64,000 nt of DNA from Prosthecobacter debontii (GTDB taxonomy: Bacteria; Verrucomicrobiota; Verrucomicrobiia; Verrucomicrobiales; Akkermansiaceae): assembly GCA_945869465.1 (NCBI GenBank), contig CAMBPB010000001.1, forward strand, positions 1 through 64,000, in the 5' to 3' direction. How positions within the stretch are numbered: the first letter of the stretch is position 1; each line of letters starts with the position of its first letter. A model generated the notes under the pieces. That model saw only the letters and a list, made by a program, of their open reading frames with translations, was not told where the DNA came from and made no database searches. Positions 1-64,000 of this stretch are shown here, in pieces. A program made the position numbers and the translations under genes.

Positions 1-1560
1 GCGAAGTATGCCGGCGAGTTGAGCTATGATTGGACCGTGCCTACGCTGGTGGAATTGAAGGAAGTCGCGCCTGGCAAGCTGACGCACAAACACTCGCGCA
101 ACAGCGGCAAGCTGACGGTGACGGCGGCGGCGAGCAACGGCGGCAAGCCCGTCACGCAGACCATCGAGATAGAGGTCAAGGAGCCCGCGAAAGATGCCTG
201 GGTGCGGCGCGTTCCCGGCAAAGACGAACAACCCGTCAACCATCAGTTCTATGCCCGCGACGACAGGAACGAAGGCACTCTGTATTACCACGGCTCGATG
301 ACCGAGCCAGCCGACTCGGTGTTCCTCAAGGTCTATGCCGACGACAAGCTGGTGAAAACCGAAAGCCAGAAACCCACGGCTGACAAGACCTTTGGGTTTT
401 CTATCAAACTCAAACCCGGCCTCATCAAATACAAGGTGGAGTTTGGTTCCAAGGTCGGAAACGATGAGAAGGTTTTAAAAACCGTCACCAACCTGGTATG
501 CGGCGATGCCTATCTGATCAACGGGCAATCCAACGCGCTGGCGACGGATTGGGGTCCTGGCGAGCATCCCGACACGAGCGAGTGGATTCGCAGTTTCGGT
601 GACAACGGAGGAGATATCGCCAGCGGATGGGGCAACGCGGTGCGCCGGCAGGGCGGACACTGGCAGATCGGATGCTGGGGCATGGACCTTGCCATACTTC
701 TGGTAGAGAGTCAGAAAGTCCCGATCTGCATCATGAACGGAGCGGTTGGAGGCACCTTGATCGAGGCGCATCAGCGCAACGAGGCGGATCCTCTGGATAA
801 AAAGTCGATCTATGGCCGCCTTCTCAACCGGATCGAACAGGCCGGTCTGACTGATGGCATCCGCGGCGCGTTCTGGCACCAGGGCGAGTGCAACCAGAGC
901 AACTGGGGCGAGACTGGCGGTTATGGCTGGGAATCGCATGAGCGGCACTTCCTCGACATGACGGCGGCCTGGACGCGGGACTATCCGAACATCCGGCATA
1001 ATTATATCTTCCAGATCTGGCCGAACTCGTGCTCCATCGGAGGCAACAGGCACAGTGATAAGCTGCGCGAGGTGCAAAGACTCCTGCCGCGCCACTTCTC
1101 CAACATGACCATCCAGTCCACGCTTGGCGTCAAACCGGAAGGGCCATGCCATTTCCCTCCCGCCGGCTATGCGGAGCTTGCCCGCCAGCTACTCCCTGTC
1201 GTCGAACACTACAACTATGGAAAGACGCCCGCCACGGCCGTCACGGCGGCCGATCTCAAGAAGGCGACCTACACGACTGACAAGCTGGACGAGATCGCGC
1301 TGGAGTTCGACCAGCCGATGGCCTGGTATGACGCGCTGGGAAGCCAGTTCTATCTGGACGGCGAAGCCGATAAGGTCGCAGCGGGCTCGGTATCCGGCAA
1401 TATCATCAAGCTCAAGCTGACGTCGCCCGCCACCGCGAAAACCATCACTTATCTGGTGGACAAGAAGTGGGACTCCAAGACCTTGCTTTACGGCAAGAAC
1501 GGCATCGCGGCTCTCACCTTCTTTGAAGTGCCGCTATTGCGCGCTGGATCAAGTCACTGA
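1..1560 (+). CDS. Sialate O-acetylesterase-like SGNH hydrolase, 5' end outside window
   Basis: The reading frame is open from the first base, so the start lies upstream of the window. The N-terminal part visible here (to about nt 190) looks like a beta-rich PKD-like domain, and a second beta-sandwich stretch follows. The catalytic SGNH module starts near nt 510 with GQSN (nucleophile Ser, about nt 529-531). It continues with NGAVGG (about nt 735), WHQGECNQSN (about nt 880-906), and CHFPPAGY near nt 1150, which supplies the catalytic His. Family knowledge: SASA-domain esterases remove O-acetyl groups from sialic acids or other glycans. The exact substrate is not visible. It is probably exported, but the signal peptide is not in the window. 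It is convergent with the next gene. Confidence 0.85.
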   Translation, partial: AKYAGELSYDWTVPTLVELKEVAPGKLTHKHSRNSGKLTVTAAASNGGKPVTQTIEIEVKEPAKDAWVRRVPGKDEQPVNHQFYARDDRNEGTLYYHGSMTEPADSVFLKVYADDKLVKTESQKPTADKTFGFSIKLKPGLIKYKVEFGSKVGNDEKVLKTVTNLVCGDAYLINGQSNALATDWGPGEHPDTSEWIRSFGDNGGDIASGWGNAVRRQGGHWQIGCWGMDLAILLVESQKVPICIMNGAVGGTLIEAHQRNEADPLDKKSIYGRLLNRIEQAGLTDGIRGAFWHQGECNQSNWGETGGYGWESHERHFLDMTAAWTRDYPNIRHNYIFQIWPNSCSIGGNRHSDKLREVQRLLPRHFSNMTIQSTLGVKPEGPCHFPPAGYAELARQLLPVVEHYNYGKTPATAVTAADLKKATYTTDKLDEIALEFDQPMAWYDALGSQFYLDGEADKVAAGSVSGNIIKLKLTSPATAKTITYLVDKKWDSKTLLYGKNGIAALTFFEVPLLRAGSSH

Positions 1561-1606
1561 AATTTTTACAATTCCCGACACGATCCCGGTGCCGTGGTGA
1601 ACGCCA

Positions 1607-2803
1607 TCATTCCGCGATGGCGTCCCGGCACCAGGCGAGGGCCATGAGGGCGTAGCCGGTGCCGTAGGGCTGGTGGTAATCGTAGAGCGGATAGTCCCAC
1701 CACGAGCCGTCCTTTTCCTGGCGCTCCAACAGAATGGCGGTGAGTCCCTTGGCATAGGCGGCGTGGGTTTCCTTGGGCAGCAGCTCGACGGATTCGGTGA
1801 AATAGTAGATGCCGTAGTAATAGAAATAACCGGAGATGCGGAAGAACGTCGAATGGGGCACCGGCCGTTTGCGGCCATTGCTGAGAAACCCTTCCCGGGC
1901 GAGGAACCGGTCGGCCCAGGTGGTGAGGACTTCATCGGTCACGGCTTTTTCGCCAAAGATCCGCAGGCAGGCGTTGCAGGCTTGCGATCGGGCGAGCGAA
2001 CCGGCGGGCCGGTTGATATCGACGCGCGGATGCATCCGGTGGGAAAACGAATAGGTGTAGGAGAAATCGGGCGTGCGCTGATAGTTGATGGAGGCGATCG
2101 AGCGCTTGGCGATCGTTGCATCGAGTTTCACGCCCATCACCTCGCGGGCCTCGGCCATGGCGAGCAGCACGGTGGCGGTGGTGAAGGAGGTGGGCAGTCC
2201 GGAGGGTTTCTGCGTGGTGAGGTCGTCGAAGAGATCGAGATAACCCCAGCCGCCGTTGACCTCTTCGTAGCGGTTGGCGAGATCGACCTGTTCCTGGGCG
2301 AGGCGGGCCCATTCGGTTTTTTTGGCGGGATCCTTTTCGCGCTGATAGAGACGAGTGATGGCGCGAAGACCGTAGGCGTGGCCCCAGGCGTTGTAGGTGG
2401 TGGTCTGATCGGCGCGGCGGAGTTTCGGCAGCTCGGCGGCGGTCCACGCGGCCGCCTTGTCGATGGCGGAAGCGACCTCGGGCCGGGCATCGGCGGCATC
2501 GATCAATCCTGCCAGCGCCAGGCCGGTGGCACCGGCGCGAAAGGCGTGGTGGGCGCCGGGCAGCGGGGCGTAGATGTTGAGTCCCTTGGTGCGGGTGGGG
2601 CCGCCCCACGAGCCGTTGGGGTTCTGAGCGGTTAGAAGAAAATCCACCCCGCGGCGGATCGAGGCATCGAGGGTGGCGCGGGTGATTTCGGGCTTGGCGG
2701 CGGGGGCCTCCGCGGAGAAAGCGCAGCAGGATAGAGTTAGAATCAAGACGCAAGACGCAAGACGAAGAGGAAGAATCGGCGAACCGGTGCCCCGGGCCGC
2801 ACG
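1607..2803 (-). CDS. Secreted prenyltransferase/squalene-oxidase-repeat (alpha/alpha toroid) protein
   Basis: About 398 aa. The start at 2803 is preferred because AGGA lies six bases upstream of this ATG and the product then begins with a clean signal peptide (basic start, hydrophobic PLRLASCVLILTL, small residues AFSA before the mature EAPAAKPE). An ATG at 2827 would add eight residues. The mature part has repeats of the type GVDFLL.AQNPNGSWGG, GGWGYLD and ILLERQEKDGSWWDYP, which are QW-like repeats of the squalene-hopene cyclase/prenyltransferase toroid fold. The acidic DXDD cyclase motif is not seen, so this is not a true cyclase. Such exported toroid proteins are common in Verrucomicrobiota and Planctomycetota and have no known role. 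Part of the signal-peptide coding region is a heptamer repeat (2743-2777). Confidence 0.8.
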   Translation of the reverse strand, partial: RAARGTGSPILPLRLASCVLILTLSCCAFSAEAPAAKPEITRATLDASIRRGVDFLLTAQNPNGSWGGPTRTKGLNIYAPLPGAHHAFRAGATGLALAGLIDAADARPEVASAIDKAAAWTAAELPKLRRADQTTTYNAWGHAYGLRAITRLYQREKDPAKKTEWARLAQEQVDLANRYEEVNGGWGYLDLFDDLTTQKPSGLPTSFTTATVLLAMAEAREVMGVKLDATIAKRSIASINYQRTPDFSYTYSFSHRMHPRVDINRPAGSLARSQACNACLRIFGEKAVTDEVLTTWADRFLAREGFLSNGRKRPVPHSTFFRISGYFYYYGIYYFTESVELLPKETHAAYAKGLTAILLERQEKDGSWWDYPLYDYHQPYGTGYALMALAWCRDAIAE

Positions 2804-2875
2804 CATATTAGATCCTGGGAAATGCATCAGAGGTTTCTGCTCTTGTCTTCTCTTGTCTTGAAGTCTTGTGTCTTC
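2743..2875. repeat. Heptamer array pair between the adaptor gene and the toroid-protein gene
   Basis: The left arm (2743-2777) reads in 7-nt register TCAAGAC, GCAAGAC, GCAAGAC, GAAGAGG, AAGAATC. The right arm (2845-2875) holds four GTCTT cores spaced 10, 8 and 7 nt and abuts the stop codon of the adaptor gene. CAAGAC and GTCTTG are reverse complements, so the arms can pair. The left arm lies inside the signal-peptide codons of the toroid protein. The architecture resembles the arrays in the atp and gcv operons. Confidence 0.65.
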
Positions 2876-4273
2876 TCAGGGTGCCAAAATCACCTGCCCG
2901 ACTTCGAGCCCGGATAGAATTTCCGTGTCGTCCTTGGAAACCCGGCCGCGTTTGACGGGGCGGCGTTCGGATTTGCCATCGGCGAGTTTCACTTCAACGG
3001 TCCAGCCTTTGGGGTCGTAAGCAAGGGCCTTGCTGGGGATCGAGATGGCGGCGGGCTGGTGATAGGAGATCATGCGGATCTGGGCGGTGGCTCCGGTGGC
3101 GGGGGTGAAATCCTTGGGGAACGTGGCGGACAGATCCGCGCGATAGGTGCCGTCCGGTCCGGGTGAGGCGGCGGCCTGGATGAGTTTCACGGGGATCTCG
3201 ATGTCCTCGCGGCCGGCCAGCGTGGCGGTTCCGGTCAGCTCGGGTTTGAGCGAGCGGGCGGTGGCCTCGTCGAGAAAGGCGACCCAAGCGAGCTTGGCGA
3301 CGGCGGGAACGAAGGTGGCGAAGGGCCGGCTTGCGGGCGGACGGCCGCCCTTGAACAGGAATTTGAGCGCTTCAGCCGGAGACCAGCGGCCGTTTTCGAT
3401 CGGACCGTGATAGAACCAACCGTCGGCAGGGGCTTTGATTTCGAACAGGGCGCGGTCGGCCTCGAGGTTGGCGAGGGTTTCCTTTTCGCGCAGGTGGGCG
3501 GTTTTCAGGGTTTCGAGTTCCAGTTTGTGGAGTGCGATCGAACGCGGGATGTCTTGCTGCGCCTTGCGGAGTTTGAGGGCGGAGTCGCGCTCGCTGTTGG
3601 CGAGGGTGAGCGCCTCGCGCGGGAGGGTCACCTCGATGGCACGCTTGTGTTCGAGTGCTTCGATGCGCAGGGCGAACTCGGCGGCGATCACGTCGTCTTT
3701 CTGGCGGGTGAGGATGATTTCCTCGGTGCTTTCGGTGAGGTCGTCGGCCGCATACATTTTGGCGAGCTGCTTGAGTTCCTCCTGTTGGTTGGAGAGCATT
3801 TGTTTCTTGCGCTCCAGGGCCTGGGCGACGGCCTCTTCGGTGGCTTTGAGGCGGGTTTTGACGAAATAGGCGTTTTCCTCGGCGGCGATTTCCGCAGCTC
3901 GTCCCAAAGCCGCCAGTGTGTGGGGCGCGGTTTCCTGCAGGTGTTTGAGATCGAGCTCGGCCTGGGCCAGCGAGAGGATTGCGGCCGCGACGCCCCGGCG
4001 GGTATCCACAAGTTTCCTGTCGATGGCTTCCGGATCGCAGCGGACGAGGGTGTCGCCCTTGGCAACACGGCGGCCGTGGGCGGCGAGTTCGAGAATTTCG
4101 AAATCCGGCCAGGATTTCGGTTCGAGCTGGAGCAACCCGCAGCCCTTGTCTGGGAGGGCGGTGGCGGTGAACGTGATTTCGACGGTGAACGGCCGTGGTT
4201 CCACGGTAATTTCCGCGGCGTGGGCGGCGGCGATCAAGGCGGGGGCGAGATAGAGGGCGGTCAAACGGATCAT
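2876..4273 (-). CDS. HlyD-like periplasmic adaptor (membrane fusion) protein without an adjacent transporter
   Basis: About 465 aa. The ATG at 4273 is chosen because it starts the signal peptide MIRLTALYLAPALIAAAHA. A TTG at 4312 would extend it back into the preceding gene. Order: signal peptide; short biotinyl-lipoyl-like half (FEILELAAHGRRVAKGDTLV, about residues 55-75); a long alpha-helical hairpin rich in Glu, Ala and Leu (about 85-280); the second lipoyl half (FEIKAPADGWFY); then beta-barrel and membrane-proximal parts ending GLEVGQVILAP. This is the domain order of HlyD/AcrA-type adaptors. No ABC, MFS or RND partner is next to it, so its pump is unknown. It follows the spermidine-synthase-like gene closely and is probably cotranscribed with it. 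Confidence 0.75.
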   Translation of the reverse strand: MIRLTALYLAPALIAAAHAAEITVEPRPFTVEITFTATALPDKGCGLLQLEPKSWPDFEILELAAHGRRVAKGDTLVRCDPEAIDRKLVDTRRGVAAAILSLAQAELDLKHLQETAPHTLAALGRAAEIAAEENAYFVKTRLKATEEAVAQALERKKQMLSNQQEELKQLAKMYAADDLTESTEEIILTRQKDDVIAAEFALRIEALEHKRAIEVTLPREALTLANSERDSALKLRKAQQDIPRSIALHKLELETLKTAHLREKETLANLEADRALFEIKAPADGWFYHGPIENGRWSPAEALKFLFKGGRPPASRPFATFVPAVAKLAWVAFLDEATARSLKPELTGTATLAGREDIEIPVKLIQAAASPGPDGTYRADLSATFPKDFTPATGATAQIRMISYHQPAAISIPSKALAYDPKGWTVEVKLADGKSERRPVKRGRVSKDDTEILSGLEVGQVILAP

Positions 4274-4308
4274 GAGCGGAGTGAAGCAAGCATGGAGTGT
4301 GCCACAGA

Positions 4309-4986
4309 TCAACCCGCAGCGTTGCCCTTGCGGGCGAGCCAGATTGGCAGAAAGCGGGATTTCTTGGCATCCGGCGAAGCGGGGACGCTGAATTCGGCCA
4401 CCTCGAAACCGGAGCGCTGGAGCCGGCGGGTGAGCGTTGGAACCGGACGGGAGCCGGCAATGGCGAGCAGACCGCCCGGTTGCAAAGCTTCAAATGCGGC
4501 GGAAAGCCAGCGGCGGTCGTCCACCCACGGGCGGTTGCCGGGTCCGGTGGGCGAGGCGTCCAGATGCAGCAGGATGGCATGCAGCAAGCCAGCCTGACGG
4601 GTGAGCGCGGACGGCCCGCAGTCGGTCTCCAGCTCGACGCGCGGGTCGGTGAGCAGCGGGCTATCGGGCAGATGCTGGCGGTGCCACTCGGGCAGGGCGG
4701 CGAGTGGCTCGGCGACGGTGAAGGTGGCGCGTTTTTGTTTCAGTTCGGCACCGACGGCGGCGAGCGTGTGGCCGAGGCCGAGGCCGACGAACCAGAGTTT
4801 CGGTTGGCGGGCCGGCCGGAAGGGTGCGCTGGCGAGCCGTGCGAGCTCCTCCTCGGCGGCGCGGGTGGCGGGGCCGCAGATTTGTTGGCCATGGATGAGG
4901 AGAGCTTTGCGGCCGTCATGTTCCTGAAGGGCGAGCGTGCTGCCATCCGGAAGGCGGGTTTCTGCGAGAGTGATGCGTGGTTTCAT
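4309..4986 (-). CDS. Spermidine-synthase-like (SAM-dependent methyltransferase fold) protein
   Basis: About 225 aa from the ATG at 4986 (MKPRITLAETRLPDGS). An upstream start at 5061 is possible but would run into the terminator region. The N-terminal LALQEHDGRKALLIHGQQI resembles the beta-hairpin of spermidine synthases. The Rossmann motif is LWFVGLGLGHTLAAV. LLHAILLHLDASPTGP occupies the position where these proteins read out the acidic loop. It is shorter than true spermidine synthase (about 280 aa) and the polyamine-binding residues cannot be assigned, so the substrate is unknown. It precedes the adaptor gene by about 35 nt on the same strand. Confidence 0.6.
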   Translation of the reverse strand: MKPRITLAETRLPDGSTLALQEHDGRKALLIHGQQICGPATRAAEEELARLASAPFRPARQPKLWFVGLGLGHTLAAVGAELKQKRATFTVAEPLAALPEWHRQHLPDSPLLTDPRVELETDCGPSALTRQAGLLHAILLHLDASPTGPGNRPWVDDRRWLSAAFEALQPGGLLAIAGSRPVPTLTRRLQRSGFEVAEFSVPASPDAKKSRFLPIWLARKGNAAG

Positions 4987-5062
4987 GGAGCTTGGGGCTT
5001 GCGTTGGGGGCCGGGACTTAGTGGATGGCAGGGACTCTGTCCACAGAAGCTGTCGTGACAAG

Positions 5063-5093
5063 AAAACCCCGGCCGTGAAGGGCCGGGGTTTTT
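5063..5093 (-). terminator. Rho-independent terminator downstream of the HU gene
   Basis: A 12-bp stem with arms AAAACCCCGGCC and GGCCGGGGTTTT and a 6-nt loop (GTGAAG). Read on the minus strand, the GC stem is followed by TTTTCTTG, as expected for the HU transcript. The stem also has T residues on the plus strand, so it could work in both directions. Confidence 0.85.
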
Positions 5094-5139
5094 GGTTGAT
5101 TGGTTGATGGATTGTCGAGGGACCGGAGCCCGCGGGTGA

Positions 5140-5415
5140 TCAGAGCGAGCCTTTGAGCACGGAGGAAGGTTTGAAACCCACCGACTGGGAAGCGGCGATT
5201 TTCATGGATTCTCCGGTCTTCGGGTTGCGGCCGATACGTGCCGCGCGATTTTTGACTTCGAAAGTACCAAACCCAATGATTTGGACTTTTTTGTCCTTTT
5301 GGACGCCTTGGGCGATGGAATTGAGGACGGCTTCGAGGGCTTCGTCGGCGGCGCGTTTGGTGGCGTCTTTTCCGAGGGCGGCTTGGATGGATTCGATGAG
5401 TTCAGCTTTATTCAT
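5140..5415 (-). CDS. HU-family DNA-binding protein
   Basis: 91 aa starting MNKAELIESIQAALGKD. The size and sequence are typical of HU/IHF proteins. The signature runs VQIIGFGTFEVKNRAARIGR followed by NPKTGESMKI, covering the beta arms with the conserved RNP tip that inserts into the DNA minor groove. HU bends and packages DNA as a dimer. The ATG at 5415 is chosen over an upstream in-frame start at 5460 because it gives the standard family N-terminus. The gene stands alone with its own terminator and is divergent from the ATP synthase operon, so the region to its right should contain both promoters. Confidence 0.95.
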   Translation of the reverse strand: MNKAELIESIQAALGKDATKRAADEALEAVLNSIAQGVQKDKKVQIIGFGTFEVKNRAARIGRNPKTGESMKIAASQSVGFKPSSVLKGSL

Positions 5416-5875
5416 GGCAAAGGAAATTTGTGCGGATGGGAGATGGGGTTGGCAAGCCAAAATCCGTTGAAGTCAAACGGTTTTTTTCGAGTGGTGGCTT
5501 GACTTCCGGGTCCGTGCGGGACTCGCCGCCACCGCGAGCGACCGGGCGACGACGGCGTGGAGCGGAGCTTTCCGGTTGAAGGCGATTCATTGTTAGGTCG
5601 CCGCCCGGGCTGTCGGGCGCCATTACGGGACCCGGCGGAACTGCCGAAGTTGCTAGGGAAACGAGCGGTTGGGAACCGGGAGAAGACTCCCTGCCAGACT
5701 GCGGTGCGGCTTTCCCGGATGGCGAAACGGAAGTCGAATCGGGTTTCAGGCGGGCGGGAAATCCGTGGTCGCGGGAGGCTCTCACAAAATGAGAGATTTT
5801 TCTGGAAAAGAACTTGCGAGCCCCCGCGAAGGTCATTACAGACCCCGTGCCCTCTGTCTGCGGGCACTGTCCGGA
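5416..5875. other. 460-bp divergent intergenic region between HU and atpB
   Basis: No convincing gene is seen. Open frames here on both strands have compositions unlike their neighbours and no recognisable domain. The region must hold the HU promoter (leftward) and the atp operon promoter (rightward), but no clear sigma-70 pair stands out. An atpI gene, often found before atpB, is absent. Just before atpB is a short dyad, GTGCCC (5847-5852) and GGGCAC (5862-5867), with a 9-nt loop. Confidence 0.5.
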
Positions 5876-6742
5876 ATGAACCGTCGCCCGCTCATTATCT
5901 CCCTGCTTGCCTGGCTTTCCAGCCTTGTTCCCGCCCTTGCATCCGAAGGGGGGGGAGACGCGAGCTTGCCGCTGAATGCCACGCCCGTTTTCGAGAGTTT
6001 TCCGTACATTTCCAACTCGATGCTGATGGTCTGGCTGGCGGTGGCCCTCATCACCCTGTTCTGCCGTGCAGCCACCCGCAAGATGGCGTTGGTGCCAACC
6101 GGTTTCCAGAACTTCGCCGAGTGGCTGGTGGAAAGCCTGTATGATTTCCTGGCCAGCCTTCTGGGTGACTACATGGTGAAAAAGACCTTCTGGTTTTTTG
6201 CCTCGGTTTTCCTGCTGATTCTAGTGACCAACTGGATCGGCCTGATCCCCGGGGTCGGCACGATCGGCCGTTACAACGGCCACGGCCACATCGTCGGATT
6301 CCTGCGCGGCGGCAATGCCGACCTCAACATGACGCTGGCCATGGGCTTGACCTTCGCGGTGCTCTGGTTCTACTGGGCGTTGACGGAGAACGGCATCGGC
6401 GGCTTCCTCCATCACATTTTCGCCCCCAAGGGAACCTTCCACGGCTTGATGCTGGCGATGATGATTCCGATCTTCCTCGCGGTGGGCGTGTTGGAAATCA
6501 TCTCCATCATGATCCGCCCGGTGGCGCTCACTTTCCGTCTTTTCGGCAACGTCTACGGCGGCGAGCAGACCTTGGAAAAACTCATGGCGCTGATGCCCGC
6601 GAAACTGGCGTTCCTGCCCGCCCTGCCGTTTTACTTCATGGAACTGCTGGTCGGCCTGGTGCAGGCGCTGGTTTTCATGCTGCTCACCGCGGTTTTCCTC
6701 CGCTTGATCTGTGAACACGCCGGAGAGAAAGCACACCACTGA
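5876..6742 (+). CDS. atpB: F1Fo ATP synthase subunit a
   Basis: 288 aa from the ATG at 5876. An N-terminal signal-like segment (IISLLAWLSSLVPALASEG) is followed by five or so membrane helices. The proton-path signature is RPVALTFRLFGNVYGGE, whose Arg in FRLFGN corresponds to the essential aArg210 of E. coli. The C-terminal helix contains FYFMELLVGLVQALVFMLLT. Subunit a forms the proton half-channels beside the c-ring in the inner membrane. It is the first gene of the atpBEFHAGDC operon and lies 75 nt before atpE. A small hairpin ends nine bases before its start codon. Confidence 0.95.
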   Translation: MNRRPLIISLLAWLSSLVPALASEGGGDASLPLNATPVFESFPYISNSMLMVWLAVALITLFCRAATRKMALVPTGFQNFAEWLVESLYDFLASLLGDYMVKKTFWFFASVFLLILVTNWIGLIPGVGTIGRYNGHGHIVGFLRGGNADLNMTLAMGLTFAVLWFYWALTENGIGGFLHHIFAPKGTFHGLMLAMMIPIFLAVGVLEIISIMIRPVALTFRLFGNVYGGEQTLEKLMALMPAKLAFLPALPFYFMELLVGLVQALVFMLLTAVFLRLICEHAGEKAHH

Positions 6743-6817
6743 AACACTTTTGGCTCCTCGACCATGACGAGATCGCGGGAGGCGCCTGAAACCAACAACA
6801 CAACCAATACACACACC

Positions 6818-7033
6818 ATGTCCATCATCCCCATGCTCGCTGAAATCACCGGCAACATCCACGTCGCCACGGCCGCGCTAGGCGCCGGTCTCGGCATCGG
6901 CATCCTTGGCTCCAAAGCCGCAGAAGCCACCGGCCGCAATCCAGGTGCCGCCACCCCGATTCTGGTGATCGCCATCATTCTGGCCGCTCTCGCCGAAGGG
7001 GTGTTCATCCTTTCCGCCTTCGCCGTCAAGTAA
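6818..7033 (+). CDS. atpE: F1Fo ATP synthase subunit c
   Basis: 71 aa from MSIIPMLAEI. Two membrane helices are joined by the polar loop GRNPGA. Helix 1 has the glycine-rich packing motif GAGLGIGILG. Helix 2 contains ALAEGVFIL with the ion-carrying Glu. The residue after Glu is Gly, not the Ser expected of Na+-binding rings, so proton coupling is inferred. The start is chosen because the preceding 30 nt are an almost pure A/C leader (6788-6817, AACCAAT and CACACA words) that looks like an unstructured translation-initiation region. No Shine-Dalgarno sequence is seen. The transcript folds into a strong hairpin right after the stop. Confidence 0.95.
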   Translation: MSIIPMLAEITGNIHVATAALGAGLGIGILGSKAAEATGRNPGAATPILVIAIILAALAEGVFILSAFAVK

Positions 7034-7050
7034 TCCACTCACACCCAGCG

Positions 7051-7080
7051 CCGGAGGGTGGTCGAAACCCCATCCTCCGG
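7051..7080 (+). promoter_or_regulatory. Intercistronic hairpin between atpE and atpF
   Basis: The 11-nt arms CCGGAGGGTGG (7051-7061) and CCATCCTCCGG (7070-7080) pair fully as RNA with one G-U, around an 8-nt loop TCGAAACC. The hairpin begins 18 nt after the atpE stop and has no T-run. It is more likely to protect the upstream mRNA or cause partial attenuation than to act as a simple terminator. Confidence 0.75.
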
Positions 7081-7130
7081 ACGCTTCCATTTCTCAGGTT
7101 TCACCGCTTCCATATTCCAGCCTAACCGCA

Positions 7131-7670
7131 ATGTTCCCGATCCTCGCCAGCGCAGAAGCAGAAAACGTCGTCTCCGAACTTCTCGGAAAATTCGGCGTCA
7201 ACTGGCCGTTCTTCATCGCCCAGCTCCTCAATTTCGTGCTGGTGATCATCATCTTGAAGAAATTCGCGTTCGGGCCGATCAAGGTCATGCTCGAACAGCG
7301 CCGCACCCGCATCGCCGAGGGCGAGGAGAAACTCAAACGCATCGAGAAACAACTCGCCGACTCCGAAAAAACCACCGCCGCGGCTATCGCCAAGGCCAAT
7401 GACGATGCCGTTCGCCTGATCAATGAGGCCAAGCAGGGAGCCCATGCCTTCACCGAACAGAAGGCTCAGGAGGCTATCGCCCAGGCCCAAAACATTCTCG
7501 CCAAAGCCGAAGCCGCCGCCACCGCCGATCGCGACCGCCTCAATCTGGAATTGAAACGCGAGTTCGGCCGTCTGGTAGCCGCCACCGCCTCCCAAGTCAC
7601 CGGCAAGGTGCTCACCGCGGACGATCAGCGTCGCATCAACGAAGACGCGCTCGCCAAGGTCGAAGGTTGA
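7131..7670 (+). CDS. atpF: F1Fo ATP synthase subunit b
   Basis: 179 aa. One N-terminal membrane helix (NWPFFIAQLLNFVLVIIILKK) is followed by KFAFGPI and a long charged, Ala-rich coiled coil (about residues 50-160). This is the standard layout of the peripheral-stalk b subunit, which holds F1 still relative to subunit a. Only one b-type gene is present, so a homodimer b2 is expected rather than a b/b' pair. The stop is 30 nt before atpH. Confidence 0.93.
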   Translation: MFPILASAEAENVVSELLGKFGVNWPFFIAQLLNFVLVIIILKKFAFGPIKVMLEQRRTRIAEGEEKLKRIEKQLADSEKTTAAAIAKANDDAVRLINEAKQGAHAFTEQKAQEAIAQAQNILAKAEAAATADRDRLNLELKREFGRLVAATASQVTGKVLTADDQRRINEDALAKVEG

Positions 7671-7700
7671 TTTCTCCTCCCGTTTCCCTCTCTCCGCGTC

Positions 7701-8093
7701 ATGAAAATCTCCAAAGTCGCCGCCACCACCGCACGCCGCCTGTTCGGGCTTTGCCAGACTGGCGGCCGGCTCGATGACGCGAAGCTGCGCACGGTCATTA
7801 CCCGCCTGGTCGATTCCAAACCACGCGATTACGCCGGCATTCTTGCCGCCCTGCAACGCCTCACCCGCCTCGATCTCGAGCGCCGCAAAGTCACCGTCGA
7901 AAGCGCGGTGGAACTCGACGAAGCCACCCGCCAGCGCGTGGTGGCCGGCCTCGCCAAACAATACGGCTCCGACCTCGTCGCCCAGTATCAGGTCAATCCC
8001 GCCTTGCTCGGCGGCCTGCGCATCCGCGTGGGCAACGATGTTTTTGACGGCTCCGTTCAAGGCCGCCTCGACCGCCTCGCCAACGCATTCTAA
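7701..8093 (+). CDS. atpH: F1Fo ATP synthase subunit delta, short form
   Basis: 130 aa, against about 175-185 aa for usual delta subunits. The C-terminal signature PALLGGLRIRVGNDVFDGSV is intact and identifies the protein. The N-terminal six-helix domain, which caps the alpha subunits, is shortened to about 70 residues. The ATG at 7701 is preceded by a pure pyrimidine tract, and no earlier in-frame start fits before the atpF stop. Delta links the b stalk to the top of F1. The length deficit is visible in sequence; whether the short form is normal for this phylum is not known to me. Confidence 0.88.
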   Translation: MKISKVAATTARRLFGLCQTGGRLDDAKLRTVITRLVDSKPRDYAGILAALQRLTRLDLERRKVTVESAVELDEATRQRVVAGLAKQYGSDLVAQYQVNPALLGGLRIRVGNDVFDGSVQGRLDRLANAF

Positions 8094-8106
8094 ATTTCTT
8101 TCTTTG

Positions 8107-8141
8107 CTGAAAACTGGACACTGACACCTAGCAAACTTCTT
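8107..8141 (+). repeat. Heptamer array in the atpA leader
   Basis: Five units in 7-nt register end five bases before the atpA start: CTGAAAA, CTGGACA, CTGACAC, CTAGCAA, ACTTCTT. The last two units nearly repeat in the atpD leader. Unlike the other atp junctions, no matching array of the opposite sense follows the upstream stop codon. Confidence 0.65.
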
Positions 8142-8146
8142 TCCCC

Positions 8147-9688
8147 ATGAGCAACATCCTTCAGGAACTCGAACAACAGATCGCCGGAATCACTTCTTCC
8201 GTCGAAAAAACCAATGTCGGCACCGTCCGGCAGGTCGGCGACGGCGTTTGCAAAGTCGAAGGACTTTCCGACGTCATGCTCAACGAAATGATCGAGTTCG
8301 GGGGCGGCGTCACCGGCATGGCGCTCAACCTTGAGGAAAGCGAAGTCGGCGTCGTGCTGCTCGGCGATTACACCGCCGTCAAGGAAGGCTCCGAGTGCCG
8401 CACCACCGGCAAGCTGCTCTCCGTGCCGGTCGGCGAAGCGGTGTTAGGCCGCGTGGTCAACGCGCTCGGACATCCCATCGACGGCAAGGGCGACATCGCC
8501 GCCGCCGCTTATTATCCGATGGAAAAAATCGCGCCGGGCATCATCAAGCGCAAGTCGGTTAGCGTTCCCGTTCAAACCGGCATCATGTCCATCGACGCGA
8601 TGATCCCCGTCGGCCGCGGCCAGCGCGAGCTCATCATCGGCGACCGTGCCACCGGCAAGACCACCATCGCGGTGGACACCATCATTTCCCAGGCCCAACA
8701 GAACAAGGCCGCCGAGCAAGGCAAACTGCAGAACCACAAGCCGCTGTATTGTATCTACGTCGCCATCGGCCAGAAGCTCTCGAACGTCGCCCGGATCAAC
8801 AAGATCCTCGAAGACGCCGGCGCGATGGAATACACCACCATTGTTTCCGCCTCCGCTTCGGACGCCGCGGCCATGCAGTATCTCGCGCCATACGCCGGTT
8901 GCGCCATCGCCGAGTATTTCATGGATCAGGGCAAGGACTGCTTGATCGTGTTCGACGACCTTTCCAAGCACGCCGTCGCCTATCGCCAGGTGTCGCTGAT
9001 TCTCCGCCGCCCTTCCGGTCGCGAAGCTTATCCGGGTGACGTGTTCTATCTCCACAGCCGGTTGCTTGAGCGTTCCGCCCGTCTTTCCGAAGCCGCGGGT
9101 GGTGGTTCGCTTACCGCCCTGCCGATCATCGAAACGCAGGCCGGCGACGTTTCCGCCTACATCCCGACCAACGTGATTTCCATCACCGACGGCCAGATCT
9201 ATCTGGAAACCGACCTTTTCTATCAAGGTATCCGTCCCGCGATTTCCGTCGGTCTTTCGGTCTCCCGCGTGGGTTCCGCCTGTCAGACCAAGACGATCAA
9301 GTCGGTGGCCGGCACGACCAAGCTCGACCTCGCGCAGTATCGCGAGCTGCAGGCCTTCGCCCAGTTCGGTTCCGACCTCGACGCTTCCACGAAGAAAAAA
9401 CTCGATCGCGGTGCCCGCATCGTTGAACTCTTCAAGCAGAACCAATACAGCCCGCTCGCCATGGAGATGGAGTCCATCTATTTGTTCGCGATGCAGAACG
9501 GCTACTTCGACGACGTCGCCGTCGCCGATGTGAAGCGCTTTCAAGCCGCGCTCGGCGATTTCTTCAACACCCGCAAGGGCGATCTGCTCGACAAGATCCG
9601 CAATGAAAAACCCGACCTCAAGAAGGATGCCGCCATGGTGGACGCCGTCAAAGGCGGCATCGAGGACTTCAAGAAGAGCTGGAAATAA
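8147..9688 (+). CDS. atpA: F1 ATP synthase subunit alpha
   Basis: 513 aa, full length. Order: beta-barrel domain (1-95), nucleotide-binding domain with P-loop GDRATGKT (about residues 165-172) and Walker [12 protein letters not shown], then the C-terminal helical domain. The alpha signature [15 protein letters not shown] supplies the arginine finger (Arg in SRVGSA) to the catalytic beta site. The alpha nucleotide site is regulatory, not catalytic. Its leader is a heptamer array, and another array starts at the base after its stop. Confidence 0.97.
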
Positions 9689-9787
9689 GTTAAACGTTAT
9701 TCGTTAAAAGTTATTGGTGATTTTCAATTCGATCCAGACGCCTCCGCAGATACTTTTAACAAATAACTTCTAACCTTTAACTCACCA
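9689..9787 (+). repeat. Paired heptamer arrays between atpA and atpG
   Basis: Array 1 starts at the base after the atpA stop: GTTAAAC, GTTATTC, GTTAAAA, GTTATTG, GTGATTT, TCAATTC (9689-9730). Array 2 ends one base before the atpG ATG: CTTTTAA, CAAATAA, CTTCTAA, CCTTTAA, CTCACCA (9753-9787). Segments 9696-9711 and 9752-9767 are inverted copies matching at 15 of 16 positions, so the junction can fold into a long stem with a loop of about 40 nt. The arrays are markedly AT-rich in a GC-rich operon. Confidence 0.8.
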
Positions 9788-9788
9788 C

Positions 9789-10634
9789 ATGGCCAACCTC
9801 CGCGACATCCGCCGGCGCATCAAGTCGGTAAAAAACACCGCGCAAATCACCCGCGCGATGCAGCTTGTCGCTGCGGCCAAGATGAAGAAGGCGCAGGATC
9901 AGGCGCTGGCCGGCCGCGACTATTCCAAACAACTCAACGGCGTTCTCCAGGACATCAGCGAGGGGTTCAGCGACGCGACCCACCCGTTGTTGGAGAAGCG
10001 CTCGGGAAATCGCGAGCTGGTCCTGGTGATTTCCACCGACAAGGGTCTTTGCGGTGCGATCAACACCAACCTTGCCAAGATCGTCCGCAAGGAAACCTCG
10101 GACAAAGCGGACTTCGTGACCGTCGGCCGCAAGCTGCGCGTCATGATGGAAAAGCTCGGCCGCAACGTGATCGCCGATTTCTCGGTGAAAGACCCGGTTC
10201 CCTTCGCCGATGCCCGTGCAATCGCGGGTCTGCTGTCACGGCAGTTTCTCGACGGCAGCTACGACAAGGTTTCCGTCGCCTTCACCCGTTTTGTCAACAC
10301 GATGAGCCAACAGCCGGAAGTCATCCAACTTCTCCCGGTGGAAACTCCGTCAGATCATGGTGATGCCACCCACACCAACGATTTCCTCTTTGAACCGTCG
10401 CCTAACGATGTGTTGGGTTCGATCCTTCCTCTTTACATCAACTTCCGGGTCTTCCAGGCCCACGTCGAATCCCGTGCTTCCGAACACTCGGCCCGGATGG
10501 TCGCCATGAAATCCGCCACCGACAACGCCAACAAGTTCATCAAGGAGCTCACCCTCGAATACAACAAACTCCGCCAAGGCGCGATCACCTCCGAGCTTCT
10601 CGAAATCACCACCGCCATGAAGGCGATGGAATAG
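9789..10634 (+). CDS. atpG: F1 ATP synthase subunit gamma
   Basis: 281 aa. Family N-terminus MANLRDIRRRIKSVKNTAQI with the helix that forms the rotor shaft, followed by TRAMQLVAAAKM. The C-terminal signature ASEHSARMVAMKSATDNA and the closing helix with ITSELLEITTAMKAM complete the coiled coil inside the alpha3beta3 ring. Gamma rotates with the c-ring and drives conformational change in beta. Start: the ATG at 9789, immediately after a heptamer array. No Shine-Dalgarno sequence is seen. Confidence 0.96.
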   Translation: MANLRDIRRRIKSVKNTAQITRAMQLVAAAKMKKAQDQALAGRDYSKQLNGVLQDISEGFSDATHPLLEKRSGNRELVLVISTDKGLCGAINTNLAKIVRKETSDKADFVTVGRKLRVMMEKLGRNVIADFSVKDPVPFADARAIAGLLSRQFLDGSYDKVSVAFTRFVNTMSQQPEVIQLLPVETPSDHGDATHTNDFLFEPSPNDVLGSILPLYINFRVFQAHVESRASEHSARMVAMKSATDNANKFIKELTLEYNKLRQGAITSELLEITTAMKAME

Positions 10635-10637
10635 CCA

Positions 10638-12217
<1,580 letters not shown>

Positions 12218-12223
12218 GGAGAA

Positions 12224-12308
12224 GTTGGTGAGTGTTCAGTGTTCAGTTTGCAGGAAACACTGCGGAACTGGACCTGCTCACTGAAAACTGAAAACTTGCA
12301 ACTGAAAA
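12224..12308 (+). repeat. Paired heptamer arrays between atpD and atpC
   Basis: Array 1 (12224-12258) follows the atpD stop by six bases: GTTGGTG, AGTGTTC, AGTGTTC, AGTTTGC, AGGAAAC. Array 2 (12281-12308) ends four bases before the atpC ATG: CTGAAAA, CTGAAAA, CTTGCAA, CTGAAAA. The second array is roughly the reverse complement of the first (TTTTCAG against TGTTCAG words). The unit length is exactly 7 throughout. Confidence 0.8.
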
Positions 12309-12312
12309 CGTT

Positions 12313-12726
12313 ATGCCTCTCCAACTCGAAATCGTCACTCCCGAGAAGAAGGTTTTCTCGGGTGCCGTGGACAACGTCTATCTCCCGGCAGCGGATGGTG
12401 AGATCGGTATCCTGCCGATGCACGCGGGTCTCGTGACCGCCCTCAAACCCGGAGAGCTGCGCTACCTGCACAACGGCCAGCTGGCGGCTCTCGCCATCGG
12501 CTCCGGTTTTGCCGAAGTGACCCAGACCAAAGTCGTGGTTCTCACCGACATGGCGTTGGGAGAGGCGGAAATCGACGTGCTCAGCGCCCAGGAGGCGATC
12601 GAACGCGCCAAGGAAAAGCTCGCCGGCATCGAGCACAGCATGGATGCGGAGGAAGTGGCCTATCTGCAGGGTGTGATCTCCAAATCCGCCGCCGCCTTGC
12701 ACTTCAAGCGCAAGTCTCGCGGCTGA
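12313..12726 (+). CDS. atpC: F1 ATP synthase subunit epsilon
   Basis: 137 aa, usual length. The N-terminal beta-sandwich has the signature LEIVTPEKKVFSG, then YLPAADGEIGILPMHAGLVT. A C-terminal helical hairpin (about residues 90-135, ALGEAEIDVLSAQEAIERAK onward) is present, so the inhibitory C-terminal arm is probably retained. Epsilon sits at the foot of gamma on the c-ring. It is the last gene of the ATP synthase set. An imperfect dyad around GGAACC and GGTTCC follows the stop at about 12727-12756 but has no T-run. Confidence 0.93.
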   Translation: MPLQLEIVTPEKKVFSGAVDNVYLPAADGEIGILPMHAGLVTALKPGELRYLHNGQLAALAIGSGFAEVTQTKVVVLTDMALGEAEIDVLSAQEAIERAKEKLAGIEHSMDAEEVAYLQGVISKSAAALHFKRKSRG

Positions 12727-12774
12727 TGCGCCTGGAACCGGGGTTCCCAGCGCCTGACTCCACCGGCGAACCCA

Positions 12775-12803
12775 TGGCGTCATGACTCACCGCCATGACG
12801 CCA
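12775..12803 (+). promoter_or_regulatory. Perfect inverted repeat containing the start codon of the acyltransferase gene
   Basis: The 10-nt arms TGGCGTCATG (12775-12784) and CATGACGCCA (12794-12803) are exact reverse complements with a 9-nt loop. The start codon at 12782-12784 lies in the base of the left arm next to the loop, so mRNA folding would bury the initiation codon. As DNA it could equally be a protein-binding dyad. Confidence 0.6.
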
Positions 12804-14809
12804 CTCCCGCCGGCACCCCCCCGGGGGCCGGATTGAGGACTCACGGTTACCAACCGGAAATCGACGGGCTCAGGGCCTTGGCCGTCCTGCCGGTGATTTT
12901 CTATCATGCGGGTTTCGGCTTTCCCGGCGGATACGTCGGCGTCGATGTGTTTTTCGTCATTTCCGGCTACCTCATCACCCGCTTGATCCTGGCCGAGCTG
13001 GACGCCGGAGGGTTTCGTCTGTTGAACTTTTGGGAGCGCCGGGTGCGCCGGCTGTTTCCGGCCTTGGCGGTGGTGGTTTTAGTGACGCTCGCCGCGGGAT
13101 ATTTCCTGCTGCTGCCGGCCGATTATGACTCCCTTGCCGAGTCCGCGCTGGCTCAGGTCCTGCTGGTATCCAACATTCATTTCTGGCGGGAGATTGACTA
13201 TTTCGCCGGTCCCGCCGAGCTGAAGCCGCTGCTGCACACCTGGTCGCTCGCTGTGGAAGAGCAGTTCTATCTGATCTTCCCGTTCCTGTTGGCCGCGTGC
13301 GCGAAGTTCAATCGTTGGCCGCTTAAAAACCTGCTCGGCGGGTTGTTCGGCGTCTCACTGCTGCTCAGCATTTGGGGCTCCTACGCGAACCCGGCGGCGA
13401 CGTTCTATCTGCTTCCGACCCGGGCATGGGAGCTGCTCGCGGGCGCCGGACTGTCAATCATGCCGGCGGTGGCCAACCTTCATCGCCGGCGGATGGAATG
13501 GCTCGGCTGGCTGGGTCTGGCCTGCGTTCTAACGTCGGTTTTCTGCTACGGAGCCGATACCCGGTTCCCGGGCGCAAGCGCCTTGCTGCCGTGTCTCGGC
13601 GCCTGCCTGATCATCCATTCGAACCGGGGGCAGATCACCCGCGTCGGACGGCTGCTGGCGTGGAAACCGGTGGTTTTCATCGGGATGATCTCCTACTCCC
13701 TCTATCTTTGGCATTGGCCGCTGCTGGCCCTGTTGCGCTACAGTTTCGGAGGGAATCTTTCGTTAGAGACGCGGGTTCTCGCCGTCGCCAGCAGCCTGCT
13801 CGCGGCCAGCCTCACGTGGAAATTCGTCGAAACCCCCTTCAGGCGCCGCTCGTGGGGTTCGATGCGGCGGGTGTTCGTCTCCGCCGGAGCCGTGACGGTT
13901 CTGGTGATGGGGACGGCGCTGGCGATCCGCGCCGCCGGGGGGTGGCCTTCGCGCTTCTCCGGAAACGTCATCCGCCTGGTGACCGGCAATGAAATCCCCA
14001 AACGCTTCCGCGGCGAGGGAACCATCCCGCTCGGAGTCGCGCCTACGCAACCGCGGGAGCCGTCATTTCTCCTGTGGGGGGACAGCCACGCCCAGGCGAT
14101 CGGGGAATTGATCGACCGGCTGGCAATCGAACGCGGCGTGTCCGGATACATCGCCATGAAAAAGGCCGCCACGCCCGTAGTCGGAACCTGGCGACCTAAC
14201 AAAGGTCGTTCCGCCGTGGCGTGGAACCAGTCGGTGGTGGATTTCGTTAGGGAAAAAAAGATCAAACACGTCATTCTCGCCTCCAGATGGTCGATCAACA
14301 TCGACGGCCGGCCTGACGGCTCAACCGCCTCCCTGATCGTGGATGAAAGCACGCCGGAGGCTTCCCCGGCGGCCTCGCAGGAAGTCTTCCGGCGGGGACT
14401 GCTGCGGACCATCGCCGGGCTAACAGACGCCGGCTGCCGGGTCTGGATCATGGGGCAGGTCCCCCAGCAACCGGATGACGTGCCCATGCTGCTGGCTCGC
14501 AGCGCTCACTTCCAATGGCACGGGCAGGTGGTCGGCACTTCGCTTGTTCAGCACCGGGAAAACCAGCGGAATGTGGCTCGCATCCTGGCTGGGATGGAGG
14601 GCGTGCGGATTCTGGAGCCGGCGCGCTATTGTTTCGATGAGCAGGGCCGCTCCCTCATCACCGGCGATGGCCGCTCTTATTATTTCGACGACAACCACCT
14701 CTCGGCTTTCGGGGCCGAGCGCTTGTTGCGATCGATGTTCGAGCCGGTCTTCAGCGAGATCGAGCGTGACAGCCACAGCACTGCCGGTTCGATCAAACCG
14801 ACCGAATAG
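12782..14809 (+). CDS. Membrane O-acyltransferase (acyltransferase-3 plus SGNH domain)
   Basis: 675 aa. The N-terminal part (about 25-390) is an acyltransferase-3 integral membrane domain beginning [20 protein letters not shown]. It contains the HxxxVDxFFxISG-type segment ([16 protein letters not shown]), the R/K-rich [11 protein letters not shown] and [15 protein letters not shown] with the conserved His and Glu. The C-terminal part (about 430-660) is an SGNH domain with [11 protein letters not shown] (nucleophile Ser) and [15 protein letters not shown] (Asp/His pair). This OafA/OatA architecture acetylates surface polysaccharide, O-antigen or peptidoglycan; the acceptor is unknown. It starts 55 nt after atpC, with its ATG inside a hairpin. 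Confidence 0.88.
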
Positions 14810-14924
14810 ACGGAGCTGCCCGATGGCGCACGGAACCATGGGTCTCCGCATTTTCTGGCAAAATTCAGGTGATTTTCCGGATTCCGTTGCTAGGTTGATA
14901 CCGTCCCATTCCACTTTACTCGCT

Positions 14925-16763
14925 ATGAGCAATCCACACACTTCCCATGCCGCCCTTCACAAATGGGTGGCAGAAATGACCGCCCTTTGCACGCCCGACG
15001 CCGTCGAGTGGTGCGATGGCTCGCAGGCCGAATGGGACCGCCTCACTTGCTTGTTGGTTGCAAAAGGCACCTTCACCCGCCTCAATCCGGAGAAGCGCCC
15101 CAATTCGTTCCTCGCCCGTTCGACCACGTGCGATGTCGCCCGCGTCGAAGACCGTACGTTCATCTGCTCGACCCGCCCGGACGAGGCCGGTCCGACCAAT
15201 CATTGGGCGGCTCCGGCCGCAATGCGCGTCAAGCTGACCGAGAAATTCCAGGGCAGCATGAAGGGCCGCACAATGTATGTGATTCCCTTCTGCATGGGCC
15301 CGCTGGATTCCCCGCTCGCCAAGATCGGCGTCGAACTCACCGACAGCGCCTACGTGGTGGTCAACATGCGCATCATGTGCCACATGGGTTCCCACGTTCT
15401 GAAACGCCTCGAAGAGGAAGCCGCCGGTGCCATCCCGAAAAAGCGTGACGGCTTCGGGGACTTCATCCCTTGTCTCCACTCGGCCGGCGCTCCACTCGAA
15501 TCCGGCCAGGCCGATGTCTCGTGGCCGTGCAACGATGACAAATACATCGTTCACTTTCCGGAAACGCGCGAGATCATGTCTTACGGTTCGGGCTACGGCG
15601 GCAATGCGTTGCTCGGCAAGAAATGCCTCGCGCTGCGCATCGCCTCCAACATCGCCCGCGATCACAAATGGATGGCCGAGCACATGCTCATCGTCGGCGT
15701 GCATGCTCCTAACGGAGACAAGACCTATCTCTCCGTCGCCTTCCCGTCCGCCTGCGGCAAAACCAATCTGGCCATGCTCATCCCGCCGAAATGCTATCTG
15801 GACGCCGGTTGGAAAACCTCGATCATCGGTGACGACATCGCCTGGCTCTGGCCGCACCAGGATGGCAAGCTCCACGCGATTAACCCGGAAACCGGCTTCT
15901 TCGGCGTGGCTCCCGGCACCGCCTATGACACGAATCCGATCGCCATGGATTCGATGAAGGAAAACACCATTTTCACCAATGTCGCGCTGACCGACGACGG
16001 CGATGTCTGGTGGGAGGGCATGACCAAACAACCTCCGGCCCGGCTCACCGACTGGACCGGCAGGGAGTGGACGCCGGATTGTGGCCGCACCGCCGCGCAC
16101 GCCAATTCTCGTTTCACCGCGCCAGCCGTGCAATGCCCGACCATCGATCCTGAGTGGCAGAATCCGGATGGCGTGCCCATTGAGGGCATCGTCTTTGGCG
16201 GCCGCCGGCCCACCACCATGCCGCTCGTCTATCAGGCATTCAACTGGAGTCACGGAGTTTACATCGGCGCCACCATGGGTTCGGAAATGACCGCCGCCGC
16301 CGCGGGCACGCTTGGAAAAGTCCGCCGCGACCCGATGGCCATGCTGCCGTTCTGCGGCTACAACATGGGCGCCTACTTCGGCCACTGGCTGGAAATGCGC
16401 CGCTATCTAACCCATCTGCCGCGCTTCTTCCATGTCAATTGGTTCCGCAAGAGCGAGGAAGGCAAATTCCTGTGGCCCGGATTCGGCGAGAACATGCGGG
16501 TTCTCGAGTGGATCGTGAAACGCTGCCACGGTTCCGCCGCCGGCCATGAAACACAGATCGGATGGACGCCCGCGTTTGTCGATTTCAACATCGAAGGCCT
16601 TGAGGATTTCACCGAGACCGACTTCCACAGGTGCATGGCTTTCAACAGTTCCGAATGGAAAACGGAGCTCGTCAGTCAGGGAGAACTCTTCATCAATCTA
16701 TACGATCACCTGCCGAAGGAGCTCATCTTCCAACGCGAACTTCTTGCCGCCCGCCTGGTCTGA
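14925..16763 (+). CDS. pckG: Phosphoenolpyruvate carboxykinase (GTP)
   Basis: 612 aa from the ATG at 14925 ([18 protein letters not shown]). Family motifs: [14 protein letters not shown] substrate loop, [16 protein letters not shown], the kinase-1a P-loop [12 protein letters not shown], and GDDIAWLW as kinase-2 metal site, with the reactive hinge Cys in SACGKT. Length and motifs match GTP-type rather than ATP-type PEPCK. It converts oxaloacetate to PEP for gluconeogenesis, or the reverse in anaplerosis. It is convergent with the RND pump gene with only 13 nt between stops. The leader has no Shine-Dalgarno sequence. Confidence 0.95.
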
Positions 16764-16776
16764 TCGCCGCAGCCCC

Positions 16777-19700
16777 TCAATGGGTTTCCGGGGCAACGGG
16801 CACGGGTGCATTCTGCGTCTTGCGGTCCGAAAACCGCTGGACGAAGACATAACAAACCGGAATCAGGAACAGCCCGATGATGGTGGAGATGGTCATGCCG
16901 AAGACCACGCCGGTGCCCATGGTGCTGCGCGAGGCGGCTCCGGAACCGGAGGCGAGCATCAGCGGCACGCAGCCCAGGATGAAGGCCAAGGAGGTCATCA
17001 GAATCGGCCGGAGACGCAGTTTCGCGCCTTCAAGGGCGGCTTCAAGCGTGGGCATCCCTTGGTCGCGTTTCATCTTGGCGAACTCGACGATGAGAATGGC
17101 GTTCTTGGCCGCAAGACCGATGAGCATGACGAGGCCGACCTGGGCATAGACGTTCATTTCGAAGTTGCGCAACAGCAGCCCGACCATGGTTCCCAGGATC
17201 ACCGTCGGCACGGAGAGCAGGACCGCGAAGGGCAGCGACCAGCTTTCGTATTGCGCGGCTAACAGAAGAAACACAAAGATGATCGCCATGCCGAAGATGA
17301 TACCGGCCTGACCTGCGGATTTCTTTTCCTGAAGCGTGAGGCCGGACCATTCATAGCCGACATTGGAAGGCATCGTGGCCATGACCTCCTCCATCGCCTT
17401 GAGCGCCTGCGCCGAGCTGTAGCCGGGAGCGGGTGAGCCCATCATTTCGGCTGATAGATACAGGTTGAAGCGCGTGGCGAAGTTCGGTCCGGACATCTTC
17501 GTCACGTTCACGAGCGTGCTCAGCGGAACCATGCCACCATCGTTGTTGCGCACGTAAAACCTGCCGATGTCGTCCGGACGGCTAGTGTATTCCGGCTCGG
17601 CCTGCAGGAAGACCTTGTAAACGCGGCCGAATTTCACGAAGTCGTTCACATAGAGGCCGCTGAGGTAAGCTTGCAGGGTTTGGAACACGCTGTCCACCGG
17701 CACGCCAAGCGTGCGGGCTTTTTCGCGGTCCAGCTCGACCTTCACCTGCGGTGTGGAGGGCTGGAAGGTGGTGCTCACGCGGGCGATTTCAGGGCGCTTG
17801 GAAGCTGCGGCGATGACTTGGTTGGCATAGGCGGCGAGTTGGTCCACGCTGCCGCCGGAACGTTCCTGCAACTGCATGGTGAAACCGGAAACATTGCCAT
17901 AACCCGGCAACGGCGGGGGACCGAAGGCGAACACGCGTGCGCCGGGAATGGCGGCGAATTGCCTGTTCCATTCCGCAACCAGCGCCTTGGCATGCAACTC
18001 CGGCGCATGGCGATCCTTCCAGTCATCGAGTCCGATGAACATCAGCGCCGAGTTCGGGAAGTTGAGCGAGTTGAGAATGCTCATGCCGGAAATCGCGAGT
18101 GCCGAGCGCACGCCCTTGGTGTTGCCAACGATCTCTTCCACCTGCTTGAGCATTGCATCGGACCGCTGCAACGAGGCACCCTCCGGCAGCTCGACCGCCA
18201 CAAACAGATAGCCCTTGTCCTCGTCCGGAATGAAACCTCCCGGAACGAATTTCCCCAGCAGCCAGATGCCGCCACCGACAACGACGAGCAACAACATCGA
18301 GAAGGTCGCCTTGCGCGTCAGTCCGCCGACGATCTTGCCGTAGCGCTCGATGACCCAAGCGAAGAACGTGTTGAACTTCTTGAAAAACCAAGCCACCGGG
18401 CCGCGGCCGGGTTTGGGCGTGCGCAACAACAGGGCGGAAAGCGCCGGACTGAGGGTCAGCGCGTTGATCGCGGAGAAGACCACGGACACCGCGATGGTGA
18501 TGGCGAATTGCTGATAGAGAAGGCCGGTGACGCCACCCATGAAGGCCACCGGAACAAACACCGCGCAGAGGATCAGCGCGATGGCCACCACCGGACCGGA
18601 CACTTCCTGCATCGCCTTGCGGGTGGCGTCCACTGGGTTCATCCCATGTTCGATGTGGTGTTGCACCGCCTCGACCACGACGATGGCGTCATCCACCACG
18701 ATGCCGATGGCCAGCACCAGGCCGAACATGGTCAGCGTGTTGAGGCTGAAACCGAGCATCGGAAAGGCAATGAACACGCCTAACAACGAGACCGGCACCG
18801 TCAGCATCGGGATGATCGTGGCGCGGAAACTTTGCAGGAAAATGAACACCACGATGAGCACCAGGATGACCGCCTCGAAGAGCGTGTGGACGATGGCTTC
18901 CATCGAGGCCTTGATCGGCAGCGTGGAGTCCAGCGTGATGGCGTATTCCATGTCCGGCGGGAAACGCAGTTTGGCCTCCTCAAGGATTTTTTTCACATTG
19001 TCCGCCGTTTGAATGGCGTTGGCGCCGGGTGCCAGATAGACGCCGAGCGCGCCGGCAGGAGCCTTGTCCATGCGGGCGCGGATCGAGTAGGTCTGCGCTC
19101 CGAGATCGACGCGGCCCAGGTCCTTGATTTTCACCTGCGAACCATCGCCGCTGGAGCGGACGATGATTTCCGCGAATTGCTTGGGATCTTTGAGCAAGCC
19201 CTGCGCGCGGATGTTGAACTGGCTTTCCTGACCCTCGGGTGCCGGTTCCGCGCCAATGGTCCCGGCGGGAGACTGCGCGTTCTGCTCCTTGATCGCGTTG
19301 GAAACATCCTGCGGCGTGACACCAAGCATCGCGAGTTTTTCCGGATTGAGCCAGACCCGCATCGAGTAATCCTGTGCGGTGAAGTTCTTCACATCACCCA
19401 CGCCGGCCACGCGCTTGATCTGATCGACGAGGTTGATATCGGCGTAGTTGCCGAGGAAAACGCCGTCATAGGTGCCCTTCGGCGAGGACAGGCCGATGGC
19501 TAACAGGATATCGGGAGACGAGCGGTTGACGACGACGCCCTCGCGTTTCACCGCGTCGGGAAGCTGGGCTTGGGCCTGGCCCACGCGGTTTTGCGCGTTG
19601 ACCTGCATGATGTCCACGTCCGTGCCGACATCGAAGGTGACGTTGAGCGTCATCTTGCCGTCGTTGGTGTTGTAGGACTGAAGATAGAGCAGCTTGTCCA

Positions 19701-19914
19701 CGCCGTTGACCTTGGACTCGATGGGCGTGGCCACCGATTCCATCACCGCCTCGGCAGCCGCGCCACGATAGGTGGTGGTCGCCTGGATCAAGGTCGGACT
19801 GACATTCGGGTATTCCGATATCGGCAATCTTGATAGGGAAATGAGGCCCACGATGCAGGTGACGATCGAGATGACCATCGCCACGATCGGCCGGCGGATG
19901 AAGAATTCAGCCAT
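16777..19914 (-). CDS. RND multidrug efflux transporter, HAE1/AcrB family
   Basis: 1045 aa, full length. It begins MAEFFIRRPIVAMVISIV as typical for AcrB/MexB and has twelve membrane helices in two halves with large periplasmic loops. The proton-relay pair is in GLVLAIGIVVDDAIVVVEA (adjacent Asp residues of TM4). The second half contains LAAKNAILIVEFAKM. The C-terminus is short. It is a trimeric inner-membrane pump using the proton gradient to expel hydrophobic compounds. The adaptor gene ends six bases upstream, so the two form an operon. No TolC-like outer membrane channel gene is in the window. Confidence 0.95.
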   Translation of the reverse strand: MAEFFIRRPIVAMVISIVTCIVGLISLSRLPISEYPNVSPTLIQATTTYRGAAAEAVMESVATPIESKVNGVDKLLYLQSYNTNDGKMTLNVTFDVGTDVDIMQVNAQNRVGQAQAQLPDAVKREGVVVNRSSPDILLAIGLSSPKGTYDGVFLGNYADINLVDQIKRVAGVGDVKNFTAQDYSMRVWLNPEKLAMLGVTPQDVSNAIKEQNAQSPAGTIGAEPAPEGQESQFNIRAQGLLKDPKQFAEIIVRSSGDGSQVKIKDLGRVDLGAQTYSIRARMDKAPAGALGVYLAPGANAIQTADNVKKILEEAKLRFPPDMEYAITLDSTLPIKASMEAIVHTLFEAVILVLIVVFIFLQSFRATIIPMLTVPVSLLGVFIAFPMLGFSLNTLTMFGLVLAIGIVVDDAIVVVEAVQHHIEHGMNPVDATRKAMQEVSGPVVAIALILCAVFVPVAFMGGVTGLLYQQFAITIAVSVVFSAINALTLSPALSALLLRTPKPGRGPVAWFFKKFNTFFAWVIERYGKIVGGLTRKATFSMLLLVVVGGGIWLLGKFVPGGFIPDEDKGYLFVAVELPEGASLQRSDAMLKQVEEIVGNTKGVRSALAISGMSILNSLNFPNSALMFIGLDDWKDRHAPELHAKALVAEWNRQFAAIPGARVFAFGPPPLPGYGNVSGFTMQLQERSGGSVDQLAAYANQVIAAASKRPEIARVSTTFQPSTPQVKVELDREKARTLGVPVDSVFQTLQAYLSGLYVNDFVKFGRVYKVFLQAEPEYTSRPDDIGRFYVRNNDGGMVPLSTLVNVTKMSGPNFATRFNLYLSAEMMGSPAPGYSSAQALKAMEEVMATMPSNVGYEWSGLTLQEKKSAGQAGIIFGMAIIFVFLLLAAQYESWSLPFAVLLSVPTVILGTMVGLLLRNFEMNVYAQVGLVMLIGLAAKNAILIVEFAKMKRDQGMPTLEAALEGAKLRLRPILMTSLAFILGCVPLMLASGSGAASRSTMGTGVVFGMTISTIIGLFLIPVCYVFVQRFSDRKTQNAPVPVAPETH

Positions 19915-19920
19915 GAAGTG

Positions 19921-21132
19921 TTAGTGCTTGGCGGGTTTCTTTGCGGCGGCGGGGGAGGAGTTCATGGCGGCGATCTGGGCGGCGGTCATGGCGGTCACCG
20001 GAGCGCCCTCGCGCGTTTTCTGCACACCCTCCACGATGACGCGTTCGCCGGGTTTGATTCCTTCCAGAATGATGAAATTCGAGCCGTTTTGCTCACCCAC
20101 CTTGATCGGTCGCTGGTTGGCTTTGCCATCCTGGCCGACGACCCAGAGGAACGTCTTGCCCTGCAATTCGACCACCGCGCGCGCCGGCACTTCGAGGCAG
20201 TGCTTGCGGGTGCCGAGATCAATCCGGATCCGTGCGAACATTCCGGGGCGCAGGTTTTTCCCGGGGTTGTTGAATTCGGCGCGCAACCGCAGTGTGCCGG
20301 TCTTCACGTCCACCGCGCGGTCGATGAAAACCAGACGGCCCTTTGCGGGATGCTCGATGGCGTTGGAAAGGATCAGCGTCAGCGGCAGAGAGTCCAATGC
20401 GGTGCCTTCTTTGCCGCTCTTGGCCACCGCCTGCAGGTAGTCCACCTCGCTGACATTGCAGTAGAACCAGATTTTGTCCTGGGCTGAAATGGTGGCCAAC
20501 AGGGTCGGCTCACCCTTGCCCACCAGATCGCCGATGGAGACCTGCTTGGCCCCGATCAAGCCGGTGATGGGCGCGTGCACGGTGCAATAGCTGAGATCGA
20601 GCTTGGTGGCGTCCAATCGCGCGACGGCGGACTGGACGCTGGCTTCTCCCACATCCACCGAGGCCTTGGCGTTGTCCAGATCCTGTTGGGGAATCGCGCG
20701 TTTTTCGAACAGCGGTTCGAGGCGGGCGACATCCGCGCGGTATTTGGCCAGCGCGGCCTTGGCCTCGGCTAACATGCCATCCGCCGCCTTGAACCGTTCT
20801 TCATACGGCCCTTGATCCAGAAGGAAAATAACCTGGTCCTTTTCCACCTCCTTGCCCTCAAGGAAGGGCGTCTCCTTCACAAACGCCTCCACCCGGGCCC
20901 GAACTTCGACATTCTGCGGCGAATCGAGCTGGCCAATGAGAGTGGCGTTCATCGGCACCTCCGAAGTGGTGATTTCCATCACCTCGACAAGCGGTGGCGG
21001 GGGCGCGGCGACCTCGGGTTTTTTGCACGAGCTTGCCGCGGCCAGCATCGCGATCAGCGGCGCGGCGATGCGCAGCCCTCTCATGTGGCCGAAGCCTGGC
21101 GGCAAACTTCGGTTGGCCGGCCTCTCAGCCAT
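19921..21132 (-). CDS. RND efflux periplasmic adaptor, AcrA/MexA family lipoprotein
   Basis: About 403 aa from the ATG at 21132; an internal ATG at 21084 (MRGLRIAAPLIAMLAAASSC) is an alternative. The N-terminus ends in a lipobox-like AASSC, consistent with an inner-membrane-anchored lipoprotein. Domains follow: lipoyl half (VEVRARVEAFVKETPFLEG), alpha-helical hairpin, second lipoyl half (YCTVHAPITGLIGAKQVSIG), beta-barrel and membrane-proximal domain (LEGIKPGERVIVEGVQKTR). The tail is an Ala/Lys/Pro-rich extension. It joins the pump to an outer membrane channel. About 220 nt separate it from the next minus-strand gene, so its promoter probably lies there. Confidence 0.92.
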   Translation of the reverse strand: MAERPANRSLPPGFGHMRGLRIAAPLIAMLAAASSCKKPEVAAPPPPLVEVMEITTSEVPMNATLIGQLDSPQNVEVRARVEAFVKETPFLEGKEVEKDQVIFLLDQGPYEERFKAADGMLAEAKAALAKYRADVARLEPLFEKRAIPQQDLDNAKASVDVGEASVQSAVARLDATKLDLSYCTVHAPITGLIGAKQVSIGDLVGKGEPTLLATISAQDKIWFYCNVSEVDYLQAVAKSGKEGTALDSLPLTLILSNAIEHPAKGRLVFIDRAVDVKTGTLRLRAEFNNPGKNLRPGMFARIRIDLGTRKHCLEVPARAVVELQGKTFLWVVGQDGKANQRPIKVGEQNGSNFIILEGIKPGERVIVEGVQKTREGAPVTAMTAAQIAAMNSSPAAAKKPAKH

Positions 21133-21352
21133 GAATAACCGCTCGATTGAGTTCAATTCGGAACGATCAGTGCGGGTCTGACTCGCTCCCGGATAGGAAA
21201 AGGACGGAAACACACCTACTCGTCTAAATAATTGGTTGCCGCACGTCAACGGCAACTTTGGCGACCCACCGGAGTGGCTGGAGCCGGAAGCTCCGTTCGC
21301 GGGCTTTTACGGCGGTGTGTGGGACTAAAGCCCAATGCGGGCGTGGCAGAGG

Positions 21353-23164
21353 TCAGTGCGCAGGTCCTTGTTGTTCCTGGATGTATTCCTGTTTGAGTCC
21401 CAGCGCTTCGGGCGCGTGGAGCACGAGCATTTTCATGCGGACGTCCTTGGGAATTCCGGCACGCGTGGCCTTGGAAACCACCACCATGAGAAGGATCGCC
21501 AGCGGCACGGTCCAGATCGCCGGTTGCTCGCAAAGGATGCGCAGCAGCGGGTGGGCGGCCCAGAACGAGTTGAGCGGGGCGAAGCCGGAGAAGACTTTGC
21601 CCATCGGGCCCTTGTCGAGCGAGAGGTTGCTCACGTTGGTCGCGGCGGCGGCAACGAGCGCGCAGAGACCGCCGGTCAGCATGCCGATGGCCGCTCCTTG
21701 CATGGTCATGCCGCGCCACCAGACGCTCATGAACAGCAGCGGGAAGTAGCTCGCGGCGGCAATCGCAAACGCCTGGCCGACCATGAAATTGATTTCCAAC
21801 GGCTCGACAAAGCAGCCGAGAATCACCGAGATGCCACCGATGAGCACGGCGCACCACTTGAACATTCTCATGCGTTCCCGTGGCGTGGAGTTCGGCCGCA
21901 GCATGCGCCCATAAACGTCGTGGGCCAGCGCGCCGGTCATTGATACAAGCAATCCGGAAAAGGTGCTCATGAAGGCGGCGAAGGCGCCGGCACACGTGAT
22001 GCCGCTGAGCACCGAACCGAGGATGCCATATTTCTGCGAGATCAAGGTGGGCAGCCGGAGGACCACGGCGTCGGTGCCTTTGACGCCGGCGAGTCCGGTG
22101 TAAAGCTCGGGCATGAGGTTTCTGCCTAACACCCCAAAAATCGGCGGAAACACATAGAAGACACCGATCAGGATCATCACCCACATGGTCGTTTTCTTGG
22201 CGGCGACTCCGTCCGGATTGGTATAAAAACGCACGAGGATGTGCGGCAGTCCGGCGGTGCCACACACCAGGGCGACCACCAGCGAGAACGTGTAGAGCAG
22301 CGAGTAGGGCCGTTTGTTTTGGGCCAGAAAGACCGCCCGTTGCTCCTCCGGCAGAGCGGCGGCGGCGGCATTCACGGCTTTGCTGGTCAGTGGGCCGAAG
22401 GGGGCAAGCCAGGCGTCGTCCTTGGGAGCGGCTTGCGGCAGCGGCTTGCGGGAAAGCCCGGCCGGATCGGCGGGTTGCACGATGGCCGGCACGGTGGCGC
22501 TCTCGGCGGCGGATTGGTTCAACGAAAGGTTTTTCCCGTAGCCTCCATACACGGCAAGCAGGACGAAAACGGGCGCGGAAATGGCGAACATCTTGATCCA
22601 ATACTGGACGGCTTGGACCAGTGTGATGCCCTTCATGCCGCCGAGCGCCACATTCACCGTAATGACGGCTCCGACAACAACCACACCGACCCAATACGGC
22701 AGGCCCGGCAAAATGTAGGAAAGCGCCGTCCCCGCGCCTTTCATCTGCGGCATGGTGTAGAAGAAACCGATGAACAACACGAAGCACACCGCGATGCGGC
22801 GGAATAGCGGCGAGTCATAACGGCCTTCCGCGAAATCCGGAATCGTGTAAGCGCCAAAGCGGCGCAGCGGTCCGGCGATGAAAAGCAGCAGGAACAAATA
22901 ACCGCAGGCATAACAGACCGGATACCAGAGCGCGTCGTAACCCGAGGACATCACCATGCCCGCAACCCCCATGAAACTGGCGGCGCTGAGGTATTCACCC
23001 GAAATGGCCGAGGCGTTCCAACCGACCGATACCGAGCGGCCGGCGACAAAGAAGTCGGAGGCGGATTTGGAGGTTTTCGCCGAGCGGAAGCCCATCCACA
23101 ACGTGACGAGCACCGTGATACCGGAGAGAGCGAGGATCCAGGGATCGATTTTGGAGAAGTCCAT
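21353..23164 (-). CDS. Sodium:solute symporter, ActP (acetate permease)-like
   Basis: 603 aa with about 13 membrane helices. Features of the SSS family acetate-permease branch are the ASDFFVAGRSVSVGWNASAISGEYLSAASF region (about residues 35-65), PQMKGAGTALSYILPGLPYW and GTAGLPHILVRFYTN. An extended loop of about 90 residues (around KPLPQAAPKDDAWLAP) is inserted in the middle, as in other ActP-like proteins. The neighbour upstream encodes a DUF485 protein, the usual partner of ActP, which supports a short-chain monocarboxylate substrate (acetate, propionate or pyruvate). It is cotranscribed with that gene, 15 nt apart. Confidence 0.9.
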   Translation of the reverse strand: MDFSKIDPWILALSGITVLVTLWMGFRSAKTSKSASDFFVAGRSVSVGWNASAISGEYLSAASFMGVAGMVMSSGYDALWYPVCYACGYLFLLLFIAGPLRRFGAYTIPDFAEGRYDSPLFRRIAVCFVLFIGFFYTMPQMKGAGTALSYILPGLPYWVGVVVVGAVITVNVALGGMKGITLVQAVQYWIKMFAISAPVFVLLAVYGGYGKNLSLNQSAAESATVPAIVQPADPAGLSRKPLPQAAPKDDAWLAPFGPLTSKAVNAAAAALPEEQRAVFLAQNKRPYSLLYTFSLVVALVCGTAGLPHILVRFYTNPDGVAAKKTTMWVMILIGVFYVFPPIFGVLGRNLMPELYTGLAGVKGTDAVVLRLPTLISQKYGILGSVLSGITCAGAFAAFMSTFSGLLVSMTGALAHDVYGRMLRPNSTPRERMRMFKWCAVLIGGISVILGCFVEPLEINFMVGQAFAIAAASYFPLLFMSVWWRGMTMQGAAIGMLTGGLCALVAAAATNVSNLSLDKGPMGKVFSGFAPLNSFWAAHPLLRILCEQPAIWTVPLAILLMVVVSKATRAGIPKDVRMKMLVLHAPEALGLKQEYIQEQQGPAH

Positions 23165-23179
23165 AGGGATCGGTGAATG

Positions 23180-23500
23180 TTAGGGCTGGCGCGCGTTGCC
23201 CTTGGCGGCGTGGTGGACCTCCGCGTGCTCCAAAGCGATCGAGCGGGTGATGAACACGCGGGCGATGATCCAGACGTAGGGGAAAAACAGCACGCCTAAC
23301 ACCAGCCAGCTCAGGGTAAACCCTCCCACTCGCCGCGCCATCAGCTCCGGCGCGAAGTAGTTCAACAAGGGCAGGCCGAGCAGCAGCAGCAGGAACGCCG
23401 AGGCACAGGACACGGACAAGCGGAGCTGGCGCTTCATCAATTCACGAAGGAATTCCTCGCTGTGAATGAAGTCAGTGTGGTCGGGCGGAGTCTTGGACAT
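23180..23500 (-). CDS. DUF485 small membrane protein (YjcH-like), symporter partner
   Basis: 106 aa. A charged N-terminus with HSEEFLRELMKRQLRLSVS precedes two membrane helices (SCASAFLLLLLGLPLLNYFA and TLSWLVLGVLFFPYVWIIAR), followed by a short cytoplasmic tail. This matches DUF485 proteins such as YjcH, encoded just before acetate permease in many bacteria and thought to assist the transporter. It is the first gene of the two-gene transporter unit. Confidence 0.85.
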   Translation of the reverse strand: MSKTPPDHTDFIHSEEFLRELMKRQLRLSVSCASAFLLLLLGLPLLNYFAPELMARRVGGFTLSWLVLGVLFFPYVWIIARVFITRSIALEHAEVHHAAKGNARQP

Positions 23501-23741
23501 CGGCTGGATGGAGCGTGGGTTGGGTGGGCTTGGAATCCTTGCAGGAATGAAGCAGCAAGACAGGAGTCCGGCCGCTCCCCGTCAAGAACCATTTAAAATA
23601 ATGCCTGAGCCAGGATTTGAGCCAATAGCTGGCATCATAAAACAGGTCGGCAACTGTTTTGCCGCCTCTGCGAACTCTCCCCTAAAGAAACAGTCCCACT
23701 GACGAATTGCAATCGACGTCAGGGGCCTCCATGCTTCGCCC

Positions 23742-25130
23742 ATGAAAACCGACGTCATTCCCACCTCCGGCGCGAGCTTCAACCTCAGCCGACGCCGGTT
23801 TCTCCAATCGGCGTCCGCCTTCGCCACGTTCCCTGCCCTCGGGGGGGAGGCGCTTGAAATCGTTAACGGCAAGCCCAAACGCGTTGGCCTGATCGGTGCC
23901 GGCTGGTACGGCCAGAGCGACCTGTGGCGGCTGATTCAAATATCACCCATCGAGGTCGTCTCGCTGTGCGATCCCGACCAACAAATGCTGGCGGGAGCGG
24001 TGGAAATCGCGCGCCAACGGCAGAAGTCGGGGAAATCGCCGCGCGCTTATGGCGATTACCGCGCCATGCTCAAAGAGCAGGACCTCGACATTGTGCTCAT
24101 CGGCTCCCCCGATCATTGGCACGCGCTCCATGCGATTGCGGCCATGGAATCCGGCGCGGATGTTTATTTGCAAAAGCCCATCAGTGTGGACGTGCGCGAA
24201 GGCGAGGCCATTCTCGACGCGGCGCGCAAGCACAAGCGCGTGGTGCAGATCGGCACCCAGCGCAAAAGCACGCCGCATTTGATTGATGCCAAACAGCAGA
24301 TTGTCGAGGCGGGCCTGCTCGGGAAGATCGGTCACGTGGAGATGTGCTGCTACTATCACATGCGCGCCAATGGCAGCCCGCCGTTGACGCCGGTGCCCGA
24401 CTTTCTCGACTACGAAATGTGGACCGGGCCGGCTCCGCTGCGACCCTATGATGGTCTGCCGCACCGCCGCTGGTGGCGCACGTTTCGCGAATACGGCAAC
24501 GGCATTGTCGGCGACATGTGCGTGCACATGTTTGACACCGCGCGCTGGCTGCTGGATCTCGGCTGGCCCAAGCGCATCAGTTCAACTGGCGGCATCTATA
24601 TGCAGAAGGAAGGGAAGTCGAATATTTCGGATACGCAGACGGCTACTTTTGAATACGATGGCTTCAACGCCGTTTGGCAGCATCGCACCTGGGGCGCCCC
24701 CACCGATCCGGACTACCCATGGGCACTCTTCATCTACGGAGACAAAGGCACCCTCAAGGCCAGCACGACGCGGGCGGACTTCATCCCGCTCGACAAGAAC
24801 GCCAAGCCGGTTCACTTCGATTGCCGATTCGAACGCGAGCAATACCCGGAAGACCTAACCGAAAAGGACATTGAACTGAACGCCGCCCCCGCCACGCGGC
24901 GGCACATGGTCGATTTCCTTGCCGCCATTGAAAAGCGCAGCCGACCCGTTGCCGACATTGAAACCGGCCATATCTCGACGGCGAGCTGCATTCTCGCCAA
25001 TCTCGCCATGGACCTTGGCCGGCCGCTGGTTTACGACCCGCAACAGCGCATGGTGGTTGGCGATGAGGCTGCGAATGCCCTTCTGCGCCGGCCTTACCGC
25101 GCGCCCTGGCAACACCCGGGCACCGCGTAA
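23742..25130 (+). CDS. TAT-exported Gfo/Idh/MocA-family oxidoreductase
   Basis: 462 aa. The N-terminus carries a twin-arginine signal (LSRRRFLQSASAF). The Rossmann domain follows: RVGLIGAGWYGQ (about residues 48-59), VVSLCDPD for the acidic residue binding the ribose, and YLQKPISVDVREGEAILD, where many relatives have EKP. The second half is the GFO_IDH_MocA C-terminal domain with GIVGDMCVHMFDTARWLLDLGWP. Exported Gfo/Idh/MocA enzymes with TAT signals are abundant in Verrucomicrobiota and Planctomycetota and act on sugars or glycosidic substrates with a tightly held NAD(P). The substrate is unknown. It stands alone. Confidence 0.88.
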   Translation: MKTDVIPTSGASFNLSRRRFLQSASAFATFPALGGEALEIVNGKPKRVGLIGAGWYGQSDLWRLIQISPIEVVSLCDPDQQMLAGAVEIARQRQKSGKSPRAYGDYRAMLKEQDLDIVLIGSPDHWHALHAIAAMESGADVYLQKPISVDVREGEAILDAARKHKRVVQIGTQRKSTPHLIDAKQQIVEAGLLGKIGHVEMCCYYHMRANGSPPLTPVPDFLDYEMWTGPAPLRPYDGLPHRRWWRTFREYGNGIVGDMCVHMFDTARWLLDLGWPKRISSTGGIYMQKEGKSNISDTQTATFEYDGFNAVWQHRTWGAPTDPDYPWALFIYGDKGTLKASTTRADFIPLDKNAKPVHFDCRFEREQYPEDLTEKDIELNAAPATRRHMVDFLAAIEKRSRPVADIETGHISTASCILANLAMDLGRPLVYDPQQRMVVGDEAANALLRRPYRAPWQHPGTA

Positions 25131-25440
25131 GCCGGGAATCGAGCCGGGGGATTGAGGCAGCCAGGCAATTGTAAGGAAACCCTGATTTCCAAGGGGCGCG
25201 CCATTTCCGCGTCAAGCTGAGGCAGCACCTAGGCTTGCAGTTCGGAAAGCTGGAAAGCGATCCGCCGCAAGTTCGGTTCCTGCCTTTGGGGCGGCCAACC
25301 CATCCAAGCGCGAGAGGCTGCCATGGGCCTGTTTTGCTTTGTCTTTTCCCTTGCAGGCATGAACCTGACCGCTAGTCTCCAGCCCGAGGCTGGTGTGCGT
25401 TGCATGCCAGTTGCAACAATCAAACTATACCGCTCCTCAG
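25131..25440. other. 310-bp intergenic region with two small dyads
   Basis: No gene is recognised. Two perfect 6-bp dyads lie close together before the first tiny lipoprotein gene: CCAGCC/GGCTGG (25379-25393) and GTTGCA/TGCAAC (25399-25417). They could be operator half-sites. No clear -35/-10 pair is seen. Confidence 0.4.
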
Positions 25441-25548
25441 ATGAAAATCGCCTTTATCGCCGCTGCCGCCGCTCTCCTTGCCGCTTCCTGCTGCCCGAAC
25501 GCCGCTCCCGCCCCAAGCAAGCCGGCTTACGTGGTGCCTTCAAAATAA
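25441..25548 (+). CDS. Tiny lipoprotein, 35 aa
   Basis: ATG at 25441, stop at 25546-25548. The product starts MKIAFIAAAAALLAASCC, a complete signal peptide with lipobox LAASC, leaving only about 19 mature residues (CCPNAAPAPSKPAYVVPSK). It resembles the next small gene in its double-Cys lipobox, Pro/Ala-rich body and C-terminal Lys. Entericidin-like bacteriolytic lipoproteins are of similar size, but no specific similarity is claimed. Function unknown. Confidence 0.6.
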   Translation: MKIAFIAAAAALLAASCCPNAAPAPSKPAYVVPSK

Positions 25549-25640
25549 TGACCTTCGCCCGGGTCTTCACGCGAGTCGGGCGCGCTTCGATGGCTTCGGG
25601 TTTCCCCAAGATTTCCACAAAACCTACCGCATTTGATCCC

Positions 25641-25799
25641 ATGATCCGTATTCTCTCTTCACTTGTTGCTTCCGTTTTTGCGCTGATGGCGGCATCCTGC
25701 TGCTGCACCAGTGAGGTCAAACCGCCCGGTTTGCGCCCGCTTCCTCAGTTTCAGGAAATCCAGGCAGCCCCGGCACCGGAAGTGCATCCCACGAAGTAG
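25641..25799 (+). CDS. Tiny lipoprotein, 52 aa, relative of the preceding gene
   Basis: ATG at 25641. The signal peptide MIRILSSLVASVFALMAASC ends in lipobox MAASC followed by CC, then a Pro-rich body ending APAPEVHPTK. It shares with the 25441 gene the AASCC lipobox, AP repeats and a C-terminal Lys. A strong terminator follows 35 nt after the stop, which supports a real transcript. Function unknown. Confidence 0.65.
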   Translation: MIRILSSLVASVFALMAASCCCTSEVKPPGLRPLPQFQEIQAAPAPEVHPTK

Positions 25800-25833
25800 T
25801 CCGTCGCTGGGTCGGGACCTTTCCCTGATTTTC

Positions 25834-25867
25834 AAGCGTCCTTCCGTGATGACGGAAGGACGCTTTT
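25834..25867 (+). terminator. Strong rho-independent terminator after the tiny lipoprotein genes
   Basis: A perfect 14-bp stem, AAGCGTCCTTCCGT with ACGGAAGGACGCTT, a GATG tetraloop, and a TTTT tail. Confidence 0.9.
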
Positions 25868-25942
25868 CCATGGGGGATGACAGATTTTTTTAAAAAATCC
25901 TTCCCAGCGTGGCGGAAATTTGAGAATCGCTCCTTCAACCCA

Positions 25943-26167
25943 ATGATCAAGCGACCTCCACCACGCAATGATCAGGCCCGTTTCAACGGTGCCCTGCGTC
26001 ATTACCACCGCTCAGGTTCTCAAGCGCGCCAAGCTTGGGAGGAGTGGGTGGATGCCAAAGCGGCGACCTCCCGCAAGTCCGTCAACTGGCTGAAAATCAT
26101 CGCCATCACCGCCGCCCTGCTCGCCCTGGGCTTGATCATTGCCGGCTTGATCATCGAACTGCGCTGA
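25943..26167 (+). CDS. Small single-pass membrane protein, 74 aa
   Basis: Starts [18 protein letters not shown] at 25943. An N-terminal basic, soluble part contains [18 protein letters not shown] and is followed by one C-terminal membrane helix ([20 protein letters not shown]) and a two-residue tail. It is therefore likely a tail-anchored inner-membrane protein with its N-terminus in the cytoplasm. An earlier in-frame ATG at 25877 would place the start close to the terminator. No known family is recognised. It lies about 115 nt before leuC. Confidence 0.55.
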
Positions 26168-26282
26168 AATCGTCGCTTCCCGGGGCGATTTTTCTCCCGC
26201 TCTCGCGGCATGCGGCTTTGACAATCCATGGCCTCCCATGCAGGGTGCCGGTGCGCCGCCAACCCCGGCGATCTTCTTTACC

Positions 26283-27707
26283 ATGGGAAAAAGCCTCTTC
26301 CAAAAAGTCTGGGACGCCCACACCGTCGGCACTCTCGCAGACGGCCGCACGCAACTCTTCATCGGCACCCACCTCATTCATGAGGTGACCTCGCCACAAG
26401 CCTTCGGCATGCTCCGGGATCTCGAGTTGAAGGTGAAATTCCCCCATCGCACCTTTGCGACGGTGGATCACATCGTGCCGACCATCGATCAGGACGCCCC
26501 GCAAGACCCGCTCGCCGCGGAAATGATGCAGGCGCTGCGCAAAAACGCGGATGACTTCGGCGTCACTTATTTCGACCTCGCCTCGGGCAAACAAGGCATC
26601 GTCCACGTCGTCGGCCCGGAGCAGGGCATCACCCAGCCGGGCACCACGATCGCCTGCGGCGATTCCCACACCGCCACCCACGGGGCCTTCGGCGCGATCG
26701 CTTTCGGCATCGGCACCACCCAGGTGCGCGACGTGCTCGCCACCCAAACCCTGGCTCTCGAAGCTCTGAAGGTGCGCCGCATCGAGGTCAACGGCGACCT
26801 CCGCCCCGGTGTTTACGCCAAAGACGTGATTCTCCACATCATCCGCCTGCTAGGGGCGAAGGGTGGTATCGGTTATGGCTACGAATACGCCGGCGATGTC
26901 TTCGACCGCATGTCCATCGAGGAACGCATGACCGTCTGCAACATGTCTATCGAAGGCGGCGCCCGCTGCGGTTATGTCAACCCGGATGCCAAGACCGTCG
27001 CCTATCTCCGCGGCCGGCCCTACGTCGATATGAGCGACTTCGACGCCACCGCCTTGCGCTGGTTGTCCTTCGCTTCCGATCCGGACGCCCGCTATGACGA
27101 CATCGTGCGCATCAACGCCGGCGCCATCGAACCCACCGTCACCTGGGGGATCTCGCCAGACCACGGGATTTCCATCACCGAAACCATCCCTGACCCCGCG
27201 AAGGCCGCCACGCCGTTAGAGAAAGCCTCCATCGAGGAAGCGCTGGCCTATATGAAACTTGAGGCGGGCACGCCGATCCAGGGTGTGAAAATCGACGTTG
27301 CTTTCATCGGTTCCTGCACCAACGGGCGGATCTCCGACTTTCGCGAAGTGGCGAAATACATCCGCGGCCACAAGGTGGCGGCAGGCGTAAAGGCCATCGT
27401 TGTCCCCGGCTCGCAAATCGTCGCCATCCAATGCGAACAGGAAGGCCTGCCGAAAATCTTCACCGACGCCGGCTTCGAATGGCGCGGTGCGGGTTGCTCG
27501 ATGTGCCTTGCGATGAACCCGGACAAATTGGTTGGCGACCAGCTCTGCGCCTCGTCATCGAACCGCAACTTCAAGGGCCGCCAGGGTTCGCCCACCGGCC
27601 GCACGGTCCTGATGTCCCCCGTGATGGTTGCCGCCGCGGCCATCAACGGCTGCATCTCTGATGCCCGCGAGCTGTTCCATCTGGAAAACCCTGCCGCCGT
27701 CGCGTAA
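26283..27707 (+). CDS. leuC: 3-isopropylmalate dehydratase large subunit
   Basis: 474 aa from [15 protein letters not shown]. Aconitase-family motifs: [20 protein letters not shown], and the 4Fe-4S cysteines in [13 protein letters not shown] and [14 protein letters not shown]. The closing segment [20 protein letters not shown] is characteristic of LeuC. With LeuD it isomerises 2- to 3-isopropylmalate in leucine synthesis. leuD follows but is separated by a nuclease-gene remnant. leuA and leuB are not in the window. Confidence 0.96.
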
Positions 27708-27718
27708 ACGGACTCATC

Positions 27719-27901
27719 ATGAGCACCTCCGCCCAACAGCTCCCGATCACCACCGCCGAATTTCTCGCGGGCGAACTCCGCGCCGAGGTCCGTCATGAGT
27801 TTGTGGACGGGCGGGTTTATGCGATGTCCGAGGCCAGCCGGAGACACAACGCAATCTGCGGCGATCTCTACCGCGCCCTCAAAGCCCACCTCGCGGATTG
27901 A
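27719..27901 (+). pseudogene. Remnant of a Uma2-family (DUF820) putative endonuclease between leuC and leuD
   Basis: A 60-codon frame begins 12 nt after leuC: ITTAEFLAGELRAEVRHEFV then DGRVYAMSEASRRHNAICG. This matches the N-terminus of Uma2-family proteins (E-x-R-E-x-x-DGxVYAMxGAS, RHxxI), which are normally about 180-200 aa and have a PD-(D/E)XK nuclease fold. The frame stops after ALKAHLAD, before the catalytic core, and no other frame continues the domain. It is therefore a 3'-truncated copy. leuD starts 88 nt later. Confidence 0.7.
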
Positions 27902-27989
27902 CCGCACGGGACCAGCTGGTCTCACCTCAACCGTATCGAAGACTCAATCATCCGTCTCAACTCCCGGCGTCCTACCCTCAAAACATCCC

Positions 27990-28592
27990 ATGGCACTCGA
28001 TCCCGTCACCCAAGTCTCCGGCCGCGCCGTCTTCATTCCCGGCGCTGATATCGATACCGACCGCATCATTCCGGCGCGTTTCATGAAATGCGTCACCTTC
28101 GACGGTCTCGGCGAATTCGCGTTTTATGATGTGCGTTTCGATTCCGAAACTGGCGGGAAAACTGCGCACCCGCTCAACGACCCGCGTTTCGAAGGGGCCT
28201 CGATCCTCGTTGCGGGAGTGAACTTCGGCTGCGGTTCATCCCGCGAACATGCGCCGCAGTCACTGAGAAAATATGGTTTCAACGGCGTCATCGCCGAGTC
28301 CTTCGCCGAGATCTTCTTTGGCAACTCCACCACCTTGGCGATGCCCTGCGTGATCGCCACCGCGGCCGATGTCGTGAAACTCCGCGATGCCATCGAGGCG
28401 AATCCCGCCACCGTCGTCACCATCGATGTGGAAAACCTCCGCGTCACCAGTGCGTGCGGACTGAATTTTCCGGTGACCATGACGGATTCCGCTCGCGAGG
28501 CACTCGTTTCCGGCCGTTGGGATCCCATTCAGGAACTTCTCGACAACGCCGCTGCCATCGACGCCAAGGCGAAAGAGCTGCATTACGTCTGA
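27990..28592 (+). CDS. leuD: 3-isopropylmalate dehydratase small subunit
   Basis: 200 aa from MALDPVTQVSGRAVFIPGAD. Signature elements: DIDTDRIIPARFMK, the swivelling-domain motif GVNFGCGSSREHAPQSL, and IAESFAEIFFGN. It completes the isopropylmalate isomerase heterodimer. The frame is open further upstream, but this ATG gives the normal N-terminus. The 50 nt before the start are rich in CTCAA-like words. No terminator with a T-run is evident after it, although a T9 run lies at about 28645. Confidence 0.95.
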   Translation: MALDPVTQVSGRAVFIPGADIDTDRIIPARFMKCVTFDGLGEFAFYDVRFDSETGGKTAHPLNDPRFEGASILVAGVNFGCGSSREHAPQSLRKYGFNGVIAESFAEIFFGNSTTLAMPCVIATAADVVKLRDAIEANPATVVTIDVENLRVTSACGLNFPVTMTDSAREALVSGRWDPIQELLDNAAAIDAKAKELHYV

Positions 28593-28829
28593 CAGATCGG
28601 ATGCGGGCAAGGATCGCCCGGATGTTGACGCAGGCCGGGGCATTTTTTTTTCTGACTCTATTCCGGAGCACCCATGGCATGAATTCGCAGGTCCTGGGAA
28701 ACACTGTCGATTTTGCGGACGGCTTCGACGGCAGTCAGCGGGTTGCCATCTGCAACCGCTTCACCGCCCGCGCCCGTTGCAAAGCCTGCAAACGGTCCGC
28801 GTATGGCGGGGCCTCGGCGATGGGATTGC
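28593..28829. other. Intergenic region between convergent leuD and sanA-like gene
   Basis: No gene is supported. Short open frames on both strands lack recognisable features. A run of T at about 28645-28653 follows a weak dyad around GGCCGGGGC and could contribute to termination of the leu transcript. Confidence 0.35.
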
Positions 28830-29711
28830 TTAGTCCGGCAGATCGACCCGTTTGCCGAGGTGGCGCGGGCGGGTGTTGAGGAAATTCACGTCGAGCCACA
28901 TTTTGACGCGTGCGCCGACCTCGCGGACTTTGGTTTTCAGCCCGGCCTGGGTTTCGACATCCTTGGCGTCGAATCCGTAGGCTTCGATTCCGTTGGCCTT
29001 GGCGAGGTAGATCGCGCGCTCGTTCTGGAACCGCTGGCTGATGACCAGAATCGAATCCGTTCCGAAAATCTCCTTCGCCCGCACCACCGAATCCAAGGTC
29101 CGCAAGCCCGCGAAGTCACAGACGATCCGGTCCGCCGGGATGCCTCGCTGAATGAGCGCCAGCATCATCGTGTTAGGTTCGTTGTAGTAACGGGTGCTGT
29201 TGTCGCCGGAAACGATGAGCGTTGCCACTTTCCCCGCATTCCAGACCTCGGTGGCGGCGTCGATCCGGTAACGGAAGTACAGGTTTTCGCGGCCCGCCAC
29301 CTTGTCGGTGGTGCCGAAGACCAGCCCCACCTTGGTGACAGGAATTTTGGAAAGGTCCGAAAAACTCCGGCCGCGCGACGCCCAGATCGCGGTGACGTGG
29401 GCATAGGCCACCACCGCAATGAATGCCGGCACCAGCGCCAGCAGCAAGTCCCGCAGGAAAGGCCGCAGTGATTTTGCCGCATGCGCCGGCCATGGCAAAA
29501 GGCGCGCCAGGCCGAACAATCCCAGCAGCAGCACAAACTGGATCGCCAGCACTCTGGGGGAGTAGAGGCAAAAGTCCACCATCGCCGCGATCACCATCAG
29601 GATCGCCAGAGTCACTAGCACAAGCCGTCTGAGCCAGCGCCGCGCACCGGATTTGGCCGGGGACTTCACCGGTTGCGGGTGGTTTGGAGTTCGGGCTGCC
29701 GGCGCGGCCAT
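28830..29711 (-). CDS. SanA/YdcF-like DUF218 membrane protein
   Basis: About 293 aa from the ATG at 29711. A GTG at 29669, overlapping the upstream stop by four bases, would give about 280 aa and is a good alternative. Two or three membrane helices (RLVLVTLAILMVIAAMVDFC, then VLAIQFVLLLGLFGLARLLP, then LLLALVPAFIAVVAYAHV) precede the DUF218 domain: KVGLVFGTT, YFRYRIDAATEVWNAGK, VSGDNSTRYYNEPNTM, RGIPADRIVCDFAGLRTLDS. This closely follows SanA, an envelope-barrier protein of E. coli whose loss raises vancomycin sensitivity at high temperature. The upstream lipid kinase gene overlaps it, indicating coupling. Confidence 0.8.
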   Translation of the reverse strand: MAAPAARTPNHPQPVKSPAKSGARRWLRRLVLVTLAILMVIAAMVDFCLYSPRVLAIQFVLLLGLFGLARLLPWPAHAAKSLRPFLRDLLLALVPAFIAVVAYAHVTAIWASRGRSFSDLSKIPVTKVGLVFGTTDKVAGRENLYFRYRIDAATEVWNAGKVATLIVSGDNSTRYYNEPNTMMLALIQRGIPADRIVCDFAGLRTLDSVVRAKEIFGTDSILVISQRFQNERAIYLAKANGIEAYGFDAKDVETQAGLKTKVREVGARVKMWLDVNFLNTRPRHLGKRVDLPD

Positions 29712-30631
29712 TGCAGCAAGGATTTCAAAGTCTCGGCGAAGCGCCCGGCAAGCGGGCCTTCCGGGGCGATCACCTGCAGGCGGTTCGTGGAGTCCTTGAA
29801 GCGGACTTCGGAAAACCGGCCGATCCACTCGCCATCGACCTCCACCGGCACCTCGCGGTCCGCCCGCACCGTGAACGCTTCGGTTTGGAAATAACTGACC
29901 GAGGCCACCAGATCGATCCCTCCAAACGCCAGACCGCGCAACGAGTCGAGCACCAGCCGATAGCCCGCCTCCTTGTAAACCAGCACGTCGAGTTTCGAAT
30001 CGCGGTTGTTCGCCTTGCGGAAAAACCTGAATTGGCCGCCGTAGAGCGAGCCATTGCCGGCCAGCACCGCCACGCCCTCGTCCCGCCGTCCGTCCGCGCA
30101 GATCACCTCCATCTTCGGCGGTTGCTCGCCGAGCACCTTCACCGCCGCTAACAAATAGGCCAGCGGACCGAGCATTTTTTTCGACTCCCAGGTCGTTTCC
30201 TCGATCACCGCCGCATCGAAGCCCACACCCGCCATTTGCACAAACGGCGAGCCATTGGCCTCGAACAGATCCACCTCGCGCACAAAGCCGCGTTCAATCA
30301 CCGCAAAGGCGCGCTCCAGCGAATCGAAGGGAATGCCCATCTCCCGGGCGAACACATTCATCGTCCCGGCGGGCAGCACGCCCAGCACGGTGGCCGATCC
30401 GGCGAGGCCGCTCACCACTTCGTTGAGCGTGCCATCGCCGCCGGCGACGATCACCACCGCCTCGCCTGCCGCAGCAAGGCGGGCCGCCAACTCGCGCGCC
30501 TCCCCGGCGTGATTGGTGGCATACACCGCGAACCGGCTCGCGTGGTCCTTGAGAAACCCGAGCACCCGTCCACCCTTCTGGCTGCGAGCCCGAGGGTTGA
30601 AAATGAGCGGATACCGGCGCGGATGCTCCAT
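29666..30631 (-). CDS. Diacylglycerol/lipid kinase family protein (DAGK catalytic domain)
   Basis: About 321 aa from the ATG at 30631 (MEHPRRYPLIFNPRARSQKG). DAGK motifs: IFNPRA, the nucleotide loop IVAGGDGTLNEVVSGLAGS, LGVLPAGTMNVFAREMGIP, and the C-terminal EVDGEWIG strand. The family phosphorylates diacylglycerol, sphingoid bases or related lipids, or recycles undecaprenyl-type carriers; the substrate cannot be read here. An ATG at 30679 would add 16 residues. It overlaps the SanA-like gene downstream. Confidence 0.85.
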   Translation of the reverse strand: MEHPRRYPLIFNPRARSQKGGRVLGFLKDHASRFAVYATNHAGEARELAARLAAAGEAVVIVAGGDGTLNEVVSGLAGSATVLGVLPAGTMNVFAREMGIPFDSLERAFAVIERGFVREVDLFEANGSPFVQMAGVGFDAAVIEETTWESKKMLGPLAYLLAAVKVLGEQPPKMEVICADGRRDEGVAVLAGNGSLYGGQFRFFRKANNRDSKLDVLVYKEAGYRLVLDSLRGLAFGGIDLVASVSYFQTEAFTVRADREVPVEVDGEWIGRFSEVRFKDSTNRLQVIAPEGPLAGRFAETLKSLLQWPRRQPELQTTRNR

Positions 30632-31147
30632 GCCCGATTCTTCACCCACGGCCGCCCGCTTCGCAACCCGATTCCGCATCCCGCGCTCTCAGGGAGAAGG
30701 GGCCGCAGGCGGCGAGCCGCATGACGTGGCAATGGGTGCCGCAATGCCAGTAAGCGGGCCCTTCTGAATACATGCCATTCGGTTGGTATCAGAGCGCGCA
30801 AGGTTCGACGAGTTTGAGGCCGCGCTCAAAAAAAGTTTCCGACAAGTCTTCATCGTTGCCGGCCATGGCCGCTGCGGCCAGTGGGTCTGCGTCCAGTTTC
30901 CCGCACAAGCCTTCTTCGGAAGCTGGCGGAAACCCCTAGCGAGGGTGGGTGGGGCGGAAAGACCGGCGGTTGCCATGACCACTCCCGCCAACCAGATCCC
31001 GCTTGTGTTCCCGATGCGCCACGATGCGCCTAGCCCTGCTGAAGTCATTCGTTGGCGCGGCCCAGACCCATGCTTGAAATGGTCTGCGGAACCCTGTAGA
31101 ATCCGGGTTCCGGCGGGCAATTCCCCGGTGAAATCCAGCCGATCCCC
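30632..31147. other. 516-bp intergenic region upstream of the NifU-like gene
   Basis: Divergent spacing between the lipid kinase (leftward) and the NifU-like gene (rightward), so promoters of both should be here. Open frames on both strands within it show no recognisable domain or signal peptide. No obvious repeat is seen. Confidence 0.4.
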
Positions 31148-31639
31148 ATGAGTTCCTTCGAAACCAAAGTCCAGCAAGCCCTCGCAAATCCCCAAAACCA
31201 GGGCGAGCTGAAGGACGCGGACGCCGTGGGAACGGTCGGCTCGCCCGAGTGCGGCGATATGCTCCGAATGTGGCTGAAATTCACCGAGAAGGATGGCAAG
31301 CGGGTGATCGACCGCGCGTCCTTCCAGGCGTTCGGCTGCCAGACCGCGATCGCCGTGGCTTCGATGGCCACCGAATTGCTGCGCGGCAAAACCGCGGAAG
31401 AAGCGAAACAGCTCACCGCCCACGAACTCACCGGCGATCTCGGGGCGTTGCCACCGATGAAAATCCATTGCGGCCAGCTCGTCGAGGGCGCCCTCCGCAA
31501 CGCCCTGGAAAATAGCGACCCGGCCGCCACCCCGGCCGCCACCCCGGTGACGAACCCTCCGATCCCGATGGCCCCGACTCTATCCGCCGATCTGCAGCGC
31601 AAGCCTGCCGGGACCATCCGGATCGTTCCCATCGCATAA
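31148..31639 (+). CDS. NifU/IscU-like iron-sulfur cluster scaffold protein
   Basis: 163 aa. All three scaffold cysteines are present in family context: GSPECGDMLRMWLKF (about residues 32-46), FQAFGCQTAIAVASMATELL (about 60-79), and MKIHCGQLVEGALRNAL (about 104-120). The Asp after the first Cys (CGD), which modulates cluster release, is kept. A Pro/Ala-rich, probably disordered C-terminal tail of about 40 residues follows instead of the NifU redox domain. No cysteine desulfurase gene adjoins it. The next gene downstream is an ABC transporter. Confidence 0.85.
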   Translation: MSSFETKVQQALANPQNQGELKDADAVGTVGSPECGDMLRMWLKFTEKDGKRVIDRASFQAFGCQTAIAVASMATELLRGKTAEEAKQLTAHELTGDLGALPPMKIHCGQLVEGALRNALENSDPAATPAATPVTNPPIPMAPTLSADLQRKPAGTIRIVPIA

Positions 31640-31720
31640 GCGACCCATACCGACCTATTTCCGCAACCCCGGCACCAACGCCGGGTTTACGCTCCTCACC
31701 CCTTAGCCACCACCCGCTCT

Positions 31721-33505
31721 GTGTTAGAACTCAAGGACGTCAGTTTCACCATCCGCAAAGACGGCGAGGAGGTGCCGTTGGTCGATCGGGTCTCGATCCG
31801 CGTGCCGAAAGGGCACTTCATGGCCATCGTCGGGCCTTCGGGCTGCGGCAAGACGACCTTGCTCAAGACCATCGCCGGACTCAATCCGGAGTCGGGCGGC
31901 GCCCTGTTCTGGGATGAGCGGAATCTATCCGAAGACGGCGATTTCTCACCCTCGGAAATCGGTTATGTGCCGCAGTTCTCGATCGCCTACGAGCCTCTAA
32001 CCGTCGATGAGTCGGTGGAGGCGGCAACCCGCCTTCGCGTCCGCTGCCGGGACACCGTGGAGCTTGACAACCGGATTGACCGGGTGCTTGAGGAAACCGG
32101 CCTCAGCCCGATTAGCGACCGCCAGGTGAAGGTTCTCTCCGGCGGCCAGAAACGCCGCCTCGGGCTGGCGATGGAGCTCGTTTCCGACCCGAAAATCCTG
32201 CTCTGCGACGAAGTGACTTCCGGCCTCGACCCACGCTCCGAGCGGGAAATCGTCCGCCTGCTGCACGACCTCTCGCGCAAGGACGGCCGCATCGTTCTCT
32301 CCGTCACCCACTCGCTCTCGCACCTGGAATTGTATGACTCGATTCTCGTGCTGCATGAAGGGCGGTTGGCCTTTCACGGGCCGCCCGAACAATTGACCCA
32401 CTACTTTTCCGTGCCTGACACCGAGGAGGTCTATCCGCGCCTGGCCACCCAGCCGTCCGAGCGCTGGCATGCCTCCTGGCAGAAACACAGTGTTTCCTAT
32501 CAGAAGATGCTCGAGCGCAACCGCGAGCGCCTCGTCGCCAGCGGGGTGCTGCAGATTCCGGCGGCGGAGCTCGCGCCGCCGGCCGCGAAGGGCGCCAAGG
32601 CTGGCGATACCCCCGCGACACCGACGGCACCTGGCGCGCCCGAAACGCTGCGGCTGCCGGGTTTTGTCAGTCAGTTTGCGACCTTGCTCTCGCGCCGCTG
32701 GCGGATCTTCTTCCGCGACCGCGGCCAGGTGTTCCTCCAGTTGGCGATCCTCATTTGTTTCCCGCTGCTCGTCATTCTCTTCAGCGACAAGGCTTCCGAG
32801 CCCATCCGCCGCTATTCGGACACCCGCCAAGGTAACATCGCCGCGGAGATCCAGGAACAACAGAGCGTGCGCTCGGACCAGGCCAAGGTCGGCTCGGCGG
32901 TTTCCGGCATCATCATGTTCCAGGTGGTTCTGCTCTCGCTGATGGGCTCGAACAACTCGGCCCGCGAGATCGCCGGCGAACGGCCGATTTATGAAAAGGA
33001 GAAATTCGGCGGTCTCCGGCCCTCGGCCTATCTGGCATCGAAGGTGGCGTTTCTGGCCTGTCTGGTGATCACCCAGTCGTTGTGGATGGCGTTTTTCGTG
33101 AACCTCTTCGGCGCCTTCCGCGGGGATTTTATTCAGCACGCGGGGTTTCTGCTGCTGGTCAATGCGGCCATGACCGCCATCTGCCTGGCGATCTCCGCGC
33201 TGATGCGGACGGCTGAACAGGCGTCGTTGCTGTCGATTTATCTGGTGGGATTCCAGCTTCCGTTGTCTGGAGCGGTGCTCGCGCTGCCGGAAAAAGTCGA
33301 AGTTTTCACCCGCCCGTTCATCTCGGCATACTGGGGGTGGTCCGGCTCCGTCGAAGCGCTGCAAACCCAAGTCCATGACGCGGTGAAAGCGGTGATCGAT
33401 ACCGGTCTCTCGGCCCAGAACGGCTGCCTCTTTGCCTTGAGCGCGCACATTGCCGTCGCGCTCATCGCGGCCTGGGCAGGTGCCTGCCGACCCCATTGGG
33501 ACTGA
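31721..33505 (+). CDS. ABC-2 type transporter with fused ATPase, ABCG-like half-transporter
   Basis: 594 aa with a GTG start at 31721. The N-terminal ATPase has Walker A GPSGCGKT, signature LSGGQKRRLGLAMEL, Walker B ILLCDEVTSGLDP and the H-loop SVTHSLSH. A linker of about 70 residues (Ala/Pro-rich near 295-320) leads to an ABC-2 membrane domain with six helices. The ATPase-first order and the sequence LGLAMELVSDPKILLCDEVTSG match the ABCG/White layout. The substrate is unknown. The next two genes on the same strand encode exported or anchored proteins and may be functionally linked. Confidence 0.9.
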   Translation: MLELKDVSFTIRKDGEEVPLVDRVSIRVPKGHFMAIVGPSGCGKTTLLKTIAGLNPESGGALFWDERNLSEDGDFSPSEIGYVPQFSIAYEPLTVDESVEAATRLRVRCRDTVELDNRIDRVLEETGLSPISDRQVKVLSGGQKRRLGLAMELVSDPKILLCDEVTSGLDPRSEREIVRLLHDLSRKDGRIVLSVTHSLSHLELYDSILVLHEGRLAFHGPPEQLTHYFSVPDTEEVYPRLATQPSERWHASWQKHSVSYQKMLERNRERLVASGVLQIPAAELAPPAAKGAKAGDTPATPTAPGAPETLRLPGFVSQFATLLSRRWRIFFRDRGQVFLQLAILICFPLLVILFSDKASEPIRRYSDTRQGNIAAEIQEQQSVRSDQAKVGSAVSGIIMFQVVLLSLMGSNNSAREIAGERPIYEKEKFGGLRPSAYLASKVAFLACLVITQSLWMAFFVNLFGAFRGDFIQHAGFLLLVNAAMTAICLAISALMRTAEQASLLSIYLVGFQLPLSGAVLALPEKVEVFTRPFISAYWGWSGSVEALQTQVHDAVKAVIDTGLSAQNGCLFALSAHIAVALIAAWAGACRPHWD

Positions 33506-33580
33506 GGAGGATTTATCCCTCGATTTCATAATTTTTCCGCCTACGCTATTCCACACATTCCCACACACTCCAGTTGTCCC

Positions 33581-33985
33581 ATGGCACGCCGCGCAAGTTC
33601 CCGTCTCAATCCAGGCATCATCATCGGTGCCGTCGCAGCCATTGCCGTGGCGATCTTCGCCGGCAAGTCCCTGCTCGGTAAAAAATCCGAATCCTTCGGT
33701 GAAGTCACCACCTTGAGCATCGACGAATTGCTCGAAAACGGCAACAGCCTGCGCGGCAACGAATATGTCGTGAAAGGCCAGATTGACGAAAAACTCCAGT
33801 GGACCACCGACCGCGGGCAGTTGGTGAGCGTGCGCGTCGATAGCCCCGGCGGCGACCAATTTGTCAGCATCGAAATCCCCCCGGAATTCAGCAAACTCAA
33901 TATCGACACCAAACAGAAATACTCCTTCCGGGTCAAGTTCCGGCAAGGTGGCATCGCCGTCGCCACAGGCGTCAACCGGCTCTGA
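33581..33985 (+). CDS. Membrane-anchored small beta-rich protein of unknown function
   Basis: 134 aa. Basic N-terminus MARRASSRLNPG and one membrane helix (IIIGAVAAIAVAIFAGKSLL) are followed by a periplasmic domain of about 100 residues with alternating strands: GNEYVVKGQIDEKLQWTTDR, LVSVRVDSPGG, FVSIEIPPEF, YSFRVKFRQGGIAVATGV. The pattern suggests a small OB-like barrel, but this is inference only. It lies 75 nt after the ABC transporter and 23 nt before the next gene. Confidence 0.65.
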   Translation: MARRASSRLNPGIIIGAVAAIAVAIFAGKSLLGKKSESFGEVTTLSIDELLENGNSLRGNEYVVKGQIDEKLQWTTDRGQLVSVRVDSPGGDQFVSIEIPPEFSKLNIDTKQKYSFRVKFRQGGIAVATGVNRL

Positions 33986-34008
33986 ACACCCACGATTTCC
34001 CTTGATTC

Positions 34009-35928
34009 ATGAAAACCCGAATTCTTTGCTCTCTTCTGCTTGCCGCCATCGCCCACGGCCAGGTTTACACGCCGCCCGCCGCGCCGCGCCAGTCCGCCCA
34101 GCCGGCCGCACCGCCGCAGGACACCGCCGCTGCTGCCGCGAAGCCGCCCGCCGCCAGTCCCCTCGGCCAGGAAATCCCAATGCTCGATCCTTCGGCGGAA
34201 ACCATCACCGTGGGCGGCGTCGCCATCCCGCTCGGTGACACCCGCCTGCTCAAGGCCCGGTTTGAAAAATACCTCAGCCAGCCGCCCGAGAACGACAAAG
34301 AGACCATCCAATATCGCGCAACCATCACCGAAATCCTCGCCACCATCTCGCCGTTCCGCGCCGGTGGCCCGGATCTTTACTCGGCCTTCAAGCGCCTGCC
34401 CTCCGCCTCCACCTATCCCGGCGATGCCAACCTCTGCATGTCGCTGGCCGAATCGATCTACATGGCCATGCTCGCCAAACAGGATGTCAACGGACTCAAC
34501 AAACTCAACCTGACGATGGAGCAGGAGAAAAAGGCCATCCAGATGGAGGCCGATTGGAAGGCGCGCCACGAACGTGACAAGACCCTCAATGACACCAAGG
34601 CCACCGGCGGTGGCGCCAAGGGTTCCGCTAACAAAAACGCCCAGACGCCCGGCACCGGTAACAACTCCCTCCAATACACCGACATCGTCCGCCGGATCGT
34701 TGAAATCGAAGCCCTGAAAAAGGCCAACATCGTTCGCACCGAAGCCCAAACGCTGCGCACCAAGGCGCAATATCAGGTCACCATGATCCAATGGTTTGTC
34801 CAGCGCCGCTACGAACACGTGCTGATGGCCGCCCGTTTCTACAACCAAATCTGGAAGGATGGCGATGCCACCCTGCGCGTCGATAAGGACTCCGATGTCT
34901 CCAAGTTGTTCTCCGAATCGGTCGGCGTGAGCCCGACAGTGTCCTCGCTCGACTCACTTTCCAACGAAGCCATCCGCGAGGTCGCCAAGTATGTCGAGGC
35001 CTTCGATCTCATGCTCACCCGCAACGAGCTCCACTCCGCCTCGCAACGGCTGATGGAAGCCTACGCCCTCGGCGAATACCTCGCGCCCGTCGCTACCCTG
35101 CCGCTGGAGAAGAAGCGCCGCGTGGCCGACTATGTCCGCGATCTGCACGAACTCTACGGCACTCTCCAGGCCCGCGATTACACCAAAACCAAGGAACTCG
35201 CCGCACGCCTCAAGGCCGCCGCCAAGGACTTCCCCTCCTCCAAGGTGGACAGCGCCATCGCCGCCTACACCCTCGCATCCGACCTCGCCATCGAGGAGGC
35301 CAAGGCTCACCTGTTAGCCCGCGACAGCGACAAGGCGGCGGAAAAAATCCGCGTCGCCACCGAGATCTGGCCGACCAATCCGAAACTCAGCGAGTTCCGC
35401 ACCCTGGTGAGCCAGTCGAGCGGCCTGGTCGTCATCCGCAACGATTTCGACCGCCTGCTAGGCGAGGGCAACTTCCGCGAGATCGCCCGCCGCCAATATG
35501 AAATCGCTCCCGTCATCCAAGGCGATGCCACCCGCGAGGACGCCTTCAAACAAATCATGACCAACCTCATGAAAATCGAGGCGGCCCTCGGCAAGGCCGC
35601 CGAGTTCAGCAAGGTCGGCCAGGACTACGCCGCCTGGGAACAACTCGCCGAGCTGCGCGAACAATTCCCGGACGATCCCAAACTCGGCCGCGAGCTCGAA
35701 TTGTTAGCCCCCAAGGTGGCCGACTTCACCAAGGCGCTCGACAAGGCGCGCCAGTTCGAAAGCCGCACGCCCAAACAAACCGGCTCCGCGCTTTCCTGGT
35801 ATCTCAAGGCCCACAGCATCCATCCCCAGAGCAAACTCGCCAAGGAAGCCAAGGACCGCCTCGCCCGCGAGATCCTGCCTCCGGATGACCTCACTCCCAC
35901 CGCGGAAGTCAGGGACGAGGTGAACTAA
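34009..35928 (+). CDS. Large secreted helical protein of unknown function
   Basis: 639 aa. The signal peptide MKTRILCSLLLAAIAHGQ is followed by a Pro/Ala-rich linker (about 20-55). The body is all-helical, with charged repeats resembling tetratricopeptide-like pairs toward the end (ALGKAAEFSKVGQDYAAWEQ, ALSWYLKAHSIHPQSKLAKE). It shows no catalytic motif and no membrane segment beyond the signal. Likely periplasmic or outer-membrane-associated. Proteins of this style are common in Verrucomicrobiota without assigned roles. A tandem repeat array begins 17 nt after the stop. Confidence 0.7.
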   Translation: MKTRILCSLLLAAIAHGQVYTPPAAPRQSAQPAAPPQDTAAAAAKPPAASPLGQEIPMLDPSAETITVGGVAIPLGDTRLLKARFEKYLSQPPENDKETIQYRATITEILATISPFRAGGPDLYSAFKRLPSASTYPGDANLCMSLAESIYMAMLAKQDVNGLNKLNLTMEQEKKAIQMEADWKARHERDKTLNDTKATGGGAKGSANKNAQTPGTGNNSLQYTDIVRRIVEIEALKKANIVRTEAQTLRTKAQYQVTMIQWFVQRRYEHVLMAARFYNQIWKDGDATLRVDKDSDVSKLFSESVGVSPTVSSLDSLSNEAIREVAKYVEAFDLMLTRNELHSASQRLMEAYALGEYLAPVATLPLEKKRRVADYVRDLHELYGTLQARDYTKTKELAARLKAAAKDFPSSKVDSAIAAYTLASDLAIEEAKAHLLARDSDKAAEKIRVATEIWPTNPKLSEFRTLVSQSSGLVVIRNDFDRLLGEGNFREIARRQYEIAPVIQGDATREDAFKQIMTNLMKIEAALGKAAEFSKVGQDYAAWEQLAELREQFPDDPKLGRELELLAPKVADFTKALDKARQFESRTPKQTGSALSWYLKAHSIHPQSKLAKEAKDRLAREILPPDDLTPTAEVRDEVN

Positions 35929-35944
35929 CATTCCATTGGCGGCA

Positions 35945-36207
35945 TTCGACCCGGACCGCGAGTCTGTGACTCGTCTGCGGAAGAGAACGCCGCAGAGAGC
36001 CGCCTTTTGGCAGATCGCTTCGACCCGGACCCCGAGTCTCTGACTCGTCTGCGGAAGAGAACGCCGCAGAGAACCGCTTTTTGGCAGATCGCTTCGACCC
36101 GGACCGCGAGTCTCTGACTCGTCTGCGGAAGAGAACGCCGCAGAGAACCGCCTTTTGGCAGATCGCTTCGACCACGCTTCCTCAGGCGAGTCACAGACTC
36201 GCGGTCC
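35945..36207. repeat. Three 74-bp tandem repeats plus an inverted cap between convergent genes
   Basis: Exact 74-bp spacing: units at 35945-36018, 36019-36092 and 36093-36166, with a partial fourth at 36167. Each unit holds two dyads, CGAGTC/GACTCG (3-nt spacer) and TCTGCGG/CCGCAGA. An inverted copy of the unit core follows at 36177-36207, matching about 28 of 31 positions. After it comes a short CCCGCGGAC repeat (about 36210-36232). The whole lies between two convergent stop codons (35928 and 36236), so it could terminate both transcripts. Confidence 0.9.
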
Positions 36208-36235
36208 CACAGACCCGCGGACCCGCGGACCCGCT

Positions 36236-37825
36236 TCACGCGCACACCGCGTCGGCCACGCGCAGGCCGTCCAATGCGGCGCTGACGATGCCGCCAGCGT
36301 AGCCCGCGCCTTCGCCGCAGGGGAACAGCCCGCCCGCCTCGGGGTGCTCCAGCGTGTCGTCGCGGCGGGGGATTCTAACCGGAGAGCTGGTGCGTGTTTC
36401 AAATCCTAACAAAAGAGCCTCGCGCGAGGTGTAGCCGCGCATTTGGCGCTCGAACAGCCGCAGGCCCTCGCGCATCCGGCTGGTGATCCACGGCGGCAGC
36501 AATTCATCCAGCGGCGCCGGATTCGTGCCGGGGAAATAACTGGTTTCCGGCAGATCGGCGGAGACTTTTCCAGCTAGAAAATCGGGCACCCGCTGGCCCG
36601 GCGCGATCTGGCCGCCGCCGCCGGCTTGTTTGGCGGCGCGTTCGAGGTTTTTCTGGAACGCGAGGCCCGCCAGAACACCGTGTTCCTTCACCAGCGGCAG
36701 CAGGTCCTCGGGCTCGACGGTGCAAACCATGCCGGAGTTGGCGAACGGCGAGTCGCGTCGCGACAGGCTCATGCCGTTGACCACCACCTCGTCGTTCTCC
36801 GTCGAGGCCGGGACGATCCAGCCGCCCGGGCACATGCAGAACGAATGCACGCCGCGGTCGCGGATCTTGGTGGCCAGGCGGTAACGCGCCGCCGGCAGCA
36901 GGCGCGGGCGTTGCTGACCGCAATCGAGGTGGTATTGCGTGCGGTCGATGAACGGTTGCGGATGCTCGATCCGGAAACCGACCGCAAACGGCTTGGGTTC
37001 CAACAGAATGTGTTTGGCGGCGAGCAGCCGATAGATGTCCCGCGCCGAGTGGCCGGTGGCGAGGATCACGGCATCGGCCCGGATCTCACTTCCGTCGGCG
37101 GTCAGCACGCCGCGGACGTGGTTTCCGGTCATGAGGAGATCGACGACCTTGGTTTGAAACCGGACCTCGCCGCCGGCGTTGAGGATCGAAGTGCGGATCG
37201 CCTTGACCACGTTGGGCAGGAGGTTCGAGCCAATGTGCGGGTGCGCGTCGGTTAGAATCCGGTCCGGCGCGCCATGGGCGACGAGAATTTCATAGATCCG
37301 GGCGACCGGTCCGCGTTTGGTGGCGCGGGTGTAGAGCTTGCCATCGGAAAACGTGCCCGCGCCACCTTCGCCAAAACAATAGTTGGATTCCTCGATCACC
37401 CGGCCCTCGCGCAGCAAGGGCGCGAGATCGAAGCGCCGCGAGCTGGCGTCCTTGCCGCGTTCCAGCAGAATGGGTTTCACCCCGTGTTCGAGGCAGCGCA
37501 GCGCGGCGAACATTCCTGCGGGACCGCATCCCACGATGACCACCGTGCGGCCATGCGCCGGCAGTGGAGGGGCGGACCAGCGCGGCGTGACGTCCGGCGG
37601 CGGCGGGTTGTCCAGCGCGACGTCGAGCCGGAGCTGCACCTTGACCGACTTCTGGCGGGCGTCGATCGAGTGTTTGCGGAGTTTCACGCCGCCGATGCGG
37701 GAAACGGGAACGCCGAGTTTCGCCGCCGCGGCTTGGCGGCGTGCGGCATCGTCCTCGGATTGTTCGAGGGGGAGGACGATATCGATGGTTTCGATCGGCG
37801 GCAGCACGGCGGTGTGGGGTTGCAC
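36236..37825 (-). CDS. FAD-dependent dehydrogenase (COG2509-type flavoprotein)
   Basis: About 529 aa with the GTG at 37825. An ATG at 37873 or 37885 would add 16-20 residues but overlap the thioesterase gene. The N-terminal small domain (IVLPLEQSEDDAARRQAAAA) is typical of this family. FAD binding: VVIVGCGPAGMFAALRCLEHG, then ILLERG and NYCFGEGGAGTFSDGKLYTR. The second dinucleotide motif is ADAVILATGHSARDIYRLL. Two Cys occur in SFCMCPGG. The C-terminal FAD-closing segment is GGLFPCGEGAGYAGGIVSAA. The family is widespread and its substrate unknown. Confidence 0.85.
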   Translation of the reverse strand: MQPHTAVLPPIETIDIVLPLEQSEDDAARRQAAAAKLGVPVSRIGGVKLRKHSIDARQKSVKVQLRLDVALDNPPPPDVTPRWSAPPLPAHGRTVVIVGCGPAGMFAALRCLEHGVKPILLERGKDASSRRFDLAPLLREGRVIEESNYCFGEGGAGTFSDGKLYTRATKRGPVARIYEILVAHGAPDRILTDAHPHIGSNLLPNVVKAIRTSILNAGGEVRFQTKVVDLLMTGNHVRGVLTADGSEIRADAVILATGHSARDIYRLLAAKHILLEPKPFAVGFRIEHPQPFIDRTQYHLDCGQQRPRLLPAARYRLATKIRDRGVHSFCMCPGGWIVPASTENDEVVVNGMSLSRRDSPFANSGMVCTVEPEDLLPLVKEHGVLAGLAFQKNLERAAKQAGGGGQIAPGQRVPDFLAGKVSADLPETSYFPGTNPAPLDELLPPWITSRMREGLRLFERQMRGYTSREALLLGFETRTSSPVRIPRRDDTLEHPEAGGLFPCGEGAGYAGGIVSAALDGLRVADAVCA

Positions 37826-37838
37826 TGGCGTGGCTCTA

Positions 37839-38186
37839 TCAGCCGCGGATCGGGCGTTTGGTCCCCGCGTCATCCACGCTGACAAAAGTCACCCGGGTGG
37901 TGAAAATGGCATGCGGCCCGGCCTTTTCGTCGATCACCGAGACGGCATAAGAGGCGCTGGTTTTACCCTCCCGTTGGTGGGTGCAAGTGATCCGCAGGAT
38001 CGTCCCCTCGCGCACGCTGTGATGAAACTCCACGCTGTCCATCGCGACGGTGACGAACTGGCAATGCGGGTAGTCCAGGCTGGCGGCGATCCATGACGCC
38101 TCGTCGATCCATGCCAGCAAGCGGCCTCCGAAGAGGAAACCATAGTGGTTCAAATCACCCGGCAGGACGAGACGGTGCGTTTCCAT
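37839..38186 (-). CDS. Acyl-CoA thioesterase, hotdog fold (YciA/BFIT-like)
   Basis: 115 aa. The family start METHRLVLPGDLNHYGFLFG with GGRLLAWIDEASWIAA carries the catalytic Asn/His and Asp/Glu region. FVTVAMDSVEFHHSVREG forms the central strands. It is a single hotdog domain acting as a dimer or hexamer to hydrolyse acyl-CoAs. It lies four bases upstream of the DoxX stop on the same strand and leads into the flavoprotein gene, so all are probably one transcript. Confidence 0.85.
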   Translation of the reverse strand: METHRLVLPGDLNHYGFLFGGRLLAWIDEASWIAASLDYPHCQFVTVAMDSVEFHHSVREGTILRITCTHQREGKTSASYAVSVIDEKAGPHAIFTTRVTFVSVDDAGTKRPIRG

Positions 38187-38190
38187 GATC

Positions 38191-38661
38191 TCACCAGCGG
38201 CGGCGTTTGCCTTCCTTGTAAATGCCCGCGTCCAGCGAGAAAGCGCCGGCTCCGGTGAGGATGATGACGATCGCCGGAATCAGATAGAGCAACGCCGGTT
38301 CCTTGGCGACGGGAACTCCCGGGCCTAGGATCCACGGCGCGGCGCCATGCACGGCGAAGGCGGCCACCACCATGTTGAACCCTAACACGAAAGCCGCGGG
38401 GCGGGTTGCCACGCCCAGAATGATGAGAATGGACGCCCCCACTTCCGCCGTGATGCAGGCGATTAGACTCACCGATGGCGACATGTAATAGAGCGGAAAG
38501 AAATCCGGCACGTAAAACCCCTTCATCAATTTCTGGAAATCCTGGATTTTTGAAATCCCATGGCCGCAGAGCATCATCAGCCCGATCATGATTCGCAGCG
38601 CGAGGATCCCGAACGAGGCGGTCGCATCCCGGGTTCCACAGTCAAAGAAGAATTTTTTCAT
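38191..38661 (-). CDS. DoxX-family membrane protein
   Basis: 156 aa from the ATG at 38661, which overlaps the stop of the upstream gene by one base (TGATG). Four membrane helices: FGILALRIMIGLMMLCGHG, VSLIACITAEVGASILIILG, AAFVLGFNMVVAAFAVHG, and ALLYLIPAIVIILTGAGAFS. The helix-1 motif RIMIGLMMLCGHGISKI and the conserved GxxT/SRPAA segment (LGVATRPAAF) are typical. DoxX proteins are linked to thiol redox and thiosulfate metabolism, but the specific role is open. Confidence 0.85.
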   Translation of the reverse strand: MKKFFFDCGTRDATASFGILALRIMIGLMMLCGHGISKIQDFQKLMKGFYVPDFFPLYYMSPSVSLIACITAEVGASILIILGVATRPAAFVLGFNMVVAAFAVHGAAPWILGPGVPVAKEPALLYLIPAIVIILTGAGAFSLDAGIYKEGKRRRW

Positions 38662-39143
38662 CAAGCGGGGGTGGCGGGGGATTTGGCGGAAATGGTGATC
38701 CGCTTGAGGCGCTCATCGCCCTCCGGCGAGTGGGTTTCGATTGCCGGGTCATCCATCAGGATGTTGTGCACCATCCGGCGGTAGTAGGCGTTGAGCGGGC
38801 GCATTTGATAGGGATTGCCGGTGGTTTTCACCCGCTCCGCGATGTCTTTGATTTCCGCCGCCATCTGGTCCTCGCGAATGGTCCGGTAGTGTTCGCAATC
38901 CACTTTGACGCGCTCGGCTTTGGGCAACTGCCGGCGCAGGATGCGGTTGACGAGATATTGCAAATCGTCGAGCCGTTCGCCATCCCGGCCGATGATTGCC
39001 GTGCTCTCGGTCGAGTGGACCTGGAGGCAGGGTCCGTCGTGGGTTTCCTGCACCTCGATCGTTGCCGGAAGGCCGAGATGGCCGAGCATTGTATCGAGGA
39101 TTTTCGTCGCTGATTCCACCGGGGTCATGGCACCAGTGTTCAT
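38661..39143 (-). CDS. Jag/KhpB-like RNA-binding protein (KH plus R3H), without Jag_N
   Basis: 160 aa from the ATG at 39143; 39128 is an alternative start. The KH domain has AIIGRDGERLDDLQYLVNRI, a GxxG-type loop. The R3H domain has MRPLNAYYRRMVHNIL and IETHSPEGDERLKRITI. Canonical Jag/KhpB has an extra N-terminal Jag_N domain and is encoded after yidC; here the domain is absent and the neighbours are unrelated. KhpA/KhpB bind many transcripts in Gram-positives. The GAF gene ends 16 nt upstream. Confidence 0.85.
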   Translation of the reverse strand: MNTGAMTPVESATKILDTMLGHLGLPATIEVQETHDGPCLQVHSTESTAIIGRDGERLDDLQYLVNRILRRQLPKAERVKVDCEHYRTIREDQMAAEIKDIAERVKTTGNPYQMRPLNAYYRRMVHNILMDDPAIETHSPEGDERLKRITISAKSPATPA

Positions 39144-39159
39144 GACATCCCCGGCCGGG

Positions 39160-39624
39160 TCAATCACCGCGGGCGGCTTTGTCCTCGAAAAATCCGCCAA
39201 TCACCCGGGCGTGCTGCTGCAGGCTTTGCTCCTGCTCCGGGGTGAAATTGTGTGGCTGGGTCATGCCAATGCCCAGAGTCCCGATGACTTGGGCCGAGAC
39301 GGTGGCAAAAATCGGCACGGCCAACGAGCCCGAGACGCCGGTTTGCCGGGCATCCGGCCTGGCAACGCCGCCGAGGTCCTGCTGCAGGTTGCAGAGTTGC
39401 ACCGGTTCGCGGCGTTCGGCGGCCGCACCGGCGATGCCTTTGCCAAACGGGATCGCCGAGATTTTTTCCAGCAAGGCGTCCGGCACGCCGATTTGGCAAA
39501 CCAAAACGAGCGAGCTGGTGCCCGGCGCCGTCCGGTGGAGGGTGCCGGTCTGGCAGCCGAATTCCGCAAGGATCCCGCTCAGGTGGGCATTCCAGTGGCT
39601 GTGGTCATTCATACCGATGCTCAT
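39160..39624 (-). CDS. GAF-domain protein
   Basis: About 154 aa from the ATG at 39624; 39612 is an alternative. A single GAF domain: LSGILAEFGCQTGTLHRTA, PFGKGIAGAAAERREPVQLC, SLAVPIFATVSAQVIGTLGI and the closing helix EQSLQQHARVIGGFFEDK. No output domain is attached. The Cys residues in FGCQTG, VCQIG and QLCNLQ could support redox or ligand sensing, but this is inference. It is divergent from the mutarotase gene with 87 nt between starts. Confidence 0.7.
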   Translation of the reverse strand: MSIGMNDHSHWNAHLSGILAEFGCQTGTLHRTAPGTSSLVLVCQIGVPDALLEKISAIPFGKGIAGAAAERREPVQLCNLQQDLGGVARPDARQTGVSGSLAVPIFATVSAQVIGTLGIGMTQPHNFTPEQEQSLQQHARVIGGFFEDKAARGD

Positions 39625-39711
39625 AGCACCGGAGCGGCGGCTCGTCACCCATCGGTTTCCGGAAAATTCACGCTTGGCACGCCCCGCGAAATCAGCGAAA
39701 TCCACCGGCGT

Positions 39712-40851
39712 ATGAAGAACCCCTACCTATTGGTTTCCGCGCTGGTCATCGGTCTGGCCTCCTGTCAGAAAGATCCCGCCATGAGCAGCAAGTCCGCAGA
39801 GAATCCGGAGGTCTTCGGCAAATTGCCGGATGGTCGTGAGGCGAAAATCTTCACCCTCACCAACAAAAACGGCCTCAAGGCCCGCGTCACCGAATACGGG
39901 GCGATCCTCGTTTCGATGGAAACCCCGGACAAATCCGGCAAACTGGCCGATCTCACCCACGGCTACGATGACCTGGCCGGCTGGCTGACCAACACCTCTT
40001 ACTTCGGCTCCACCGTCGGCCGTTTCGGCAACCGCATCAAGGACGGGAAATTCTCCCTCGAAGGCAAGGAATACAAACTCGCCACCAACAACGATCCGGG
40101 CGGCATTCCCTGCCACCTCCACGGCGGCCTCAAGGGTTTCGACAAGGTGATCTGGACCGGCAAGCCGACCGCCGACAATGGCGTGGAGTTTTCCTACGTC
40201 TCCAAAGATGGCGAGGAAGGCTACCCCGGAACCCTCACCGTCAAGGTCACCTACTCGCTCAGCGAGGCCAACGAACTGAAGTGGGAGGCGATCGCCACCA
40301 CCGACGCCCCGACGGTCCTCAACATCGTGCATCACAGTTACTGGAACCTCTCCGGCGATCCGACCACCTCCATCAACGACCATGAACTGATGCTCGCCGC
40401 GCCCAGCTACCTGCCGACCAACGCCGGCCTGATTCCGACGGGCGTCGTCGCTCCGGTGGCGGATACGCCGATGGATTTCACCAAGCCGACCGTGATCGGC
40501 AAGCGGGTGGAGGAGGACTTCGAAGCCCTCAAATTCGGCGGCGGTTACGACCATGCGTGGGTGCTTGAAAAGGGCGAAGGCGTGCGTCTCGCCGCCCGCC
40601 TGAAAGACCCGAAATCCGGCCGGGTAATGGAAATCTCCACCAACCAACCCGCCGTCCAGTTCTACGGCGGCAATTTCCTTGATGGCAAGGTCGCCGGTAA
40701 AAAGGGCGTCAAGTATGCCAAACGCAGCGCGCTTTGCCTGGAGACCGAGGGTTTTCCGGATTCACCGAACCAGCCGACGTTCCCGACTCCCGTGCTTCGT
40801 CCCGGGGAGACCTACAATCACGTGATGATCCACAAGTTCTCCGCCGAGTGA
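39712..40851 (+). CDS. galM: Aldose 1-epimerase (mutarotase), exported lipoprotein form
   Basis: 379 aa from the ATG at 39712. The signal peptide MKNPYLLVSALVIGLASC ends in lipobox GLASC, so the enzyme is probably anchored in the envelope. GalM motifs: TEYGAILVSMETPDKSG, GSTVGRFGNRIKDGKF, CHLHGGLKGFDKVIW (catalytic His), NIVHHSYWNLSG (second His), and ALCLETEGFPDSPNQP with the catalytic Glu. It interconverts alpha and beta anomers of glucose or galactose. The sugar symporter gene follows at 34 nt, so the pair likely prepares and imports hexose. Confidence 0.93.
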   Translation: MKNPYLLVSALVIGLASCQKDPAMSSKSAENPEVFGKLPDGREAKIFTLTNKNGLKARVTEYGAILVSMETPDKSGKLADLTHGYDDLAGWLTNTSYFGSTVGRFGNRIKDGKFSLEGKEYKLATNNDPGGIPCHLHGGLKGFDKVIWTGKPTADNGVEFSYVSKDGEEGYPGTLTVKVTYSLSEANELKWEAIATTDAPTVLNIVHHSYWNLSGDPTTSINDHELMLAAPSYLPTNAGLIPTGVVAPVADTPMDFTKPTVIGKRVEEDFEALKFGGGYDHAWVLEKGEGVRLAARLKDPKSGRVMEISTNQPAVQFYGGNFLDGKVAGKKGVKYAKRSALCLETEGFPDSPNQPTFPTPVLRPGETYNHVMIHKFSAE

Positions 40852-40885
40852 GCCGCACGTCCGCGATAGCACAAAAAACACCAGC

Positions 40886-42892
40886 ATGATGACCCTTCCC
40901 ATTCTCGCTCAAGCCGCCGCCGAATCCGGCGCGATGGGCACGCTCGACATGGTCCTGTTCTTTGTCGCCGTGATCGGCGTCATCGCCTTCGGGATTTGGC
41001 AAGGCAACAAGGAAACCAAGGGCGCCGCCGAATCCGGTGGTGCCGCCGGATATTTCCTCGCAGGCCGCGGCCTGACATGGTGGCTGGTGGGCTTCTCGCT
41101 CATCGCCGCCAACATCTCCACCGAGCAATTCGTCGGCATGTCCGGCCAGGCCGCCGATTGGCTCGGCATGGCCATCGCATCCTACGAGTGGATGGCGGCG
41201 ATCACCTTGGTGGTGGTCGCTTTCGTTTTCCTGCCGAAACTCCTCCGCTGCGGCATCTACACGATTCCGGAATTCCTCGAATACCGCTTCGGCGTGCTTT
41301 CCCGCACCGTGATGGCCATTTCCACCTTGATCATCCTGGTGGGTGTGCCCACGGCTTCGGTGATCTATTCCGGTGCGAAGGTGGTCTCGGTGTTCTTTGC
41401 CGGTCACAGTGTTCTCGGGATGGACCTCGGCTCAATCACGGTGGGCTGCTGGATCATCGGCTTGTCCGCAGCGCTTTATGTGTTTGTAGGCGGTCTGAAA
41501 GCCTGCGCATGGACGGACCTGATCTGGGGTGCGGCGCTCATCGTCGGCGGTGCGGTGGTGATGTGGATGGCGTTGGGTGCGATGAAGGATGCGAATCCGC
41601 AGGACCTCATCACGACCAAGGTCGCGAATTCCACGGCCACCGTTCAGGATCTGGAAAAGGCCGGCGGCTGGGAGCGCTTCATCCTTCTCAATCATGGCAA
41701 GGATGGCGAGGCGATCGCCCTCGAAGGAGAGAACATGGCCGGCGGCAAGCTGCACATGATCCGTCCGAAAACCGATCCCGCCATTCCCTGGACGGCGTTG
41801 ATTCTCGGGCTCTGGATTCCCAATTTCTTCTACTGGGGTCTCAACCAATACATCGTCCAGCGAACGCTCGGTTCCAAGTCTCTCGCCGAGGGCCAGAAGG
41901 GCATCATCTTCGCCGCCGCATTGAAATTGATCATTCCCTTCATCGTCGTGATTCCGGGAATTCTTTGTTTCAACCTCTACAGCAAGGATCTCCGGGTGGA
42001 AGCGGTGAAGAAGAACGCCGTCACCCTGGTGGAAATGCAGAAGGACTCGGCCATGGTGTATCCGTTCACCGAAAACTTCGCGCTCACCAATGCCGACAAG
42101 GCCCGCGAGGTGCTGGCCCATAACGTCAAGCTGGCCGGCGTCGAATTGGAGGTTCCCGCCGATGCCACCCCGCTCGACATGCTCAAGGCAAACACCGAGG
42201 TCCTTGCCGCCGCCGCCGCCGTTGAGGTTAAGCAAGGCACCAAGCTCATCGGCTACGATTATGACGCCGCCTTCCCGATGTTGCTGCGCAAGCTCATGAA
42301 ACCCGGCATCACCTGGTTCGTGCTCGCCGCGATCTTCGGGGCCGTCGTGTCCTCGCTGGCCTCGATGCTGAACTCGGCGGCCACCATCGCCACCATCGAT
42401 ATCTTCCAGAAGTTGAAGCCTCACAGCTCCCAGAGCACGCTGGTGGGAATGGGCAAGTTTTTCACCGTCCTGTTTGTGCTGATCTCCTGCCTGATCGCGC
42501 CGGATCTCGGCAACCCGGGCTTCGGCGGCATCTTCACCTTTATTCAGGAATTCCAGGGCTTCATCAGCCCCGGAGTGCTGATGGTGTTCCTGTTCGGTTT
42601 CCTGGTTCCGCGCGCACCGCGTTTCCTCGGGTGGCTCGGCATTCTGGTGAACGTGCTGCTCTACGGCTATCTCTATCTATTCCAAAGCGGCATCCCGTTC
42701 CTCAACCGCATGGCCATCTGCTTCGGCGTGGTGTTTGTCGTGATGATGGGCATCACCTTGGTGAAACCTCTTGCCCAGCCGGTCGTGATGCCGACCACCG
42801 ATCTCATCGCACTGGAGTCGTCCAAGAGCGCCAAGATCTGGGGAATCGGAGTGGTGATCGCCACCTTGATTCTTTACGCCGTGTTCTGGTAA
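40886..42892 (+). CDS. Sodium/sugar symporter, SGLT-like SSS family
   Basis: 668 aa with about 14 membrane helices. SGLT-type signatures: GYFLAGRGLTWWLVGFSLIA followed by ANISTEQFVGMSGQAADWLG, CGIYTIPEFLEYRFG, NYWGLNQ-like FFYWGLNQYIVQRTL, and VVSSLASMLNSAATIATIDI. Two long loops are inserted, one near 225-290 and one of about 100 residues near 375-475 (around ANTEVLAAAAAVEVKQG). A lipoprotein mutarotase precedes it in the same operon, which supports glucose or galactose as substrate. A strong terminator follows. Confidence 0.92.
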   Translation: MMTLPILAQAAAESGAMGTLDMVLFFVAVIGVIAFGIWQGNKETKGAAESGGAAGYFLAGRGLTWWLVGFSLIAANISTEQFVGMSGQAADWLGMAIASYEWMAAITLVVVAFVFLPKLLRCGIYTIPEFLEYRFGVLSRTVMAISTLIILVGVPTASVIYSGAKVVSVFFAGHSVLGMDLGSITVGCWIIGLSAALYVFVGGLKACAWTDLIWGAALIVGGAVVMWMALGAMKDANPQDLITTKVANSTATVQDLEKAGGWERFILLNHGKDGEAIALEGENMAGGKLHMIRPKTDPAIPWTALILGLWIPNFFYWGLNQYIVQRTLGSKSLAEGQKGIIFAAALKLIIPFIVVIPGILCFNLYSKDLRVEAVKKNAVTLVEMQKDSAMVYPFTENFALTNADKAREVLAHNVKLAGVELEVPADATPLDMLKANTEVLAAAAAVEVKQGTKLIGYDYDAAFPMLLRKLMKPGITWFVLAAIFGAVVSSLASMLNSAATIATIDIFQKLKPHSSQSTLVGMGKFFTVLFVLISCLIAPDLGNPGFGGIFTFIQEFQGFISPGVLMVFLFGFLVPRAPRFLGWLGILVNVLLYGYLYLFQSGIPFLNRMAICFGVVFVVMMGITLVKPLAQPVVMPTTDLIALESSKSAKIWGIGVVIATLILYAVFW

Positions 42893-42920
42893 TCCACCTC
42901 CGCATCCGGGTTTTCCAAAA

Positions 42921-42953
42921 CGCCCCGTCCCCCGCGGACGGGGCGTTTTTTTT
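42921..42953 (+). terminator. Rho-independent terminator after the sugar symporter
   Basis: 10-bp stem CGCCCCGTCC with GGACGGGGCG, 5-nt loop, then eight T residues. It begins 29 nt after the stop. Confidence 0.93.
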
Positions 42954-43038
42954 GCGCTTGAAGGTCAGAGTTCCTGATCCCAGCACCGGAATCCCCTGAA
43001 ATTCCGGCGGCGAACCGGAAAAAAGATGGCGCTCTTCA

Positions 43039-43243
43039 GGGCCAACGGCCGGGCAATATACCAGCCCAACCCAACGGGCTGGGTTTTCCCGATTCGCGAT
43101 GATCTTGAGGGCTGTAGGCCCGCTCCATGAAGTGCGAATTACAAGAAAAACACCGGGATAGGCCGGGCTTTCAGCCCTTGAACATTGGGCGGAACGATCC
43201 TTGGGCCGTTGGCCCAGGCTGGTATGGCATGGGCCTGTGGCCC
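43039..43243. repeat. REP-like cluster of six palindromes
   Basis: GGCC-AAC-GGCC (43040-43050); CCAGCCC with GGGCTGG (43061-43082); GGGC-TGTAG-GCCC (43109-43121), which sits at the tip of a wider dyad with ATTCGC and GCGAAT ends; GGGCT-TTC-AGCCC (43165-43177); GGGCC-GTT-GGCCC (43203-43215); GGGCC-TGT-GGCCC (43231-43243). The outer parts are inverted copies of each other (GGGCCAACGGCC on one side, GGGCCGTTGGCCC on the other; ATACCAGCC against GGCTGGTAT). This looks like a composite REP/BIME element. The rest of the 42954-43432 gap holds no gene that I recognise. Confidence 0.85.
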
Positions 43244-43432
43244 CTAAGAAGCAGACTCAAATAAACCGTAAGGCGCCAAACTTTTTCCGCCGGGATTAGG
43301 AAGTCTGAAGGTGGGCCATGCCGCGGGTTTTTCCGCCGCCTCAGAACCACCGGAAGCAAAATATGCGGAGTGATCGCAACTCCACGCCCAATCCGGCGGT
43401 CATTTCAATTTGAAGTCTCTCCGGGACTTGGT

Positions 43433-43594
43433 TCAAATGGCCTTTCTTCCGCTGAAGAACGAAATGATCGCGAGCACCAAGAAGACCACGAAGCAAATCT
43501 TGGCGATCCAGGCGGCGGTTCCCGCAATGCCGCCGAATCCGAGAATGGCGGCAATCAGGGCGACAACTAAAAATATCACTGCGTAGCGTAACAT
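43433..43594 (-). CDS. DUF1328 small membrane protein (YtjA-like)
   Basis: 53 aa from the ATG at 43594. It consists almost entirely of two membrane helices: [20 protein letters not shown] and [20 protein letters not shown], with GGIAGTAAW between them. This matches the DUF1328/YtjA family of about 55 aa, widely conserved and often stress-induced, function unknown. It is divergent from the metallo-hydrolase gene. Confidence 0.9.
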
Positions 43595-43819
43595 GGTGGT
43601 GGGAGGTTGGGGCTCGGTGAATGCCAGCCAAGGAATCGGCCTATGGCGGCACTTCAATCTCTTCCAGTATCACGGTCAGTGCCTCAAAAATCTTCTGCGG
43701 GAAACGCCGGAATCGACGTACGGGATTCTTGTACTTGTCAGGAATACCCGCCCGCAGTCGGCGATCCGCTGATTTCGCTTTGCCTCTGCCACCTCGCCCG
43801 TTCAGGTTTCCCGGCAGTC

Positions 43820-44428
43820 ATGAAAATCACCCCCTACACCGGCGGCTTCGTCCAAACCAACGGCTATTTGCTAGAGACCCCGGAGGGCAACTTTCTCGTC
43901 GATGCGCCGGAAGGAATCGCGGAGTGGATCGATGCCCAAGGCGTGCGGGTGGATGACGTGCTGCTCACGCACCAGCACTACGACCACGTGATGGATGCCG
44001 CCGCCTTGCAGGAACGGGGAGCGAGACTGCACGCGTTTGCGCCCTACTCGACGCAACTCACGCTCGAAGCCGCCGCCCGCGCCTGGGGCATGCCGATCTC
44101 GGTCGTGCCGTATCAAATCGACTCGTTGATTGAAATGGAGCGGCCGCTGCGGCTTGCGGGTTTGGATTTCCAACTCGCCCACGTCCCCGGCCACGCGACC
44201 GATGCGGTGACGTTTTATCTGGCGACCGCAGGCGTGCTCTTTTCGGGCGACACCTTGTTCGCCGGATCGATCGGCCGGACGGATCTGCCGGGCGGGAGCA
44301 CCCAACAATTGCTCGCCGGCATCGACCGGCACTTGCTGACGTTGCCTGCGGAAACCCGGGTGTTGTCAGGTCATGGTCCGGCCACGACCATCGGCCGGGA
44401 GGCGGCGCAAAATCCTTACCTGAAGTGA
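43820..44428 (+). CDS. Metallo-beta-lactamase-fold hydrolase (glyoxalase II-like)
   Basis: 202 aa from MKITPYTGGFVQTNGYLLET. Zinc-binding motif LTHQHYDHVMDA (HxHxDH-type with Gln), then HVPGHATDAVTFYL, LFSGDTLFAGSIGRTDLPGG and LSGHGPATTIGREAAQNPYL. The first position reads H-Q-H-Y-D-H, so both zinc sites are complete. The YxxGSxGRxDxPGG pattern is typical of the small glyoxalase-II-like MBL hydrolases. The substrate is probably a thioester, by family. Confidence 0.88.
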   Translation: MKITPYTGGFVQTNGYLLETPEGNFLVDAPEGIAEWIDAQGVRVDDVLLTHQHYDHVMDAAALQERGARLHAFAPYSTQLTLEAAARAWGMPISVVPYQIDSLIEMERPLRLAGLDFQLAHVPGHATDAVTFYLATAGVLFSGDTLFAGSIGRTDLPGGSTQQLLAGIDRHLLTLPAETRVLSGHGPATTIGREAAQNPYLK

Positions 44429-44431
44429 GGA

Positions 44432-44950
44432 TCAGACGTTGCTGGCCGGATCTTCGTTGACGATCACCGCGGTCGGTGAGGACGGGGAATGCCCCAATCC
44501 GGGGATCACCCGGCGGACCAGTTTGAACAGCCCGGTGTCCGCCGCGCTCATTTTGGCCTCGGCGTCACGAATGGCTTTTTCCCATGCCGGAGCGAAGCCT
44601 GGCGCCTGCTCGCGCATGGCACTGACGGCGAACTCATAAAGTTGTAGGTGGCGCTGTTCCGCCTTGCCGGGTTTTTGTTGGAGGATGGCGAGATTCACCC
44701 GCAGCGTTTCATTTTGCAGCTTGAGGGTTTCCAACTCGGTTTTCAACGCCTCATTGCCGCTGGCGTTGATTTTGAGCTGGGTATTGAGGTGGCCTTGGAG
44801 GTCCTTCATTTCGGTGCTCACGCGCTTGAATTCGCGGGTGGCGTGGCGGCTGGCACTGAAGCCGGCTTTCCAAACGAAACCGGCGATCAAAAGCCCAAGC
44901 AGCAGGCCCAAGGTGAATGGATGTTGGAGAGCAGTGATGAGGGAATCCAT
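44432..44950 (-). CDS. Membrane-anchored coiled-coil protein of unknown function
   Basis: 172 aa. An N-terminal membrane helix (PFTLGLLLGLLIAGFVWKAG) is followed by a coiled coil (about 45-95, MKDLQGHLNTQL then ALKTELETLKLQNETLRVNL). The short C-terminal part contains LYEFAVSAMREQAPGFAPAW. It resembles YhcB/DUF1043-type layout but no confident family match is claimed. It follows the frameshifted gene below on the same strand by six bases, so it may be cotranscribed. Confidence 0.65.
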   Translation of the reverse strand: MDSLITALQHPFTLGLLLGLLIAGFVWKAGFSASRHATREFKRVSTEMKDLQGHLNTQLKINASGNEALKTELETLKLQNETLRVNLAILQQKPGKAEQRHLQLYEFAVSAMREQAPGFAPAWEKAIRDAEAKMSAADTGLFKLVRRVIPGLGHSPSSPTAVIVNEDPASNV

Positions 44951-44956
44951 GAGTAA

Positions 44957-45288
44957 TTAAGGCTTGGGTGGGGTGGCGGGTTGCCGGGCCGGGGTGGTGG
45001 GTTTGAGCGAAGGGGTGGCGGGTTGCTGAGGAGCGGAAACCGGAGCGGCTGGGGCTAGCGTAGCCGCGACGGCGAGATCCTGCAAGGCACCCTTCACGTC
45101 AGCGGTGATGTCCACCGAGGGTGTTTTGCTGTAAAGGATGACAGGCACGCTCGTGTTGGTGCTGCCGTCACCGTCGAGGGCAGGTCCTTGTAGCTTTCCG
45201 TCACCTTGACGAGGGCGAAGCGGGACGCGGCGGACGAAGGGAGCGCCGTGGCCGCGAGGATCATCACGATGGCTGGGAAACGAATCAT
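44957..45288 (-). pseudogene. Exported small protein gene interrupted by a frameshift
   Basis: The ATG at 45288 opens a frame with a signal peptide (MIRFPAIVMILAATALPSSA) and VKVTESYKDLPS. The frame then runs into unlikely sequence and stops at 45094. From about 45178 the +1-shifted frame reads DGDGSTNTSVPVILYSKTP and VDITADVKGALQDLAVAATL, then a Pro/Thr-rich tail (PATPPKP) ending at 44957. One base change near 45175-45190 would restore a coherent protein of about 110 aa. It could be a true pseudogene, a sequencing error, or programmed frameshifting; the region has only a short CCC run. Confidence 0.6.
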
Positions 45289-45459
45289 ACTCGCGGGAAC
45301 GATGGATCACGGAGCCCGGGATGTCGATAGCGGATCGCTCTCTATCATCGAACTCGAAGGTCTGCTGGAAACCGCACGGGTGGCGGCGGCCTGAGCTGCC
45401 GCCCCGATGCTTGGGGTTGACCCCGCCGGACGCTTCGACTAGTCATCCGCCACACGATT

Positions 45460-46578
45460 ATGGAACCCACCACGACTGCCTACGGCACCTGGAGCGGCGG
45501 ACGCTTCATGCATTTCGGAGAAACCCTTTCCGAGGAGCGCTTCATCGGCTGCATCGAGACCGCCTATCAGGCAGGCATCCGCACCTTCGTCACCTCCGAC
45601 GTCTATGGCAACGGCAAGGCGGACGAGCTGCTAGGCCGCGCCCTCAACGGCATCGACCGCGGCACCTACAGCCTCGTCGGCATGATCGGCCACGATTTCT
45701 ACGAAGGCCAGCGCCAGGGCAGCCGCGGCTATCCGCGTTTCACCGACCCCGAACTCCGCGGGCCGGACCAATACGCCGGCTTCATCCAGATGGCCGCCGC
45801 CAAGGAACTCGAACGCTGCGGCACCGATCACTTCGATCTCCTGATGCTCCACAACCCGGATGAAATCGGCTACACCAGCGAGCCGCTCTGGCAGGCGATG
45901 CAAGGCGTAAGAGATGCCGGTCTCACACAACACCTCGGCATCGCCCCCGGCCCGGCCAACGGATTTTCCCTCGATCTTGTCGGCTGCTTCGAGCGCTTCG
46001 GCGAAGTCATCGATTGGTCGATGCTCATACTCAACCCGCTGGAACCCTGGCCGGTGGGACTCACGCTCCCCGCCTGCGAAAAACATGGCGTGAAAGTGAT
46101 GACCCGCGTGGTCGATTACGGCGGCGTGTTTCACGGCGATCTGGGGCTGCCCGGCCATGAATTCAAGCCCGGCGATCACCGGACCTACCGGCCGGAAGGC
46201 TGGGTCGGGCACGGCATGGAAAAAGCCGGGCGTATGCTTCCGGTCGCGGAAAAACACGGCCTCACCCTGTTGCAGTTCGCCTCGATCTGGAACCTCAGCC
46301 ATCCGGCGGTGGAAAGCGTGGTGCCCACCTTCATCCAGGAAGCCGGCGAATCCGCCCGACGAATCGAAGACAAGATCCGCGAGTTTGCCGCATTGCCTGA
46401 CGTGCGTCTAACTTCCGAGGAGGTCGAAGCCATTCGCCAGATCGGCGACAACACCGGCTGCATGACCCTCAAAGGTGCCAGCAAGCGCCACGCCACCAGC
46501 GAGCGCCCCGACGAATGGCCGATGCGCGAGGACCTGCTGGAACTCGCCGCAAGATACGGCTTGGGCGCAGAGTGGTGA
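45460..46578 (+). CDS. Aldo/keto reductase
   Basis: 372 aa. TIM-barrel AKR features: YGTWSGGRFMHFGETLSEER, AYQAGIRTFVTSDVYGNGKA with the Asp/Tyr of the catalytic tetrad, ELERCGTDHFDLLMLHNPDE with the catalytic His, and the late cofactor-binding part NLSHPAVESVVPTFIQEAGE. The C-terminus is about 40 residues longer than the AKR average. The substrate is unknown. It lies 225 nt before gcvT on the same strand. Confidence 0.85.
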   Translation: MEPTTTAYGTWSGGRFMHFGETLSEERFIGCIETAYQAGIRTFVTSDVYGNGKADELLGRALNGIDRGTYSLVGMIGHDFYEGQRQGSRGYPRFTDPELRGPDQYAGFIQMAAAKELERCGTDHFDLLMLHNPDEIGYTSEPLWQAMQGVRDAGLTQHLGIAPGPANGFSLDLVGCFERFGEVIDWSMLILNPLEPWPVGLTLPACEKHGVKVMTRVVDYGGVFHGDLGLPGHEFKPGDHRTYRPEGWVGHGMEKAGRMLPVAEKHGLTLLQFASIWNLSHPAVESVVPTFIQEAGESARRIEDKIREFAALPDVRLTSEEVEAIRQIGDNTGCMTLKGASKRHATSERPDEWPMREDLLELAARYGLGAEW

Positions 46579-46803
46579 AACAAGGCGGAGCGATGCATGA
46601 ATCGCCCAGGTCCATGTGGGGACCATGGGATGAGCGAAGGCGCTTGTCATGGCCTTTCTATGGGCACGGCGGACACGTTCCGCCGCTCCTTGGCCAGAGA
46701 TGGTGCGTTCGCAGCAGGGTGTCCTGGCGCGGAGCTAACATCCGATGGGGTGCCAATCCCGCCGGTTGACAACGCGGGACCGGATTCCCAAACTCCGGGC
46801 GAA

Positions 46804-47874
46804 ATGTCCGCTCTGAAACACTCGCCGCTTGAGGCCGCCCATCAGGCTCTCGGTGCCCGCCTCGTCTCCTTCGCGGGATGGAACATGCCGGTCCAATACT
46901 CGTCGATCATCGATGAACACACCGCCGTCCGCACCAAGGTCGGTATTTTCGATATCTCCCACATGGGGCAGTTCCTCGTCAGCGGCCCCACCGCCGAAGC
47001 CTGGCTGAACCGGATGTTCACCAACAACATCTCCAGACTCGCCCCCGGCCAAGGGCAATACACACTGATGCTCAACGACAACGGCGGCGTGATCGACGAT
47101 CTCATCGGCTACCGCACCGGGGAAAACGACTACTTCCTCGTGGTCAACGCCTCGATGATCGAGCCGGACTTTTTCTGGCTGGCCAGCCATCAGGATGAAC
47201 AGGTGATCCTTCGCAACGAAAGCGACCTCTGGGCCGGCATGGCGATCCAGGGCCCGGTTGCCGCGGAAACCTTCGCCATCGTCTGTCCGGGCGAGACCCT
47301 GCCTCCCAGAAATGGCATCGTCACCACCGCCGCGGGTGCCATCGTCTGCCGCACCGGCTACACGGGCGAGGATGGCTTCGAGTTCTTCTGCCCCGCCGCC
47401 GAGGGCATCTCATGGTGGCAAAAATTCCTCGCCGCCGGTGCCGCCCCCTGCGGTCTTGGCGCGCGCGACACGCTGCGCCTCGAAATGGGCTACCCGCTCA
47501 ATGGCAACGACCTCTCGCCCGAACGCTCGCCAATCGAGGCCGGTCTCGGGCTTTTCTGCGATCTCGAAAAACCCGACTTCATCGGCCGCGATACCCTCCT
47601 GCGCCAGAAATCCGACGGCCCGGCCGTGAAACTCACCGCACTTCAATACACCGCCAAAGGCCCGCCTCCCCGCGCCCATTACCCGGTTTCCTCCGCCGCC
47701 GGCACCGTCATCGGCGAACTCGCCAGCGGCGCGCTTTCCCCGTCCCTGATGACCGGCATCGGCATGGCCTACCTCCCCGCCGAATACTCGAAGCCCGGCA
47801 CCGATCTCCAAATCGACGTCCGCGGCCGGCGGTTCCCCGCCAAAGTCGTGAAAAAGCCGTTTTATAGGAAATAG
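46804..47874 (+). CDS. gcvT: Aminomethyltransferase, glycine cleavage system T protein
   Basis: 356 aa from MSALKHSPLEAAHQALG. T-protein motifs: LVSFAGWNMPVQYSSIIDEH, VGIFDISHMGQFLVSGP, NDNGGVIDDLIGYR (conserved Asp), TGYTGEDGFEFFC, and GLGARDTLRLEMGYPLNGND. It releases ammonia and transfers the methylene group to tetrahydrofolate. gcvH follows after a 301-nt gap filled with repeats. gcvP and lpd are not in the window. No glycine riboswitch could be recognised in the 225 nt upstream. Confidence 0.95.
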   Translation: MSALKHSPLEAAHQALGARLVSFAGWNMPVQYSSIIDEHTAVRTKVGIFDISHMGQFLVSGPTAEAWLNRMFTNNISRLAPGQGQYTLMLNDNGGVIDDLIGYRTGENDYFLVVNASMIEPDFFWLASHQDEQVILRNESDLWAGMAIQGPVAAETFAIVCPGETLPPRNGIVTTAAGAIVCRTGYTGEDGFEFFCPAAEGISWWQKFLAAGAAPCGLGARDTLRLEMGYPLNGNDLSPERSPIEAGLGLFCDLEKPDFIGRDTLLRQKSDGPAVKLTALQYTAKGPPPRAHYPVSSAAGTVIGELASGALSPSLMTGIGMAYLPAEYSKPGTDLQIDVRGRRFPAKVVKKPFYRK

Positions 47875-47881
47875 ACAGATG

Positions 47882-48173
47882 AATCGGAGACGGAAGACGG
47901 AAGGCGGCAAGAGAATTCCACCAACCTCCGGCCGCTTCACTTTCCGCGGCTTTATTCCCAGTCTTCTGTCTTCTGTCGCGCCATCTTCTGTCTTTCCCAT
48001 GAACTCCCGCGGAATGCCGAAATGGCGCGAAAAGCAGCGGTCCCTTCCGATCTTTTGTCTCGCCATGGCCTGCGGAAACGCTGGGATGAATGGGCCATCG
48101 CTCTCGGGCTGGAACGATGACAACAAGCTTCCTCTCAACTCCCAACCATCCACTATCAACTCGCAATCTCTTC
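47882..48173 (+). repeat. Two sets of heptamer arrays between gcvT and gcvH
   Basis: Set 1: AATCGGA, GACGGAA, GACGGAA, GGCGGCA (47882-47909), starting seven bases after the gcvT stop, and GTCTTCT, GTCTTCT, an 8-nt GTCGCGCC, ATCTTCT, GTCTTTC (47961-47996). Segments 47889-47903 and 47963-47977 pair over 15 bp as RNA with two G-U. Set 2 is the gcvH leader: CTCTCAA, CTCCCAA, CCATCCA, CTATCAA, CTCGCAA, TCTCTTC (48132-48173), ending two bases before the ATG. Set 2 shares the CTnnnAA form with the atpG, atpD and atpC leaders. Confidence 0.75.
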
Positions 48174-48175
48174 CC

Positions 48176-48553
48176 ATGAACACCCCCAGCGACCTCCGCT
48201 ATTGCTCCTCCCACGAATGGGTCCGCCTTGAGGGCGACCTCGCCACCGTGGGCATCTCCGATCACGCCCAGGAAGAACTCACCGACGTCGTCTTCGTCGA
48301 GCTCCCCGCCGTCGGCCGCTCCGTCGATGCCGGGGATCCGACCGCCGTCGTCGAGTCCGTCAAGGCCGCCAGCGACATCTACGCCCCCGTCGGCGGCGAG
48401 GTCGTCGAGGTCAACCCGGAGGTCGAAGCTGATCCGTCGCTCGTCAACACCGATCCCTACGGCAAAGGCTGGATTTTCAAACTCCGCGTGAAAAACCCCG
48501 CGGACGTTTCCAACCTGATGGACGCCTCTGCCTATCAGGCGCATCTCTCGTAG
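48176..48553 (+). CDS. gcvH: Glycine cleavage system H protein
   Basis: 125 aa from MNTPSDLRYCSSHEWVRLEG. The lipoyl-attachment motif is AVVESVKAASDIYAP, with the modified Lys in VKAAS. GDPTAVVES and PSLVNTDPYGKGWIFKL complete the family pattern. H protein shuttles the aminomethyl group between P, T and L proteins. The frame stays open upstream to an ATG at 47999 immediately behind another repeat array, but the extension has no homology to H proteins, so 48176 is taken as start. Confidence 0.95.
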   Translation: MNTPSDLRYCSSHEWVRLEGDLATVGISDHAQEELTDVVFVELPAVGRSVDAGDPTAVVESVKAASDIYAPVGGEVVEVNPEVEADPSLVNTDPYGKGWIFKLRVKNPADVSNLMDASAYQAHLS

Positions 48554-48844
48554 GGGCCGCTTCATGGCGATGTGCAATCGACATGAAGCGGGTTGGCTCC
48601 TTTGGACACGAAGGCTTCCTTGGACCGCGAGTCGGTGACCGCGCCTGCGGGAGCGTGGCCGAAGGAACGTGCCGGATGGAGCGTCTCTTCGGCTCTGCTT
48701 TCACCGGGAATTTCATTTCGCGGTCCTATGCCGGGCTTGAGGGCTACGTGCCGCTCGCGCTGGCTTATCTTGTGCTCACGCTGCCGCCCTCCAGGCCTAC
48801 CGCCGCCGGAACGGATTCCTCTTTCAACAGTTCGCCGGGCGATA
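48554..48844. other. Intergenic region with a fragment of the 35945 repeat family
   Basis: No gene is recognised between gcvH and the export lipoprotein, which are convergent. GGACCGCGAGTC at 48622-48633 followed by GGTGACCGCG repeats the core of the 74-bp unit at 35945 (GGACCGCGAGTCTGTGACTCG) with changes. The dyad is partly lost. GCGGTCC recurs at about 48720 in inverted sense. Confidence 0.5.
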
Positions 48845-49501
48845 TCACCAGGCGCTCTGTTTGACATAGATCACGTCAAACGGCCTGACATAAAACGGAC
48901 TGCTTTCCATACCGGTCAGCGCGTCATTCATGTTCAAAACATAGCGGTTCTGCTTGCTGCTTTGATTGCGCACCACGATCACCTGCTTGGGATTGGCGAA
49001 TTTAGTGAAGCCTCCGGCTTCCATCACCGCTTCCAACGCCGTCATCGGACGGTCGAGCGGGATTTTACCCGGTCTCAGCACTTCGCCGGACAGATACACG
49101 CCCGCCGAGGCGGTCTCAAGCGACACCACGACCGTGGGATCCTGAAGGTGAGGTTGATAGAGCGCCGTCAATTGCGCCTGGAAGCTGTTGATGGTCCTGC
49201 CCGAAGCGCTGACATCGCCGACGGTGGGCAGACTGACCTTGCCGTTGGGCTGGATCTTCTGCTTGGTGTTCAACTCGGGAGCGCCGGAGAACGCGACGTT
49301 GATCTGATCGCCGGGGGCAAGGTTGCCGCTTGGTTTGGATACATAGGCTTCCGCCGGCACCATCGGGGCTGGGTTCATGTTCCCGCAACCCACGGAAGCG
49401 AATGCCGCGAGCAACGCGGCCATGCCGATCATTCCGGTTGCCAGGCGCTGCCGAAGCCAGGCGCCCGCTCCGGCTTTGTGATTTATCATTTTCGTCGTCA
49501 T
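48845..49501 (-). CDS. Polysaccharide export lipoprotein (Wza/poly_export family)
   Basis: 218 aa from the ATG at 49501 (MTTKMINHKAGAGAW). The signal sequence ends in lipobox ASVGC. The poly_export domain follows: LAPGDQINVAFSGAPELNTK, IQPNGKVSLPTVGDVSASGR, FQAQLTALYQPHLQDPTVVV, and an SLBB-like part VYLSGEVLRPGKIPLDRPMT with EAVMEAGGFTKFANPK. It is shorter than E. coli Wza (about 380 aa) and lacks its C-terminal outer-membrane helix, so it is a minimal secretin-like ring component. Last gene of the exopolysaccharide operon. Its 5' leader is A/C-rich (ACTACCAACCAATAAACA). Confidence 0.88.
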   Translation of the reverse strand: MTTKMINHKAGAGAWLRQRLATGMIGMAALLAAFASVGCGNMNPAPMVPAEAYVSKPSGNLAPGDQINVAFSGAPELNTKQKIQPNGKVSLPTVGDVSASGRTINSFQAQLTALYQPHLQDPTVVVSLETASAGVYLSGEVLRPGKIPLDRPMTALEAVMEAGGFTKFANPKQVIVVRNQSSKQNRYVLNMNDALTGMESSPFYVRPFDVIYVKQSAW

Positions 49502-49581
49502 ATTGTTTATTGGTTGGTAGTTAGCTGTCTGTGTCCTTGTTGTCGTCTGGAAATCATTTCCTCGCCCGCTCGTCATGTGTT

Positions 49582-50319
49582 TCAGTGTTCCAAGTAGTCC
49601 GTCCAATCCACAGGAAGCGGCGCGTTTTCAATCCCGCTTTCGATGCGGCCTTCCCAATCCGGATTGAATGTGGTGCTCGTTCCATAAACCATGATCAGAT
49701 CTTCATTGCCGATGCTGCGCAATGCATGACTTACTCCAGGCGGAATCACTACGGCAGCGTTGTCATTTCCCGGCCTACTGTCACCAGCGATGCTGAAGCG
49801 CATGACTCGTCGTGCCAATCCCTCGCGTTCGTCCACCAGGATCATTTCACAGATGCCAGTGAGGAAAAACATCACATCCCATTGTTCACTGCCATAGGGA
49901 CGGCGGGAAAAATCCTCAGGCGCTTCGACAAACAAGTCCCGGAACCACTGGCCGGCGCAAACACCGTCGGGAATGAAAGGCGGGTGAATGTGGAAACCCT
50001 TGGCGCTGTCACGGTGCATGAGGGCGGACGCCCATTGTTGCGGGGCCAGGCCGATCCGGTCCAGCACGCCTTCATTGAGACGGGTGAGTTCCGCGAAATA
50101 TCCCCTCCCTTTTTGTTGGAACACCCGGCGTGGAAAAAGCTCAACTCCTGGGATCCAGGCGTCATCGAGTTCGGCACGCCCTTGAATGACTTCGCCCGCG
50201 CCCACGCCATTCCCCGCAAGACGGCGGGCCAGGGCATCCTTGGAATAATCCCGCGTCTCAAGCCGCGCCCGGGCTGACGCCTTGACGCCCTTCCACCGAT
50301 TGTCTGGTTTGGCTTCCAT
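49582..50319 (-). CDS. dTDP-4-dehydrorhamnose 3,5-epimerase-like cupin
   Basis: 245 aa, longer than classical RmlC (about 185). The cupin core includes GYFAELTRLNEGVLDRIGLA, the catalytic-His-like MHRDSAKGFHIHPPF, WDVMFFLTGICEMILVDERE, and VIPPGVSHALRSIGNEDLIM followed by VYGTSTTFNPDWEGRI. The RmlC fold is clear, and the position beside rmlA, rmlB and rmlD supports the epimerase step. The extra N-terminal 50 residues and sequence divergence leave room for a related ketoisomerase activity. Confidence 0.78.
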   Translation of the reverse strand: MEAKPDNRWKGVKASARARLETRDYSKDALARRLAGNGVGAGEVIQGRAELDDAWIPGVELFPRRVFQQKGRGYFAELTRLNEGVLDRIGLAPQQWASALMHRDSAKGFHIHPPFIPDGVCAGQWFRDLFVEAPEDFSRRPYGSEQWDVMFFLTGICEMILVDEREGLARRVMRFSIAGDSRPGNDNAAVVIPPGVSHALRSIGNEDLIMVYGTSTTFNPDWEGRIESGIENAPLPVDWTDYLEH

Positions 50320-50322
50320 GGA

Positions 50323-51234
50323 TCAAAGGGATTTCAGATAGTCGCCATACGGGGTGCCCGCGTATTTTGTGATCGAATCATTGAGCCTGGCCCGATCGAT
50401 CCTTCCTTGTGAGAACGCGATTTCCTCAGGACAGGCGATCTTCAATCCCTGCCTTTGCTGGATGACCTGCACGAACTGGGTTGCGTCAGCCAGCGAGTCC
50501 GGGGTGCCCGTGTCCAACCAGGTGGTGCCACGGCCAAGCAATTCGACTTTCAGTTCGCCGCGTTCCAGATAGAGCCGGTTCAAGTCGGTGATTTCAAGTT
50601 CGCCCCGCACCGATGGCTTGAGGCTTTTGGCGGTGGCGACGACGTTTTTGTCGAAGAAATAGATTCCGGGGACCGCATAGTTCGACTTCGGACGGCTGGG
50701 TTTTTCTTCAAGTGAAACCACGCGCCCTTGCGCATCGAACTCCACCACGCCGTATTGTTCCGGCTCCTTTGTGTGATAGCCGAACACCGTGGCGCCTTCC
50801 ACCCGTCTCGATGCCGCAAGCAGGGATACGCCGAGTTCGTGCCCGTAGAAAAGGTTGTCACCGAGGATCAGACACACCGGCTCTCCGTTGATAAACTCTT
50901 CTCCTATCAGAAATGCCTGGGCAAGGCCTTCGGGTATCGGCTGCTCCGCATAGGAAATCTCCAGACCCCACTGCGAACCGTCGCCCAGCAGGTTGCTGAA
51001 GCCCGGAAGATCGCGCGGCGTCGAGATCACCAGAATCTCACAAATTCCGGCCAGCATCAGAACCGTGAGTGGATAGTCAATCCTCGGTTTGTCATACACC
51101 GGAATGAGCTGCTTGCTCACGGAGTGCGTCATTGGAAACAGGCGGCTGCCCGTTCCTCCCGCGAGAATGATCCCCTTGCGCAACGATTGTTCCGCGGGCG
51201 AAAGTTTCAAATGGCTGTCTTCAATGCCGTTCAT
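50323..51234 (-). CDS. rmlA: Glucose-1-phosphate thymidylyltransferase
   Basis: 303 aa. The nucleotidyltransferase signature is [20 protein letters not shown], with [40 protein letters not shown] and [13 protein letters not shown]. It makes dTDP-glucose, the first step to dTDP-rhamnose. The N-terminus carries about 18 residues before the usual start ([18 protein letters not shown]). It lies four bases downstream of rmlB and three upstream of the epimerase gene in a tight operon. Confidence 0.95.
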
Positions 51235-51238
51235 GGGG

Positions 51239-52318
51239 TCAGCTCAGGGTTCCAAGTCGTTCGCCGCGGTAACTTCCGTCCTCGAACTTACGGGTCCAGT
51301 CCTCATTGTCGAGATACCATTGTACCGTCCTGCGCAGGCCCGATGCGAAATTTTCACGCGGCGCCCAGCCAAGCTCGCTTGCGATCCTTGAGGGATCGAT
51401 CGCATAACGCCGGTCATGTCCGGGCCGGTCTTTCACGAACGTGATCAACTCGTCGGCGGGCCTGGTCACGATGCCCGGCGCGAGTTCCCGCACGGTTTCA
51501 ATGATGGCGTGAACAACATCGATGTTCCTCATCTCGCACTTCCCGCCGATCACATAGGTTCTGCCAGGCACGCCCCGGAAGAGCGCGAGGGCAAGGCCGC
51601 GGCAGTGGTCTTCGACGTAGAGCCAGTCCCGCACGTTCGAACCGTCGCCATACACCGGCAGCGGCGCCCCTTTCAGCGTCTTGCGGATCATCAGCGGCAG
51701 CAGTTTTTCCGGAAACTGATAAGGTCCGTAGTTGTTCGAGCAGTTCGTGGTGACCACCGGCAGCCCATAAGTGTGGTGGTAGGCCCGCGCCAAGTGGTCG
51801 CTGCCCGCCTTGGAAGCGCTGTATGGGCTGTTAGGCGCGTAGGGAGTGTCCTCGCAGAAGGCGGGATCCTGCGGCCCCAGCGAGCCATACACCTCGTCGG
51901 TGGACACATGGAGAAACCCGCTCTTTCCGCCTGCGAGCCGTCCGGTTTCAACAAGATGCCGGCGGAACCTTTCGATCAGCCGGTAAGTTCCCACAAAATT
52001 CGTCATGATGAACTCCTCCGGATTGTCGATGGATCGGTCCACATGCGACTCGGCGGCAAGATGCATGACCGAATCGATCGCATGCTCGCGCAGCAGCGAT
52101 CCCACCCACTCGCCATCGCAGATGTCCCCCTGGGCAAACACGTGCCTTGGATCAGCATCTGCGGTTGTTAGGCTGGCGCGGTTGCCGGCATAGGTGAGTT
52201 TGTCGAGGGCGACAACCCGCTCGATATCGACGCCGAGTTCGCGGGAGGCATCGCCCAACAGGTAATGGACCAGGTTCGAGCCGATAAATCCGGCTCCGCC
52301 GGTGACAAGGATTCTCAT
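51239..52318 (-). CDS. rmlB: dTDP-glucose 4,6-dehydratase
   Basis: 359 aa. Extended SDR: NAD motif [42 protein letters not shown] with the catalytic Thr/Asp/Glu region, and [20 protein letters not shown] giving YxxxK. RMLB features [13 protein letters not shown] and [13 protein letters not shown] are present. It converts dTDP-glucose to the 4-keto-6-deoxy sugar. It sits between rmlD and rmlA. Confidence 0.96.
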
Positions 52319-52384
52319 AGTGGGGGAAATTCGGGTGCCGTAATTTTCGGAAACGATGGAGGCGCTTTCGATCCGAGGGGATGA

Positions 52385-53308
52385 TTAAGGGACGTGCGGC
52401 GTCAATTGATACCTTGCGAACGACCCGTCTTGTATTACGAAATCGCGTAGGGACTGCTTCCACTCGCGGGGGCGGATTCCCGTCAGGCCGGTGAATTTTT
52501 CCGTGCTCATCGCGCTGTTGAGCGGACGTTTCGCCACGAAGGCCGGAACCGAATCGACCGGCACACCGGCGATTTCCCCTGCGATGACAGGAATTCCGGC
52601 ATCGCGGGCCGTATCGATGCAGAATTGCCCCCACTCCCGCCACGTGCATGGCCTCGAGTTGCACAAATGGTAGATCCCCGAAGCCGGCCCGCCCGGGCTG
52701 CCGAACGCCAATGCCGCCATCCATTCGATTAGATCAAGGGTGTAAGTGGGACAACAGACCTTGTCTCCGGGAAGAGTCAGATTCGCTTCGGAGCAGGCCT
52801 TGCCGATGATCCACTCCGGAAATGCCGGTCTGCCAGGTCCATAAACCCATGAAACCCTCGCCACAAGATTCGCTTGCGAGTATTCCAAGACCGCGGTCTC
52901 ACCCGCGAGTTTCGACGCGCCATAGACGCTGATCGGATCCGGCTTGTCCGATTCCACATAGGGATCCGGCTTGGAACCCCCGAACACCATGTCCGTGCTG
53001 ACGTAAGTGACGTGCGCACCCTTGCCCGCTGAAATATCCGCGATCCTGCCGGGCCCCGTGGCGTTTATGGCAAAGGCTTCCTGCTCGTGCGTCTCGCAGT
53101 AGTCAACCGCGGTCAGCGCACCGGTTAGGAAAAGGCAGTCGAAATCCAGCTCCCCGAGCGCCTCATCGATCGACCGGATGGAGCCGAGATCGAGCTGCTT
53201 GTGATCAAATCCAATCACCTGATGGGCCCTCCCGAGAAACTTCAACAACGAGCTCCCGAGGCGTCCCCCGGAACCAACCACAACTACCTTTTTTCGATCA
53301 TCCTTCAT
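52385..53308 (-). CDS. rmlD: dTDP-4-dehydrorhamnose reductase
   Basis: 307 aa. Rossmann motif VVVVGSGGRLGSSLLKFLG, DLGSIRSIDEALGELDFDCL, TALTAVD-type segment TGALTAVDYCETHEQEAFAI, VSTDMVFGGSKPDPYVESD, and YGASKLAGETAVLEY with the YxxxK pair. It performs the last reduction to dTDP-rhamnose. It is about 65 nt upstream of rmlB in transcription order and follows three glycosyltransferase genes. Confidence 0.92.
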   Translation of the reverse strand: MKDDRKKVVVVGSGGRLGSSLLKFLGRAHQVIGFDHKQLDLGSIRSIDEALGELDFDCLFLTGALTAVDYCETHEQEAFAINATGPGRIADISAGKGAHVTYVSTDMVFGGSKPDPYVESDKPDPISVYGASKLAGETAVLEYSQANLVARVSWVYGPGRPAFPEWIIGKACSEANLTLPGDKVCCPTYTLDLIEWMAALAFGSPGGPASGIYHLCNSRPCTWREWGQFCIDTARDAGIPVIAGEIAGVPVDSVPAFVAKRPLNSAMSTEKFTGLTGIRPREWKQSLRDFVIQDGSFARYQLTPHVP

Positions 53309-53329
53309 GTGCTTTGCAACCGTTCAATC

Positions 53330-54280
53330 TTAGCCATTCCACTTCTTGGAGAACATCCGCCGTGCATACGGATAGGCCACCCAAATCAGTAGGTTTCTAA
53401 CCACGCATTTCCACCCCGCATGCGGACTCAACCCGGCGGATGCGTATTGCCTGGCGATGGTTTTCTTACCGAGGGCGCACGCGATCTCGGCCTGTCTCGA
53501 GGCGAAGTAGAGCATGCTGCGCCTGACCACCGCCGCCGCCTCACTATCGAGCGGAACAAGCCTCCAGTAAACCCCTGCTTGGACTCTCGTATAACAATCG
53601 TATCTCGTGAAAGCGCTTGCGGGATCCATTGTATCGGACAAGCCCGGCCCTTGACGGTCGCGGCAGATGTTGACCAGGCGTTCGTTCACCACGGCGTAAC
53701 CAAAACCAAGAATCAGTTTGTATATCAACTTGGTGTCCTCCGCGACCCGCAGTGTCTCGTCGAAAATCCCGGATCTCATCAGGGCATTCCGCCCGGCCAC
53801 CATCGACTGGAGGAAAGGGTGCCTCGGATGTTTGAAAAATCTGCAATCCTCCGGGGGATAGAAGCGTCCGGAGGATTCCTCCAACGTCGGATCCATTCGA
53901 TTGAGATCGTCCAGCGGTTCGCCGGATTCGTCCATACTGACGCAAAAGCAGACCTTCGCACCGGTTCGTTCCATGCATTCCAACTGCTTGCCGAGCTTTG
54001 AGGTGTGCCAGGTGTCATCGGAATCAAGAAATGCGATCCAATCCCCCGTCGCCTCAAGAATCCCGCGGTTTCTTGCCGCGCTGACTCCCCGGTTTTCCGT
54101 CCTGATGTAGCGGATCCGGCCTATGAATGGAGCCAGTGCTTCCGCGGTGGCATCCGTCGATCCGTCATCGATGACAAGCACCTCGCAGGACACCCCTGTT
54201 TGTTCGAGCACGCTGCGCACCGCACCCGGCACATAGGATGCCCGGTTGTAGGTTGGAATGACCACGCTGACCTGTTTCAT
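53330..54280 (-). CDS. Glycosyltransferase family 2
   Basis: 316 aa. GT-A fold: VSVVIPTYNRASYVPGAVRS, VLVIDDGSTDATAEAL, ENRGVSAARNRGILEATGDW, and the DXD-type metal site FLDSDDTWH. There is no strong membrane helix. The C-terminal 100 residues carry several basic helices. It probably adds one sugar to the lipid-linked repeat unit. Donor and linkage cannot be inferred. Confidence 0.9.
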   Translation of the reverse strand: MKQVSVVIPTYNRASYVPGAVRSVLEQTGVSCEVLVIDDGSTDATAEALAPFIGRIRYIRTENRGVSAARNRGILEATGDWIAFLDSDDTWHTSKLGKQLECMERTGAKVCFCVSMDESGEPLDDLNRMDPTLEESSGRFYPPEDCRFFKHPRHPFLQSMVAGRNALMRSGIFDETLRVAEDTKLIYKLILGFGYAVVNERLVNICRDRQGPGLSDTMDPASAFTRYDCYTRVQAGVYWRLVPLDSEAAAVVRRSMLYFASRQAEIACALGKKTIARQYASAGLSPHAGWKCVVRNLLIWVAYPYARRMFSKKWNG

Positions 54281-54310
54281 TGCCTGATAAAACGTGCGGG
54301 ACGACCGCCG

Positions 54311-55243
54311 TCACCTGACTCTGCGGAGTCCGTGCCTGTTATAATTACGGGGACGGCGGCTCTCCCGAAGGTGGGCCCGGATCATCGACTCGTGGACAAT
54401 CAGCGCGAGTTCCTCCTCGCTGCATCCCTCAGCTTCCATCGCGCGGCGATTCGCGCTCCTCCACCGTGACAAATTCCACGCTGCACGGAGTAGCCTCGCC
54501 CGCCCGAAGCGGCACCCCCAATGTTCCCAATGGTGTCCGCAATAGGCGCGTGAGGCTGCCTGTTTTTGCGCCGCATCTAACCACGCGCTCCTGATCAAGC
54601 GGACCGGTTGGAAGTGATGTTCCACACAGACATCCAAACGATTGAAGATTTGATAGCCGGCTTCCCTCAATTGCGATGAAAAGAGCGATTCCTCACAGCT
54701 TCCCAAGGCCCCCGCGCCAAGTTCCGCGTCAAAGCCCGGCACCTTTCGAAGAACATCCCGCGAAAACGCCATGTTCGCGCCAACCATGCCCTGCGGTTCA
54801 CTTGAATCAAGCCACTCAGAGGATGCAAGCCATGAACGATGCAGCGGAGTCATCCAGGGACGCAAAAGATGAGGGGCAATCTCAACCCCGCCGCAAACCG
54901 CCTCGGCCGCTCCTGAAACAACCGGAGCGGTCATCGCCACCAGCCAATTCTCCGGGAATCTGATATCGTCATCGGTGAACATGACGATTTCGCCAGTGGT
55001 CTCCGCAAGGCCGCGGTTTCTCCCGTGGGAAAGACCGGGCATTTCCTCACAAACAGTTCTCACCCCGATCTTGTCCATTCGCGCCGACCTCACCACTTCC
55101 GCCGTGTGATCCGTCGATCCGTTATCGACAACCACCAGTTCCGCCGTCAATCCATCGGGAACCCTGATGCCGGCCATTGCCGCAAGAGTCTGGACGAGAT
55201 CCTCCGCGCGATTCCGGGTGACGATGATGATGGAAACCTGCAT
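54311..55243 (-). CDS. Glycosyltransferase family 2
   Basis: 310 aa. QVSIIIVTRNRAEDLVQTLA, LVVVDNGSTDHTAEVV, MPGLSHGRNRGLAETTGEIV and the metal-binding MFTDDDIRFPENW, followed by MVGANMAFSRDVLRKVPGFD as in rhamnosyltransferase-type GT2 enzymes. The C-terminal part is unusually rich in Arg, Trp and Cys. It belongs to the exopolysaccharide operon. Confidence 0.9.
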   Translation of the reverse strand: MQVSIIIVTRNRAEDLVQTLAAMAGIRVPDGLTAELVVVDNGSTDHTAEVVRSARMDKIGVRTVCEEMPGLSHGRNRGLAETTGEIVMFTDDDIRFPENWLVAMTAPVVSGAAEAVCGGVEIAPHLLRPWMTPLHRSWLASSEWLDSSEPQGMVGANMAFSRDVLRKVPGFDAELGAGALGSCEESLFSSQLREAGYQIFNRLDVCVEHHFQPVRLIRSAWLDAAQKQAASRAYCGHHWEHWGCRFGRARLLRAAWNLSRWRSANRRAMEAEGCSEEELALIVHESMIRAHLRESRRPRNYNRHGLRRVR

Positions 55244-55258
55244 TTTTGTCGTGCTTCT

Positions 55259-56275
55259 TTACGACTGCTCCTGGACACCGCGCCCGTGGTGATAGAAATC
55301 CCTTTGCAGCGAGCGCACTCGCGCGCGCGGATACAGCGCTAATAAAATCATGGTGATGCCGCGTGAAGCGATGTGGAAAACCAACCGGATCAACCCTGAC
55401 CGGGGTGGCACGTTAACGCGTACCAGGGGCAGCCAGCATTTGCGAAGCAGGAATGGCAGGGGCACGGTTTCCTTGAAATAAGATTGATAGATCACATCCA
55501 ACTCGTTGACGACCTTGTGCCCGCCAACGATGGATTTGTTCACCCCTGTGAATCGGAAAACGCTGAGAACCTCCTCCGCCCATCCCCATTTGGCGCCTCT
55601 CGAACACAAGTAGGCCCACAACTCGCGGTCCATGCAGTAGTGCAAATCCCTGCGGACCAGGTCCTGTCGCCCGACCCGTTTGCGGCGGAAAAAACAACTG
55701 GGTTGCCAAATCGCCCCGGAATAGGGCGCGAGCTCCCAATCCTTCCAGTCCACCTGCCTCACGCAAGTTCTTTCCGGCGCGTCATCATACTGAAACACAC
55801 AGGCTCCCGCCACCACATCGGTTGCGGGATTGTCCACAAACCGCAGCGCTACTTTCCGCAACGCGCCGTCCGCCAGAAGATCATCGCTGCACAACCAATT
55901 GAAAATCTCACCGGTGGAACGCGCGTACCCCTTGTTAATCGCATCGGACTGCCCGCCGTCCCGCTCGCTGACCCAACTGGTCAGCCAAGGTGAATACTTG
56001 CGAACCAGCTCTATCGTCTGGTCGCCGCTCCCCCCGTCGATGATGTGAAATTCCAGGTTTGGATAACCTTGTAGCAGAACCGAGCGGATGGTTTCCTCGA
56101 TATATTGTCCCTGATTGTAGCTCGGGGTGATGATGCTGATTTTCGGCCACGGTCTTCCATCCGCCATTCGGGGAGGCAACGGCTCGGTCGCCTGATCCCA
56201 TGGCCAGCCATGGCGGCCTGATGGTGGAGGTGGCAGTGCCTCGAGGCAGCACATATCTTCAGAAGCCGAGCTCAT
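55259..56275 (-). CDS. Glycosyltransferase family 2
   Basis: 338 aa. An N-terminal extension of about 35 residues precedes KISIITPSYNQGQYIEETIR. Then come FHIIDGGSGDQTIELVRKY, ERDGGQSDAINKGYARSTGE and the acidic site NWLCSDDLLADGAL. The GGQSDA pattern is typical of a GT2 subgroup common in capsule loci. A hydrophobic segment near the C-terminus (IRLVFHIASRGITMILLALY) could contact the membrane. Confidence 0.9.
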   Translation of the reverse strand: MSSASEDMCCLEALPPPPSGRHGWPWDQATEPLPPRMADGRPWPKISIITPSYNQGQYIEETIRSVLLQGYPNLEFHIIDGGSGDQTIELVRKYSPWLTSWVSERDGGQSDAINKGYARSTGEIFNWLCSDDLLADGALRKVALRFVDNPATDVVAGACVFQYDDAPERTCVRQVDWKDWELAPYSGAIWQPSCFFRRKRVGRQDLVRRDLHYCMDRELWAYLCSRGAKWGWAEEVLSVFRFTGVNKSIVGGHKVVNELDVIYQSYFKETVPLPFLLRKCWLPLVRVNVPPRSGLIRLVFHIASRGITMILLALYPRARVRSLQRDFYHHGRGVQEQS

Positions 56276-56312
56276 GGTTTGGTTTCGCCTGAAATGGTTC
56301 CCGCCGGTTGCA

Positions 56313-57683
56313 TCAACTTGCCACTACGAATTTCCTGTCGCCCGGACCCAGTCCGATGCCTTCGTATCGTTCAACGCTGTTCTTGTTGACCACCCGGCGG
56401 CCATCAATGAGAACCGGTTGCTTGGAATGTTTCGCCAGCATCTCCGGCAACCGATCGAACTGCGGCCAGCGGGTCAGCAACAACACCGCCTGGGCATTCT
56501 CGAGCGCTTCGTGCAGCGTATCCGCATAGTCGAGGGCGCCGTCTCCGAAATGTTTCTCCGCCTCCTTCCGTGCCACCGGATCAAAAGCAGTGACCTGTGC
56601 CTTCCGGGCTAGCAACTCCATGATGATCGGGATCGCAGGCGACTCGCGGATGTCGTCGGTACCCGGTTTGAACGCAAGTCCCAGAACCGTCACCCGCACG
56701 CCCTCCAGCAGATCGAAGTGCCCTGCGAGCAGCGTCATCATTGCCCCGGGCTGGGCGATATTGACTTCTACCACGGCATCGAGCAACCGCATGTTTCGTC
56801 CCAACTTGCGGCCGTGCGCGACCAACGCCTTGACATCCTTGGGGAAGCAGCTGCCGCCGAATCCGCAGCCCGCCTCAAGATAGGTGGTGAATGCCGGAGT
56901 GATGCGATTGCCATCCGGCAGAATCGGACTGAGGCGTTTGTCGAGGTGAACCCCCCGCATCACTTCGGTCACGTCCACATCCGGAATGGACGCGCAGAGG
57001 TTTCCGATTTCGTTAGAAAAGGAGATCATCGTGGCCAGCAGCGAGTTCGCCGTATATTTGATCATCTCAGCCGTGCGCGGATTGGCCCGGATCTGGTCAA
57101 CATTGGGGAAGGGCAGGTAGAGTTCCTCTAGCACATCAAGGGTACGTTCATCCAGCCCACCCAACACAATGCGGTCGGGATACAGGAAATCCTGCACCGC
57201 TTCACCTTCCCGGAGGAATTCAGGATTCATTCCTATCCCAAAGTCCCGGCCCGCGCGCTTCCCGGAGGTTTCTTCAACCAGCGGAAGAACGACCTCACTG
57301 GTGGTTCCTGGCACCACCGTGCTTTTCACCAGTACGACATGATAGCCTGGCTTGTCCTTCAGCGCGGCGCCAATCTGCCGCGCCGCCGCCCGGATGAAAC
57401 GAAGGTCGATTTCATCGCCGTCAAACGGAGTGCCCACGGCAATCATCGAAATTTCCGAGTCGAGAACGGCCGCGTGCAGATCGGTCGTCGCGCGAAAATT
57501 ACCGCCGCAATGTTTCCGCAATAATTCATCCAGTCCCTTCTCATGGATCGGCGATCGGCCCGCGTTGATCTGATCGACCTTTGCCGGATCGAGGTCCACG
57601 CATACGACGTGATGCCCCTTCTCGGCCAGGCAGACGCCTGAAACGAGACCCACATAACCGGTTCCAATGATTGAAATTTTCAT
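56313..57683 (-). CDS. ugd: UDP-glucose 6-dehydrogenase
   Basis: 456 aa. NAD-binding KISIIGTGYVGLVSGVCLAE, VDLDPAKVDQINAGRSPIHE, STVVPGTTSEVVLPL, the active-site Cys in GCGFGGSCFPKDVKAL, and the UDP-binding C-terminal domain with GLAFKPGTDDIRESPAIPII. It oxidises UDP-glucose to UDP-glucuronate. Its ATG overlaps the stop of the UXS-like gene by one base (TGATG), consistent with translational coupling of the two enzymes. Confidence 0.96.
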   Translation of the reverse strand: MKISIIGTGYVGLVSGVCLAEKGHHVVCVDLDPAKVDQINAGRSPIHEKGLDELLRKHCGGNFRATTDLHAAVLDSEISMIAVGTPFDGDEIDLRFIRAAARQIGAALKDKPGYHVVLVKSTVVPGTTSEVVLPLVEETSGKRAGRDFGIGMNPEFLREGEAVQDFLYPDRIVLGGLDERTLDVLEELYLPFPNVDQIRANPRTAEMIKYTANSLLATMISFSNEIGNLCASIPDVDVTEVMRGVHLDKRLSPILPDGNRITPAFTTYLEAGCGFGGSCFPKDVKALVAHGRKLGRNMRLLDAVVEVNIAQPGAMMTLLAGHFDLLEGVRVTVLGLAFKPGTDDIRESPAIPIIMELLARKAQVTAFDPVARKEAEKHFGDGALDYADTLHEALENAQAVLLLTRWPQFDRLPEMLAKHSKQPVLIDGRRVVNKNSVERYEGIGLGPGDRKFVVAS

Positions 57684-58840
57684 CAGGCGTCTTGTGCTTG
57701 TTGGTTGTCCCGATACCAGACCAAGGTGCGGCGAAGCCCCTCGGCTAGCGGCACTTCGGGCTCAAATTCGAGTTCCTTCCTCGCCTTGGCAATGATAGGC
57801 GACCGGCGCTGTGGGTTGTCCGTTAGGTAATGCTGGTCGCCACTGGAGTTTCTCACCACCTTCCCCGCATATCCAAAAAGGTCGCGGGCGCCCGCCGCCA
57901 GCATCTCCGCCAGGGTCAGCATGGAGATCTCCGGCGTTTCATTCCCGATGTTGTAGGCCTCGCCGGCCCTGCCGCGCGCGAGGATCTTGTAGTAACCCAC
58001 GATGGCATCCGCCACATAACAGAACGTGCGGGTTGGCGTGCCGTCGGATAACAAAACGAGATCCTTGCCTGCAAACAGATCGCGGGCGAAATCGGGAATT
58101 ACCCGGCGATCGGTGATCTTCAGCCCGGGTCCGTAGTTGTTGAAAGGACGCGCCGAGGCGATCGGCAGGGAATATTGGCTGGAGAAATTGACACAGAGAG
58201 TTTCGCCAAAGCGCTTCGATTCGTCATAACAGGCGCGCGGACCAGTGCAGGAGACGTTGCCACGGTAGTCTTCCGGAGTGGGGATCTGATCGGGCGGGGG
58301 GTCGCCGTAAATTTCGCTGGTGGAGAAAAAGAGAAATCCCGATATCGGATGGCCGGCCGCCTGCTGCTCGCGGCACCGCTCCAACAGGAGTCGCAATCCG
58401 TTGACGTTCGCGTCCATGGTCTCGATGGGATACTTCCGGTAATAGATCGGCGAGGCGATCGAGGCGGCGTGAATCACGTAATCGATCGGACCGATATCGT
58501 CAGGCAGCGGGTGGGTGATGTCATGGCGCAGCAGCGTCAGGGTGGGATCCCCGGCAAGGGCGGTTAGCCATTCGGGAACCCCGCGGATGTAATTGTCGCC
58601 GGCGATGACCTTGATTGGTTCGGCGCCGTCATGCGTCCGGTTCCAGTGCAGCACCGACTGCACGAGATAGTGGCCCAAAAACCCGGCGCCACCGCTGATG
58701 AACAGCGTTTTGCCCTGCATGGCGCTGAACTCGGATTCCAAACGCCGGCAGATGTCGGCGAGGTCGCGCGCAACAACTTGCGAAGCCGTGGCATCCGCTT
58801 CCCTGCCCTGTTCCTGATCTTGATCAAACTGTGTCTTCAT
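57683..58840 (-). CDS. NAD-dependent sugar epimerase/dehydratase, UDP-glucuronate decarboxylase-like
   Basis: 385 aa. An N-terminal helical extension of about 40 residues precedes the Rossmann motif TLFISGGAGFLGHYLVQSVL. Further motifs: VIHAASIASPIYYRKYPIET, the Ser/Thr of LFFSTSEIYGDP, and CYDESKRFGETLCVNFSSQY with YxxxK. NNYGPGLKITDRRVIPDFAR and DGTPTRTFCYVADAIVGYYK are close to UXS. With ugd next door, UDP-xylose formation via UDP-glucuronate is the best inference. A 4-epimerase or dehydratase role on another nucleotide sugar remains possible. Confidence 0.82.
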   Translation of the reverse strand: MKTQFDQDQEQGREADATASQVVARDLADICRRLESEFSAMQGKTLFISGGAGFLGHYLVQSVLHWNRTHDGAEPIKVIAGDNYIRGVPEWLTALAGDPTLTLLRHDITHPLPDDIGPIDYVIHAASIASPIYYRKYPIETMDANVNGLRLLLERCREQQAAGHPISGFLFFSTSEIYGDPPPDQIPTPEDYRGNVSCTGPRACYDESKRFGETLCVNFSSQYSLPIASARPFNNYGPGLKITDRRVIPDFARDLFAGKDLVLLSDGTPTRTFCYVADAIVGYYKILARGRAGEAYNIGNETPEISMLTLAEMLAAGARDLFGYAGKVVRNSSGDQHYLTDNPQRRSPIIAKARKELEFEPEVPLAEGLRRTLVWYRDNQQAQDA

Positions 58841-58928
58841 ATGTGGTTCTGATATCTGGGTGCGATTGATTGAGGTCGAATCGATGGCTGGAGCCGCCGT
58901 TCAAGACCCGGCATGGAGAACTGGGATT

Positions 58929-60227
58929 TCACGCATGCTCCCTCCGCAAGAGTTCGGCACGTTCCAACGCCACTGCTGCGGCGAGGATCTTCCGAAACGG
59001 CATTCCGGAGCGCTCGGCGATTGCCAGAAGATCGTTGCTGCCATCCGATTGGTTGAGCACCCAAAGCAGCGCAAGTTCATCGAACTCTCCGGTTCGTTGG
59101 CCGCCGCCATCGCCGTAGAGCCCGTAGTTGCCGAGTCTCGGCTCGCACATCGGCTTGAGATTCACAAAGCGGGCGTTGTGTTCAAGGACCTCCAGCGCCT
59201 CCAGCGCTTTTGTTAGAGTGTCCGCCAGGCATTCGGGTTTGATGAAATCGGGATTGTCGGCGCTGGTGTGGTACTCTGGAAACGTGCCGTGGGGCGACCG
59301 CATCAGGCAGCCCACCGGCAGGTTGATGCCGGGGGAGCCATACTGTCTCTCGTCATAGCCGTAGGGGTGGAAAGCGGTCAGCCGGTGTTCCGCGCCTCCG
59401 GTCTTGAGAACATGCCGCATGGCCCGGTCGATGATTGCATTTCCCTCCCGGGACTTCTTGTAGGTCACGATTCCGGGATCGCCGGCACAAGTGATCACGA
59501 GCCCGTGTTTGATGCGGGAAATCACCGCTTGATTGAGTGCAAGCCAAGTGATGGAACCAATCGTCGCAGGAGCAAACAGAAACCTGTAGGACAAGCGCCG
59601 CGGCCGGCTCGCAAGCTGTCTGGCCAGAGCCACCCCGACGGCAATGCCGGCGAGGTTGTCGTTCGCCAACGAAGGATGGCAGGTGTGGCAGGAAATCAGA
59701 ACCTCTTCGTTTGTGGCGCCGGGGATGACACATTCGCCATAGGTGAGGCTTCCGTTTGAAAGGGTTGAGTCGATGCAGACCTCATATTCCCCATCTGGCA
59801 ATCGCTCCAACTCGTGGTGCGCCATGCAGAAGCCCCAGGTCTTCTTATAATAACTCGTGCGGTAGGGAATGAGGTCCGGTTGCCCGGGGAGACTGAACAA
59901 CCTCGATTTCAATTCCACGAGCGAAATCTTCTCCCGCACCGGAATGCTGTAGCCGACGACGTGCAGATTGTGGTTGGCGAAATCGACAACCCTGCGGCCG
60001 TCAGGAGCCTTGATCCAGGCGTCCTTGAGGTTCCATTCCTCGGGGACGGTCCAATCAAAGACCTGTGTGCCACTTGGAATCTCGTGGATTTCGAGCGGAA
60101 TATCTTGTGCCAGGCGTCGCATGGTGGAGCGCACACCATCGCCGGTGATGCTCCGGCAGAGTGGATACAACTCTGCGGCCAAGGCGTGCATTTCGTGGCC
60201 GGAGGCCTCAATGTTCGATAGATTCAT
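58929..60227 (-). CDS. DUF4910 aminopeptidase-fold protein of polysaccharide loci
   Basis: 432 aa. The N-terminal part, HALAAELYPLCRSITGDGVR and WTVPEEWNLKDAWIKAPDGR, matches the DUF2172/DUF4910 family. The M28-like zinc peptidase core has SCHTCHPSLANDNLAGIAVG (His and Asp ligands). YDERQYGSPGINLPVGCLMR and EYHTSADNPDFI provide the later ligands, so the metal site looks intact. The C-terminus resembles a winged helix. Such proteins sit in many O-antigen and capsule clusters and have no proven role; an amidase or deacylase acting on a sugar substituent is inference. Confidence 0.82.
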   Translation of the reverse strand: MNLSNIEASGHEMHALAAELYPLCRSITGDGVRSTMRRLAQDIPLEIHEIPSGTQVFDWTVPEEWNLKDAWIKAPDGRRVVDFANHNLHVVGYSIPVREKISLVELKSRLFSLPGQPDLIPYRTSYYKKTWGFCMAHHELERLPDGEYEVCIDSTLSNGSLTYGECVIPGATNEEVLISCHTCHPSLANDNLAGIAVGVALARQLASRPRRLSYRFLFAPATIGSITWLALNQAVISRIKHGLVITCAGDPGIVTYKKSREGNAIIDRAMRHVLKTGGAEHRLTAFHPYGYDERQYGSPGINLPVGCLMRSPHGTFPEYHTSADNPDFIKPECLADTLTKALEALEVLEHNARFVNLKPMCEPRLGNYGLYGDGGGQRTGEFDELALLWVLNQSDGSNDLLAIAERSGMPFRKILAAAVALERAELLRREHA

Positions 60228-60254
60228 CAGGATGAAGCGCTGCCATTATCGAAA

Positions 60255-61499
60255 TCAATCGAGCACCGTGACTTCGGGGATCGGCACCACGAAGCGGCCG
60301 CCCCATTCGAGGACCTGCGCCATTTCCCCGCTGATTTCCTTTCTCAAGTTCCATGGCAGAATCAGCACGTAATCCGGCTTGGTCTCGAAAATCTTCTCCG
60401 GCGCATAGATCGGGATGCGCACGCCCGGCATGAAGTGGTTTTGTTTGTAAGGACTCTTGTCCACAACGTAGTCCACCAAATCGTCGCGTACTCCGCAATA
60501 ATTCACCAGAGTGACGCCTTTGGCGGCCGCGCCGTAACCCACGACGGTTTTTCCCGCTTCCTTTGCCTCAATGAGAAATTTCAAGAGCTTGCGTTTGGTG
60601 GTTTTCACTTTTTCACCAAAGTCGGTGTAGGTTTCCATCTTCGTCAGACCGAAATCGGATTCTTGTTTCCGCATCGCTTCCACACGTTCCGTGGTGGCAA
60701 AGGCCTCGCCGGCGTTTTCGGTGTGGCGGGCTAAAATACGAAGCGAGCCGCCGTGCGTAGGAAGTTCCTCCACATCGAACAGCGTGAGCCCGTGGCGGGC
60801 GAACACCTTCTGCATCGCAAGGAACGAGAGGTAGGAGAAATGCTCGTGATAGATCGTGTCAAACTGGTTGCCGTCAATCAACCGCTGCAGGTGGGGAAAT
60901 TCAAAGGTGATCACTCCGGCAGGTTTGAGGGCGATCTTCAGTCCTCCGACGAAGTCGTTGATGTCAGGCACATGGGCGAGCACATTGTTGCCCAGGAGCA
61001 AGTCCGCCGACTTCCCCGAACCGACGAGTTCCTTCGCCGTCTCCACTCCGAAGAATTTCACAACGCTGGGAATCTGTTTCTGCTCCCAGGCCACCTTCGC
61101 CACATTTGCCGCCGGTTCGACGCCCAGCACCGGAATGCCCTTTGCCTTGAAGTGCTGGAGCAGGTAGCCGTCGTTACTTGCGATCTCGATGATCTGGCTG
61201 CTTCCATCAAAGCCGAAGCGCCCGGTCATCATCTCGCAATAGCGGCGCGCATGTTCCACCCAGCTGGTCGAAAAGCTGCTGAAATAGAGATAGTCACTGA
61301 AGATGGCGTCGGGTGATTCGAAACTTTCAAGCTGTGCAAGCAGGCATTCGCCGCAGACCCAGACCTTGAGTGGATAGATCTTCTCGGCATTCTGCGAGTT
61401 TTCAAAACTCACGTATGAGTTGGCAAGGGGGGACATGCCAAGGTCGCACATCACATGGGTGAGTGGCTCGGCGCAAAAACGGCATTCGGGGGTATGCAT
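60255..61499 (-). CDS. Sugar C-methyltransferase (SAM-dependent, zinc-ribbon N-terminus)
   Basis: 414 aa. The N-terminal Zn-binding domain has the four Cys in CRFC and CGEC spacing (MHTPECRFCAEP, VWVCGECLLAQLE). The SAM-binding domain contains IIEIASNDGYLLQHFKAKGI and VLGVEPAANVAKVA, followed by DLLLGNNVLAHVPDINDFVG and YHEHFSYLSF with the His residues of this family. The C-terminal domain has VVGYGAAAKGVTLVNYCGV. The architecture equals TylC3/NovU-type 3-C-methyltransferases acting on nucleotide-4-keto-deoxysugars, which suggests a branched sugar in the polymer. Confidence 0.9.
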   Translation of the reverse strand: MHTPECRFCAEPLTHVMCDLGMSPLANSYVSFENSQNAEKIYPLKVWVCGECLLAQLESFESPDAIFSDYLYFSSFSTSWVEHARRYCEMMTGRFGFDGSSQIIEIASNDGYLLQHFKAKGIPVLGVEPAANVAKVAWEQKQIPSVVKFFGVETAKELVGSGKSADLLLGNNVLAHVPDINDFVGGLKIALKPAGVITFEFPHLQRLIDGNQFDTIYHEHFSYLSFLAMQKVFARHGLTLFDVEELPTHGGSLRILARHTENAGEAFATTERVEAMRKQESDFGLTKMETYTDFGEKVKTTKRKLLKFLIEAKEAGKTVVGYGAAAKGVTLVNYCGVRDDLVDYVVDKSPYKQNHFMPGVRIPIYAPEKIFETKPDYVLILPWNLRKEISGEMAQVLEWGGRFVVPIPEVTVLD

Positions 61500-61592
61500 G
61501 ATGATGATGATGAGTGGTGGGAAGCGGATTCCCGAGGTGAAGAGTGATGATGCTGATTGCTTTTCGGATGGCTGGAAATTCGGCGGTTGGTT

Positions 61593-62366
61593 CTACCAGA
61601 GTTTCCACGGGGGATTATTCTCCGCCCAGAGTTCCTCGAGATACATTTTGTCCCGCAAGGTATCCATGGGCTGCCAGAACCCGTCGTGCCGCCATGCCTG
61701 AAGCTGGCCTTCCCTTGCCAAGATTTCCATGGGTTCGCGCTCCCAGACGGTTGAATCGTCGGCAATGTGATCCATCACTCCCGGTTCCAACACGAAGAAC
61801 CCGCCGTTGATCCAGGCACCGTCGCCTTGCGGCTTCTCGGCGAAGGAATCGACCGCGTCACTGCCGGCATGCAGGGTGAATACGCCGAAACGGCCCGGTG
61901 ACTGCACCGCGGACAGGGTTGCAAGCTTTCCATGAGTCTTGTGATAGGCGATGCTGGCCGTGACGTCGATATTGCTGACACCGTCGCCATAGGTGAGGCA
62001 GAAGGTTTCGCCGTCGAGGTATTCCGCGGCGCGTTTCAAGCGGCCGCCGGTCATTGTCTTCTCGCCGGTTTCAATACAAGTGACACTCCATGGTTCGGCA
62101 TCGCAGCGGTGGATGGAGGCCCGCTGATTCCTGAGATCAAAGGTGACGTCGGCGGTGTGAAGGTGGTAGTTGGCGAAGTAGTCCCTGATCCAGTAGCCCT
62201 TGTGCCCGCAACAAATGATAAAGTCATTGATGCCGTGGGCAGAGTAGATCTTCATGATGTGCCACAAGATCGGCCGGTTGCCGATTTCAATCATCGGTTT
62301 TGGCCTAACGGTGCTTTCCTCACTAATGCGGGTCCCGAAGCCCCCCGCGAATATAACTGCTTTCAT
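61593..62366 (-). CDS. rfbF: Glucose-1-phosphate cytidylyltransferase
   Basis: 257 aa from the ATG at 62366. [20 protein letters not shown] then [40 protein letters not shown] and [12 protein letters not shown] are diagnostic of RfbF rather than RmlA. It makes CDP-glucose. The next enzyme of that pathway, CDP-glucose 4,6-dehydratase (RfbG), is not in the window. Its ATG overlaps the acyltransferase stop (ATGA). Confidence 0.94.
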
Positions 62367-63172
62367 GTTGGGGTATTGGGGGTGGATTCGTTCTTCGAAA
62401 TGTCGTTTGCGGCCGATCGATATCGGATCACGCGAGCGGGAACGCCGGCCGCGATCGCATTGTCCGGTATGCTGTGAACTACCACCGAGCCGGCAGCGAT
62501 CACGGCACCGGCTCCGATGGACACACCTTGGAGGACCGTGACCCGGTGCCCAAGCCAAGCTCCGTCACCCACCGAAATTCCACCCTTGGTCTTGAGCGGT
62601 TGCTCCATGATCATCACGCCCGGGTCGATTCCGTGATCATAACAGTAGAACCCGCATCCCGGGGCGATCTCGACTTGTTTGCCGATTGTGATGTCTGCTA
62701 GAATCGCGTGAATATGGCAACCGGGCTGAATGTGAGTCCCTGCACCAATACGGAGCCTTCCTCCCGAGCCCGTCTGTAGGAAGGCATCACCATACAATTG
62801 CACCTGATCCTGTAATTCCAGAGGGCCTCCACCGTTGAGGAATGAGATGACGACATGGTCGCCGATATACACATGCTTTCCGAGACGAAGGTCAGGATGG
62901 GAAATCGCCGCGCTGGGCGCGACAAATCCACGCGGCGTCATTTCAGCCAGGAACGCCCGGCCATGGTAAGGCATGGTTCCCCACGATGCCAACCTCGCGG
63001 CGAGACATCCGAAGGCACCTTGCCCGGAATGTTTGAGGCAACCCCTCAACCAGGCGTTGTGAAGTTGATTGCGTGTGTGCCTGTAGAGCTTCCGCAGGCA
63101 TCCGGGCGATGACCCTTCCATCACCCCGGGAGCATCGCACCGGGCGATGGATGTCGAATGACTGGGTGCCAT
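62363..63172 (-). CDS. Left-handed beta-helix (hexapeptide) acyltransferase
   Basis: 269 aa. About 85 N-terminal residues, rich in Arg and Cys, precede a hexapeptide-repeat domain: [60 protein letters not shown] with the catalytic His, and [20 protein letters not shown] then [20 protein letters not shown]. It is a LbH_MAT/WbbJ-type O-acetyltransferase likely to modify the exopolysaccharide. It is the first gene of the tight operon seen here. The unusual N-terminal extension may mean the true start is internal. Confidence 0.85.
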
Positions 63173-63221
63173 GGCGTTAGTTTCCGATTTTTCCAGTGGT
63201 TGATTGCGATGCCTGACTCAT

Positions 63222-64000
63222 TCAGGGAGTCGCAACCAGCACACTGAGTCGGGCGAACAGCGCGCCATTCGCAGCAAGTGACCGGGGGATGTGGACATGC
63301 ACGAAGTCGATGTTGGGGCCGGCACCATTGTCGTCCTGGGTCACCACAACACCGGGGGTTCCGGCGGAATGGGTCCATATCCCGGCAAGGTTGGTGCTCC
63401 ATTCGACTCTGATAGTCGTTGCGCTATCGGTATTCGCTAGATCGGAGCGCCGATAGGTGAAAACCAGATAGTCCTCGTTGCCCGGGTTGCCATCCAGATT
63501 TGCGGATAGCAGTGCCACCTTCGGCATAAGGTTGGCGTCCGGTTGGTTGGAAGGATTGCCGCCAATGACGTATTCGACCGCATTGCTGATCGTATCCCCA
63601 TCGGAATCTGTTCCGGGGTCGGCTGTAAGATTGTATCCTGCCATCCACTGATTGTAGGCTGGCACAGCGACCGTGTCGGGCACTTCGATCAAGACGCTGA
63701 GTCGGGCGAAAAGCATGCCGTTCGGCGATAGCGAACGAGGCAGATATACCTTCACGCGGTCCACTCCGGGAGCGAACGCATCATTTTCTTCAACGACCAC
63801 CACACCCGGGCTGCCTGCCGCATTCGTCCAAGGGCCGACGAAGTCAGTGTCCCATTCGACCTTGATTGTCGTCAGTGGATCGTTATTCGCACGGTCCGTG
63901 CGACGATAGGTGAAGAGGAGGTATGCCGAGCTGCCATTGATCCCATCCGGATCGGCAATGACCGGGGCGGAGACTGGAAGCAGATTGGCGTTGTTCTGGT
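63222..64000 (-). CDS. C-terminal part of a repeat-containing secreted protein
   Basis: The frame is open to the window edge, so the N-terminus lies outside. It contains two copies of a module of about 85 residues: first copy YLLFTYRRTDRANNDPLTTI with VEWDTDFVGPWTNAAGSPGV and LPRSLSPNGMLFARLSVLIE; second copy YLVFTYRRSDLANTDSATTI with VEWSTNLAGIWTHSAGTPGV and IPRSLAANGALFARLSVLVA. The linker has a calcium-type DPGTDSDGDTISNAVEYVIG motif, as in verrucomicrobial surface proteins. It ends at the second module with no PEP-CTERM or other sorting tail. Likely cell-surface or exported; function unknown. Confidence 0.7.
   Translation of the reverse strand, partial: QNNANLLPVSAPVIADPDGINGSSAYLLFTYRRTDRANNDPLTTIKVEWDTDFVGPWTNAAGSPGVVVVEENDAFAPGVDRVKVYLPRSLSPNGMLFARLSVLIEVPDTVAVPAYNQWMAGYNLTADPGTDSDGDTISNAVEYVIGGNPSNQPDANLMPKVALLSANLDGNPGNEDYLVFTYRRSDLANTDSATTIRVEWSTNLAGIWTHSAGTPGVVVTQDDNGAGPNIDFVHVHIPRSLAANGALFARLSVLVATP

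Follow-up and report, generated by a model that had tools for sequence, protein, structure and literature searches.

Heptamer arrays at co-directional gene junctions of Prosthecobacter debontii and its congeners, including a gcvT–gcvH gap that holds a dead gene

The gap between the glycine-cleavage genes gcvT and gcvH, located in the 64,000-nt stretch of DNA analyzed here (the window), carries two reverse-complementary arrays of 7-nt units, the remnant of an inserted gene, and a third, degenerate array that leads into gcvH. Arrays of the same period lie almost exclusively between genes elsewhere in this genome and in its congeners, mostly in co-directional gaps, and where one gap has two of them they tend to be inverted pairs. 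We favor, at a probability of roughly 55%, the explanation that these intergenic heptamer arrays originate through slippage, that their arms are kept alike at the DNA level, and that their placement is filtered by selection.

Gene calls placed gcvT (aminomethyltransferase; 46804..47874, forward strand; Pfam GCV_T 4.4e-83 and GCV_T_C 2e-20) upstream of gcvH (glycine cleavage H protein; 48176..48553, forward strand; Pfam GCV_H 1.1e-45), and the distance from the gcvT stop codon (TAG, at 47874) to the gcvH ATG (at 48176) leaves a gap of 301 nt (47875–48175). The original prediction had described a gap of this length with a GACGGAA array following the stop codon of gcvT and a reverse-complementary GTCTTCT array behind it, and the gene calls, a period-7 scan, and shuffling bear out that description. 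The stop-side GACGGAA array, AGACGGAAGACGGAAGGCGG, spans 47888..47907, and the GTCTTCT array, GTCTTCTGTCTTCTGTC, spans 47961..47977 (both read on the forward strand, each with a score of 10), the latter running on imperfectly to about 47995 by way of a broken continuation, ATCTTCTGTC, at 47983. Among 5,000 shuffles of the gap, two arrays of equal score were never obtained (0), and at least one array appeared in 2/5,000. The predicted stem, GACGGAAGACGGAAG / CTTCTGTCTTCTGTC, can be read directly off the sequence as 15 bp with exactly two G-U pairs, and RNAfold lengthens it into a hairpin at about 47873..47993 (forward strand; −49.9 kcal/mol, z −4.6), with 0/200 shuffles being as stable. The strand given for this hairpin is that of the message; as DNA, the inverted repeat is present on both strands. 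We found no terminator-like site (a stem followed by a T run) within 47800–48250, and no Rfam match to a known RNA family. The third array, five degenerate CTNNCAA units at 48132..48166 (forward strand), matches itself at 19/28 positions at offset 7, a level equaled by 0.1% of shuffles at period 7 and by 0.67% when any period from 4 to 12 is allowed. This array is weaker than the other two yet above chance, and it leads into gcvH.

The nearest relatives of this gcvT are found in Luteolibacter and Akkermansiaceae metagenome-assembled genomes (MAGs), the host itself being Luteolibacter-like, and comparison with relatives revealed that the gap contains a dead gene. In relative L011 (gcvT identity 88%), gcvT and gcvH are 679 nt apart, with two overlapping open reading frames (ORFs), about 57 and 173 aa long, between them (L011:4084-4724); the same pair lies between gcvT and gcvH in relative L019 (L019:2084-2739), is sited elsewhere in other relatives, and is represented by further intact copies in L280-L283. 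Judged against the intact pairs, the protein match, and the translations, the segment at 47999..48120 (forward strand) is what is left of this two-ORF insertion after loss of its middle. Its 5′ part (47999–48049; MNSRGMPKWREKQRSLP) comprises codons 1–17 of the small ORF and its 3′ part the final codons of the 173-aa ORF, with the stop at 48118–48120; since the former codons run straight into the latter, the middle has been deleted. Consistently, the 173-aa protein used as a query matched 48046-48114 with 83% identity over residues 150–172 (E 5.6e-7). The breakpoint was taken from protein matches, as global alignment with L011 and L019 scattered its gaps and was set aside. Searches of Pfam, NCBIfam, and PADLOC at the chosen cut-offs gave no family for the inserted ORF pair; by our own reading of the sequence, the larger ORF has a nucleotidyltransferase-like stretch (YAIGGATAAGFHG..TRDVDVFVF).

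Because the continuation of the GTCTTCT array stops directly before the dead-gene start, the gap represents two successive junctions rather than one junction with three arrays: a first from gcvT to the dead gene, bearing the paired arrays, and a second from the dead gene to gcvH, bearing one start-side array. The three arrays that the original prediction assigned to a single gap are real, but the second ends shortly ahead of the dead gene at 47999–48120 and does not belong to gcvH. In L014 and L020, which are without the insert, a GACAGAA/TTCTGTC pair stands directly between gcvT and gcvH, and the pair may or may not predate the insert. The gcvT–gcvH gaps of relatives have other heptamers or none, even in L011, and the hairpin is missing from this gap in close relatives.

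To place these arrays in their genomic setting, we scanned periods 2 to 15 across 1.22 Mb (34%) of the 3.59-Mb, 161-contig MAG, taken as stretches, in which genes and their starts were called with our own hexamer model. Period-7 arrays numbered 35 in 144 kb of intergenic DNA versus 9 in 1,073 kb of coding DNA (24.3 versus 0.84 per 100 kb), and shuffles yielded 0. Other intergenic periods (5, 6, and 8–11) gave 1–8 arrays each, and period 14 follows from period 7. Period 7 stands out only in intergenic DNA, and the arrays are almost confined there. Arrays occupied 27/502 co-directional, 3/100 convergent, and 4/139 divergent gaps of this sample; seven gaps had two arrays, all of them co-directional, and more such gaps were found in the congeners. 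Five congeners displayed the same heptamer excess and array pattern, the congener sequence having been picked partly for TTCTGTC arrays, with only G000 and most of G018 unselected. Since TTCTGTC reversed is the same heptamer up to rotation, the reversed-pattern control was uninformative. Within the window itself, paired arrays also mark a junction at 2747..2875 (reverse strand; CAAGAC / GTCTTG), which was earlier tied to a putative ATP synthase, and another at 12218..12312 (forward strand; AGTGTTC / ACTGAAA). The proposal that this architecture extends beyond ATP synthase therefore holds, given that paired arrays recur at other co-directional junctions both here and in the congeners. The window also includes a tandem repeat of a different kind at 35945-36173 (74-nt unit, 3.1 copies, 96%).

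We then asked how the two arrays of a gap relate to each other. Over 34 gaps, the second array complemented the first at 4.88/7 positions, relative to 4.03 for permuted partners (P 0.0006), and the corresponding values for this genome alone were 5.43 and 4.25 (P 0.022, 7 gaps). One exception is the co-directional gap G000:C4:32803-33065, in which about ten copies each of AGATTGG and CTGCCCT (forward strand) are 4/7 complementary. Stems were present in 45/85 co-directional, 2/7 convergent, and 0/10 divergent array gaps, and folding z-scores fell below −2.5 in 44% of co-directional array gaps versus 11% of array-less ones. These distributions, together with the z of −4.6 predicted in the gcvT–gcvH gap, are what one would expect if an RNA hairpin were under selection at operon junctions, acting like enterobacterial REP/BIME elements to shield the upstream message at its 3′ end or to decouple expression of the next gene. 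Nevertheless, we regard such a hairpin as unlikely, albeit with an appreciable chance of being correct, in view of the missing terminator-like site and Rfam match, its absence from the gcvT–gcvH gap of close relatives, and the way in which the stems vary. Selection for pairing of the sense-strand RNA should make transitions to G-U more frequent than transitions to A-C, and array stems do not behave in this manner: their departures comprised 103 G-U versus 156 A-C, with 9 stems leaning toward G-U and 30 toward A-C, whereas non-array stems were even (390 versus 379). Given that cells of the same array depend on one another, these counts amount to no support for RNA selection rather than to a strong opposite signal, and the reading of the arrays as an RNA stem in the original prediction gains nothing from stem variation. 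A broader form of the idea, namely a sequence-agnostic hairpin module at the operon junctions of this Verrucomicrobiota clade, in which any heptamer may serve provided that stop- and start-side arrays are reverse complements and in which structure is selected while the sequence is replaced between species, appears to us rather doubtful.

The arrays also tend toward a strand bias. On the sense strand of six pooled genomes, stop-side arrays were G-richer and start-side arrays C-richer (23:13 versus 1:17, P 3e-5), a tendency that was not significant in this genome alone (P 0.30). The start-side C bias is partly background, as array-less gaps are likewise C-rich before starts. Purine versus pyrimidine content was considered as the orientation rule and rejected, being a tendency only; G versus C skew fits better. 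Shine-Dalgarno motifs were not enriched in the 1.22-Mb sample (2.0% of starts versus 2.5% in shuffled sequence), in which gene starts were C-rich at −1 and −2 (57% and 48% C, respectively) and depleted of G upstream; Akkermansia is listed as a genus in which such motifs are scarce (PMC10783764). In a genome of this type, G-poor arrays before starts would be harmless or useful. Starts led by arrays are indeed G-poor, and TAACTGA-type units precede starts in the congeners, so that start-side arrays could be imagined as selected, G-poor, unstructured ribosome landing sites that replace Shine-Dalgarno motifs and are possibly bound by S1 or a cold-shock protein, as MacGregor proposed for TAACTGA (PMC4679880). 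We deem this improbable, because one gap has a different heptamer from the next, making a sequence-specific binder unlikely, most starts have no array, array-less gaps share the C-richness, and the stop-side partner array is left unaccounted for.

We also considered a mobile origin, in which the arrays would be the arms of a dispersed palindrome (a MITE or a RAYT-mobilized REP) that inserts at gene junctions. Heptamer units are repeatedly separated by a 12-nt spacer, CCGCTGCGCTCC, or by its complement, in many gaps of several genomes (G036, for instance at C66:40931-41175, as well as L159 and L020), and Y1-type transposase domains were detected in 4/4 genomes searched. However, a single copy of the spacer was present in the 1.22-Mb sample of this genome, the heptamers vary from gap to gap, and the transposase flanks bear other palindromes and almost no heptamer arrays, so a mobile origin strikes us as very improbable. 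The RAYT/REP variant was rejected, as Y1 transposase genes are not flanked by the heptamer palindromes. Separately, L259, L261, L263, and L264 have short RAYT-like Y1-transposase genes (about 151 aa) with flanking palindromes of their own (for example, CCAGGGCAACGCCCTGG) that are unrelated to the heptamer arrays.

What favors slippage over a selected RNA hairpin is the combination of (i) the lack of a G-U preference, (ii) the turnover of arrays between species, and (iii) the clustering of unit variants, in that long arrays had 131 adjacent identical pairs versus 80 expected, which is what local duplication would give. Under the slippage explanation, replication slippage would lengthen and shorten intergenic heptameric simple-sequence repeats, a process already proposed for bacterial heptamers (PMC4692102, and a 2007 survey cited in PMC4679880). 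Template switching between the arms of a quasi-palindrome could then keep both arms alike at the DNA level, and selection would mainly determine the positions and the strand at which arrays can persist, those poor in G probably suiting the leaders of a genome lacking Shine-Dalgarno motifs. As for the gcvT–gcvH gap, its paired arrays separate gcvT from an inserted gene that was later gutted by deletion, and gcvH is preceded by a G-poor array of its own. Three observations count against the slippage explanation: the avoidance of divergent gaps by arrays and stems, a feature not required by a purely neutral process; the surplus of A-C departures in stems, which stays outside it; and the non-significant orientation in this genome alone.

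The closest known counterparts are the GGGAATC and GGGGA(T/C)T repeats of Xanthomonas and Nostoc, which form intergenic heptamer arrays between aligned genes and are under-represented between divergent ones (PMC4692102, 2015). In the 50 bp that follow a stop, the G-rich strand of these repeats is the sense strand; in the 50 bp that precede a start, it is the antisense strand. Xanthomonas has 70-75 inverted pairs that could fold into stem-loops (PMC4692102). The present arrays have in common with the Xanthomonas repeats the heptameric unit, intergenic placement, avoidance of divergent gaps, and inverted pairs within one gap, and they lean toward the strand rule when pooled over six genomes, partly through background composition and not significantly in this genome alone. 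In contrast to the one G-quadruplex-forming heptamer per genome of Xanthomonas and Nostoc, many heptamers are used here, often swapped at the same gap between species, and GACGGAA and most other units have no run of three G. REP/BIME elements are palindromic and lie between genes downstream of stops. Unlike the present arrays they are not heptameric, having a fixed 20-40 bp consensus (PMC3733652), and the palindromes that flank RAYT-like loci here are of other kinds. TAACTGA direct repeats, known from Beggiatoaceae, Cyanobacteria, and Bacteroidetes, lie just upstream of starts that have no Shine-Dalgarno motif (PMC4679880, 2015); units of this type are shared with the congeners of the present genome, but that system consists almost entirely of one heptamer, on the start side, with a single inverted repeat genome-wide, whereas many heptamers and paired arrays are found here. 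In the P6b region of the Nostoc tRNA-Leu intron, degenerate heptanucleotide repeats of variable copy number pair into a hairpin (PMC3488679), although inside a group I intron rather than between protein genes. Heptamers are the commonest long-repeat class in most genomes, according to the 2007 survey cited in PMC4679880. Among the open-license papers searched, we found none on heptamer arrays in Verrucomicrobia. The arrays described here carry a little-studied heptamer rule (co-directional gaps, a strand that tends to follow the closer stop or start, and inverted pairs) from Xanthomonas into another phylum, and they raise the questions of why the period is seven and what preserves the complementarity of the arms despite sequence turnover, in a lineage whose starts lack Shine-Dalgarno motifs. 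Overall, the Verrucomicrobiota arrays resemble the known Xanthomonas-type repeats in placement, inverted pairing, and, in the pooled genomes, strand tendency, but draw on many different heptamers.
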